A DNA stretch of 37,896 nucleotides from a virus. Position numbers and translations under genes: made by a program. How positions within the stretch are numbered: the first letter of the stretch is position 1; every line of letters starts with the position of its first letter. The stretch spans positions 1-37,896 of IMG/VR virus record IMGVR_UViG_3300042434_000145; one strand, 5' to 3'. A model generated the notes under the pieces. It was given only the letters and a program-made list of their open reading frames with translations, made no database searches and was not told where the DNA came from. Below are positions 1 to 37,896 of the stretch, piece after piece.

Positions 1-419
1 CCTGGAGTGTTTGGTAGCACTGATCTTGTTGGGCGTATTGACGACCGTGCTGTGGTCTTGGATTGGAAGTTTGGCGATGGTGTTGTCGTTGACGCTGTAG
101 AGAACGCGCAGTTGATGTTCTACGCGGCAGCGGCCATGCGTACAGATGACCTCAAGTGGGCCTTCGAGGGCGCCACCGAGATCGAGTGCATCATCGTGCA
201 GCCGCCCGTCGTGCGGCGCTGGGTGACGACCGTGGGCCGCATCAAGCAGTTCGAGCACGAGCTGGTGTCGGCTGTCAAGACTGCGCTGCGCGACGACGCG
301 CCGCTGGCGCAGGGCGACCACTGCCGCTGGTGCGCGGCCAAGCCCATCTGCCCGCAGATGACCGGCGCTGTCGATCGCGCGCTCAAGCAGCAATTGATCA
401 ACTTGGATGTTGACACCTT
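1..419. repeat. Terminal redundancy, left copy
   Basis: Bases 1-419 align without gaps to 37478-37896. The flanks are identical (about 1-77 and 350-419), while about 36 substitutions by eye count lie between, most of them at 198-300. Both copies encode the same stretch of the DUF2800 protein. The simplest reading is an assembly closing on a circularly permuted genome of 37,477 bp, with two strain alleles at the junction. A true tandem duplication is less likely. Confidence 0.9.
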
Positions 420-795
420 GGGCCGGTATCTGCACAATGCCGACCTCTTGGAGGAATGGATCAAAGACTTGCGCGCGCTGGCCTTTGGCATGCTTGAGAA
501 AAACATCAAGGTGCCGGGGTATAAACTTGTAAACAAGCAAGCGCGGCGCAAGTGGGCCGATGAGAGCAAAGCCAAGCAGGCGCTGCTCGACATGGGCCTG
601 AAAGAATCTGTCGTCGTCGAGACTTCGATCATGTCCCCGGCGCAGGCCGAGAAGGCGCTCAAAAAGCGCTTTAGCGAACTGCCCGAGGACTTGATCAAGT
701 CCGAGTCGTCAGGTACGACGCTCGCCCCGGAGGATGACCCCCGGCCAGCGGTGCAGTCGTTCATCGGGCTGTCAAAAGCCCTTTCTAAACTCTGA
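1..795 (+). CDS. DUF2800-type PD-(D/E)XK Fe-S nuclease, C-terminal part (5' truncated by window edge)
   Basis: The reading frame is open from base 1 and joins in frame to the N-terminal part at 37157-37896. The joined protein is 371 aa, and this piece is residues 108 onward. It holds the nuclease core: D115 in a GSTDLVG context, then D128-W-K130, the GxxD...(D/E)xK pattern of RecB-type nucleases. A Cys cluster follows (C215, C218, C224). With C18 of the N-terminal piece this gives the one-plus-three Cys arrangement of Cas4/AddB-like iron-sulfur nucleases. DUF2800 genes commonly sit beside phage DNA polymerase genes, as here, so a role in replication or recombination end processing is inferred. 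The GTG at position 7 is an internal Val codon, not the start. Confidence 0.85.
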   Translation, partial: PGVFGSTDLVGRIDDRAVVLDWKFGDGVVVDAVENAQLMFYAAAAMRTDDLKWAFEGATEIECIIVQPPVVRRWVTTVGRIKQFEHELVSAVKTALRDDAPLAQGDHCRWCAAKPICPQMTGAVDRALKQQLINLDVDTLGRYLHNADLLEEWIKDLRALAFGMLEKNIKVPGYKLVNKQARRKWADESKAKQALLDMGLKESVVVETSIMSPAQAEKALKKRFSELPEDLIKSESSGTTLAPEDDPRPAVQSFIGLSKALSKL

Positions 796-804
796 AGGAA
801 AGTT

Positions 805-1443
805 ATGTCAAATCTAGTAAAGTTCTCCGGCGCTAACCTGCCGTCTGTCACTTCCCTGTCCACCGCGCTTCGCAGCATCGCCACCGACGTTGGCGCCTCG
901 ACCACGGCCATCATCAAGATGGACCGCACGGGGCACTGGGTCTTCGGCGCTGACCAGACCGAGGCCGAGGCCGACGCAACTTGGGCTGTCAATCCCTTCT
1001 CTTTCGTCCACGGCTTCATCGCCTGGGGCGACGGCGAGGTGCTTGGCGAGAAGCTGGTGCCTGTCACCGAGCCTCTGCCCGAGTTGGAGGCCGCGCCTCA
1101 CGGCGCCAAGAAGGGCTGGGAGCCGCAGACGGGCTTGTCCCTGAAGTGCATCAGCGGCGAAGACGCCGGCATGGAAGCGCGGTTCACCACCACCAGCGTC
1201 GGCGGCCGCAAGGCCGTGCAGGCTCTGGCTGTGGAGATTGCCGCGCAGGTCGAGAAGGATCAGTCCAAGCCGGTGCCCGTCGTCAAGCTGGGCAAGGACC
1301 ACTACACGCACAAGAGCTATGGCCGTATCTATACGCCGGTGTTCGAGGTCGTGGAGTGGGTCAGCATGAACGGCGAGGCTGATGAGGCTGCGCCTGCTGC
1401 TGAGGCAGCGCCTGCGGCTGGCCGTCGTCGTCGTGCGGCCTGA
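805..1443 (+). CDS. Putative ssDNA-binding-type replication accessory protein (unknown family)
   Basis: A 212-aa protein that I do not firmly recognise. It starts at an ATG 9 nt after the DUF2800 stop, with a GAAGGAAAG Shine-Dalgarno. The body is a mixed alpha/beta sequence with Trp and Phe scattered through it (HWVFG near residue 45, WVSMN near 190). The last 30 residues are an Ala/Glu-rich tail ending in five basic residues. In many phages the slot between DUF2800 and family A polymerase holds DUF2815 or another ssDNA-binding protein, so that role is inferred from position only. A strong terminator-like hairpin follows directly, suggesting its transcript level is set separately from the polymerase. 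OB-fold homology would confirm the role. Confidence 0.8.
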   Translation: MSNLVKFSGANLPSVTSLSTALRSIATDVGASTTAIIKMDRTGHWVFGADQTEAEADATWAVNPFSFVHGFIAWGDGEVLGEKLVPVTEPLPELEAAPHGAKKGWEPQTGLSLKCISGEDAGMEARFTTTSVGGRKAVQALAVEIAAQVEKDQSKPVPVVKLGKDHYTHKSYGRIYTPVFEVVEWVSMNGEADEAAPAAEAAPAAGRRRRAA

Positions 1444-1452
1444 TTGAGAACA

Positions 1453-1484
1453 GGGGCCGGCCTTCGGGCTGGCCCCGCCTTTTT
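1453..1484 (+). terminator. Rho-independent terminator-like hairpin abutting the polymerase start
   Basis: A 10-bp stem (1453-1462 with 1467-1476, one G-U pair) closes a TTCG tetraloop. It is followed by GCC and five T residues that run straight into the polymerase ATG at 1485. It probably ends most transcripts of the upstream gene and attenuates polymerase expression. Confidence 0.8.
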
Positions 1485-3422
1485 ATGATCCTTTGGATCG
1501 ACTTCGAGACGCGCAGCCGGGTTGACCTCGGCGCCAAGGGCGTCTACAACTACGCGCAGGACATGAGCACCGAGGTGCTGTGCATGTCCTACGCCTTCGA
1601 CGACGGCGAGGTCGTCACTTGGACGCCCGGCCAGCCGTTTCCGCCAGAAGTGGCCGGGCATACCGGCATGATCTACGCCCACAATGCGGCCTTCGAGCGG
1701 CTGATCTTTTCTTACGTGCTGCAAGTGCCGTTCAGGCTGGAGCAGTTTGTCTGCACCGCCACGCAGGCCCGTGCCAACTGCGCGCCTGGCAGCCTTGAGG
1801 ACGTGGGGCGCTTCGCCAGCGCGTCCATGAAGAAGGACCACCGCGGCGCGCAACTGATCCGGCTGCTGTCGATCCCCCAGGCTGATGGTAAGTTCCGCGA
1901 GGACGCGGCGCTGATGGCCGAGATGATCGCCTACTGCGAGCAGGACGTGCGGGCCATGCGCGAGATCAGCAAGGCCATGCGGCCACTGTCTGAGGATGAG
2001 CTTGCCGACTACCACGTCAACGAGCGCATCAACGACCGCGGCGTGTTGGTGGACGTGCCGCTTGCCAAGGCCGCCATGCGCTACGCCCACGACGAACTGA
2101 TCGAGATCGAGGAGCGCGTGGCCGAGTTGACCGAGGGCGAGATCACCTCGGTGCGCTCGCCTAAGATGCGCGAGTGGGTGCTTGAGCGCGTGGGCGAGCA
2201 GGCCAAGAAGCTGATGCTGGTCAACGGCAAATATTCGATTGACAAGACTGTGCGGGCCAACCTGCTCGCGATGGAGAACCCCGATGAGATACCGCCCGCT
2301 GTTGCCGAGGTTATACAGTGCGCCGACGACCTCTGGGCGTCATCGGTTGCGAAGTTCAGCCGCATGGCAGACCTGGCAGACGACGAGGACTGTCGAGTCC
2401 GTGGAGCTTTTGTCTTCGCTGGGGGTGCCGCCACAGGTCGTGCGTCGAGCTATGGCCTCCAAGTGCATAACTTCACTCGCAAGTGCGCTAAGGAACCTGA
2501 TGCAGTACGAACCGCTATGGTCCGAGGTCACGCTATCGTCCCAGCTTACGGACGCCGAGTTACAGATGTTCTACGGGGAATGCTCCGGCCCGCACTGATA
2601 CCGGCCAAGGGCAAGCACCTCGTTGTCGCCGACTGGTCGGCCATCGAGGGCCGCGTGAACCCGTGGCTCTCAGGCAGCGACTTGGGCGAGATCAAGCTCG
2701 ACGTGTTCCGCAAGCGCCTAGACCCCTACAAGGTCAACGCCGCTGCGACCTACAGCGTGGCCTATGACGACGTGACGGGCGAGCAGCGCCAGGTCGGCAA
2801 GGTGCAGGAGTTGGCCCTCGGCTTCGCCGGTGGCGTGGGCGCGTTCGCTGCGATGGGCCGCGTCTACGGCGTCCACTTCGAGGAGGCGCAGGCCCGGCGC
2901 ATCGTCGAGGCGTGGCGCCGCGCCAACCCGTGGTCGGTGCGCTTTTGGCAGCAACTGGAGGAGGCCTACACGAGGGCGATGCGGAACAAGGGCCACGAGT
3001 TCTACGCCGGGCGCGTGGCGTATCTCTACGACGGTCAACACCTGTGGTATGCGCTACCGTCGGGCCGCGTGTTATGCTACCCCTACGCTCGGCTGGAAAG
3101 CGATGGGGTGACTTACGCCAAAGCATCGTGGAAACCCGCCGCCGACGCGACAGAATGGCCCCGCGCCCGCCTCTGGAAGGGCTTGGCCTGTGAGAACATC
3201 ACTCAAGCCACGGCCAACGACATCCTTCGCCACGCGCTGCGCCAATTCGAGGCAAACGGCCTACAGACCGTACTTCATGTTCACGATGAAGCAGTGGTTG
3301 AAACAGACAAACCCGAAGAAGTCAAGCAGGAGATGGAGCGTATCATGTGCTCCCCGCCTGCATGGGCCGAGGGCATCCCGCTGGCCGTTGAGGCCGAAAT
3401 CATGACAAGGTATGGAAAATGA
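1485..3422 (+). CDS. Family A (PolI-type) DNA polymerase with 3'-5' exonuclease domain
   Basis: Replicative DNA polymerase of 645 aa. The N-terminal DnaQ-like exonuclease domain opens with WIDFET (D6, E8; motif Exo I), followed by an AHNAAFE motif near residue 70. The polymerase domain has motif A at D383-W-S-A-I-E-G-R, motif B starting at K439 (KVQELALGFAGG), and motif C HDE with D601 and E602. There is no 5'-3' exonuclease domain, which is usual for phage enzymes of this size. The ATG at 1485 is chosen because conserved exonuclease residues begin at once. It has no Shine-Dalgarno, since a terminator T-tract lies directly upstream. The stop overlaps the next gene's ATG (ATGA), suggesting translational coupling. 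Confidence 0.95.
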   Translation: MILWIDFETRSRVDLGAKGVYNYAQDMSTEVLCMSYAFDDGEVVTWTPGQPFPPEVAGHTGMIYAHNAAFERLIFSYVLQVPFRLEQFVCTATQARANCAPGSLEDVGRFASASMKKDHRGAQLIRLLSIPQADGKFREDAALMAEMIAYCEQDVRAMREISKAMRPLSEDELADYHVNERINDRGVLVDVPLAKAAMRYAHDELIEIEERVAELTEGEITSVRSPKMREWVLERVGEQAKKLMLVNGKYSIDKTVRANLLAMENPDEIPPAVAEVIQCADDLWASSVAKFSRMADLADDEDCRVRGAFVFAGGAATGRASSYGLQVHNFTRKCAKEPDAVRTAMVRGHAIVPAYGRRVTDVLRGMLRPALIPAKGKHLVVADWSAIEGRVNPWLSGSDLGEIKLDVFRKRLDPYKVNAAATYSVAYDDVTGEQRQVGKVQELALGFAGGVGAFAAMGRVYGVHFEEAQARRIVEAWRRANPWSVRFWQQLEEAYTRAMRNKGHEFYAGRVAYLYDGQHLWYALPSGRVLCYPYARLESDGVTYAKASWKPAADATEWPRARLWKGLACENITQATANDILRHALRQFEANGLQTVLHVHDEAVVETDKPEEVKQEMERIMCSPPAWAEGIPLAVEAEIMTRYGK

Positions 3423-4177
3423 AAGTATTGGCCTTTGGCGGCGGTACAGACAGCACTGCCATTTTGTGCGGCTGGGTCGAGCGAGGGTTAGAGCCGTTTG
3501 ATCTGATCTTGTTTGCTGACACGGGCGGCGAGCGTCCGCACACTTACGAGCACATCGAGCGGATGCAGGAGTGGCTGCGCCGGCATGGTATGCCGCAGAT
3601 CACCATCGTTCGCAAGGTGCGCCGTGATGGGCGTCTTCACACGCTGGAGGAGAACTGTCTAGAGGCGCAGATGCTGCCGTCGCTCGCGTATGGCTTCAAA
3701 AGCTGCTCGCAGAAGTTCAAGATCGCGCCGCAAGACAAGTACGTCAACAACCTGCCGCAGTCCAAGGCGCTTTGGAAGGCCGGCGACAAGGTGGACAAGT
3801 ACATCGGCTACGAGTTCGCCGAGACGCGGCGCTGGATGAAAGCGCCCGTCGAGGACGACAAGTACCGCTATCATTACCCGCTCGTGCAGTGGGAGTGGTC
3901 GCGGCCAGAGTGCTTGGCCGCAATTGATCGCGCCGGTCTGCCGCGCCCCGGTAAGTCGTCGTGCTTTTTCTGCCCTGCGTCTACCAAACCTGAGATCGCT
4001 GCGCTCAAGCAAGAGTACCCGGTGCTGTTTCAGCGCGCGCTGGATATGGAAGCTAACGCGAAGCTGACCAGCGTCAAAGGGCTGGGACGCCGGTTCTCTT
4101 GGCGCGAGTACGATACAACGCTTGAGGAGCCGGACGTTGTGCCGTGCATCTCTTGCGCTGACGGAAACAACGGTTAA
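3419..4177 (+). CDS. PP-loop ATPase, phosphoadenosine-phosphosulfate-reductase-like
   Basis: A 252-aa member of the adenine nucleotide alpha-hydrolase (PP-loop) superfamily. The N-terminus carries the nucleotide loop GGGTDST (residues 7-13), a variant of SGGxDS. An FADTGGERPHT segment (residues 32-42) matches the PAPS-reductase DTG-E-P-T pattern. Five Cys in C96, C182-x2-C185 and C243-x2-C246 contexts could bind a metal or Fe-S cluster. It overlaps the polymerase stop by 4 nt, so the two are co-translated. Family members activate a substrate by adenylation or handle sulfur. Sulfate assimilation is unlikely in this setting; DNA or tRNA base modification, thiolation or nucleotide-pool work are inferences. 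Substrate unknown. Confidence 0.85.
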   Translation: MKVLAFGGGTDSTAILCGWVERGLEPFDLILFADTGGERPHTYEHIERMQEWLRRHGMPQITIVRKVRRDGRLHTLEENCLEAQMLPSLAYGFKSCSQKFKIAPQDKYVNNLPQSKALWKAGDKVDKYIGYEFAETRRWMKAPVEDDKYRYHYPLVQWEWSRPECLAAIDRAGLPRPGKSSCFFCPASTKPEIAALKQEYPVLFQRALDMEANAKLTSVKGLGRRFSWREYDTTLEEPDVVPCISCADGNNG

Positions 4178-4183
4178 ACAACA

Positions 4184-4213
4184 ACGCCCGACAGGTAGTG
4201 GCCTGCCGGGCGT
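4184..4213 (+). other. Intergenic hairpin before the primase-helicase gene
   Basis: A 7-bp GC-rich stem (4184-4190 with 4207-4213), one mismatch, then a 4-bp stem (CAGG/CCTG) enclose a TAGTGG loop. No T-tract follows; instead a GGAG ribosome binding site at 4224-4227 precedes the ATG at 4235. It could be an RNA processing or stability element rather than a terminator. Confidence 0.5.
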
Positions 4214-4234
4214 CTTCACCAAAGGAGCTAATCG

Positions 4235-6541
4235 ATGGATTTCTTGGAGTATATGACAAATCTCGCGCCCGAGGGCGAGACGTTCTTGGTTGTCAGGCAA
4301 AAACCACAGTTAAAAGACAATCAGATGCAGTTCCACGCCGACGGGGGCATCAAGGCCACCTGGCCGGCGTTCCTACCCACGCACCGCATGAAGGACGGCC
4401 AGTCGTGGTACGGCAACACCGCCTCGTTCATCCTCGACCGCTTCACCGACGGCAAGGTCAGCGCCTCGGCCGCCAACTGCGAGTACGTCCTCTGCATGGT
4501 GCTCGACGACGTGGGCGACCCAGAGAAGGCGCCCAAGACGCCGCCGCTGCCCCCGACGTGGGTCATGGAAACCTCGGAGGGCAGCTTCCAGTGGGGCTAC
4601 GCCTTCACCGAGGAGCAGCCGACCAAGGCCGAGTACAGCGCGGCCATCGTGGCGATCGCCGAGGCCGGCTACAGCGACCGCGGCGCAATCAACGCAGTCC
4701 GCAACTTCCGCCTGCCCGGCTCGATCAACATGAAGCCCGGCCGGGGCAACTTCGCCGCCCGGCTGGTCGAGTTTGATCCAAAAAGAGAGTTCACCCTGCC
4801 CCAGATATGCGAGGCGCTCGGCGTCACCCCGGCCGAGGCCGGCGCCAACCCCTACCGCCCGATCCGCGTCTCCGACGACGGCGCCGACGACGTGCTGGCG
4901 TGGCTCTCAGCGCAGGGGCTGCTGCTGTCCAAGCCCAACCCCCAAGGCTGGGCCGGCATCATCTGCCCCAACAGCGGCGAGCACAGCGACGGCAACCCGG
5001 AGGGGCGCTATAACCCCTCCATGCGGGCGTTCTGCTGCCTGCACAGCCACTGCATTGACCTGGACAGCACCACGTTCCTCAAGTGGGTGGCTGAGCAGGG
5101 TGGCCCGCACCACGCCCCCGGTCTGCGAGATGAGCTACTGGCCGGCATGATGACCGACGCGCTGGGTAAGCTAGAACCCACCAAGGCGTTTCCCGACGAG
5201 GCCGCCCGCGTCATCGCCGAGGTCGAGCGCAAGGAGCTTGGCCGCACCACCAAGGCCGACTGGTATACGCGGTTCTGTTACGTCCAAAACGGCGACCATT
5301 ATTTCGATTTGCAAGACCGCCGGGAGGTGAGCCGGCAGACCTTCAATGCCTTGTTTCGGCATGTCGAGTGCCGCTCAATCCACGGCAAGCGCCCCAAGAT
5401 CGAGGCGAGCGTCTGCTTTGACGAGAACCGTCAGGAGATGGGCGCCCGCGCCCTGGTCGGCATCACCTATGCCGCCGGCGAGGGGGTGCTCGTGGCCCGT
5501 GACGGTGACGTGTACGGCAACCGCTGGCGCGACGCCCGCCCGGCCGTCTCCGGTGGCGGCGATATCAACCCGTGGCTGGCCCACTGCGAGCTTCTCATCC
5601 CCGAGGCGTCCGAGCGCGAGCATATCTTCGACGTGATGGCCTACAAGGTCCAGCACCCCGAGGTCAAGATCAATCACGCCGTCCTCCACGGCGGCGACCA
5701 GGGTTGCGGCAAGGATACCCTCTGGGCGCCGTTTATCTGGGCCGTGTGCGGGCCGCAGTTGAAAAACCGAGGGCTGCTCGACAACGACACCCTTGGCAGC
5801 CAGTGGGGCTATGCGCTGGAGTCCGAGATTCTCATTTTGAACGAGCTAAAAGAGCCGGAGGCCAAAGACCGCCGGGCGTTGTCGAACAAGCTAAAGCCCA
5901 TCATCGCCGCGCCCCCGGAAATGCTCACCGTCAACCGCAAGGGGCTGCACCCCTACGACATGCTTAACCGCATGTTCGTGCTCGCGTTCTCTAACGACCC
6001 CGTGCCGATCTCCCTCGACTCCCAGGACCGCCGCTGGTTCTGCATCTGGTCCACCGCCCCCCGCATGGCCCCGGACGCCGCCGCGCGGCTGTGGGGCTGG
6101 TACAAGGCCGGCGGCTATGAGGCCGTGGCCGCCTGGCTGCGCGCGCGTGACGTGTCCGCGTTCAATCCGTCCGCGGCCCCCGCCTGGACGGAATTTAAGG
6201 CCAACCTTGTCGAACATGGCATGAGCATGGCCGAGAGCTATTTAGTCGAGATGATGCGCGCGCGCCGGGGCGAGTTTGCCAAGGGCGTCGTCGGCTCCCC
6301 CTTCCACGCCCTCTGCGACCGCGTAGCGGGCGCCGCGCCCTCTGGCGTGAAGGTTCCCCAGGCCGCCCTGCTGCATGCGCTCAAGGAGGCCGGCTGGGTC
6401 GATTGCGGGCGCCTGAAGTCGCGCGCCCACGATAACCGAAAGCACATATTCTGCGCGCCCGATATGGTGCATCACAGCAAATCAGAGCTTCGCGATATGG
6501 TCGAAGACGCGCCCCCGGCGCTGATGGTGCGGGTCAAATAA
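4235..6541 (+). CDS. Primase-helicase: RepB-type primase fused to D5-like (DUF5906) SF3 helicase
   Basis: A 768-aa replication protein. The N-terminal third looks like a RepB/AEP-type primase: LDDVGD at residues 90-95 (candidate metal-binding Asp), ETSEGSFQWGY from residue 112 and RNFRLPGSIN from residue 156. A central Cys/His stretch lies around residues 245-285. The C-terminal third is a D5/DUF5906 helicase: Walker A GGDQGCGKDT at 486-495 (K493), a Walker-B-like ILILNE at 532-537, sensor-1 FSN at 585-587 and a DRRW arginine-finger segment about 12 residues later. It presumably primes and unwinds for the family A polymerase upstream. The start has an AAAGGAGC site 8 nt before the ATG. The stop faces a leftward terminator. 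Confidence 0.92.
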   Translation: MDFLEYMTNLAPEGETFLVVRQKPQLKDNQMQFHADGGIKATWPAFLPTHRMKDGQSWYGNTASFILDRFTDGKVSASAANCEYVLCMVLDDVGDPEKAPKTPPLPPTWVMETSEGSFQWGYAFTEEQPTKAEYSAAIVAIAEAGYSDRGAINAVRNFRLPGSINMKPGRGNFAARLVEFDPKREFTLPQICEALGVTPAEAGANPYRPIRVSDDGADDVLAWLSAQGLLLSKPNPQGWAGIICPNSGEHSDGNPEGRYNPSMRAFCCLHSHCIDLDSTTFLKWVAEQGGPHHAPGLRDELLAGMMTDALGKLEPTKAFPDEAARVIAEVERKELGRTTKADWYTRFCYVQNGDHYFDLQDRREVSRQTFNALFRHVECRSIHGKRPKIEASVCFDENRQEMGARALVGITYAAGEGVLVARDGDVYGNRWRDARPAVSGGGDINPWLAHCELLIPEASEREHIFDVMAYKVQHPEVKINHAVLHGGDQGCGKDTLWAPFIWAVCGPQLKNRGLLDNDTLGSQWGYALESEILILNELKEPEAKDRRALSNKLKPIIAAPPEMLTVNRKGLHPYDMLNRMFVLAFSNDPVPISLDSQDRRWFCIWSTAPRMAPDAAARLWGWYKAGGYEAVAAWLRARDVSAFNPSAAPAWTEFKANLVEHGMSMAESYLVEMMRARRGEFAKGVVGSPFHALCDRVAGAAPSGVKVPQAALLHALKEAGWVDCGRLKSRAHDNRKHIFCAPDMVHHSKSELRDMVEDAPPALMVRVK

Positions 6542-6543
6542 AG

Positions 6544-6580
6544 AAAAACCCCCACGGGCTTGTGGCCGGTGGGGGCTAAA
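6544..6580 (-). terminator. Rho-independent terminator for the leftward small-gene block
   Basis: A CCCCCAC/GTGGGGG stem (6549-6555 with 6569-6575) is preceded on the + strand by AAGAAAAA. Read on the - strand the hairpin is therefore followed by TTTTTCTT, a standard terminator tail. The + side has only TAAAA. It lies between the convergent primase-helicase and leftward blocks. Confidence 0.8.
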
Positions 6581-6597
6581 ACAGGAGATGGCAACTG

Positions 6598-6660
6598 CTA
6601 AAGATCGAGGAAGACCACTAGCAGGGCCACCAGTATACCCGCTAGGATTCCTGCGACCAT
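6598..6660 (-). CDS. Tiny hydrophobic peptide (20 aa), possible membrane protein
   Basis: A 20-codon ORF encoding almost only aliphatic residues, beginning MVAGILAGILV and ending in FLDL. It is long enough to span a membrane once. Its ATG lies inside the 3' end of the upstream gene in another frame (19-nt overlap). A GAGGAA ribosome binding site sits about 9 nt upstream. It would be the last gene of the block, just before the terminator. No family recognised; the small size makes a chance ORF possible. Confidence 0.4.
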   Translation of the reverse strand: MVAGILAGILVALLVVFLDL

Positions 6661-6863
6661 ATGGCACTTTCCTCAATTGACTGCGCCAGGGCGTTGCCCA
6701 GCAGGGGCAGGATATCGACCCCGCCTACCTTGGCGCTGGTAAGGTACGCGGCCGGCGGAAACGGCGGGTTTATCTCGTCGGCCGTCTGACCGGGGTCATA
6801 CTCTAGTTCGCAGTCTAGTTCGATGCCGTCCGAGTGGCGGTATAGGTGGCTGATAGTCTTCAT
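6642..6863 (-). CDS. Hypothetical small phage protein (73 aa)
   Basis: A 73-aa acidic protein with no recognised family. The ATG at 6863 is preferred over an upstream in-frame start because a strong GGAGGTG site lies 6 nt before it and it overlaps the upstream stop as TAATG. Sequence features are an early His/Arg segment, then DGIELDCELEYDPG and a Pro-rich middle, suggesting a small compact beta-containing domain without membrane segments. It belongs to the leftward block B. Confidence 0.75.
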   Translation of the reverse strand: MKTISHLYRHSDGIELDCELEYDPGQTADEINPPFPPAAYLTSAKVGGVDILPLLGNALAQSIEESAIWSQES

Positions 6864-7045
6864 TACAGCACCTCCGCCGCTGCGCCGGCGCACTGGCGCG
6901 CGGTCATGGTGCCGTCGGCGATAGCCTCAAGGGCCGCCGTGGCGCGCCCCAGCGCCCGCTGTAGCGCGTCGATCCGGGCCAGCAGTGCGGCCTTATCCGT
7001 GTCGCCGGCCATGTAGGCGGCGCGTTCTTGTTCGGTTGTTGTCAT
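6863..7045 (-). CDS. Hypothetical small helical protein (60 aa)
   Basis: A 60-aa Ala-rich, mostly alpha-helical protein. Residues 15-45 have a heptad-like pattern of Leu and Ala (LLARIDALQRALGRATAALE), suggesting a short coiled coil. Start chosen at the ATG at 7045, 4 nt downstream of the previous stop, rather than a more distant upstream ATG that would overlap the previous gene widely. Its stop overlaps the next ATG (TAATG). Function unknown. Confidence 0.7.
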   Translation of the reverse strand: MTTTEQERAAYMAGDTDKAALLARIDALQRALGRATAALEAIADGTMTARQCAGAAAEVL

Positions 7046-7049
7046 GGCG

Positions 7050-7379
7050 TCAATCCCCAAACTCAGCGTAATGCTCACCCATTGCGTGAGCCATGAGCGT
7101 GAGGATGCGAGCGTTTTCCTTGCCATATATCTCAGGCCGGGCCCAAAAGCCCGCGCCGTGACCGTTACGGGTCAACCATAAATCATGGCCCACCTGCGCG
7201 GGATCAAATTGGTCCAAATCAATCTCGCCCGAGCACGCTAAACGCAGACGATGGCAAGCCATAAACGCCTCGCGCTTGGTGTCAAAGCTTAACGGCTCAT
7301 CAGCCGATGGCTGGTCATCCTCGCCCGTTTCAGTGAAATATATTGCCTCGATGTAGGCGTCGGTCATTTTGTCGTTCAT
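7050..7379 (-). CDS. Conserved phage hypothetical protein (109 aa)
   Basis: A 109-aa protein with a C-terminal LTRNGHGAGFW segment (about residues 70-80). I recall this motif from many small uncharacterised phage proteins, but no function is known to me. The start is the ATG at 7379, with a GGAG 9 nt upstream and an ATGA overlap with the 32-aa membrane peptide before it. A TTG start at 7394 is also open but less likely. Acidic overall; no signal peptide or membrane segment. Confidence 0.8.
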   Translation of the reverse strand: MNDKMTDAYIEAIYFTETGEDDQPSADEPLSFDTKREAFMACHRLRLACSGEIDLDQFDPAQVGHDLWLTRNGHGAGFWARPEIYGKENARILTLMAHAMGEHYAEFGD

Positions 7380-7474
7380 GGTTTCATGCTCCAAAAGTAA
7401 ATGGCAAAGGGCGCGCCGATGAGCGCGGCGATGATGAGGGCGTGTAAGGCGTCACGCAGAATGGAGGGTTTCAT
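7376..7474 (-). CDS. Small single-span membrane peptide (32 aa)
   Basis: A 32-codon ORF. After a short charged start (MKPSILRD), a hydrophobic stretch from about residue 11 to 28 (LHALIIAALIGAPFAIYFW) fits one transmembrane helix, and the tail is SMKP. It fills the gap between two larger genes exactly: the upstream stop is 2 nt before its ATG, and its own stop overlaps the next ATG as ATGA. That tight packing strongly supports it as a real gene. Function unknown; a small membrane effector or anchor is possible. Confidence 0.7.
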   Translation of the reverse strand: MKPSILRDALHALIIAALIGAPFAIYFWSMKP

Positions 7475-7476
7475 GG

Positions 7477-7887
7477 TCACATGTCCGAAGTGATTGCCTC
7501 AATGGCGGCGCGCTGGTCGGGCGAAAAGTGCTTGCGTAACATGGTGCCGATCTCCAAGCATTCTTTATAGGTGTTAAGCGCCTTGATTGAGTCGTCGCTG
7601 TAGCCGTACTCAGCGCACCAGTCGTGAAAGTTCAGATCGGCCGCGCGGGCGTCAAGAAACAGCGAGTGCAGCACTTGGGCTACCGTAGGTTTTTTGGGTT
7701 TGGGTGTGTCCCATGCCGCACGAGGTTTGCTGCGATGGCCTAACCCTGTGAAATAGTCGGTTGACCAAAAGCCCGCCTTAGTGCTGACCTGGACGCGCCA
7801 TTGATCGCACCTCCAGTCGTCGCGCGTTGTCTCGCCTACATAGTCGATCTTTACCGGCAAGGCTTCAATGTTGAATTGTGTTTGCAT
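7477..7887 (-). CDS. Conserved phage hypothetical protein (136 aa)
   Basis: A 136-aa protein with a good GGAG ribosome binding site 8 nt before the ATG. The N-terminal half is beta-rich with several Trp (DDWRCDQWRVQV, residues 23-34). The C-terminal half contains NFHDWCAEYGYSDDSIKAL (about residues 86-104) followed by a Cys- and Leu-containing helix. This second motif is familiar from uncharacterised proteins of many tailed phages. No catalytic motif is visible. It belongs to block B. Confidence 0.85.
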   Translation of the reverse strand: MQTQFNIEALPVKIDYVGETTRDDWRCDQWRVQVSTKAGFWSTDYFTGLGHRSKPRAAWDTPKPKKPTVAQVLHSLFLDARAADLNFHDWCAEYGYSDDSIKALNTYKECLEIGTMLRKHFSPDQRAAIEAITSDM

Positions 7888-7912
7888 GTTGTGTGCTCCA
7901 GTGGGTTGAGGG

Positions 7913-8236
7913 TTAGGCGGCGAGTTTTTCTATCGTCTGAGTTGCTTCGGCTATGACGTTAGACACCATGTCCTCATAGTAGCCGTCAGACAGAAAATCT
8001 TGATAGTTTTCGTACAGGCACCCGCCAAGGTAATCCGTAGCCAACAAGACACCGTGACGGTAGGCTTCGACCCTTGCGATAAACCAGACATAGGTTCCAT
8101 TGTCGATTTTGTTGCATATGTCTTCAATGTCGTGGCATGAGTCATCGAAAGAGGCGCGCGGGTGTATGTCTTCAGGGCGAACGCTGAAGACGATATGAAA
8201 GCCTTGGGTGTCTTCGGTTTTGATGGTTTCGTACAT
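7913..8236 (-). CDS. Conserved phage hypothetical protein (107 aa)
   Basis: A 107-aa acidic protein with an AGGAGC site before its ATG. It has mixed beta strands followed by DYLGGCLYENYQDFL (about residues 68-82) and a helical tail. The DYLGGCLYE segment recurs in small phage proteins I have seen, but no activity is known to me. Two Cys (in SCHDIEDIC) lie four residues apart from a helix and could pair or bind metal; this is speculative. It is the second gene of block B. Confidence 0.8.
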   Translation of the reverse strand: MYETIKTEDTQGFHIVFSVRPEDIHPRASFDDSCHDIEDICNKIDNGTYVWFIARVEAYRHGVLLATDYLGGCLYENYQDFLSDGYYEDMVSNVIAEATQTIEKLAA

Positions 8237-8297
8237 GGTTGCTGCTCCTAGTGAGTTGGTGAGCCATCAGTGTAAAGGAATCTCTTGCAACTGTGAA

Positions 8298-8555
8298 CTA
8301 GGGATAAACCCTAGTCAGCTTGGCGCGCACATTGACGCGGAACTCAGAGGCGCCAGCGCGCACATAGGTGACGCCCTTGGGTGTGCGCTGGTGCACGTCA
8401 ACAGAGCCAGGTAGCGCAGGCGCGGCGGCCTGGCAGATGGTTTCGAGTTGGCCGCGCGTGATGTGACTGCGCGCGTAGAGCACGGACAACAGATCGTAGA
8501 GATGGTGGCGGTCGTTGACGTGGGGGAGAGATAAGAGGGGGGCTTTTGCAGGCAT
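8298..8555 (-). CDS. Hypothetical protein, first gene of the leftward block (85 aa)
   Basis: An 85-aa basic protein with no recognised family. The ATG at 8555 has a TTGGAG site 6 nt upstream, which favours it over a start 4 codons earlier. The N-terminal half contains a helical segment (LYDLLSVLYARSHITRGQLETI, split here as residues about 23-44) that could be a small DNA-binding bundle. The C-terminal half is beta-like with GVTYVRAG. Being promoter-proximal and beside the control region, it is a reasonable candidate for a regulator, but nothing shows this directly. Confidence 0.7.
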   Translation of the reverse strand: MPAKAPLLSLPHVNDRHHLYDLLSVLYARSHITRGQLETICQAAAPALPGSVDVHQRTPKGVTYVRAGASEFRVNVRAKLTRVYP

Positions 8556-8578
8556 GTTGAACTCCAAGTAAAAACTAC

Positions 8579-8607
8579 ATTATAGCGTATAAATTTACTG
8601 GTGTGGG
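8579..8607 (-). promoter_or_regulatory. Predicted promoter of leftward block B
   Basis: A perfect -10 hexamer TATAAT (- strand, 8584-8579) lies 23 nt upstream of the start codon at 8555, inside a local AT-rich stretch. At a 17-nt spacing the -35 position reads CCCACA, a poor sigma-70 match but one of the recurring CCACA cores of this region. That suggests activation or competition by a factor binding those cores. Confidence 0.6.
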
Positions 8608-8681
8608 TAAAGTGTGGGCTAGGAGTGGGTAGCGGTTTGATGTGTGCGTGGCCCACACTTGACTAGAGGAGAAATAGGCTT

Positions 8682-8708
8682 TGTGGTTAATGTGGTTAAT
8701 GTGTTTAC
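8682..8708 (+). repeat. Three tandem 9-bp iterons (TGTGGTTAA-type)
   Basis: TGTGGTTAA occurs at 8682-8690 and 8691-8699, and the degenerate copy TGTGTTTAC follows at 8700-8708 with no spacer. They share the TGTGG core with scattered inverted copies further right. They look like binding sites for an initiator or a repressor. Confidence 0.65.
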
Positions 8709-8730
8709 TAATAGATATAGAAATAAAATA

Positions 8731-8750
8731 TACTGTATAGGCATACAGTC
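8731..8750. promoter_or_regulatory. LexA (SOS-box)-like operator
   Basis: A CTGT-N8-ACAG dyad (8733-8736 and 8745-8748) within the perfect inverted repeat ACTGTAT/ATACAGT (8732-8738, 8743-8749). Compared with the 20-bp proteobacterial LexA consensus TACTG(TA)5CAGTA it matches 16 of 20 positions, missing only three central bases and the last one. A TATACT -10-like hexamer (8729-8734) overlaps it. Host LexA binding is inferred. Confidence 0.6.
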
Positions 8751-8906
8751 TTGTACACGGTTGCGCCCGCGTCGCCAGCCCCGTGCAAAAAGTACGCATT
8801 TGGGGGGTCGTTAACTGCAAACTCATTGCCCACATATCCACATTGACCACAAACCCACGGCCGGGGGCTGCGGGTCACGCAGCCGGATCAATTTCAATCG
8901 CATGGT

Positions 8907-8929
8907 CCACATGGCCCACATGACCCACG
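8907..8929 (+). repeat. 23-bp direct repeat, copy 1
   Basis: The block CCACATGGCCCACATGACCC plus ACG is repeated exactly at 8986-9008, 79 bp apart. Each copy contains two CCACAT cores and one CCCACG, so it is itself built of shorter iterons. Confidence 0.8.
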
Positions 8930-8985
8930 CTAGCCTGGCCGCGCGGCCGCAACCCACGCAAGCCGATCGACCGCCGGCCCGTTGC

Positions 8986-9008
8986 CCACATGGCCCACAT
9001 GACCCACG
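8986..9008 (+). repeat. 23-bp direct repeat, copy 2
   Basis: Exact second copy of the 8907-8929 block. A further GC-rich stretch with G-runs follows, then the AT-rich tract before the terminase promoter. Confidence 0.8.
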
Positions 9009-9157
9009 GCCGCGGGCTCGGGGCTGGCGGGCGGTCGGCTAGGGGGGAGGGGGGAGGGCCGACGGGGTGAAGGTCACAGCAGCGGAGGGGCTACAAACAA
9101 TTTATTTTTTGCTAAAAATCCACAGCGCCAAACAATTTTTCTTTTTTCAAAAATTTT

Positions 9158-9166
9158 TGGTATATT
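9158..9166 (+). promoter_or_regulatory. Extended -10 promoter for the late block, apparently leaderless
   Basis: TGG followed by TATATT (9161-9166) fits an extended -10 element. Only six bases separate it from the ATG at 9173, so transcription would start at or next to the start codon. The -35 position is a T-tract without a good hexamer, and no Shine-Dalgarno is present before the ATG. Confidence 0.55.
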
Positions 9167-9172
9167 CCGCGC

Positions 9173-9631
9173 ATGTTCGAAACCCTACCTTACGAGCCGC
9201 GTCAGTTGCGAGCGACTGAGGATCGGCTCCATCGCATATACAAGGCCGCCAAGCTCGGCCTCAAGGGTGACACTCTGGCCTTGGCCGCGGGCATGCTGCC
9301 CAGGGAGTACATGCAGCTAAAGCAGTTCGACAGCGTTGCGGAGTACGCAGAACTCAAGGGCCGCGCCGAGGGCGAGATGTTGGCAAGCGAGCAGCTACAC
9401 CAAGCGGCGGCGCAGGGCGACGCCAAGGCGGCGCTGGCGATCTTGCAGAACGTCCACGGTTGGGTGGCTAAGCAGGCCATCAGTGTGGATGTGAACCAGC
9501 AGATCAGCATCACGGCGGCGCTGCAAGAGGCGCAGCGGCGCGTGTTGGATGTTGTGGAGGTCATTAGTGAAGATACTTCTATGGATCGGCGTCTTTCTGT
9601 TCCTCCTGTGGCTGTTCAGTCCGTTGATTGA
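9173..9631 (+). CDS. Terminase small subunit
   Basis: A 152-aa DNA-recognition subunit of the packaging motor, placed directly before the large subunit. Residues 10-50 form a helical segment with the small-terminase helix-turn-helix look (RIYKAAKLGLKGDTLALAAG). The middle has an Ala-rich helix (GDAKAALAILQNVHGW, about residues 82-97) seen in many small terminases. The start codon has no ribosome binding site and sits 6 nt after a -10 element, suggesting leaderless translation. In P22-like phages this subunit selects the pac site. The assignment rests on position and general resemblance. Confidence 0.8.
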   Translation: MFETLPYEPRQLRATEDRLHRIYKAAKLGLKGDTLALAAGMLPREYMQLKQFDSVAEYAELKGRAEGEMLASEQLHQAAAQGDAKAALAILQNVHGWVAKQAISVDVNQQISITAALQEAQRRVLDVVEVISEDTSMDRRLSVPPVAVQSVD

Positions 9632-9637
9632 TCTTTA

Positions 9638-11167
9638 ATGCAGACCACACGCTACAGCGCGCAGGACGAGCAGGAACTGATGGCCCGGCTGTGGTCGCCG
9701 GCCATCAAGGACAACCCGCTGGCGTTTGTGATGTTCGCGTACCCGTGGGGCGACAAGGGTACGCCGCTGGAGCACTTCACTGGACCGCGCAAGTGGCAGC
9801 GCGAGGTGCTCACAGCCATCGCCGACCACATCAAAGAGAACAACGGACGCCTGGACTTTGACGTGCTGCGTTTGGCGGTCAGTTCGGGCCGCGGTATCGG
9901 CAAGTCGGCGCTAGTCAGTTGGATCACGGACTGGATGCTGTCCACGCGGATTGGCTCGACGACCATCATTTCGGCTAACTCCGAAAGCCAGCTACGTAGT
10001 ATCACCTGGGCCGAGTTGACAAAGTGGCTGGCGATGTCGATCAACAGCCACTGGTTTGAGGTCAGCGCCACGCGGCTGATGCCGGCCAAGTGGCTGACCG
10101 AGCTAGTCGAGCGCGATCTGCGAAAAGGCACGCGCTACTGGGGCGTCGAGGGGCGGCTGTGGTCGGCGGAGAACCCCGACGCCTACGCTGGCGTGCACAA
10201 CTTCGACGGCGTGATGGTGATTTTTGACGAGGCCTCGGGTATTGACGACTCAATCTGGGCCGTGACGAGCGGTTTTTTCACAGAAAACACGCCGAATCGC
10301 TTCTGGCTGGCGTTTTCTAACCCGCGGCGCAACACGGGGTACTTTTACGAGGCGTTTAACAGCAAACGCGAGTTCTGGAAGTCAAAAATTGTCGATGCCC
10401 GGACGGTCGAGGGCACCGACAAGGCGGTCTACGAGCAGATCATTGCTGAATACGGGCCGGACAGCAGCCAGGCGCACGTCGAGGTGTACGGTCAGTTCCC
10501 TAACGAGGGCGACGACCAGTTCATCAGCATCGGCATCGTAGACGCAGCGATGAAGCGGCAGCCGTACAAGGACGAATCGGCGCCGATTGTCATCGGCGTG
10601 GACCCGGCGCGGTTCGGGGCGGACGCGACCGTCATCGCCGTGCGGCAGGGGCGGGACATTTTGAAGCTGATCAGGCACCGGGGCGACGACACCATGACGG
10701 TGGTCGGGCACGTCATCGACGCGATCGAAGAGTTTAAGCCGACGCTGGTTAACATCGACGAGGGTGGGCTGGGCGCGGGTGTTGTGGACCGGCTCAAGGA
10801 GCAACGGTACAAGATCAGGGGTGTGAACTTCGGCAACAAAGCCAAGAACCCGATCATGTACGGCAACAAGCGGGCGGAAATCTGGGGTGAGATGCGCGAC
10901 TGGCTCAAGTCGGCAAGCGTGCCAAACGACAGGTTCTTGAAGTCTGACCTGATTTCGCCTAAGATGAAGCCAGATTCTCGTGGTACGATCTATCTGGAGT
11001 CCAAAAAGGACATGAAAGCCCGTGGTTTGGCAAGCCCCGACGCAGCAGATGCAATAGCGTTGACGTTTGCCTTTCCGGTGGCGCACCGCGAGATGCGCGA
11101 AGACAAGCAGCGCACCGCGCGGTCGATGGGCTACGGTACTGTCTCAACCTCATGGATGGGGGCGTAA
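9638..11167 (+). CDS. Terminase large subunit (ATPase and nuclease)
   Basis: The 509-aa packaging motor. The N-terminal ATPase domain has a Walker A loop SSGRGIGKSA at residues 82-91 (K89) and Walker B VIFDEA with D197 and catalytic E198. The C-terminal RNase-H-like nuclease shows D322 in IGVDPARFG, D374-E375 in NIDEGGLGAG and D471 in SPDAADAIAL, the expected acidic triad. It starts 6 nt after the small subunit stop without a clear ribosome binding site, so coupling is likely. Its TAA overlaps the next ATG as TAATG. Headful packaging is inferred from the P22-like head genes and the permuted contig. Confidence 0.95.
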   Translation: MQTTRYSAQDEQELMARLWSPAIKDNPLAFVMFAYPWGDKGTPLEHFTGPRKWQREVLTAIADHIKENNGRLDFDVLRLAVSSGRGIGKSALVSWITDWMLSTRIGSTTIISANSESQLRSITWAELTKWLAMSINSHWFEVSATRLMPAKWLTELVERDLRKGTRYWGVEGRLWSAENPDAYAGVHNFDGVMVIFDEASGIDDSIWAVTSGFFTENTPNRFWLAFSNPRRNTGYFYEAFNSKREFWKSKIVDARTVEGTDKAVYEQIIAEYGPDSSQAHVEVYGQFPNEGDDQFISIGIVDAAMKRQPYKDESAPIVIGVDPARFGADATVIAVRQGRDILKLIRHRGDDTMTVVGHVIDAIEEFKPTLVNIDEGGLGAGVVDRLKEQRYKIRGVNFGNKAKNPIMYGNKRAEIWGEMRDWLKSASVPNDRFLKSDLISPKMKPDSRGTIYLESKKDMKARGLASPDAADAIALTFAFPVAHREMREDKQRTARSMGYGTVSTSWMGA

Positions 11168-11427
11168 TGGCGAAAAAAGGCGTGTCTCTTAGCGTTGGAC
11201 GGGGCGAGAAGCTACCCGTCAGCAAGGGCGCGGGCTTGACCGCCAAAGGCCGCGCCAAGTACAACGCAGCCACCGGCTCTAACCTCAAGGCGCCAGCACC
11301 CAACCCCAAGACTAAGGCCGACGCCGGCCGCAAGGCGTCCTTCTGTGCCCGCATGGAAGGGGTCGTCAAGAACGCCAAGGGCGACGCCGAGCGCGCCAAG
11401 GCCTCGCTCAAACGTTGGAAGTGTTGA
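11167..11427 (+). CDS. Small basic protein after terminase (86 aa, DUF6321-like)
   Basis: An 86-aa Lys/Arg/Ala-rich protein. It contains GRKASFCARM (about residues 54-63), a motif I associate, with modest certainty, with DUF6321 proteins of phages. The start at 11167 overlaps the terminase stop as TAATG; an in-frame ATG at 11152 lies inside the terminase gene and is less likely. It is the first of four tiny genes between terminase and portal. High positive charge suggests DNA or capsid-interior contact, which is inference. Confidence 0.75.
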   Translation: MAKKGVSLSVGRGEKLPVSKGAGLTAKGRAKYNAATGSNLKAPAPNPKTKADAGRKASFCARMEGVVKNAKGDAERAKASLKRWKC

Positions 11428-11428
11428 T

Positions 11429-11581
11429 ATGAAAAAGCCCGGACTCTACGCTAACATCCACGCCAAGCGCGAGCGCATTAAAGCCGGTAGCGGAGAAAAG
11501 ATGCGTAAGCCCGGCTCGCCTGGCGCGCCGACCAACAAGGCGTTCAAACAGTCGGCCAAGACGGCCAAGAAGGGCAAGTAA
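11429..11581 (+). CDS. Small basic phage protein (50 aa)
   Basis: A 50-aa strongly basic protein beginning MKKPGLYANIHAKRERI and ending in a Lys-rich tail. The segment GSGEKMRKPGSPGAPT (residues 23-38) is a motif I recall from uncharacterised proteins of many podoviruses. It starts one base after the preceding stop and ends in a TAATG overlap. Lack of hydrophobic core suggests a disordered DNA- or protein-binding peptide. Function unknown. Confidence 0.75.
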   Translation: MKKPGLYANIHAKRERIKAGSGEKMRKPGSPGAPTNKAFKQSAKTAKKGK

Positions 11582-11718
11582 TGCCGCTCGTCAAGTCTGC
11601 TAGTAAGGAAGCCTTCCGCAAGAACGTGAAGGCTGAAGTCAAGGCTGGCAAGCCGGTCAAACAGGCCGTTGCCATCGCATATGCTGTCAAGCGCACTGCG
11701 CCGAAAGGAAAGAAATGA
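11581..11718 (+). CDS. Small basic protein, DUF6496-like (45 aa)
   Basis: A 45-aa ORF with an ATG overlapping the previous stop (TAATG) and a stop overlapping the next ATG (ATGA). The core KAGKPVKQAVAIAYAVKR (residues 21-38) has the PxKQAVAIA pattern of the small phage/bacterial family DUF6496. It is basic and helical. The tight overlaps on both sides make it a convincing gene despite its size. Function unknown. Confidence 0.75.
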   Translation: MPLVKSASKEAFRKNVKAEVKAGKPVKQAVAIAYAVKRTAPKGKK

Positions 11719-11900
11719 GCAAGCACCTCGAACCCATCAGCAAACTCAACGCCCGCGAGCCGAAGATGTCCGGCGGCGGGATGCCTGACCGCAACAAAGA
11801 GACGTACTCTAAGATGCCCGGCATGGGCTGCCACGGTAGCATCCCCGCAGGCAACAACGTCAAGGCGACCGTTGCCAAGGTTCTGAGCAAGATCAAGTGA
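11715..11900 (+). CDS. Small hypothetical protein before portal (61 aa)
   Basis: A 61-aa protein rich in Gly, Lys and Met with a single Cys in GMGCHG (about residue 39). It overlaps the preceding gene by 4 nt (ATGA), and its stop overlaps a possible GTG start of the portal. No family recognised. It is the last member of a chain of four tiny genes. Confidence 0.7.
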   Translation: MSKHLEPISKLNAREPKMSGGGMPDRNKETYSKMPGMGCHGSIPAGNNVKATVAKVLSKIK

Positions 11901-11902
11901 CT

Positions 11903-14083
11903 ATGGACTACACAGGAATCGCCGCTGCTGGCGCGGTCAGCGAAGGCGGCTCGGCCAAGGACAAGAGCGACTCCGAGGTGCTCTCGACGGCCCGCAGCCG
12001 CCTGAACATGGCGATTTCTGCGCTGTCTGAGTCGCGTGAGGACGAGCTAGACGACCTGCGCTTCTACGCCGGCTCGCCCGACAACCACTGGCAGTGGCCG
12101 GCCGACGTGCTCGCTACTCGCGGTGCGGTGCAGGGCCAGACGATCAACGCCAGGCCGTGCCTGACCATCAACAAGCTGCCGCAGCACGTCCATCAGGTGA
12201 CCAACGAGCAGCGGCAAAACAGGCCGCAGCCCAAGGTGATCCCGGCCGACGACGGCGCTGATGTTGAAGTCGCGGAAATCTTCAACGGCATGATCCGGCA
12301 CATCGAGTACATCTCGGACGCCGACGTGGCCTACGACACCGCCTGCGAGAACCAAGTGTCCTACGGCGAGGGCTACGCCCGTATCTTGACCGAGTACTGC
12401 GACGACAACACGTTCGATCAAGACATCAAGATCGGGCGCATCCGCAACTCGTTTAGCGTCTACATGGACCCGCTGATCCAAGACCCGTGCGGCTCTGACG
12501 CCCGCTGGTGCTTCATCACCGAGGACATCCCCAAGGATGAGTACGAGCGCCAGTACCCGGACGCCGCGCCCATCACCACGCTGCAAACGCTGGGCGTGGG
12601 CGACCAAGGCTTTAGCCAGTGGATGAACGAAAACACGGTGCGGATTGCCGAGTATTTCTACATCGAAAACACCAAAGAGACGCTCAACCTGTACCCCGGC
12701 AACGTCACGGCGTTCCAAGGCACGCCCGAGGACAAGATGCTGCGGATGCAGTTCGGCAAGCCCCTGCGCTCGCGCCCGTCTGACCGCAAGAAGGTCAAGT
12801 GGCTTAAGATCAACGGCTACGAGGTGCTGGAGCGGTCCGACTGGGCCGGCTCGCACATCCCGGTGGTGCGCTGCGTGGGCAACGAGTTCGAGGTTGAGGG
12901 CCGGCTGTACGTCAGCGGCCTCGTGCGTAACGCCAAAGACGCGCAGCGCATGTACAACTACTGGACGAGCCAAGAAGCTGAGATGCTAGCCTTGGCCCCC
13001 AAGGCGCCGTTCATTGGCTACGGCGGTCAGTTCGAGGGCTACGAGATGCAGTGGAAGACTGCAAACACCCAGAACTGGCCCTACCTTGAGGTCAACCCGG
13101 ATGTCACTGACGGCGCAGGCGCCGTGCTGCCGCTGCCCCAGCGCGCAGCCCCGCCGCTGCCGCAGACTGGTCTGATCCAGGCCAAGATGGGTGCGTCTGA
13201 CGACATCAAAAACACGACCGGCCAGTACAACGCATCGCTGGGCCAGACGTCCAACGAGCGCAGCGGCAGGGCCATCCTAGCCCGTCAGCGTGAGTCGGAC
13301 ACCGGCACGTACCACTACGTAGACAACTACGCTCGGTTCATCCGCTACATCGGGCGGCAACTGATCGACCTAATCCCGAAAATCTACGACACGCAGCGCA
13401 TCGCCCGCATCGTCGGCGAGGACGGCCAGTCTAAGATGGTCAAGATCAACCCGATGCAGCCCGAGCCGGTCAAGAAGATCGTCAACGAGCAGGGCATTGT
13501 GGTCGAGAAAATCTACAACCCTGGCGTCGGCAAGTACGACGTCATGGTCATCACTGGCCCCGGCTTTGCCACCAAGCGTCAAGAGTCGCTTGAAGCAATG
13601 GCCCAGCTACTGCAAGGTAACCCAGACCTCTGGCGTGTGGCTGGCGACCTGTTCGTCAAGAACATGGACTGGCCGGGCGCTCAGGAAATGTCGCAACGCT
13701 TTGCCAAGGTGATCGACCCGGCCATCATCGGCGACGACGAGGACAATCCGGCGCTGGCTGCGGCCAAGCAGCAGATGGAGGCCATGAACCAAGAGATGCA
13801 GCAGATGGCCGGCATGTTGCAGAACGTGCAGAAGTCGATGGAAGCCCGTGACTTGGCAATCAAGGAGTTCGAGGCCGAAATCAAGGCGTACCAGGCCGAA
13901 ACGCAGCGCATCAGCGCCGTGCAAGCCGGCATGACCGAGCAGCAGATTCAAGACATCGCTATGGGCGTCGTGGCCGCCGCGATGGAGAGTAATAATCTGA
14001 ACGCGCAGATGCCTGAGATGCAGCCTGAGATGCCACCGCCAGAGATGATGCAGCCAGAGATGCAACCAGGAGCTATGCAATGA
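11903..14083 (+). CDS. P22-type portal protein
   Basis: A 726-aa portal, close to the 725 aa of P22 gp1. The N-terminal third shows the P22-portal pattern: INKLPQHVHQVTNEQRQNRP near residue 90, CENQVSYGEGYARI near 150 and the ITEDIPKDEYERQYPDA segment near 210. After residue 600 it becomes a long Gln/Met/Glu-rich helix and ends in repeated PEM/QPEM units. That long helical end matches the barrel at the portal's internal side in P22 and suggests a barrel here. The ATG at 11903 is used; a GTG at 11897 that overlaps the previous stop would add two residues. The stop overlaps the next gene as ATGA. Confidence 0.92.
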   Translation: MDYTGIAAAGAVSEGGSAKDKSDSEVLSTARSRLNMAISALSESREDELDDLRFYAGSPDNHWQWPADVLATRGAVQGQTINARPCLTINKLPQHVHQVTNEQRQNRPQPKVIPADDGADVEVAEIFNGMIRHIEYISDADVAYDTACENQVSYGEGYARILTEYCDDNTFDQDIKIGRIRNSFSVYMDPLIQDPCGSDARWCFITEDIPKDEYERQYPDAAPITTLQTLGVGDQGFSQWMNENTVRIAEYFYIENTKETLNLYPGNVTAFQGTPEDKMLRMQFGKPLRSRPSDRKKVKWLKINGYEVLERSDWAGSHIPVVRCVGNEFEVEGRLYVSGLVRNAKDAQRMYNYWTSQEAEMLALAPKAPFIGYGGQFEGYEMQWKTANTQNWPYLEVNPDVTDGAGAVLPLPQRAAPPLPQTGLIQAKMGASDDIKNTTGQYNASLGQTSNERSGRAILARQRESDTGTYHYVDNYARFIRYIGRQLIDLIPKIYDTQRIARIVGEDGQSKMVKINPMQPEPVKKIVNEQGIVVEKIYNPGVGKYDVMVITGPGFATKRQESLEAMAQLLQGNPDLWRVAGDLFVKNMDWPGAQEMSQRFAKVIDPAIIGDDEDNPALAAAKQQMEAMNQEMQQMAGMLQNVQKSMEARDLAIKEFEAEIKAYQAETQRISAVQAGMTEQQIQDIAMGVVAAAMESNNLNAQMPEMQPEMPPPEMMQPEMQPGAMQ

Positions 14084-14445
14084 GCACCGCCGCCAACTTC
14101 ATGGGCGTCTTGTTCTTGGCCCGCGACGTGGCCCATTCGGTGCACCTAAACACGCGCAGCTTCTCCAAGCACATGGCGCTCAACACGTTCTACGACACCA
14201 TTATCGACCACGCCGATGCGTTTGCCGAGGCGTACCAAGGCCGCCACGGCCTCATCGGGCCGATCAGCCTGCACTCGGCCAAGAAGACGACCAACATCAT
14301 CGAGTTCCTTGAATCGTCGCTGGCCGAGGTCGAGGAGATGCGCTACAAAGTGGCGAAAAAAGAAGATACTTCGCTTCAGCAGTTGATCGATAATATCGTT
14401 GAGCTGTACCTGACCACGCTCTACAAACTGAAGTTCCTAGCATGA
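14080..14445 (+). CDS. Helical-bundle protein, DUF5856-like (121 aa)
   Basis: A 121-aa mostly helical protein. An N-terminal segment LFLARDVAHSVHLNTRSFSKH (split: residues about 11-31) and FYDTIIDHADAFAEAYQGR (about residues 36-54) resemble DUF5856 phage proteins, which look like ferritin/Dps-type bundles with His and Asp on facing helices. Metal binding has not been shown here. It overlaps portal by 4 nt and the next gene by 4 nt. Placement between portal and head structural genes suggests a virion or assembly role. Confidence 0.75.
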   Translation: MSTAANFMGVLFLARDVAHSVHLNTRSFSKHMALNTFYDTIIDHADAFAEAYQGRHGLIGPISLHSAKKTTNIIEFLESSLAEVEEMRYKVAKKEDTSLQQLIDNIVELYLTTLYKLKFLA

Positions 14446-15227
14446 CCACACCTTACGTTTCGCAGACGCAGTACGGCAAGAATGAGCTGTTCGAGCTGCA
14501 AGTAGCCCGTGGGCAAATCCAGGGGCATCGAAACGTTACTGTGTTTGGCTTTAACGGCGATGTTGACCAAACTCAGGTCTCGGTTTGGCCGCTGCCTAGC
14601 CTGATCACTTTTCCCGCTGCTGCATTGCAGATGACCGTCAGCTCAACCAGTGCAGACGACACGGCGGCTGGCACGGGCGCCCGCACGGTTGTTGTGCAAG
14701 GCGTGGACGCAAACTACAACGAAGTTACCGAAACCGTCACTCTTAACGGGCAGACGGCTGTAACCATGAGCGCGTCGCTGCTGCGCGTCAACTACGCCTA
14801 CGTAGCCACCGCAGGGTCGGGCAACAGCGCTGCTGGCGACATCTACATCGGCACGGGCACCGTGACCGCAGGCGTTCCAGCAACGACCTACGACATCATC
14901 AAGTTCGACTACAACGTCACTACGACGGGCAGCTACACCGTGCCTGCCGGGTACACAGCCTATGTTTCGCAAGGTCTGTTCTCAGCGGGCCAGTCTGTTG
15001 GCTCTAGCCCGGTGCAAGGTCGGCTGTTGACTAGGGGGGTGGACAACATCCGCCGCACCGCCGCAGTTACGACCGTCAACAACGGCGTGGCTAACTACGT
15101 TTTTGAGTACCCGTTGGCAATTTCGGAAAAAACCACTCTTGAGGCAACGGCAGTTGGAACCGCCAACAACAACTCTGTCTCCTCGATGTTCATCATACTT
15201 TTGGTTAAAAACTCTACGGGGTATTGA
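14442..15227 (+). CDS. Virion structural protein, beta-rich (261 aa)
   Basis: A 261-aa Thr/Val/Ala-rich protein with Ig-like features: TVVVQGVDANYNEVTETVTL (about residues 84-103) followed by further beta strands and a C-terminal EKTTLEA segment. No signal peptide or enzyme motif. Placement between portal and scaffold and composition fit a head decoration, head-vertex or fibre-like virion protein. It overlaps the preceding gene as ATGA, and the next ATG follows its stop by 2 nt. Confidence 0.75.
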   Translation: MTTPYVSQTQYGKNELFELQVARGQIQGHRNVTVFGFNGDVDQTQVSVWPLPSLITFPAAALQMTVSSTSADDTAAGTGARTVVVQGVDANYNEVTETVTLNGQTAVTMSASLLRVNYAYVATAGSGNSAAGDIYIGTGTVTAGVPATTYDIIKFDYNVTTTGSYTVPAGYTAYVSQGLFSAGQSVGSSPVQGRLLTRGVDNIRRTAAVTTVNNGVANYVFEYPLAISEKTTLEATAVGTANNNSVSSMFIILLVKNSTGY

Positions 15228-15228
15228 A

Positions 15229-15495
15229 ATGGCACTTTACAGACAAGGCAACGCAGACGCGCAGATCAAAATCGGCGGTGGCAAGCTCTTTGGCGTGTTT
15301 ATCTCCAGCACTTCCAGCGGGACGTTTGCTCTGTACGACAGCGCCACAGCCAGCACCAGCGATCCTAAGATTGCAAACACCGTGACGGTAGCTGCCGGTA
15401 CTCAGTACATCAGTTTCCCGCCCGGCATTTGGTTCAGCAAAGGTCTGTACATCGACATTGCGAACACCATCGAATACACTGTTGTATACGAATAA
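15229..15495 (+). CDS. Small beta-rich virion protein (88 aa)
   Basis: An 88-aa protein starting MALYRQGNADAQIKIGGG and made of alternating beta strands and Gly/Ser/Thr turns. The ATG at 15229 directly follows the upstream stop; an earlier in-frame start would overlap that gene by over 120 nt and is rejected. It could be a small decoration protein or a domain partner of the 261-aa protein before it. No family recognised with confidence. Confidence 0.75.
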   Translation: MALYRQGNADAQIKIGGGKLFGVFISSTSSGTFALYDSATASTSDPKIANTVTVAAGTQYISFPPGIWFSKGLYIDIANTIEYTVVYE

Positions 15496-15544
15496 TCCCC
15501 AAACTGTACTGGCCCAGTAGACCAGGGTTCCTACGGAACATGAA

Positions 15545-16336
15545 ATGACTGAAGAAGTCCAGCAAGCCTTAGCGGAAGTTGAATCCGCGCCAGCACCCGA
15601 GGCGACGGCCGCCCCGGAAAGTGCACAAAACGCGCCGGAAGTAGCTGAGAATCAACCCGAGCAGACGCCCGAGGAAAAGAAATTCACCCAGGCTGAGATC
15701 GATGCGATGATCAGCAAGCGCCTTGCCCGAGAGCAGCGCAAATGGGAACGTGAGCAGCAGGCAAAACTTGCACAACCGCAAGCGCCGAAAGAAGTCCCGC
15801 CTATCGAGCATTTCGAGTCTCCTGATGCCTACGCGGAAGCGTTAGCGGTCAGAAAAGCCGAAGAACTGCTCGCGCAGCGTGAGTTCCAGAAGCAGCAGGC
15901 TGAGATTAACGACGCTTACCACGAGCGTGAGGAAGAAGCCAGGGCCAAGTACGACGACTTTGAACAAGTCGCCTACAACCCGCAGCTTCGAGTCACCGAC
16001 GTGATGGCCGAGACAATCAAGGCGTCCGACATGGGGCCGGACCTAGCCTACTGGCTGGGAACCAACCCGAAGGAAGCTGATCGCATTTCCCGTCTGTCAC
16101 CTCTTTTGCAGGCTCGTGAGATTGGAAAGATTGAGGCCAAACTTGGCACCAATCCGATCGTAAAACCAACAACGTCTGCGCCAGCACCGATTTCGCCTGT
16201 TACCGCCCGAACCAGTGGAAGCTCATCCTACGATACGACTGACCCTCGCTCTGTGAAGGCCATGAGTACGTCGGACTGGATTGAAGCTGAACGTGCCCGG
16301 CAGATGAAGAAGTTGCAAGCGCAAATGAACCGCTAA
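15545..16336 (+). CDS. Capsid scaffolding protein
   Basis: A 263-aa highly charged helical protein immediately before the coat gene, as in P22 (gp8, 303 aa). The first 45 residues are acidic and Ala/Pro/Glu-rich. FTQAEIDAMISKRLAREQRK (residues about 47-66) is a pattern common in scaffold proteins, and a long Glu/Gln/Arg-rich coiled-coil region follows. The C-terminus is basic (ARQMKKLQAQMNR), like the helix-turn-helix coat-binding end of P22 scaffold. A small GTTCC/GGAAC hairpin lies just upstream (15527-15539) and may affect translation. The protein should leave the capsid before packaging. Confidence 0.85.
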   Translation: MTEEVQQALAEVESAPAPEATAAPESAQNAPEVAENQPEQTPEEKKFTQAEIDAMISKRLAREQRKWEREQQAKLAQPQAPKEVPPIEHFESPDAYAEALAVRKAEELLAQREFQKQQAEINDAYHEREEEARAKYDDFEQVAYNPQLRVTDVMAETIKASDMGPDLAYWLGTNPKEADRISRLSPLLQAREIGKIEAKLGTNPIVKPTTSAPAPISPVTARTSGSSSYDTTDPRSVKAMSTSDWIEAERARQMKKLQAQMNR

Positions 16337-16357
16337 AACTTTGAAAGGACTCGCATC

Positions 16358-17566
16358 ATGGCGAATAGCATTCTTACCATTGACATGATCACGCGGAAGG
16401 CTCTGGAGATTCTGGAGAACAACCTCGTGCTCACCCGTAACGTGAACCGTCAGTACGACGACAGCTTTGCTGTTGAAGGTGCCAAGATTGGTTCGACCCT
16501 GCGTATCCGTCTGCCTGACCGCGCTCTGGTCACCGACGGCGCGGCCCTGCAAGTTCAGGACGACAACGAGCAGTTCACCACCCTGACTGTTTCTTCGCAG
16601 AAGCACATCGGCGTGAACTTCACCTCTGCCGAACTGACCATGCAGTTGGACGACTTCGCAGAGCGTGTCTTGAAGCCTCGTATCAGCCAGTTGGCCTCGT
16701 CCATCGACGCCGACGTGGCAAACAGCTACAAGTACATCGGCAACACCGTCGGCACGCCTGGCTCTACCCCCAGCACCTCGCTGGTTCTGCTGCAAGCCCA
16801 GCAGAAGCTCAACGAGAACGCTGCTGTGATGAACCCGCGCTACGCAACCGTTAACCCGGCTGCCAACGCTGGCTTGGTTGAGGGCATGAAAGGTCTGTTC
16901 AACCCGACCGACACCATCAGCAAGCAGTTCAAGAACGGCATGATGGGCATGGGCGTGCTGGGCTTCGATGAAGTCAACATGTCCCAGTCGATCAAGCAGT
17001 TCACCACCGGCTCGCGCACCGCTACTGGCGGTACCCTGTCGGCTGCTGTGACCGCTGAAGGCGCCACCACCATCGCCATCACCGGCGCTGGTGCAAACGC
17101 TACCGTCAAGCTCGGCGACGTGTTCACTGTTGCTGACTGCTTCGCTGTGAACCCGCAAACCCGTGAATCCACTGGTTCGCTGTTCCAGTTCGTCGCAGCC
17201 GCTGACGTGACCCTGAGCGGCGCTGGCGCTGGCAACATCACCGTGGCCCCGATGTACTCGGCCAACCACGCTCTGGCTACTGTGGACGTTCTGCCGCAAA
17301 ACGGCAAGGCCGTGGTGTTCGTGGGTGCGGCTTCCAGCCAGTACGCTCAGAACTTGGTCTACCACAAGGACGCAATCACCTTCGCTACCGCCGACCTGCT
17401 CCTGCCGCAAGGTGTGGACATGGCCGCTCGCGCCGTTCACAATGGCATCAGCCTGCGCGTTGTTCGTCAGTACGACATCAACAACGACCGTATGCCTTGC
17501 CGTATTGACGTGCTGTACGGCTACAGCGTGATTCGTCCTCAGATGGGCGTTCGCCTCTGGGGCTGA
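16358..17566 (+). CDS. Major capsid protein, P22 coat (gp5)-like
   Basis: A 402-aa coat protein of the P22 gp5 family (HK97 fold; P22 coat is 430 aa). The N-terminal ITRKALEILENNLVLTRNVN (residues about 9-28), then GSTLRIRLPDRALVTDGAAL, match this family's N-arm and E-loop pattern. A Gly/Ala/Val-rich stretch around residues 225-310 fits the inserted telokin-like I-domain. The end YGYSVIRPQMGVRLWG is typical. The ATG has a GAAAGGA site 8 nt upstream. A TTCG hairpin directly follows the stop, and codon use is strongly biased to G/C endings, both consistent with very high expression. Confidence 0.95.
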   Translation: MANSILTIDMITRKALEILENNLVLTRNVNRQYDDSFAVEGAKIGSTLRIRLPDRALVTDGAALQVQDDNEQFTTLTVSSQKHIGVNFTSAELTMQLDDFAERVLKPRISQLASSIDADVANSYKYIGNTVGTPGSTPSTSLVLLQAQQKLNENAAVMNPRYATVNPAANAGLVEGMKGLFNPTDTISKQFKNGMMGMGVLGFDEVNMSQSIKQFTTGSRTATGGTLSAAVTAEGATTIAITGAGANATVKLGDVFTVADCFAVNPQTRESTGSLFQFVAAADVTLSGAGAGNITVAPMYSANHALATVDVLPQNGKAVVFVGAASSQYAQNLVYHKDAITFATADLLLPQGVDMAARAVHNGISLRVVRQYDINNDRMPCRIDVLYGYSVIRPQMGVRLWG

Positions 17567-17572
17567 TCGAAT

Positions 17573-17602
17573 GGGGCTTCGGCCCCGTTCTCGTAACTTT
17601 TT
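17573..17602 (+). terminator. TTCG hairpin after the coat gene (weak or read-through terminator)
   Basis: GGGGC (17573-17577) pairs with GCCCC (17582-17586) around a TTCG tetraloop. The T-run comes about ten bases later (17597-17602), so it may protect the coat mRNA 3' end or terminate only in part. Confidence 0.6.
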
Positions 17603-17617
17603 TGAAAGGACTTTATC

Positions 17618-18016
17618 ATGGCTCTTCCTAATGGCGCAGGTGGTTATCAGGTTGGCGACGGCAACGTCGGTGAGGCGCAACTGTTTGTTCAGGGCGCTCC
17701 TACCTCCATCACCGCAGCAGCAACTATGACCGCCGACCAACTGGCAAACGGCCTGTTTGTCTTTGACGGCTCTGCCGGCAATCTGACTTTGCCCACCGTG
17801 GCAAACTTGGAGATCGCCGTGTCTAGCGCGGCCAAAGTCAACGCAGCGTTTGATTTCTTCGTCGTTAACATCGACGGCGGCACTGACGACGTGACCATCG
17901 CTACAGCCACTGGCTGGACGCTGGTTGGTACGATGCAAGTTGACAACGCCACTTCGGGCCACTTCCGTGCCCGTAAGACCGGCGACGGCACTTGGACCTG
18001 CTACCGCATCTCGTGA
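17618..18016 (+). CDS. Virion structural protein, putative decoration protein (132 aa)
   Basis: A 132-aa Thr/Ala/Val/Gly-rich beta protein with no enzyme motif. It lies right after the coat gene with a GAAAGGA ribosome binding site like that of coat. The C-terminal half (ATGWTLVGTMQVDNATSG, about residues 96-113) resembles the repeated strand-turn pattern of phage decoration or fibre domains. It is flanked by terminator-like hairpins on both sides, so its dosage is probably tuned separately. A capsid decoration role is inferred from position and composition. Confidence 0.75.
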   Translation: MALPNGAGGYQVGDGNVGEAQLFVQGAPTSITAAATMTADQLANGLFVFDGSAGNLTLPTVANLEIAVSSAAKVNAAFDFFVVNIDGGTDDVTIATATGWTLVGTMQVDNATSGHFRARKTGDGTWTCYRIS

Positions 18017-18020
18017 TAGC

Positions 18021-18045
18021 CAGGGGGCTTCGGCCCCCTGTTTTT
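18021..18045 (+). terminator. Strong Rho-independent terminator
   Basis: Perfect 8-bp stem CAGGGGGC (18021-18028) with GCCCCCTG (18033-18040), TTCG loop and five T residues. The next gene's AAAGGA site begins just after it, so expression downstream depends on read-through. Confidence 0.85.
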
Positions 18046-18058
18046 AAAAGGACATACC

Positions 18059-18577
18059 ATGCCTAATACCAAGTCTGTAGGCGTTGCGTTTAGCGACCCT
18101 GAACTGACCTCCGGCACAACGATTACGGGCGCAATCATCGACAGCACGTCGAAGGTTTTGTCCAACATCGCCAACGGTCTTACCGCGTCTCAACAAGGCG
18201 CGACTATCACCACCACCGGCAACAGCGACGTTTTCATCATCGCCCCTGCGGCGGGGGTGCTGACTTCTGCTGTGTTTTCGGGTGTGGACGCGCTGGCTGC
18301 AAGCGATACCAACTACATCACGTTTTCCGTTACCAACCTTGGGACTACGGGTTCCGGCACCGCTGCTATGCTGGCGGCCACCGATGCCAATACGACCAAG
18401 ACTACTGGCGGAACTGCGCTGACGGCTAACGCCGCACGCACGCTGGCTATCAACGGTACTGCTGCCAATTTGGTGGTGGCTGCCGGCGATCGTCTGCGTA
18501 TCCGTGCAGCCGCAACTGGCACGCTTGCCAACACGGTGACGTTCCCCGTCTACCGTCTCAACTTTAGCGTTGCGTAA
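18059..18577 (+). CDS. Virion structural protein, beta-rich (172 aa)
   Basis: A 172-aa Thr/Ala/Gly-rich protein with many short beta strands and almost no charged or aromatic residues. It has an AAAAGGACA ribosome binding site like the two genes before it. The run of small residues around positions 95-140 (Thr/Ala repeats) suggests a beta-sandwich or fibre-like surface protein. It has no clear homology to P22 proteins and may be a second decoration protein. Another TTCG hairpin follows. Confidence 0.7.
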   Translation: MPNTKSVGVAFSDPELTSGTTITGAIIDSTSKVLSNIANGLTASQQGATITTTGNSDVFIIAPAAGVLTSAVFSGVDALAASDTNYITFSVTNLGTTGSGTAAMLAATDANTTKTTGGTALTANAARTLAINGTAANLVVAAGDRLRIRAAATGTLANTVTFPVYRLNFSVA

Positions 18578-18582
18578 TCGGG

Positions 18583-18603
18583 CGGGGGCTTCGGTCCCCG
18601 TTT
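18583..18603 (+). terminator. TTCG hairpin with short T-run
   Basis: CGGGGGC (18583-18589) pairs with GTCCCCG (18594-18600) with one G-U pair around TTCG; only three T residues follow. Third hairpin of this type in about 1 kb. Confidence 0.6.
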
Positions 18604-18609
18604 CTACAC

Positions 18610-18798
18610 ATGGCAGCAATCTATCTCATCCATCCTGTCCACGGCGCCAAAGTCGCTACGTTGGACATAGAGGCTGAACTTGACCTTCAGAACGGTTGGT
18701 CAAGGTACAATCTTGAGCCAGTGGCTGAAGAAGCCAGCCCCGAGCCTGTGGCGCGGCGCAGCCGGCGCAATAAGGACGTTTTAATCCAAGAGGAATAG
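18610..18798 (+). CDS. Small hypothetical head-tail region protein (62 aa)
   Basis: A 62-aa protein with a conserved-looking N-terminal half (MAAIYLIHPVHGAKVATLD) and a charged C-terminal tail containing VARRSRRNKD. I recall the N-terminal motif from small proteins upstream of P22 gp4-like genes in podoviruses. No clear ribosome binding site because a hairpin ends just upstream. Function unknown. Confidence 0.7.
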   Translation: MAAIYLIHPVHGAKVATLDIEAELDLQNGWSRYNLEPVAEEASPEPVARRSRRNKDVLIQEE

Positions 18799-18799
18799 C

Positions 18800-19531
18800 A
18801 TGGCGACCTACACCGCAGGCGAACAGATTAACCGGGCGTTGCGGCTGCTAGGTGTGCTGGCCGAGAGCGAAACGCCGACGGCCGCTATGTCTCAAGACGC
18901 CTTAATGGCGCTCAATCAGATGATCGACTCGTGGAACACCGAGCGGCTATCTGTCTTTGCCACCATCGACCAGATCGTCAACTGGCCGGTCGGCTCGATC
19001 AACGAAACCCTTGGCCCTAGCGGCTCCTTGGTGCGCCTCAATGGCACTGCCGTGCGTCCGGTCTTGGTGGACGACGCCACCTACTTCAAAGACCCCGGCA
19101 CGGGCGTGTCCTACGGCATCAAGCTGATCAACCAGCAGCAGTACGACGGCATCGCGGTCAAGACCGTGACCTCGACTTATCCCCAGGTGATGTTCGTCAA
19201 CAACACCTACCCGAACTTCGACATCTACATCTACCCGCGACCAACACGGCTGCTGGAGTGGCACTTCATCAGCGTGCAAGAGCTGACGCAGCCGGCGGAG
19301 TTGACCACAGACATTCTTTTTCCGCCAGGCTACCTGCGGGCTTTTACGTACAACTTGGCCTGCGAGTTTGCACCAGAGTTTGGCGTTGAGCCGTCGCCTC
19401 AAGTGCAGCGTATTGCCATGACCAGCAAGCGCAACTTGAAGCGCATCAACAACCCTGACGATGTGATGTCGATGCCGTACTCGCTGATTGCGACGCGGCA
19501 GCGGTTCAACATCTACGCCGGCAACTATTGA
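18800..19531 (+). CDS. P22 gp4-like tail accessory factor (head completion)
   Basis: A 243-aa adaptor that in P22 attaches to the portal and starts tail assembly. The N-terminal helical part (INRALRLLGVLAESETPTAA, residues about 9-28; ALMALNQMIDSWNTERL, about 34-50) is the characteristic gp4 family signature. The family member here is longer than P22 gp4 (166 aa), mainly through a beta-rich C-terminal half. It has an AGAGGAA site before the ATG and shares TGATG with the next gene. It is followed by gp10, in the P22 order. Confidence 0.9.
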   Translation: MATYTAGEQINRALRLLGVLAESETPTAAMSQDALMALNQMIDSWNTERLSVFATIDQIVNWPVGSINETLGPSGSLVRLNGTAVRPVLVDDATYFKDPGTGVSYGIKLINQQQYDGIAVKTVTSTYPQVMFVNNTYPNFDIYIYPRPTRLLEWHFISVQELTQPAELTTDILFPPGYLRAFTYNLACEFAPEFGVEPSPQVQRIAMTSKRNLKRINNPDDVMSMPYSLIATRQRFNIYAGNY

Positions 19532-20976
19532 TGAAAACGCCGATCTTAGGTTCCAGCTACGTCGCCCGCAGCGTCAATGCTGCGGACAACCGCATGGTCA
19601 ACATGTACCCCGAGATCGTGCCCGAGGGCGGCAAAAGCGCCGCTTTTTTGACCCGATGCCCCGGCCTGCGCCTGTTGACTACTGCGGGCACCGGACCGAT
19701 CCGGGGGTTGTGGCCGCTCAAAGAGTACCTGTACGCCGTTTCGGCCAACACCTTTTACCGGCTCACTCTGCTTAGCAACCCGACTCGCTGGCGTGTTGAG
19801 GCTTTGGGCACGGTCACTGGAACTGGCCCCGTGTCCATGTCGGATAACGGTACGCAGATTTTTATCGCCTGCAACCCCGACGGCTTCATCTACAACGCCA
19901 CCACTCAAGTATTTGCCCAGATCACTGATCCAGATTTTCCTGGCGCAGTGAGAGTTGGATATCTTGACGGCTACTTCGTGTTCAACGAGCCGGATAGCCC
20001 GCGGGTGTGGGTGACATCGCTGCTTGATGGTTTGTCCGTCGATCCGCTGGACTTTGCCAGCGCCGAGGGCGACCCGGACGGCTTGGTATCGCTGATTGTT
20101 GACCACCGCGAGGCGTGGCTATTTGGCACCAACTCAATCGAAGTCTGGTACGACGCGGGCTTGCCTGACTTTCCGTTGCAGCGCATCCAAGGTGCGTTCA
20201 ACGAAATTGGGTGCGAAGCCCCCTACTCGGTTGCCAAGCTCGACAACGGCCTGTTTTGGCTGGGGTCCGACGCTCGTGGCCGGGGTATTGTCTACCGATC
20301 CAACGGCTACAGCGGCCAACGGATTTCAACTCACGCCATCGAATGGCAAATCCAGCAGTACGGCAATCTGTCGGACGCTATCGGCTACACCTACCAGCAA
20401 GACGGCCATGCCTTCTACGTGCTGATTTTCCCGACTGCTCAGACCACTTGGGTTTACGACGTGGCTACCCAAGCCTGGCATGAGCGGGCCGGCTGGTCAA
20501 ACGGCAACTTTGTACGGCATCGGTCTAACTGCCAAGCAGTCTTCAACAACCAGGTCATTGTCGGCGACTTTGAAAACGGCAACATTTACGCCTTCGACCT
20601 AGACGAATACGCCGATAACGGCGAAATTCAAAAGTGGCTGCGGTCGTGGCGGGCGCTGCCGCCTGGCACAAACAACCTCAAGAGGACCGCGCATCACAGC
20701 TTGCAAGTCGATTGCGAGGCGGGTGTTGGCCTTAACACGGGCCAAGGCAGCGACCCACAGATGATGCTGCGGTGGTCGGATGACGGCGGCCATACGTGGT
20801 CCAACGAGTACTGGACTTCTGTGGGCAAGGTCGGTGAATATTACCGCCGCGTCATTTGGCGACGCTTAGGCATGACGCTCAAATTACGCGACCGTGTGTA
20901 TGAGATTTCGGGCACTGATCCCGTGAAACTCGCTATCATGGACGCCGAACTGATCGTATCGCCGACCAATGCCTAG
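19531..20976 (+). CDS. P22 gp10-like packaged-DNA stabilization / tail hub protein
   Basis: A 481-aa tail-tube component that closes the portal after packaging (P22 gp10 is 472 aa). The N-terminal SSYVARSVNAADNRMVNMYP (residues about 8-27) is the family signature, and the rest is beta-rich, consistent with a beta-propeller-like hub. It includes WLGSDARGRGIVYR (about residues 243-256). The ATG at 19531 overlaps the gp4 stop (TGATG). The gene's end overlaps the following fibre ATG by 8 nt. Confidence 0.9.
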   Translation: MKTPILGSSYVARSVNAADNRMVNMYPEIVPEGGKSAAFLTRCPGLRLLTTAGTGPIRGLWPLKEYLYAVSANTFYRLTLLSNPTRWRVEALGTVTGTGPVSMSDNGTQIFIACNPDGFIYNATTQVFAQITDPDFPGAVRVGYLDGYFVFNEPDSPRVWVTSLLDGLSVDPLDFASAEGDPDGLVSLIVDHREAWLFGTNSIEVWYDAGLPDFPLQRIQGAFNEIGCEAPYSVAKLDNGLFWLGSDARGRGIVYRSNGYSGQRISTHAIEWQIQQYGNLSDAIGYTYQQDGHAFYVLIFPTAQTTWVYDVATQAWHERAGWSNGNFVRHRSNCQAVFNNQVIVGDFENGNIYAFDLDEYADNGEIQKWLRSWRALPPGTNNLKRTAHHSLQVDCEAGVGLNTGQGSDPQMMLRWSDDGGHTWSNEYWTSVGKVGEYYRRVIWRRLGMTLKLRDRVYEISGTDPVKLAIMDAELIVSPTNA

Positions 20977-22921
20977 CCCCCCAAACATCACGAACATACC
21001 GTCTAACCGTGTCGGGATCATTGATCCCCGCACCGGGGTGATGTCGCGTGAGTGGTATCGGTTTTTTCTAAACCTGTTCACTCTGGCAGGCGGCGGGAGC
21101 AACCAAGTATCGCTAGACGACCTGCAACTTGGCCCGCCACCCCAGCCAGATTCAAGCGCTGGCGGCACGGTAACCTCTGTGAGCATGACAGTCCCTACCG
21201 GGCTGTCGGTTTCTGGTAGCCCAATCACTACTGTTGGCACGTTAGCGGTTAGTTACACGGCCGGGTACTCTATCCCTACGACAGCCAAGCAGAGCGAATG
21301 GGACACGGCCTACTCCGAGCGTTTGCAGTGGGACGGTGGATCCACAAACCTTGTGGCTGCCACTGGCCGCACCTCGCTTGGCGCTACAACGGTAGGCGGC
21401 AATTTTTTCACGCTGCCCAACCCCAGCGCCATCACGTTTGTCCAGATCAACGCGGACAACACCATCACCACAATGGACGCCCCCACGTTCCGCGCCGCCA
21501 TCGGCGCCGGCACTGGCGGGGGCTCGGTCACCTCGGTCAGCGGTACAGGTACGGTCAGCGGGTTGACCCTAACCGGCACGGTGACCACCTCGGGCAGCTT
21601 GACGCTGGGCGGCACTCTGGCCGTTACGCCGTCTGACTTTGCGTCTCAAAGCGCCAACACATTCCTAGCCGCGCCAAACGGCTCTGCTGGGGTGCCTACC
21701 TTCCGGGCAATAGTTGCGGCAGACGTTCCCACACTCAACCAGAACACCACGGGCACGGCGGCCAACGTCACTGGTGTGGTGGCGTTTGCCAACGGCGGCA
21801 CCGGCCAGACTAGCCGTCAAGACGCGATGGACGCCTTGGCCGGCGCCGTCACCAGCGGTCAATACTTGCGGGGCAACGGCACCGATGTGGTGATGTCGGC
21901 TATTCAGGCTGCCGATGTGCCCACGCTGAACCAGAACACTACAGGCACTGCGGCCAACGTGACTGGCGTGGTGGCGGTCGCAAATGGCGGTACTGGGCTT
22001 TCATCCACCCCGGCCAACGGCGAGTTGGATATTGGTAATGGCACAGGGTTTACCCGAACTACATTGACCGCCGGCACGGGCATTAGCATCTCCAACGGCG
22101 CAGGGTCAATCACAATTGCCTCGTCTGTGACCCCGGTTACATCGGTCACAGGCACGTCGCCGGTTGTGTCTTCGGGCGGCACGACTCCAGCCATCAGCCT
22201 GGCGTCGGGCTATGGCGACACGCAAAACCCTTACGCCAGCAAGACGGCCAACTTTGTCTTGGCCGCGCCCAACGGCACGGCTGGAGTGCCTACGTTCCGC
22301 GCTATTGTGGCGGCCGACATTCCTACGCTCAACCAAAATACGACTGGCACGGCCAGCAATGTGACGGGCGTAGTAGCTGTTGCCAACGGAGGGTCGGGCC
22401 AGACGACCGCCCAGTCAGCTATGAACACGTTTGCGGGGGCAGTAACGTCTGGCTCCTACTTACGAGGCAACGGCACTGACGTAGTAATGTCGGCCATTCA
22501 AGCGGCAGACGTACCAACCCTCAACCAGAACACGACAGGCACCGCGGCCAACGTGACAGGCACCGTGGCAATTGCCAACGGCGGCACGGGCCAGACGACA
22601 AAAACCGAGGCGTTTGACGCTTTGTCGCCCACTACTACCAAGGGCGACATTATTGTCAGCAACGGCACGGACAACGTGCGGTTGGGCGTGGGCACGAATA
22701 ACCAGGTGCTGACGGCCGATTCGACCACGGCAACTGGCCTTAAATGGGCCGCCGGGGGCGGCAGCAACATCACGTCGTTGGGGCTGTGGGAGAATAACGC
22801 GACGATTTCGGCCAACTATTCAATTACGTCGGGCAACAACGGGTTGTCTGCGGGCCCGGTCACCGTGGCCTCGGGCGTCACCGTTACGGTGCCGACGGGC
22901 TCGTCGTGGGCTGTTGTTTAA
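20969..22921 (+). CDS. Repeat-containing tail fibre / needle-position protein (650 aa)
   Basis: A 650-aa Gly/Thr/Val-rich fibre. The N-terminal 40 residues (VGIIDPRTGVMSREWYRFF) form an anchor motif found in several phage tail proteins. The central part has two copies of an approximately 110-aa unit (about residues 231-343 and 430-543). Each unit carries two ADVPTLNQNTTGTAANVTG motifs, four in all. The C-terminal 45 residues resemble the end of the 219-aa protein at 28340. Composition predicts a long trimeric beta-fibre. It sits where P22 carries gp26, the tail needle, so it may be a needle, fibre or receptor-binding protein; the sequence cannot decide. Confidence 0.8.
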   Translation: MPSPPNITNIPSNRVGIIDPRTGVMSREWYRFFLNLFTLAGGGSNQVSLDDLQLGPPPQPDSSAGGTVTSVSMTVPTGLSVSGSPITTVGTLAVSYTAGYSIPTTAKQSEWDTAYSERLQWDGGSTNLVAATGRTSLGATTVGGNFFTLPNPSAITFVQINADNTITTMDAPTFRAAIGAGTGGGSVTSVSGTGTVSGLTLTGTVTTSGSLTLGGTLAVTPSDFASQSANTFLAAPNGSAGVPTFRAIVAADVPTLNQNTTGTAANVTGVVAFANGGTGQTSRQDAMDALAGAVTSGQYLRGNGTDVVMSAIQAADVPTLNQNTTGTAANVTGVVAVANGGTGLSSTPANGELDIGNGTGFTRTTLTAGTGISISNGAGSITIASSVTPVTSVTGTSPVVSSGGTTPAISLASGYGDTQNPYASKTANFVLAAPNGTAGVPTFRAIVAADIPTLNQNTTGTASNVTGVVAVANGGSGQTTAQSAMNTFAGAVTSGSYLRGNGTDVVMSAIQAADVPTLNQNTTGTAANVTGTVAIANGGTGQTTKTEAFDALSPTTTKGDIIVSNGTDNVRLGVGTNNQVLTADSTTATGLKWAAGGGSNITSLGLWENNATISANYSITSGNNGLSAGPVTVASGVTVTVPTGSSWAVV

Positions 22922-22930
22922 GGAACTGAC

Positions 22931-23272
22931 ATGACCGTTACCGCGCGCAACCTAGTGCCTGCCAAGCTGGTGGAAACCACCCAGACCACTCAGTACATCG
23001 TACCCAGCAACGCTTCGGTGACCATTATTGACAAGTTCACGGCCACAAATGTTAGTGGTAGCCCGGCCACAATCAGTGTAAACTTGGTCACAGGTTCGGA
23101 CACCCCCGGCGATAGAAATTTGATCACCAAGACCAGAAGTCTAGCGGCGGCCGAGGTCTACACGTTTCCTGAATTGGTGGGACAGATCATGCCGACAGCC
23201 TCGTTCATCTCAACGATTGCCAGTGCTGCAAGTGCCATCAACATGCGCGTCAGCGGGCGAGAGGTAACTTGA
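22931..23272 (+). CDS. Small beta-rich virion protein (113 aa)
   Basis: A 113-aa protein starting MTVTARNLVPAKLVETTQTT and containing ITKTRSLAAAEVYTFPELVG (about residues 64-83). It is a beta-sandwich-like sequence of the kind found as small structural proteins next to phage fibres. It has an AAGGAACTG ribosome binding site. No known P22 counterpart; a role as accessory or decoration protein of the tail is inferred. Confidence 0.7.
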   Translation: MTVTARNLVPAKLVETTQTTQYIVPSNASVTIIDKFTATNVSGSPATISVNLVTGSDTPGDRNLITKTRSLAAAEVYTFPELVGQIMPTASFISTIASAASAINMRVSGREVT

Positions 23273-23739
23273 TGATTGTTCGCAAGGCCGCCGAAACAGA
23301 CCTACCCCAGTACGTTAAGCTGGCGGAAACCTTTCACGCCGCTTCTCCGATGCACGGGTCTATTGATTTTGATGTGGCTGGGTATTCGCAATTTTATCTG
23401 TCGTCTTTGCAAAACGACAGCGTGGGCGTTTGGCTTGCCGAGATTGACGGCGACATTGTTGGCATCTGCGGCGCCGTAGCCTATCCGTTGTATTTCAACC
23501 CGTCGGCCCTTGTTGTGCAAGAACTTTGGTGGTGGCTAACCCCAGCATCTAGAGGCAGCGGCGCAGGCAGTCAGATGTTCAGACAGATTGAGCAGTGGGC
23601 GAAAGAAAAGAACGCGGCGGCGTTATTTATGGTTGCTTTAGAAGACAATCGAGCAAAAAAGATGGAAAATCTTTACGTTCGTGCAGGCTTTAAGCCGATG
23701 GAACGCACATTCATTAAAGAGGTTACGTCATGGCAATAA
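23272..23739 (+). CDS. GNAT family N-acetyltransferase
   Basis: A 155-aa acetyltransferase with the GNAT acetyl-CoA signature R-G-S-G-A-G-S (about residues 89-95, after ELWWWLTP), preceded by beta strands WLAEIDGDIVGICGAV. Near the end NLYVRAGFKPMER fits the family motif for strand 6-7. The start shares TGATG with the previous stop, and the last 10 nt overlap the ejection protein gene. In its place, between fibre and ejection genes, it could modify a virion or host protein; the substrate is unknown. A TTG three bases earlier is not preferred. Confidence 0.88.
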   Translation: MIVRKAAETDLPQYVKLAETFHAASPMHGSIDFDVAGYSQFYLSSLQNDSVGVWLAEIDGDIVGICGAVAYPLYFNPSALVVQELWWWLTPASRGSGAGSQMFRQIEQWAKEKNAAALFMVALEDNRAKKMENLYVRAGFKPMERTFIKEVTSWQ

Positions 23740-24473
23740 GTACCGGAACCGCAATTCTGGCCGGCACTGTAGGCGCCGCCGTACTTGGCAGCCGATCTGC
23801 CAGTAGGGCCGCCAGCACACAAGCTGCCGCTACTTCTGAGGCGGCGCAACTCTCTAGCGAAGCTGCCAACCGCGCAGCAGACCTTCAATACGAACAATTC
23901 CGTGAGTCTGTTGCGCTGCAAGAACCGTGGCGCCAAGCCGGTCTTGTTGGGCTTAACAGACTTATACCAGAAGCCACGCAATACACGCCGTTCGGAATGG
24001 CTCAGTTCCAAGCCGATCCAGGCTATGCCTTCCGTTTATCCGAGGGCCAGAAGGCGTTGGAGCGGTCGGCAGCAGCGCGCGGCGATTTGTTGTCTGGCGC
24101 TACCGGCAAGGCGCTGACGCGTTACGGTCAAGAGATGGGCTCGCAAGAATTTCAAAACGCGTTTAATCGTGCTCAGGCTGAACGCACCGCCAGACTTCAG
24201 CCGTTGCAATCGTTGGCCGGCGTCGGTCAAACAACAGCGCAGCAGCTTGGTGCCGCAGGCCAAAACTTTGCTTCTAATGTCGGCAACATCTACACCAGCA
24301 ATGCCGCCAACGTAGGCAACTTGATGGCCGCTGGTGCTCAAGCCCGCGCGTCGGGCTACATGGGTACGGCTAACGCCATCACTGGCGGCTTGAACCAGTA
24401 TTTGAACTACAGCCAGAACCAAGCGCAGAACCAACTGTTGCAACAAGCTCTCGCGCAGCGGGCGCTAAGCTAA
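23730..24473 (+). CDS. DNA ejection protein, P22 gp7-like
   Basis: A 247-aa internal virion protein, similar in size to P22 gp7 (229 aa) and first of three in the same order. The N-terminus is Gly/Ala-rich and hydrophobic (TAILAGTVGAAVLGS, residues 6-20), plausibly a membrane-active segment. FQADPGYAFRLSEGQKALER (residues about 91-110) followed by SGATGKALTRYGQEMGSQEF is a widely shared phage ejection-protein motif. The C-terminal half is Gln/Asn-rich and helical. It presumably leaves the capsid ahead of the DNA and helps form the channel. Confidence 0.85.
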   Translation: MAISTGTAILAGTVGAAVLGSRSASRAASTQAAATSEAAQLSSEAANRAADLQYEQFRESVALQEPWRQAGLVGLNRLIPEATQYTPFGMAQFQADPGYAFRLSEGQKALERSAAARGDLLSGATGKALTRYGQEMGSQEFQNAFNRAQAERTARLQPLQSLAGVGQTTAQQLGAAGQNFASNVGNIYTSNAANVGNLMAAGAQARASGYMGTANAITGGLNQYLNYSQNQAQNQLLQQALAQRALS

Positions 24474-24517
24474 TAAACGAGCTTTGTGGCTGCGGTGTGT
24501 TTGGATAAGGACTAATC

Positions 24518-25981
24518 ATGGCACTTGTAAACCCTAACATTGCAATGTCGTTCCGCCCGACGGTTGAGTACCAGCCGCGTAACGTACTGGCTGAATACGC
24601 GCAGCTTCAAACGATTCAAGCAAATCGTCAAGCGCAAGAATTGAACGCGTTAAAAATGCGCGAAACTCAAGCCGCGCTTGAGGAGCGCAACGCGCTGCGC
24701 CAACTAGACCCTTCGGCTCAGGACTACGAAAGCCAACTCTTTAAAGTCAGTCCTCAACTAGGCATTCAATTTCGCAAAGAAGCCGCAACCACCGCAGCGC
24801 AGCGGGCAGCCCAACAAAAGTCGGAGTTTGATTTAAAGGTAGCGCAACGTAAATTTGGTGAAGACCTTAGGCGCGGGCTGTCGGCTAACCCGTCAAACGA
24901 AAACATTATTGCTTTTGGTCAAGACGCAGTTTTGCAGGGTCTATACACACCAGAACAAGTTAAGGCCGAAGTTGATCAATTGCTGGCGTTGCCTATCGAA
25001 GAACGTGTGCGGATTCTTTCTCAAGCCGGTGCAAGCGCCGCTGATCTAAGACCTCAAGTGGCTGCGCCCGGTAGCTCCTTGGTTTCCGGCGGTAGAGTTG
25101 TGGCTACCGTGCCGGCTGCACCTACGCCTGACCCAGCAGAAGTTCGCACAATGCAGACGCTTGGGTATCCGCTTACGCCGCAAGGGTACGCGGATTTCCG
25201 CGCCGCGCAAATGCGCGAGACGCAGCAGCAGCCCCCCGCGCTCGTGCCGATTTTGCGAGACGGCAAACCAGTTCTTGTGCCGCGCGAAGAAGCTGTCGGA
25301 CAGACGCCGTTTTCACCTACGGCTGTGCAAGTGTTGGGTATGGGGCCGGGGCGTGAGCCGGCAGCGCCAACGATTACGCAGATTCAAGACCCGACCAACC
25401 CGGCTCAAATGATTACCATCGACGCGCGTCGCTATCAAGGTGGAGGCGTGGGTTCGCCGGGCGTCATTGGGGCCAGCGGCAAGACTGCACCAGCGGCAGC
25501 AGCGGCGGTAAAACAAGAGCAAGGCGTGTCTAAAGCTGACGACATTTTGTCCACCTTGCAAAGTGCCTACGCGCAACTTAAAGAACGCAAAGCTATACCT
25601 AGCGAACAAAACAACGTTCTCAGCAACATCTGGGCGTCTATTGCTGCGTCTGCGCCGGGGCAAGTGGCTGGCCGCACGGTAGGAACCGCCGCGCAAACCC
25701 AGCGCGACATCATTCAAAGTTCGCGCAACCAACTCTTGTTGGCTATTAAGGACGCTACGGGTTTGTCGGCTCAACAGCTTAACTCCAACATGGAGTTGCA
25801 GACTTGGCTGAGTTCGCTGACCGACCCGACACGATCGATCGAGGCTAACGAAGCAATCCTTCAAAACGTGCGCAGGTTTATCACCAGCGGAGGTAAGTAC
25901 ACTGCCCGTCCAGATGCTAGTACACCGCCAGCCCCCGCCGCAGGTGGCGGCGCGTCAGGTAGCTGGTCTGTTGTGAGGTGA
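24518..25981 (+). CDS. DNA ejection protein, P22 gp20-like position
   Basis: A 487-aa protein, close to P22 gp20 (471 aa). The N-terminal 140 residues are a long Gln/Ala/Glu-rich helical region, the middle is Pro/Ala/Val-rich and probably disordered, and the C-terminal third is helical again (QRDIIQSSRNQLLLAIKDAT, about residues 395-414). It has an AAGGACTAATC ribosome binding site. Its GTGA overlap with the next reading frame suggests coupling. The gp20 assignment rests on size and position, as sequence is poorly conserved in this family. Confidence 0.75.
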   Translation: MALVNPNIAMSFRPTVEYQPRNVLAEYAQLQTIQANRQAQELNALKMRETQAALEERNALRQLDPSAQDYESQLFKVSPQLGIQFRKEAATTAAQRAAQQKSEFDLKVAQRKFGEDLRRGLSANPSNENIIAFGQDAVLQGLYTPEQVKAEVDQLLALPIEERVRILSQAGASAADLRPQVAAPGSSLVSGGRVVATVPAAPTPDPAEVRTMQTLGYPLTPQGYADFRAAQMRETQQQPPALVPILRDGKPVLVPREEAVGQTPFSPTAVQVLGMGPGREPAAPTITQIQDPTNPAQMITIDARRYQGGGVGSPGVIGASGKTAPAAAAAVKQEQGVSKADDILSTLQSAYAQLKERKAIPSEQNNVLSNIWASIAASAPGQVAGRTVGTAAQTQRDIIQSSRNQLLLAIKDATGLSAQQLNSNMELQTWLSSLTDPTRSIEANEAILQNVRRFITSGGKYTARPDASTPPAPAAGGGASGSWSVVR

Positions 25982-25983
25982 TC

Positions 25984-28305
25984 ATGGCCGATCAAATTTA
26001 CAAAGTACGCGACCCTCAAGGCAACATCCGCGAGATCAAAGGGCCGGCCGGCGCCAGCGATGAAGAAGTTATCGCGCAGGCGAAAAAGTTATTCGCCGCG
26101 CCGCCGCCCACTGCCCCTGCACCTCCATCTAGTGGGATACCTGGGCCGCGCCGCGAGCGCGGCTTTTTTGGGACTATTGGTGCGCCTATTCAAGCCGCAT
26201 CTGAAGGCGTCATCAGCGGTTTTGGCAATGTTATGTTTGGCGGCCAAGAACTGTTGGGCCGTGGCTTGCAGGCCGTCGGCGCTGAAAGCGCGGGGCAAGT
26301 CTTAGCCGCCGACGCCGCTCGCCGACGTGCTGAATCGCAGGCTCGGGTAGCTCCGTTTAAGGCGGAATTTCCTATGGCGACAGGTACAGGCGAACTAGGG
26401 GCTGAAGTGCTAGCGACCGCCCCTGCGGGAACCGTGCTTGCTGCGCCGGTGGCTCGCGTAGCGCCAGGACTGTCGCAAGCCATTCGCACGGGCGGCTTTT
26501 CTACAGGGCAAACCGCGCGTGGCGCGCCTGTTGGCGCTCGCGCGCGCGATTTGGCTTTACGCGCAACGGGAGGGGCGGTTACTGGTGGAACCACGGCCGC
26601 GCTGATAAATCCAGAAGAAGCCAGCACGGGCGCGGTCGGCGGCGCAGGCGTGGCGTTGGTAGCACCTCCGGTTGTCAGCGCACTGGCTAGAAGCTCAGGC
26701 TTTTTAAAAGACGCATTTACTGGTCGGCTTGCCGATGTTAAGGCCGGCCGCATAACCCGAGAAATTGCGGGTGAGCGAATTGGCGCCATACGCGCCGCCC
26801 TCGCTGCCGCCCCCGACGACTTGACCGCTGCGCAAGCCGCCGCAGGCGTACAGAAAGACGCCTTTCAAGCCTTGGGTGCCTTTGCCAGCCGCACGGACGC
26901 CATGTCCACACGCCTTAAACAGCAGGCGGCTGATGACTTAGCGCAGTTGCAACGAATGGCCGAAGGCGGCAACGAAACTGAAATGCGCCGCGCCTATGAA
27001 GCGTCTATCCAGCGCCTAAACCAACTTACGCAAGACATGCGTAATGTCGAGTTGGGCGCGGCCAACCAAGCCGCTCGGACAATCAACCAGTTGGCGCCAC
27101 AAGCGCAGCAACGGCAGGAGTCTATGGTCAACGCGCTGCGCGGCGGTATTCCAACTACTGCGCCGTTGCCCGGTCAAGCTACCGTTTCGCCGGCCACTGA
27201 ATCCGCTCAACAAGCCGCAGCAGCCGCGCGCGGCAGGCCGGGCTTTTTGTCGGCAGGCGACCGCGCGCAAGAATGGCAGCAAACGGCCGACATTTTTGCT
27301 GACATTGCCAAGCAGCGCCGCGCTGAAGCTGGATTTTTAGAGCGTCAGATTGGCAGCCTTGAGGACTACGGCCTGCGTCCGCTGGACGCAAGCAGCATCA
27401 CTAACGCCATAGACGCTAAGTTGACTACGCCAGGCACCCGCGCCAGTTCTGATGTCGTCAAAGTTTTGCAAGCCGTCAAAGACGACATCAATAATTTAAC
27501 TGCGCAGGGCGGCGGCGTCATCGACGCGCATGATTTGTACACGCTTCGTAAAGAAGGCATTAACCAGCGCATCATGCAGATCATGGGGCAGACTGACCCC
27601 AAGATCAGTGCCAAAGTGACCCGCAAAGTGCTGGAAGAAGTGCGCCCGCTCATCGACGATGCGATCGAAAAGGCTGGCGGTACGGGCTGGAGAGATTACC
27701 TCAAAACGTACTCGCAAGGCCGGCAAGCGATCGACCAAAAAGCGATGGCTGCCGAAGCCGCGCGGCTGTTTAGAGACTCGCCGCAAGAGTATGTGCGGTT
27801 GGTGCGCGGCAACAATCCTGACGCTGTGGAAGCAATCTTTGGTCCTGGCAGCTACGACATCTTTAAAGAGATGGGCAGCAAGATGCCTACGCTACAAAAG
27901 CTCGCCGCAAGTATTGAGCGCGGCGGTGAGATGGAACGCGCTGCGGTTGCCGGTAAGGAGCGTCTGACAGAAGTTATTGAAGATGTCGGGCGAACTTTCC
28001 CGCGTTTCCCCAACCTTCTTAGCCGTGAAGCGGCTATCGGAAATTTGACATTTGCTGATTTGGAAAAACGATTGGAAAAGAAAGTCGTTGCAAAACTGCG
28101 CGAAGGAATGATGTCCGGCAAAAGCGCGTTGGATATGCTCAATACGTTGCCGTCTGCGGAACGAGGTGCGGTGTTGCGCGTACTGAATAATCCTGCAACT
28201 TGGGGTAGGGCTGGCGCCGCAGTCACCCGCGCGGCGGCCGTGCCAGCAGCGCCCGTCAACAACTTGGCCCCCGAGTCACGGACCGAAAACGCCCTTGCGC
28301 GCTGA
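25984..28305 (+). CDS. DNA ejection protein, P22 gp16-like position (large)
   Basis: A 773-aa protein, larger than P22 gp16 (609 aa). The N-terminal 36 residues (VRDPQGNIREIKGPAGASDE) form a small domain seen in other phage internal proteins. Gly/Ala-rich, hydrophobic stretches at about residues 65-105, 140-165 and 195-235 could enter membranes. From residue 270 on, the protein is Ala/Gln/Arg-rich coiled-coil-like. No lysozyme-type motif is visible. The ATG at 25984 is used; a GTG at 25978 would add two residues. A membrane-associated ejection role is inferred. Confidence 0.78.
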   Translation: MADQIYKVRDPQGNIREIKGPAGASDEEVIAQAKKLFAAPPPTAPAPPSSGIPGPRRERGFFGTIGAPIQAASEGVISGFGNVMFGGQELLGRGLQAVGAESAGQVLAADAARRRAESQARVAPFKAEFPMATGTGELGAEVLATAPAGTVLAAPVARVAPGLSQAIRTGGFSTGQTARGAPVGARARDLALRATGGAVTGGTTAALINPEEASTGAVGGAGVALVAPPVVSALARSSGFLKDAFTGRLADVKAGRITREIAGERIGAIRAALAAAPDDLTAAQAAAGVQKDAFQALGAFASRTDAMSTRLKQQAADDLAQLQRMAEGGNETEMRRAYEASIQRLNQLTQDMRNVELGAANQAARTINQLAPQAQQRQESMVNALRGGIPTTAPLPGQATVSPATESAQQAAAAARGRPGFLSAGDRAQEWQQTADIFADIAKQRRAEAGFLERQIGSLEDYGLRPLDASSITNAIDAKLTTPGTRASSDVVKVLQAVKDDINNLTAQGGGVIDAHDLYTLRKEGINQRIMQIMGQTDPKISAKVTRKVLEEVRPLIDDAIEKAGGTGWRDYLKTYSQGRQAIDQKAMAAEAARLFRDSPQEYVRLVRGNNPDAVEAIFGPGSYDIFKEMGSKMPTLQKLAASIERGGEMERAAVAGKERLTEVIEDVGRTFPRFPNLLSREAAIGNLTFADLEKRLEKKVVAKLREGMMSGKSALDMLNTLPSAERGAVLRVLNNPATWGRAGAAVTRAAAVPAAPVNNLAPESRTENALAR

Positions 28306-28322
28306 CCGCAATTAGCTAGAAT
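28295..28322 (+). promoter_or_regulatory. Weak candidate promoter before the fibre gene cluster
   Basis: TTGCGC (28295-28300) and TAGAAT (28317-28322) are separated by 16 nt, in the short gap after the ejection genes. Each hexamer has about two mismatches to sigma-70, so this is only a candidate for separate fibre expression. Confidence 0.3.
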
Positions 28323-28339
28323 TCACCAAGGACCAAGAC

Positions 28340-28999
28340 ATGGCGCTTCTCTCACCAAACCCCAAACAGCAGTTCTTTGGCGCGAACGGTGAGCCGCTCG
28401 TTGGCGGCAAGGTCTACACCTACGAGGCCGGCACGACGACGCCGATTGCCACGTATGTGGACGCCGCGGGCATCACTCAGAACACCAATCCCATCATCTT
28501 GGACTCGCGCGGTATGTGCAACATCTGGTTGCTCAGTACCGTCTCGTACAAGTACGTGGTTACGGACGCCGACGATGTGCCCCTGTTTACGACCGACAAC
28601 ATCGGCGTAACGCTGACCACCGCCTCGTTCGCCTCGCCCCCGATCATCGGCAACGCGGCGCCTAACTCGGCGTTCTTCACCACGATTGAACTAACCGCCA
28701 CCTCAGCCTCAACGCTCAACGTCGGCACCACGGGCCAGCGGCCAGGCAGCCCCGGCGTAGGCATGGTCCGCTACAACAGCACCACGACCAAGTTTGAGGG
28801 CTACAACGGCGCGTGGGGGTCGTTGGGCGGCGGCGCTACCGGCGGCGGCGGCAACTCGGTGTTTTTTGAGAACGACCAGACAGTAACCGAAGACTACACT
28901 ATCCCCGGCACCAAGAACGCGGGCACCTTCGGTCCGATCACGGTGGACAGCGGCATCACCGTCACTGTGTCCAGCGGCTCGGTCTGGTCGATTGTTTAA
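28340..28999 (+). CDS. Tail fibre protein with P22-tailspike-like head-binding domain (219 aa)
   Basis: A 219-aa fibre. The N-terminal 75 residues (GEPLVGGKVYTYEAGTTTPI, about residues 17-36, then NPIILDSRGMCNIWL) match the head-binding module of phage tailspikes, which attaches to the tail machine. A Thr/Ser-rich neck and a Gly-rich linker follow (residues about 155-172). The last 45 residues are paralogous to the C-terminus of the 650-aa fibre at 20969, ending SGSVWSIV. It is too short for an enzymatic spike, so it probably tethers or adapts another fibre. AAGGACC precedes its start. Confidence 0.82.
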   Translation: MALLSPNPKQQFFGANGEPLVGGKVYTYEAGTTTPIATYVDAAGITQNTNPIILDSRGMCNIWLLSTVSYKYVVTDADDVPLFTTDNIGVTLTTASFASPPIIGNAAPNSAFFTTIELTATSASTLNVGTTGQRPGSPGVGMVRYNSTTTKFEGYNGAWGSLGGGATGGGGNSVFFENDQTVTEDYTIPGTKNAGTFGPITVDSGITVTVSSGSVWSIV

Positions 29000-29008
29000 G
29001 GAGCGAAA

Positions 29009-29884
29009 ATGTCACTAATTCTGAGCGGCACGGACGGTTTATCTGATGTAGACGGCTCTGCTGCTACTCCTGCCATTAGGGGTACGGATTCCAACACCGG
29101 CATCTTTTTCCCTGCTGCTGACACCATCGGCTTCTCTGAGGGTGGCGTGGAGTCTGCGCGGTTCGATTCGTCTGGCAATCTGGGGATTGGGACGAATTCG
29201 CCTGCCCGACGCTTGGACGTTCGCGGTGGCCTAGGTATGCAGGTAAACGAAGATGGCGCAGGAACCAAAGTCATTACCCTGCGCTCAGACTTTGCCGGTG
29301 CTGGCCCCGCTGTAAACGTCACAACCAATGACCCGCTGCTATTCCTTACCAATAACACCGAACGCATGCGCCTCGACACCAGCGGGAATTTGCTGGTGGG
29401 AACAACCACCATAATTGGTTCCAACGGATGCGTACTAGAAAAAACAGGAAACGGTGGAAGGCTGTATGTTCGTAGATCAAATGCAGACAATGTTGCAGAG
29501 TGGTATTACGATGGAACTCGCGTAGGCTCAGTCTCAATTACTTCAAGTGCTACGTCATACAACACTGGCTCCGACTATCGCCTAAAAGAAAACATTCAGC
29601 CAATGACAGCCGCATTGGCAAAGGTTGCAGCACTAAATCCATGCACATTTAAATGGAAAGCCGACGGTTTAGCAGGTCAAGGTTTCATTGCTCACGAACT
29701 GCAAGCCGTAGTTCCCGACTGCGTAACAGGCGAGAAAGATGCTGTAGATGCTGACGGCAATCCTGTCTACCAAGGCATCGACACCAGCTTCTTAGTCGCC
29801 ACTCTCACAGCGGCAATTCAAGAGCAACAAGCCCTGATCCAATCCCTGACAGCCCGTATTGAGGCACTGGAAGGAAAAGCATGA
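29009..29884 (+). CDS. Tail fibre with C-terminal S74 intramolecular chaperone/autoprotease
   Basis: A 291-aa fibre. The N-terminal half carries repeated fibre motifs (DSSGNLGIGTNSPARRLDV, about residues 53-71; LDTSGNLLVGTT). The C-terminal third is a peptidase S74 chaperone domain: S188-D-Y-R-L-K193 with catalytic Ser and Lys, then NPCTFKW, GFIAHELQ and a coiled-coil end (LIQSLTARIEALEG). Such domains trimerise the fibre and then cut themselves off before the Ser. Cleavage is expected between G187 and S188. The DNA from about 29400 to 29720 is more AT-rich than its neighbours. Overlaps the next gene as ATGA. Confidence 0.88.
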   Translation: MSLILSGTDGLSDVDGSAATPAIRGTDSNTGIFFPAADTIGFSEGGVESARFDSSGNLGIGTNSPARRLDVRGGLGMQVNEDGAGTKVITLRSDFAGAGPAVNVTTNDPLLFLTNNTERMRLDTSGNLLVGTTTIIGSNGCVLEKTGNGGRLYVRRSNADNVAEWYYDGTRVGSVSITSSATSYNTGSDYRLKENIQPMTAALAKVAALNPCTFKWKADGLAGQGFIAHELQAVVPDCVTGEKDAVDADGNPVYQGIDTSFLVATLTAAIQEQQALIQSLTARIEALEGKA

Positions 29885-30360
29885 GCAACATCACACTGAG
29901 CGCCAACGCTGGCGGCACGGGCATCTTCACGATTGCCAGCCCCAGCAGCAACACCAACCGCACACTCACGCTGCCGGATGAGACTGGGACGCTTCTAACT
30001 TCTGGTGGGGCTATTTCTGGCACCACGGGTACTTTTAGCGGCGATCTGTCGTTCAACTCTGGCTACGGCTCTGTTGCCACAGCTTACGGTTGCCGTGCAT
30101 GGGTCAACTTCAACGGCACCGGCACTGTGGCGATTCGTGCAAGCGGCAACGTGTCCAGCATCACCGATGATGGCACTGGGCAGTACGGCGTAAATTTCAC
30201 AACTGCGATGCCAGATACAAACTATGCCCCTGTCTCAAACTCTTCTGGCAGGTCAACAGCAACAAATGTTACATCCACAAGCAGGGCTGATCTTGTGCTT
30301 CGGGATTCCGCCGGGACTTTAACTGATTATGCTCAAGTTTTTGTTTCCGTCTTCCGCTAA
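29881..30360 (+). CDS. Tail fibre-related protein (159 aa)
   Basis: A 159-aa Gly/Thr/Ser/Asn-rich protein. It starts with SNITLSANAGGTGIFTIASP and includes LTLPDETGTLLTSGG (about residues 29-43), a motif common in phage fibre N-terminal shafts. The C-terminal half is a beta-domain with YGVNFTTAMPDTNYA (about residues 101-115), known from fibre tips of many phages. It overlaps the S74 fibre by 4 nt. A receptor-binding or fibre-extension role is inferred. Confidence 0.8.
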   Translation: MSNITLSANAGGTGIFTIASPSSNTNRTLTLPDETGTLLTSGGAISGTTGTFSGDLSFNSGYGSVATAYGCRAWVNFNGTGTVAIRASGNVSSITDDGTGQYGVNFTTAMPDTNYAPVSNSSGRSTATNVTSTSRADLVLRDSAGTLTDYAQVFVSVFR

Positions 30361-30369
30361 GGAGCAATT

Positions 30370-30555
30370 ATGAGAATCATCTACCCCACTGACGACGGCG
30401 GCGTGGCCGTGATCATCCCAGCCCCTGAGTGCGGCCTGACGATTGAAGAGATCGCGGCCAAGGACGTGCCGCAGGGCAAACCCTTCCAGATCGTGGATGT
30501 CGCTGACATTCCGTCTGATCGCACATTCCGAGGAGCATGGTCATGGGCATCGTAA
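30370..30555 (+). CDS. Small acidic protein associated with fibre genes (61 aa)
   Basis: A 61-aa protein with a GGAGC ribosome binding site. The sequence MRIIYPTDDGGVAVIIPAPE at the start and VADIPSDRTFRGAW near the end are familiar from small proteins next to phage tail fibre genes. They are often annotated as tail assembly chaperone-like, though I know of no experimental role. Its 3' end overlaps the next gene by 13 nt. Confidence 0.75.
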   Translation: MRIIYPTDDGGVAVIIPAPECGLTIEEIAAKDVPQGKPFQIVDVADIPSDRTFRGAWSWAS

Positions 30556-30773
30556 TCGACATCAACAAGGCGAAGGCTATTGCCCACGACGCTCGCCGCG
30601 CTGCTCGTACCAAAGAGTTCGCGCCGTTGGACATCAAGGCTACGATCCCCAGCGAGGCTGCGGCTGCTGAAGCGGCCCGCCAGGCTATCCGTGCCAAGTA
30701 CGCTGCGATTCAAAGTGACATCGACGCGGCCCCTGGTGTTGCCGAGCTGAAACTTATTGTGGAGAGCCTGTAA
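30543..30773 (+). CDS. Small helical protein associated with fibre genes (76 aa)
   Basis: A 76-aa Ala/Lys/Arg-rich helical protein. The ATG at 30543 is chosen because AGGAG lies 7 nt upstream; the ATG at 30537 would be 1 nt from it. It contains HDARRAARTKEFAPLDIK (about residues 16-33), which recurs beside fibre genes. The stop overlaps the next ATG as TAATG. A fibre assembly role is a guess from position. Confidence 0.72.
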   Translation: MGIVIDINKAKAIAHDARRAARTKEFAPLDIKATIPSEAAAAEAARQAIRAKYAAIQSDIDAAPGVAELKLIVESL

Positions 30774-31888
30774 TGTCAACCGTAAAGGCAAACAACTACC
30801 AAGACGCCTCTGGCGGCAGCAATGCCCAGCTTTTCGGCGTCGCCTCGCCCCCGAACAGCATGGGGTTCAGGAACCGCATCATCAACGGCGCGATGGTGAT
30901 TGACCAGAGGAATGCTGGGGCGAGTGTGACGCAGGGAACCAGTATTTCTTACGTTACGGATAGATTTGGTGTCGTAGGGAGTGCCGCAAGTAAATTTACG
31001 GCACAGCAGTCATCGACAGCACCAACGGGTTTTATTAACTCATTACTTTGCACATCATCTTCTGCTTATGCGGTAGGGTCGAGTGAAGACTTCACAGTTC
31101 GTCATGTTATTGAGGGCTTGAACTGCGCTGATTTCGCTTGGGGTTCTGCGAACGCAGCAACTGTTACTTTGTCATTTTGGGTTAGGTCATCTTTGACGGG
31201 AACATTTGGCGGCTCTGTTTCAAACTCTGCACAAGACAGGTTCTATGTGTTCAGTTACACCATCAATGCCGCAAACACATGGGAACAAAAAACAATCACC
31301 ATTACTGGAGATACTTCTGGAACTTGGCTGACCACTAACGGCATTGGAATTCGTCTTTTTTGGTCGCTGGGCGCTGGCGCAACAGTAAGCGGTACTGCTG
31401 GGTCTTGGGGAACCACTTTTTATCGTTCAGCAACAGGAGCCGTCAGCGTAGTCGGAACCAACGGAGCCACCTTCTACATCACCGGAGTCCAACTCGAAGC
31501 AGGCACCGTGGCCTCGCCGTTTGAGCGCAGGCCGTATGGGACTGAGTTGGCGCTGTGCCAGCGGTATTTTGAGAAATCCTATGATGAATCAACAACGCCG
31601 GGAACAAGTACAGATACAGGAGCATTACTTGGAATTTCTCCAGGCAATACGAATAGGGTATTTGCAAGTATTCAATTAAGAGTAACAAAACGCGGCGCTC
31701 CAACATATACAATTTATTCGACAACTGGAGCAAGTGGCAACATTAGAGATGTAACTGCTGGTGCTGATAAGGCCGTCAGTCTTGCAACAACAGCAGGGCA
31801 GAATGGTGTTGGCTTAATATGTACTGCTGGTATCACAGCAGTAACCAATACACTTGCATTTCAATACACAGCAAGCTCGGAGTTGTGA
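30773..31888 (+). CDS. Receptor-binding tail fibre with jelly-roll-type domain (371 aa)
   Basis: A 371-aa fibre. NRIINGAMVIDQRNAGASV (about residues 34-52) is a motif of many phage fibre and carbohydrate-binding proteins. It is followed by a jelly-roll-like domain (VTLSFWVRSSLTGTFGGS, about residues 134-151) and ITGVQLEAGTVASPFERRPY (about residues 236-255). The first 150 bases are GC-rich like the genome, but from about 30930 on AT content rises markedly, with rare codons, up to 31888. That suggests recent exchange of the receptor-binding part. No catalytic motif is visible. Confidence 0.85.
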   Translation: MSTVKANNYQDASGGSNAQLFGVASPPNSMGFRNRIINGAMVIDQRNAGASVTQGTSISYVTDRFGVVGSAASKFTAQQSSTAPTGFINSLLCTSSSAYAVGSSEDFTVRHVIEGLNCADFAWGSANAATVTLSFWVRSSLTGTFGGSVSNSAQDRFYVFSYTINAANTWEQKTITITGDTSGTWLTTNGIGIRLFWSLGAGATVSGTAGSWGTTFYRSATGAVSVVGTNGATFYITGVQLEAGTVASPFERRPYGTELALCQRYFEKSYDESTTPGTSTDTGALLGISPGNTNRVFASIQLRVTKRGAPTYTIYSTTGASGNIRDVTAGADKAVSLATTAGQNGVGLICTAGITAVTNTLAFQYTASSEL

Positions 31889-31890
31889 TT

Positions 31891-32049
31891 ATGTACAAAG
31901 TTATGTTTTCGATAGATGGGAAAGAACTTAAATCAGTCCAACGCCTGTCCGACAACGCCTTCATCCCCTTCGACCCCGCCAACACGGACTACCAAGCCTA
32001 TCTTCAATGGCTTGCCGAAGGCAACCAGCCGCTGCCTGCTGAGGAGTAA
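31891..32049 (+). CDS. Small fibre-associated protein (52 aa)
   Basis: A 52-aa acidic protein starting at 31891, two bases after the fibre stop. IPFDPANTDYQAYLQWLAEG (about residues 25-44) is a motif widely seen in small proteins after phage fibre genes, sometimes as the end of tail fibre assembly proteins. The longer ORF starting inside the fibre gene is rejected. Function not proven. Confidence 0.78.
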   Translation: MYKVMFSIDGKELKSVQRLSDNAFIPFDPANTDYQAYLQWLAEGNQPLPAEE

Positions 32050-32052
32050 ATC

Positions 32053-32259
32053 GTGGAAGAGATCGACCCCGTAAAGTACGGCGTTCTCTGGGAGCGCGTT
32101 CAGCAGATGGACAAGAAGATCGACAAGATGGAGCGCCAGATCGACCAACTGCTCGAACTTGCCAACAAGGGCAAAGGCGGCTTCTGGGTCGGCATGACGA
32201 TCGCCAGCAGCGTCGGCGCCGTCGTGGCTTGGGTAGCGGGGCACTTCAAAGGTGGGTAA
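32053..32259 (+). CDS. Small membrane protein of the lysis region, holin-like (68 aa)
   Basis: A 68-aa protein beginning at a GTG. The N-terminal 40 residues are a charged coiled coil (VQQMDKKIDKMERQIDQLLE), and residues about 44-62 form one membrane span (FWVGMTIASSVGAVVAWVA). This layout is common for small phage proteins near holins. It could be an accessory holin or antiholin for the three-span holin downstream. Its stop overlaps the next ATG as TAATG. Confidence 0.72.
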   Translation: MEEIDPVKYGVLWERVQQMDKKIDKMERQIDQLLELANKGKGGFWVGMTIASSVGAVVAWVAGHFKGG

Positions 32260-32738
32260 TGATCGACCCGATAACCGCGCTCGCTGCCGTCTCCTCGGCG
32301 GTCAACCTTGTAAAAAAGGCCGTCAAGACGGTACAGGATGTGCAGTCGCTGGGTCCGGTGCTGGGGCAGTATTTTGATGCCAAGGCCCAGGCCATAGAGG
32401 TTGTTGAGAAGGCCAAGGGCGGAGAGTTCAAAGGGTCGGCGCTCGGCAAGGCGCTCGAACTGGAAATGGCGCTTGAACAAGCGCGCGAGTTCGAGGAGCA
32501 GGTCAAGATGCTGTTCTTCCAGTCCAATAAGATGGATGTCTGGATGCGGATCACGGCCAGGGCCAAGCAGATGGAGGCCGATGCGGCCAAGGCCGAGCGC
32601 AGGCGCAAGGAGGAGCAGAAGCGCCGCCAGGCAGAGATGGACGACTTGATCTTGGTCAGCGTGGCCGTGGTGGCTACGGTCGTGGTCCTAGGGGTCACGT
32701 TTTACTTTGTGATGGATGCACTTCAAAGGCAGGTGTAA
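32259..32738 (+). CDS. Membrane-anchored coiled-coil protein (159 aa)
   Basis: A 159-aa protein. The N-terminal MIDPITALAAVSSAVNLVKK is a motif shared by phage proteins of unknown role near lysis genes. The middle is an amphipathic, charged helix (residues about 60-128), and the C-terminus holds one membrane span (LILVSVAVVATVVVLGVTF, about residues 131-149). The coiled coil plus span recalls an inner-membrane spanin in reverse orientation, but the order is wrong for a classical i-spanin. The true start is at 32259 (TAATG overlap), not the upstream ATG. Confidence 0.72.
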   Translation: MIDPITALAAVSSAVNLVKKAVKTVQDVQSLGPVLGQYFDAKAQAIEVVEKAKGGEFKGSALGKALELEMALEQAREFEEQVKMLFFQSNKMDVWMRITARAKQMEADAAKAERRRKEEQKRRQAEMDDLILVSVAVVATVVVLGVTFYFVMDALQRQV

Positions 32739-32739
32739 T

Positions 32740-33156
32740 ATGTTCCCACTCGCAGCGTTACTCGATGTCGGCGGCAAGCTGATTGACAAACTGATCCCCG
32801 ACCCAGAAGCCAAGGCCAAGGCCCAGATGGACCTGGCAAAGATGGCCCAGGACGGCGAGTTAGCCAAGATGGCTAACGACACCAAGCTCTTTGAAATTGA
32901 GCATACCGGCATCACCGAGCGGTGGCGCTCTGACATGGGCAGCGACTCTTGGCTGTCCAAGAACATCCGTCCTCTGGCGCTGATTGCCATCTTCGTGGCG
33001 TATTTCCTGTTCACCGCGATGAGCGCCTTCGGCTATCACGCGCAGGAGACTTATGTGCAACTGCTCGGCCAGTGGGGGCAGATCATTTTCCTCGCCTATT
33101 TCGGTGGCCGCACGGTTGAGAAGCTGGCTGACATGAAGTACGGGAAAGACAAATGA
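32740..33156 (+). CDS. Holin, GTA_holin_3TM-like
   Basis: A 138-aa protein of the 'holin of 3TMs, for gene-transfer release' type. A charged helical N-terminus (KLIDKLIPDPEAKAKAQMDL, residues about 13-32) is followed by DSWLSKNIRPLALIAIFVAY, the family's signature, and further hydrophobic segments to about residue 125. In this family it permeabilises the inner membrane so the endolysin can escape. It starts 1 nt after the previous stop, and its stop overlaps the endolysin ATG as ATGA. Confidence 0.85.
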   Translation: MFPLAALLDVGGKLIDKLIPDPEAKAKAQMDLAKMAQDGELAKMANDTKLFEIEHTGITERWRSDMGSDSWLSKNIRPLALIAIFVAYFLFTAMSAFGYHAQETYVQLLGQWGQIIFLAYFGGRTVEKLADMKYGKDK

Positions 33157-33665
33157 GACAAAACTGGGATGAAGCACTCAAGCACCTCCTAAAGTGGGAG
33201 GGCGGCTACGTCAACCACCCGTCCGACCCCGGCGGTCGAACCAACCTGGGTGTGACCCAGCGCGTCTGGGAGGAGTGGACCGGCAAGCCCGCGTCTGAGG
33301 CCGACATGCGCGCGCTGACCGTCGAGATGGTGTCGCCGCTCTACAAGAAGCGGTACTGGGACGCGGTGCGGGGCGACGACCTACCCTCGGGCGTTGACCT
33401 GTGCGTGTTCGACTTCGCCGTCAACGCCGGCGTTGGCCGCGCGGCCAAGTTCCTACAGCAGGCTGTGGGCGTGACGGCCGACGGTCAGATCGGCCCCAAG
33501 ACGCTGGAGGCCGTGACCGCCAAGCCGGCCGACGAGCTAATCGAGCAGTACTGCACCATGCGCGAGGCGTTCTACAAGTCCTTGCCGACCTTCGCCACGT
33601 TCGGCAAGGGCTGGATGCGGCGCTTGAACGGCATCGAGGAAGAGTCCAAGACGCTAACGGCGTAG
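33153..33665 (+). CDS. Endolysin, glycoside hydrolase family 108
   Basis: A 170-aa peptidoglycan hydrolase. The N-terminal motif KWEGGYVNHPSDPGGRTNLG includes the catalytic Glu (E16) of GH108 lysozymes. The C-terminal half (VGVTADGQIGPKTLEAVTA, about residues 107-125) matches the PG_binding_3 repeat that usually accompanies GH108. There is no signal peptide, so it relies on the holin encoded immediately before. It is the last gene of block C and overlaps the converging leftward block by 12 nt. Confidence 0.93.
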   Translation: MRQNWDEALKHLLKWEGGYVNHPSDPGGRTNLGVTQRVWEEWTGKPASEADMRALTVEMVSPLYKKRYWDAVRGDDLPSGVDLCVFDFAVNAGVGRAAKFLQQAVGVTADGQIGPKTLEAVTAKPADELIEQYCTMREAFYKSLPTFATFGKGWMRRLNGIEEESKTLTA

Positions 33666-33824
33666 CAGCGCGCGGTAGGCCTCCATCGCCGCCTTGAGGT
33701 CTTGGCGCAACTGGTCAATCTGCTCGCTCTGCTCCTGCATCTTGCTGTGGGCCTCCTGCGCGAATTTCACTAGGTTCTCCTGGCGCCAGCTTGCGAAGTC
33801 TGCCGCGGGGCTTCGTGGGGACAT
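33654..33824 (-). CDS. Small coiled-coil protein (56 aa)
   Basis: A 56-aa protein, the last gene of block D. An AGGAG site 4 nt before the ATG at 33824 decides the start; an in-frame ATG at 33854 would add 10 residues. Residues 15-52 form a charged coiled coil ([20 protein letters not shown]). The end overlaps the endolysin stop by 12 nt. Function unknown. Confidence 0.7.
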   Translation of the reverse strand: MSPRSPAADFASWRQENLVKFAQEAHSKMQEQSEQIDQLRQDLKAAMEAYRALLRR

Positions 33825-33942
33825 GTCGCTCCTCGGTTGAAAATCGGTGGCCATTACCGCACACGCGTGATCGGTACACGGCGCCGTCCTTCTGTCTGGT
33901 CAGTTTTACTTCTGTCCACGCTTGGCAGATCGGGCACTTCAC
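33715..33942 (-). CDS. Zn-ribbon protein in an overlapping frame (75 aa, GTG start)
   Basis: A 75-aa ORF with two Cys knuckles: CPIC (residues 3-6) and [11 protein letters not shown] (from about residue 31, C-x2-GH). This resembles the NrdR/Ogr-like Zn ribbons in small phage regulators. A GGAG lies 8 nt before the GTG at 33942. It overlaps its upstream neighbour by 89 nt and its downstream neighbour by 110 nt in other frames. Either the proteins share DNA or one frame has decayed. Regulation of transcription is a guess. Confidence 0.6.
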
Positions 33943-34039
33943 TGATTGGTCTCCATCCAAATTTACGCCATGTTTCCTGAATGTTCGTCGCCGCGGCCGG
34001 CACGTACTTAAAGTTCGGGTCAAGAATACGGGCTTTCAT
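33854..34039 (-). CDS. Small conserved phage protein (61 aa)
   Basis: A 61-aa protein. [21 protein letters not shown] (split: residues about 9-29) is a motif I recall from many small phage proteins of unknown role, often next to Zn-ribbon genes. The second half (residues 30-61) is basic and lies in DNA also used by the Zn-ribbon ORF, so its composition may be constrained by that frame. It overlaps the upstream gene by ATGA and the downstream frame by TAATG. Confidence 0.65.
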
Positions 34040-34218
34040 TTCACAGCCTCCTTCATCAGTTCCACTCGCTCCCGCGCCGCGCGCAGCACGGTGTACCGCT
34101 GGTGCAGGCGCTCCAAGAACGTCACGCGCCTGGCGCCCACGCGCTCGGCCTCCAGCAGGGCCAGCACCTCAGCCTCGCCCAGCATGTTTAGCTTTTTGTT
34201 TAGCTCGCGCCAGTTCAT
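34036..34218 (-). CDS. Small helical phage protein (60 aa)
   Basis: A 60-aa helical protein. [22 protein letters not shown] (split: residues about 21-42) is the pattern of a family of small phage proteins adjacent to helicase genes; its function is unknown. A GGAG lies 7 nt before the ATG at 34218. It overlaps the upstream gene by 50 nt and the downstream gene by ATGA. Confidence 0.75.
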
Positions 34219-34345
34219 CTTTTCGCTCCAGTTGATCTAGGGATTTTTTGAGTCGCTCCATCAGGCGCTGCGACTGGTTGTACTGCCGGATGGCAATACG
34301 TAGCTGCGCCTTCGTGGAGCGTATTTTCTCTTGGGTTGTGTTCAT
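34169..34345 (-). CDS. Small coiled-coil basic protein (58 aa)
   Basis: A 58-codon ORF. Its ATG at 34345 overlaps the helicase stop as ATGA, and a GGAG lies 8 nt upstream. It is mostly basic coiled coil (IRQYNQSQRLMERLKKSLDQ, about residues 19-38), ending in a Lys/Arg-rich tail. It overlaps the next gene by 50 nt in another frame. The fit to the chain supports a real gene; function unknown. Confidence 0.65.
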   Translation of the reverse strand: MNTTQEKIRSTKAQLRIAIRQYNQSQRLMERLKKSLDQLERKDELARAKQKAKHAGRG

Positions 34346-35625
34346 TTCAGACTCTCCATTGCAATGTCACTGATCGCCCGCTTGTCGTGCAGCGCGGCCC
34401 ATATTTTCTCGTCCACCGTCTGGTTGGCGAGCATCACGTAGCACCAGACGGCGTGGCGCTGCCCGGATCGGTGCAGGCGCCCGTTGGCCTGCTCGAACAG
34501 TTCAAGGGACCAGGGCAGGCTGAGCCAGACGAGGTGGTGGCCGCCGTGCTGGAGGTTAAGCCCGTGTCCGGCGGACTTGGGGTGTAGACATAGCAGGCGT
34601 ACTCGTCCGGCGTTCCAGTCATCAATGCTGTCAACCGTTCGGGCGTGAGGGAAGCGTCGCTGGAGTTCATTGAGTTCCTCTATGAAGTTGTAGAAGACGA
34701 TTGTGTTGGCCTGCTGGTTCTCGGCCAGCAGTTCTTCAAGCCGGTCAAACTTGTGGCTGCTGAACCAGACCGGCTCTGGCGTGTAGACGAACCCGGCGGC
34801 CATCTGCGAGAGCTTCTGCGTCACCGCAGCCGCGTTCTGGGCCACTGCCTGCGCGTCGGGGAACTGCACGATGAAGTCCTTCTTCATGTCCTCGTAGGGC
34901 TTGCGGTCGGGTAGGTCCATCCGCACCTCGACCGTGTGCAGCGGCGGCAGTTGGTCCTTGTACTCGCCCGGCTCCAGCACGAACGTGGCCGGCTTGATGC
35001 GCTCCATCACCTGCTCCAGCGCGCCCGGCCGCGGCTGCCAGTCGTTGAACTCACGGTTGACGAGGTAGAAGTACTGCTGCTGGAACGCGCCCTTGGAGCG
35101 CCCGAGCAGCTTCTGGTCGATGATCTTGCACTGGCCGAACACGTCCTCCAGCCCGTTGCTGGTGAAGCTGCCGGTCAGCCCCCAGCGGATCGGGCAGTCG
35201 AGCACCTTAGCCAGCGCCTTGAACCTAGCGCCCGAGGGGTTCTTCAGGCGTGTTAGCTCGTCGAACACCACACCGTCGAAAGTGCTCAAGTCCTGCTCGG
35301 CCAGCCACTGGAGGTTGTCGTAGTTGGTCACGACGATCTCGGACCAGTAGTCGAGCGCCGCTTTGCGCTGCGTGGGTGTGCCCACGGCTACGCGCAGTTG
35401 CAGGCCGGGCGCCCACTTGGGCTGCTCCTGCGGCCAGACGCTGGTGGCAACGCGCAGCGGCGCGATGACGAGGAAGCGCCTGACGTGGCCGTCGCGTATC
35501 ATGTCGCGCATGGCCGTCAGCGTGATTGCTGTTTTCCCCGCGCCGACCGGCGCGAGGATCATGGCGCGGTCGTGCTCGTAGAGGAAGTCAGCCGCCGACT
35601 CTTGGTAGGGACGCAATAAAAGCAT
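34342..35625 (-). CDS. SNF2-family DEAD/DEAH helicase
   Basis: A 427-aa superfamily 2 helicase of the SNF2 type. It shows Walker A APVGAGKT (residues 25-32, K31), motif II VVFDELTRLKN with D122-E123, motif III GLTGSFTS near residue 150, and motif VI QANGRLHRSGQ at 379-389 with arginine finger R386. The start is ATG at 35625, set by a GGAG 7 nt upstream; longer versions read through the VRR-NUC gene and are rejected. It follows a VRR-NUC nuclease, a common pair in phages, and probably processes branched or stalled DNA with it. Confidence 0.92.
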   Translation of the reverse strand: MLLLRPYQESAADFLYEHDRAMILAPVGAGKTAITLTAMRDMIRDGHVRRFLVIAPLRVATSVWPQEQPKWAPGLQLRVAVGTPTQRKAALDYWSEIVVTNYDNLQWLAEQDLSTFDGVVFDELTRLKNPSGARFKALAKVLDCPIRWGLTGSFTSNGLEDVFGQCKIIDQKLLGRSKGAFQQQYFYLVNREFNDWQPRPGALEQVMERIKPATFVLEPGEYKDQLPPLHTVEVRMDLPDRKPYEDMKKDFIVQFPDAQAVAQNAAAVTQKLSQMAAGFVYTPEPVWFSSHKFDRLEELLAENQQANTIVFYNFIEELNELQRRFPHARTVDSIDDWNAGRVRLLCLHPKSAGHGLNLQHGGHHLVWLSLPWSLELFEQANGRLHRSGQRHAVWCYVMLANQTVDEKIWAALHDKRAISDIAMESLK

Positions 35626-35875
35626 CAACATGCTCCTTTGACCATAGGCAGGCGTAGTTCTGGCCCAGCCGCGCCATCTCCGACTGGAAGTGCCGTTGCA
35701 GCGGCGAGAGGCGACCGCCTGGCGCCTTGAGTTCGACGAACCATGTGCTGCCATCAGGCAAGCAGACCACGCGGTCGGCCACGCCGCGGTTGGAGGGGCT
35801 GACGAACTTGTAGGCATGGCCGCCAAGCGCCTTGACTTTGGCGACGAAATGCTTCTCGATGGTTGACTCTCTCAC
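35588..35875 (-). CDS. VRR-NUC domain nuclease
   Basis: A 95-aa stand-alone VRR-NUC protein. Conserved residues are E7, D34 (in PSNRGVADRVV), E48 and K50 (FVELKAPGG), followed by SPLQ near residue 57. The family cleaves branched DNA and, in phages, is frequently next to an SNF2 helicase. The GTG at 35875 overlaps the upstream stop (GTGA), and the gene overlaps the helicase start by 38 nt, so the two are probably translated together. Confidence 0.88.
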   Translation of the reverse strand: MRESTIEKHFVAKVKALGGHAYKFVSPSNRGVADRVVCLPDGSTWFVELKAPGGRLSPLQRHFQSEMARLGQNYACLWSKEHVDAFIASLPRVGG

Positions 35876-36087
35876 TTCATGCCCCAGTCGTCGAACAGAG
35901 GCATGGGGTCCACCCCGAACGCCTTGCGGATGAGATCGGCTGCTTGGTACGGCTCGGCCTCGTCGGCGATCTCGGCGCATCGTGCGGCGACAAGGGCGGC
36001 GAAGCGTTCAAACGCGTCCTCTGCCCTACCAATTTCGCCGTCATAAAACCCAGCCTCCCGCGCCATACGGATGATGTCTTCTTTCAT
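35872..36087 (-). CDS. Small helical phage protein (71 aa)
   Basis: A 71-aa protein beginning MKEDIIRMAREAGF, a start shared by many small phage proteins. The middle includes ERFAALVAARCAEIADEAEP (about residues 26-45), and the end is acidic and aromatic. The ATG at 36087 overlaps the upstream stop as ATGA; the longer upstream version is rejected. Function unknown. Confidence 0.75.
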   Translation of the reverse strand: MKEDIIRMAREAGFYDGEIGRAEDAFERFAALVAARCAEIADEAEPYQAADLIRKAFGVDPMPLFDDWGMK

Positions 36088-36386
36088 TTCAAAAACCCCA
36101 CGATCTGCTCGTACACGCCGTTGCGGGCGCTGTTGTCTGTCTCGTACTTGTTCCATCCTGCGTAGCGCATCTCTGTCTCTGCTCGGCGCAGCAGGTCAAA
36201 CGCACGATCACGCTCCTCAGACAACTCCTTCATCACCTCAATGACCGCCTGCTCATGCTTGAGCAATATGGCGCGGATCATCTCCATCGGCGTTTCAATC
36301 ATGGCAACCGCTGCGGCTTTGACTTTCTCATCGTCTGTCTTTGCCTTGGCAACGGCTTCGGCGTGTAGCTTGCTTAATGGTTTCAT
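36084..36386 (-). CDS. Hypothetical helical protein (100 aa)
   Basis: A 100-aa, almost all-helical protein with a charged Ala/Glu/Lys-rich N-terminal half and KHEQAVIEVMKELSEERDRA (about residues 43-62) in the middle. No family recognised. Both ends overlap neighbours by 4 nt (ATGA), so it is part of a coupled chain. Function unknown. Confidence 0.75.
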   Translation of the reverse strand: MKPLSKLHAEAVAKAKTDDEKVKAAAVAMIETPMEMIRAILLKHEQAVIEVMKELSEERDRAFDLLRRAETEMRYAGWNKYETDNSARNGVYEQIVGFLK

Positions 36387-36610
36387 GATGCATACCCATC
36401 CGTTATGACTTTGTTCTTCGCCTCTTCCAGCGCACCGATCAGGGTGAGCCGGTCAGGCACAGTGGATACTTTGATCTTGAACTGGCCCCTGTCTTTCCAG
36501 AAGCACAGCACGATCACAGTGTCGGGCTGCTCATCGGCAGCCTCGTTCAGCACCGCCTTGGCCTGCACTTTGTGGTGGTCAGGGATGGTCAAGGTTTTGA
36601 GTTTGCTCAT
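36383..36610 (-). CDS. Hypothetical protein (75 aa)
   Basis: A 75-aa mixed alpha/beta protein. TVIVLCFWKDRGQFKIKVST (about residues 31-50) looks like a small beta-sheet core with a helical C-terminal part (IGALEEAKNKVI). Overlaps both neighbours by ATGA. No known family or catalytic motif. Confidence 0.75.
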   Translation of the reverse strand: MSKLKTLTIPDHHKVQAKAVLNEAADEQPDTVIVLCFWKDRGQFKIKVSTVPDRLTLIGALEEAKNKVITDGYAS

Positions 36611-36801
36611 GTTTGCCCCCTTGCTCGGATGGCGGCGGCAGCTTCAATGTAGGTCTTGGCGTTAAACGCCACCTTCGCACACGCCTCGCGCTCGGCTTCA
36701 ACGGCTGCTTTCACCGCCGCCTCAAGCTCGTAGCGGTAGCACAGGGTGTCGTCGTCATCTTTCATTCCAATGCTGTTGGCATCAGTACGGGGCTTGCTCA
36801 T
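36607..36801 (-). CDS. Small acidic phage protein (64 aa)
   Basis: A 64-aa protein with an acidic N-terminal part (KDDDDTLCYRYE) and an Ala/Glu-rich helix (AAVKAAVEAEREACAKVAFN, about residues 28-47). The latter recalls a widespread family of small phage proteins with an EREACA motif. An AAGGA site 5 nt upstream supports the ATG at 36801. It overlaps the previous gene by 20 nt. Confidence 0.72.
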   Translation of the reverse strand: MSKPRTDANSIGMKDDDDTLCYRYELEAAVKAAVEAEREACAKVAFNAKTYIEAAAAIRARGQT

Positions 36802-36895
36802 AGTCGTCCTTGGTGGGGTCGAACTTGCCCGGTGTCAGCGGCGGCAGGCCGGGGCGGTCGAGCGGGTTGGGGAAGGGTGGGAACGGCCAGGTCAT
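36782..36895 (-). CDS. Small proline-rich protein (37 aa)
   Basis: A 37-aa Pro/Asp-rich peptide starting MTWPFPPFPNPLDRPG and ending KDDYEQAPY. The ATG overlaps the preceding stop (ATGA), and its stop lies 20 nt inside the next gene. The longer ORF through this stretch is antisense-like upstream and rejected. The proline-rich start suggests an unfolded binding peptide. Confidence 0.6.
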   Translation of the reverse strand: MTWPFPPFPNPLDRPGLPPLTPGKFDPTKDDYEQAPY

Positions 36896-37068
36896 GCGGT
36901 CACCACTTGTTGCAGTGCAGCAATCAGTTCCTTGGCCTGCTCGTGCGTCAGCACAGTGGCGACGTTGCCGTGCTTGACGTACAGACTGAGCCACACGGTG
37001 TCTTTGTCGTAGCGGTTGACAAAAACATTAGAGCCTTCACGGCCATTGATTAGAAATCCTTCGTCCAT
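36892..37068 (-). CDS. Hypothetical protein, first gene of block D (58 aa)
   Basis: A 58-aa beta-rich protein. The ATG at 37068 has a GGAG 7 nt upstream and lies about 30 bp after a good promoter; the long ORF further upstream would read through that promoter and is rejected. NRYDKDTVWLSLYVKHGNVA (about residues 18-37) gives it a compact core, followed by HEQAKELIAAL. Its stop overlaps the next ATG. Function unknown. Confidence 0.75.
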   Translation of the reverse strand: MDEGFLINGREGSNVFVNRYDKDTVWLSLYVKHGNVATVLTHEQAKELIAALQQVVTA

Positions 37069-37098
37069 AGGGTACTCCAGTTGATTGAGGGAGCCGCG

Positions 37099-37127
37099 AT
37101 CATAAGGGGTAAAAAACTTTTGTGCAA
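37099..37127 (-). promoter_or_regulatory. Promoter of leftward block D
   Basis: On the - strand TTGCAC (37127-37122) and TATGAT (37104-37099) are 17 nt apart, a good sigma-70 spacing. Its -35 overlaps the -35 of the rightward promoter, so the two compete or share an activator. Confidence 0.65.
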
Positions 37128-37149
37128 CTACTTTTTTCTGTGCTATGAT
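37120..37149 (+). promoter_or_regulatory. Promoter of rightward replication block A, apparently leaderless
   Basis: TTGTGC (37120-37125) and an extended -10 TGC-TATGAT (37144-37149) are 18 nt apart. The -10 ends 7 nt before the ATG at 37157, so the transcript would begin at the start codon. Shares its -35 with the leftward promoter. Confidence 0.6.
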
Positions 37150-37156
37150 GAGCACC

Positions 37157-37896
37157 ATGAAACACTCATCCATCGTCGGCGGCTCTACCGCCAAGCGCGT
37201 CATCATGTGCCCCGGCTCTGTCAAGCTGGTGCAGAAGATGCCCCCGCAGCCCTCCAGCACCCACGCTGACCGCGGCACGATGCTGCACGACGTGATCAGC
37301 CGCATCCTGCTCGACCAAGGCGTTGTGATCGGGCAGTACAAACACAAGGACCATGTACTAACTCAGGAGCTTTACGATGAGAAGATTGCACCTGCCTTGG
37401 ACGCGCTCGACGAGATCGATCCCTACGGTCGGCTGGTATACGAGGTTGAGACGCGCGTTGGTTTCGGCGATCTTCTGCCTGGAGTGTTTGGTAGCACTGA
37501 TCTTGTTGGGCGTATTGACGACCGTGCTGTGGTCTTGGATTGGAAGTTTGGCGACGGTGTTGTCGTTGACGCTGTAGAGAACGCGCAACTGATGTTCTAC
37601 GCTGCCGCGGCCATGCGGACCGATGAACTCAAATGGGCCTTCGAGGGCGCCACCGAGATCGAGTGCATCATCGTGCAGCCGCCGGCGATCAGGCGCTGGG
37701 TGACGACCAAGGAGCGCATCGCTCAGTTCGAGGTCGAGTTGGTGCGGGCGGTTAAGACCGCGCTGCTGGAGGACGCGCCGCTGGCGCAGGGCGACCACTG
37801 CCGCTGGTGCGCGGCCAAGCCGGTGTGCCCGCAGATGACCGGCGCTGTCGATCGCGCGCTCAAGCAGCAATTGATCAACTTGGATGTTGACACCTT
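37157..37896 (+). CDS. DUF2800-type Fe-S nuclease, N-terminal part (3' truncated by window edge)
   Basis: The N-terminal 246 residues of the split DUF2800 gene, running off the end and joining in frame to the piece at 1-795. It begins MKHSSIVGGSTAKRVIMCPG, with C18 as the first of four Cys of the predicted Fe-S site. Two other in-frame ATGs exist at 37145 and 37148, but these lie inside the predicted -10 element, so 37157 is preferred. The copy overlapping the left end differs at 11 or so amino acids near residues 173-205, outside the catalytic D115, D128 and K130. Probably the first gene of the replication block. Confidence 0.88.
   Translation, partial: MKHSSIVGGSTAKRVIMCPGSVKLVQKMPPQPSSTHADRGTMLHDVISRILLDQGVVIGQYKHKDHVLTQELYDEKIAPALDALDEIDPYGRLVYEVETRVGFGDLLPGVFGSTDLVGRIDDRAVVLDWKFGDGVVVDAVENAQLMFYAAAAMRTDELKWAFEGATEIECIIVQPPAIRRWVTTKERIAQFEVELVRAVKTALLEDAPLAQGDHCRWCAAKPVCPQMTGAVDRALKQQLINLDVDT
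37478..37896. repeat. Terminal redundancy, right copy
   Basis: Gap-free counterpart of bases 1-419 at about 91% identity by eye count. Most differences fall between 37675 and 37777 and change the protein (for example K-to-A and H-to-V), whereas both ends are identical. Confidence 0.9.

Follow-up and report, generated by a model that had tools for sequence, protein, structure and literature searches.

A LexA operator-like palindrome in the control region of freshwater podoviruses without detected integrase or repressor genes

Control of phage genes by the LexA repressor of the host is known mainly from temperate phages, which have a lysogenic state to leave, and the locus analysed here raises the question of what a palindrome resembling a LexA operator could do in a phage that shows no recognisable genes for lysogeny. 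The palindrome (positions 8731–8750) lies in an IMG/VR podovirus record that was analysed over its whole length of 37,896 bp (the window) and that represents a complete or near-complete genome. The record exhibits a near-identical end redundancy of ~419 bp, which suggests a circular or permuted genome assembled from a mixed population; the redundant ends (1–419 vs 37478–37896) show mismatches and hence two haplotypes. The window phage is a freshwater phage, and its podovirus group is abundant in freshwater. Its nearest annotated relatives are MW202483 (TerL identity 77%) and phage DSL-LC05 (OR003940; TerL identity 69%), which belong to the same TerL family and for which genes for a DNA polymerase, a primase-like protein, an SNF2 helicase, a VRR-NUC protein and P22-like head proteins are annotated; DSL-LC05 has been predicted to be virulent by BACPHLIP (PMC10611076). 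Rhodoferax phage P26218 was considered as a close isolate and rejected, as its gene order differs.

The palindrome, TACTGTATAGGCATACAGTC, is identical to the LexA consensus TACTGTATATATATACAGTA at 16 of 20 positions, with both half-sites (CTGT and ACAG) exact and contained in perfect 7-bp arms (ACTGTAT/ATACAGT). It is the sole exact occurrence of CTGT-N8-ACAG in the window: this core alone has a chance expectation of ~0.7 per genome of the window's composition, and the longer pattern CTGTAT-N4-ATACAG occurred in none of 100 Markov genomes. Using an E. coli matrix made of 12 boxes from general knowledge, the site scores 19.5 bits, with the runner-up in the window at 10.0; a matrix derived from the lexA promoters of fetched Rhodoferax and Burkholderiales genomes agrees, with scores of 20.4 and 7.9, respectively. 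The site is located between a leftward block of small genes, headed by a gene for an 85-residue protein to which no function was assigned (8298–8555, minus strand), and a rightward block on the plus strand that starts with terS (probable terminase small subunit, 9173–9631), followed by terL (terminase large subunit, 9638–11167; our anchor for finding relatives), and that runs from terS through the virion genes to a holin and an endolysin. The assignment of terS is based on a weak PHROG match to terminase small subunits together with the annotation of DSL-LC05 at the same place. The locus thus combines the CTGT-N8-ACAG dyad and the high matrix score of an SOS box of the Beta/Gammaproteobacterial type. 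An earlier note on this DNA had described the 16-position match with exact half-sites, which the sequence bears out, and had assigned a LexA-type operator to the main intergenic control region, between divergent blocks, which the gene arrangement supports; its concern that such scores might be common across the genome is answered by the gap between the best site and the next. As a separate observation on the leftward block, a 219-residue DUF7227 protein (PF23872) recurs there in relatives L010, L033, L034, L048 and L049, as does a divergent, longer version of it.

The same note had seen no integrase or repressor, and profile-family searches came to the same result: neither integrases (PF00589) nor HTH_3 (PF01381) or S24 (PF00717) repressors were detected in 35 related records, and neither resolvases (PF00239) nor ParA-type ATPases (PF13614) in 21 related records, many of the records searched being fragments and about a dozen genome-sized. 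The records searched hence yielded neither the integrase or partition genes nor the CI/LexA-like repressor gene by which a temperate phage would be recognised; small proteins without a recognised family could still act as regulators. One relative, L006 (53,613 bp), was considered as an integrated prophage and rejected, given that its bases 1–22000 encode the portal and tail-fibre-like proteins of another phage; this part is unrelated to the phage group of the window, and the record is probably a chimeric assembly.

If the palindrome is read by a host LexA, comparable boxes should precede SOS genes of the host. Relatives of TerL at 82–85% identity are found in one Rhodoferax MAG and one Burkholderiales MAG, and Rhodoferax is the best-supported putative host genus, an assignment that rests on metagenome bins, which can be contaminated. 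LexA-type boxes precede lexA in 23 of the 24 genomes examined, and one of these host-side boxes, TACTGTATAGGAAAACAGTG, is close to TACTGTATAGGTATACAGTG of phage L004. A search of 26 Rhodoferax genomes for the strict pattern TACTGTATA-N5-ACAGTA gave only 4 places, three of which precede ORFs that were read from their translations, rather than by family search, as imuA then imuB. The same motif therefore stands before lexA and imuAB in the putative host genus, which indicates that the window box is written in the LexA dialect of this putative host.

In order to place the site among related phages, we scanned the 830 bp preceding terS and terL in each of 102 relatives whose records extend far enough upstream, all of them TerL-anchored IMG/VR matches as listed rather than an exhaustive set, and with related contigs being non-independent observations. 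Sites of at least 18 bits were found in 20 of the 102 relatives listed vs 0 of 1000 control windows, and sites of at least 16 bits in 33 of the 102 vs 3 of 1000; in the first set of relatives (again the matches listed), the true matrix found sites of at least 16 bits in 20 of 68, compared to 0–1 for ten column-permuted palindromic matrices. The sites differ in sequence (TACTGTATATATAGACAGTA, CACTGTATATAAACACAGTA, TACTGTATGGATGTACAGTA and TACTGTATATAATAACAGTA among others): their spacers vary (GGCATA, ATATAG, ATAAAG, GGATGT, ATAATA) and CTGTAT/ACAG remains constant, as is expected for LexA sites. In six aligned boxed phages the left half TACTGTAT is invariant, with flanks and spacers variable. 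At least 6 changes are needed to account for the LexA class on the TerL tree, and near-ideal sites of 24–26 bits occur in several lineages; the sites are hence concentrated before phage genes and recur in independent lineages, as would be looked for where a host regulator defers a phage. The earlier note had left room for a remnant, and the palindrome could in principle have arisen by chance or be a non-functional relic from a temperate ancestor under SOS control, which would agree with its loss from two close relatives (L006 and L013, with TerL nearly identical to that of the window, where CTGT has become TTGT and a 6-bp insertion is present) and with its lack in the majority of distant relatives. 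The excess over control windows at 18 bits, the invariant left half amid variable surroundings and the near-ideal sites of several lineages all argue against this, and we give such an origin very little credence. The note would have been contradicted by related phages lacking the dyad at this position, which is mostly not the case: many relatives keep it, but L006 and L013 have lost it and most of the wider group has other occupants. Approximately four fifths of the relatives listed carry something other than a LexA box at this place, and LexA control is therefore not essential to the group; the matching region of DSL-LC05 and MW202483 likewise holds no strong LexA box. Close variants such as TACTATATAGCTATAGAGTA are found among the occupants, which suggests that the palindrome is open to drift or to recognition by a different factor.

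The place itself behaves as a swappable slot. L064 and L070 are sister phages, next to each other on the TerL tree, and from the left repeats onward their alignment is almost perfect; the exception is ~45 bp in the promoter/operator slot (exchange region 2950–3200 in L064 and 3360–3600 in L070), where one phage carries AAGGGTATACCCTT and the other TACTGTATATAAGTACAGTG; their far-left flanks also differ. Further occupants in relatives include ACCATATTTCATATGGT, TTTCATAATGTGAAAT and the variants mentioned above, and LexA boxes are the commonest recognisable occupants. Such different palindromes at one position are reminiscent of immunity operators, and with small leftward proteins of unassigned fold at hand as possible regulators, the slot could serve as operator for a regulator that the phage encodes and that evolves fast, with the LexA-like half-site of the window arising by coincidence. 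Several results are at odds with this explanation. The 35 records contained no HTH_3 or S24 protein, and the occupant is independent of the first leftward gene: each of the gene types c15 and c11 is found beside several different occupants, L064 and L070 encode the same 62-residue c11 protein next to different slots, and relatives of the 85-residue protein of the window occur in phages with other occupants. Furthermore, the LexA-class sites fit the LexA pattern across many different spacers and are consistent with the host boxes, and in most non-LexA slots palindromes are not significant; a universal palindrome in every slot was rejected, with only 13 of 69 standing out. We therefore regard a phage-encoded regulator as unlikely and favour, with moderate confidence, the reading of 8731–8750 as a functional operator for host LexA in phages without a detected integrase or repressor, for which we infer host, binding, direction and effect.

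Other occupants were compared with host genomes as well. The second commonest, AAGGGTNNACCCTT, is found with at most 1 mismatch in 10 of 26 Rhodoferax genomes (control 0), but its exact form is only mildly enriched in the wider family, where 151 genomes gave 8 places compared to 2 in the control. In host-family genomes (L259–L266, L271–L278) it stands twice before a CoA-transferase-like gene, and it is possibly a host carbon-metabolism operator. TTTCATAATGTGAAAT was rejected as a host operator: 7 matches were found in 26 genomes at up to 1 mismatch (control 1), and the sole exact match among them lies in the phage contig that was binned in the MAG. The exchange between L064 and L070, together with the presence of AAGGGTNNACCCTT in Rhodoferax genomes, are leads towards a broader idea, namely that an interchangeable slot takes the sites of different host regulators, such that in related phages different host signals would control the same genes; this we put forward as a distinctly speculative proposal.

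The direction of the promoter that such an operator would control was addressed through consensus matches, which identify promoter-like elements on both strands around the box. A candidate rightward -10 element (TATACT, 8729–8734, plus strand) overlaps the left half of the box and would be preceded, at a spacer of 19, by a weak candidate -35 element (TTTACT, 8704–8709, plus strand); the TATACT hexamer recurs at box positions -2 to +3 in many LexA-class relatives. Alternatively, a leftward -10 element (TATATT, 8727–8732, minus strand) would place the box within the promoter spacer. Over 47 slots the -10 signal is modestly above shuffles and favours neither strand decisively, and the weak enrichment led us to reject the rightward -10 as proof of direction. 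A fixed leftward assignment was rejected as well: a strong leftward promoter lies 150–170 bp away, with TATAAT (8579–8584, minus strand), ~150 bp from the box, as the probable own promoter of the first leftward gene in the window and TTGACA-16-TACAAT, ~170 bp left of the box, as the clearest leftward promoter of the relatives. TATATT is also found just upstream of terS, which may have its own promoter there.

In the mechanism that we propose for the host-LexA operator, resident LexA would bind the box upon entry into an undamaged cell and block the promoter located there. Activation of RecA, by UV, by other damage or by ssDNA from phage replication, would then lead to self-cleavage of LexA and opening of the promoter. 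The better-scoring candidate would be the rightward promoter with TATACT in the box, feeding terS and the virion and lysis genes; the alternative would be the leftward promoter, whose spacer would contain the box. In either case, part of the lytic programme would be delayed or made dependent on damage, akin to lytic deferment and unlike classical lysogeny. Phages with the box thus probably read the damage alarm of their host to time some of their own genes.

Comparison with known systems reveals both likeness and difference. In the Bacillus thuringiensis phage GIL01, host LexA controls promoter P1 via SOS boxes (PMC4551915), and the window phage would resemble it in exhibiting a phage promoter with an SOS box for host LexA, here predicted from sequence; however, GIL01 is temperate, infects a Gram-positive host and requires gp7 as a helper of LexA, whereas the window carries a single CTGT-N8-ACAG box, without a known helper or any sign of a temperate state. 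CTXphi, tum of coliphage 186 and the antirepressor of N15 are cited as cases of LexA-controlled switch genes (PMC4551915, PMC9437464); these phages are temperate and possess their own repressors, in contrast to the window group, in which no repressor or integrase was found. A further precedent for the control of a phage by a host regulator is lytic deferment by CtrA (PMC9437464), together with the control of phi29 by Spo0A as described there: in these cases, operators of a host master regulator stand before phage genes and serve to delay lysis, as predicted here, but in the window group LexA would be the regulator and DNA damage the signal, and the box is interchangeable with several other occupants of one slot. 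That phages co-opt host LexA is already known, and the variant put forward here would be its use by phages without recognisable lysogeny genes; the open-access literature searched, the coverage of which was incomplete, yielded no such operator in a virulent podovirus. If the reading is correct, lytic-looking phages would also sense host DNA damage, for example from sunlight UV, and calls of 'virulent' from gene content would miss timing that is wired to the host. Host-controlled lytic delay would then become accessible to study through one 20-bp site, with natural relatives both with and without it.

The slot is set in an AT-rich island between left and right arrays of 9-mers. In the window, two tandem copies of TGTGGTTAA (8682–8699, plus strand) lie ~30 bp left of the slot, inverted copies (GCCCACATATCCACATTGACCACAA, 8828–8852, minus strand) lie on the right, as they do in relatives, and two further arrays follow on the minus strand (8902–8929 and 8982–9009). 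The 9-mer sequence is specific to each phage (TGTGGACAA, TTTGGGTCA, TGTGGTTAA, TGTTGGCTA), with left and right copies matching within a phage, and this co-change suggests sites for a co-evolving DNA-binding protein: an activator, an initiator or the small terminase. If the rightward promoter is real, the 9-mers would occupy the usual position of activator sites. The presence of a conserved small gene in the interval from slot to terS was rejected, as the ORF clusters seen there resemble translations of the 9-mer repeats. Matched tandem and inverted repeats around an AT-rich island that abuts terS, with no conserved small gene in between, would also suit a replication origin or packaging site, of which the palindrome would be a part rather than a transcriptional operator. 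Such a role is improbable in our view: GC skew does not turn at this place, and a structural function leaves unexplained why so many occupants match LexA rather than permuted motifs. Two further palindromes were observed in relatives. In L085, ~700 bp upstream of terL, the perfect palindrome GCATACAGTACTGTATGC lies inside the right arrays and exhibits LexA-like half-sites in inverted order, and in the leftward promoter region of L060 and L025 the palindrome TGTAAAAGATTCTTTTACA has the appearance of a second operator.
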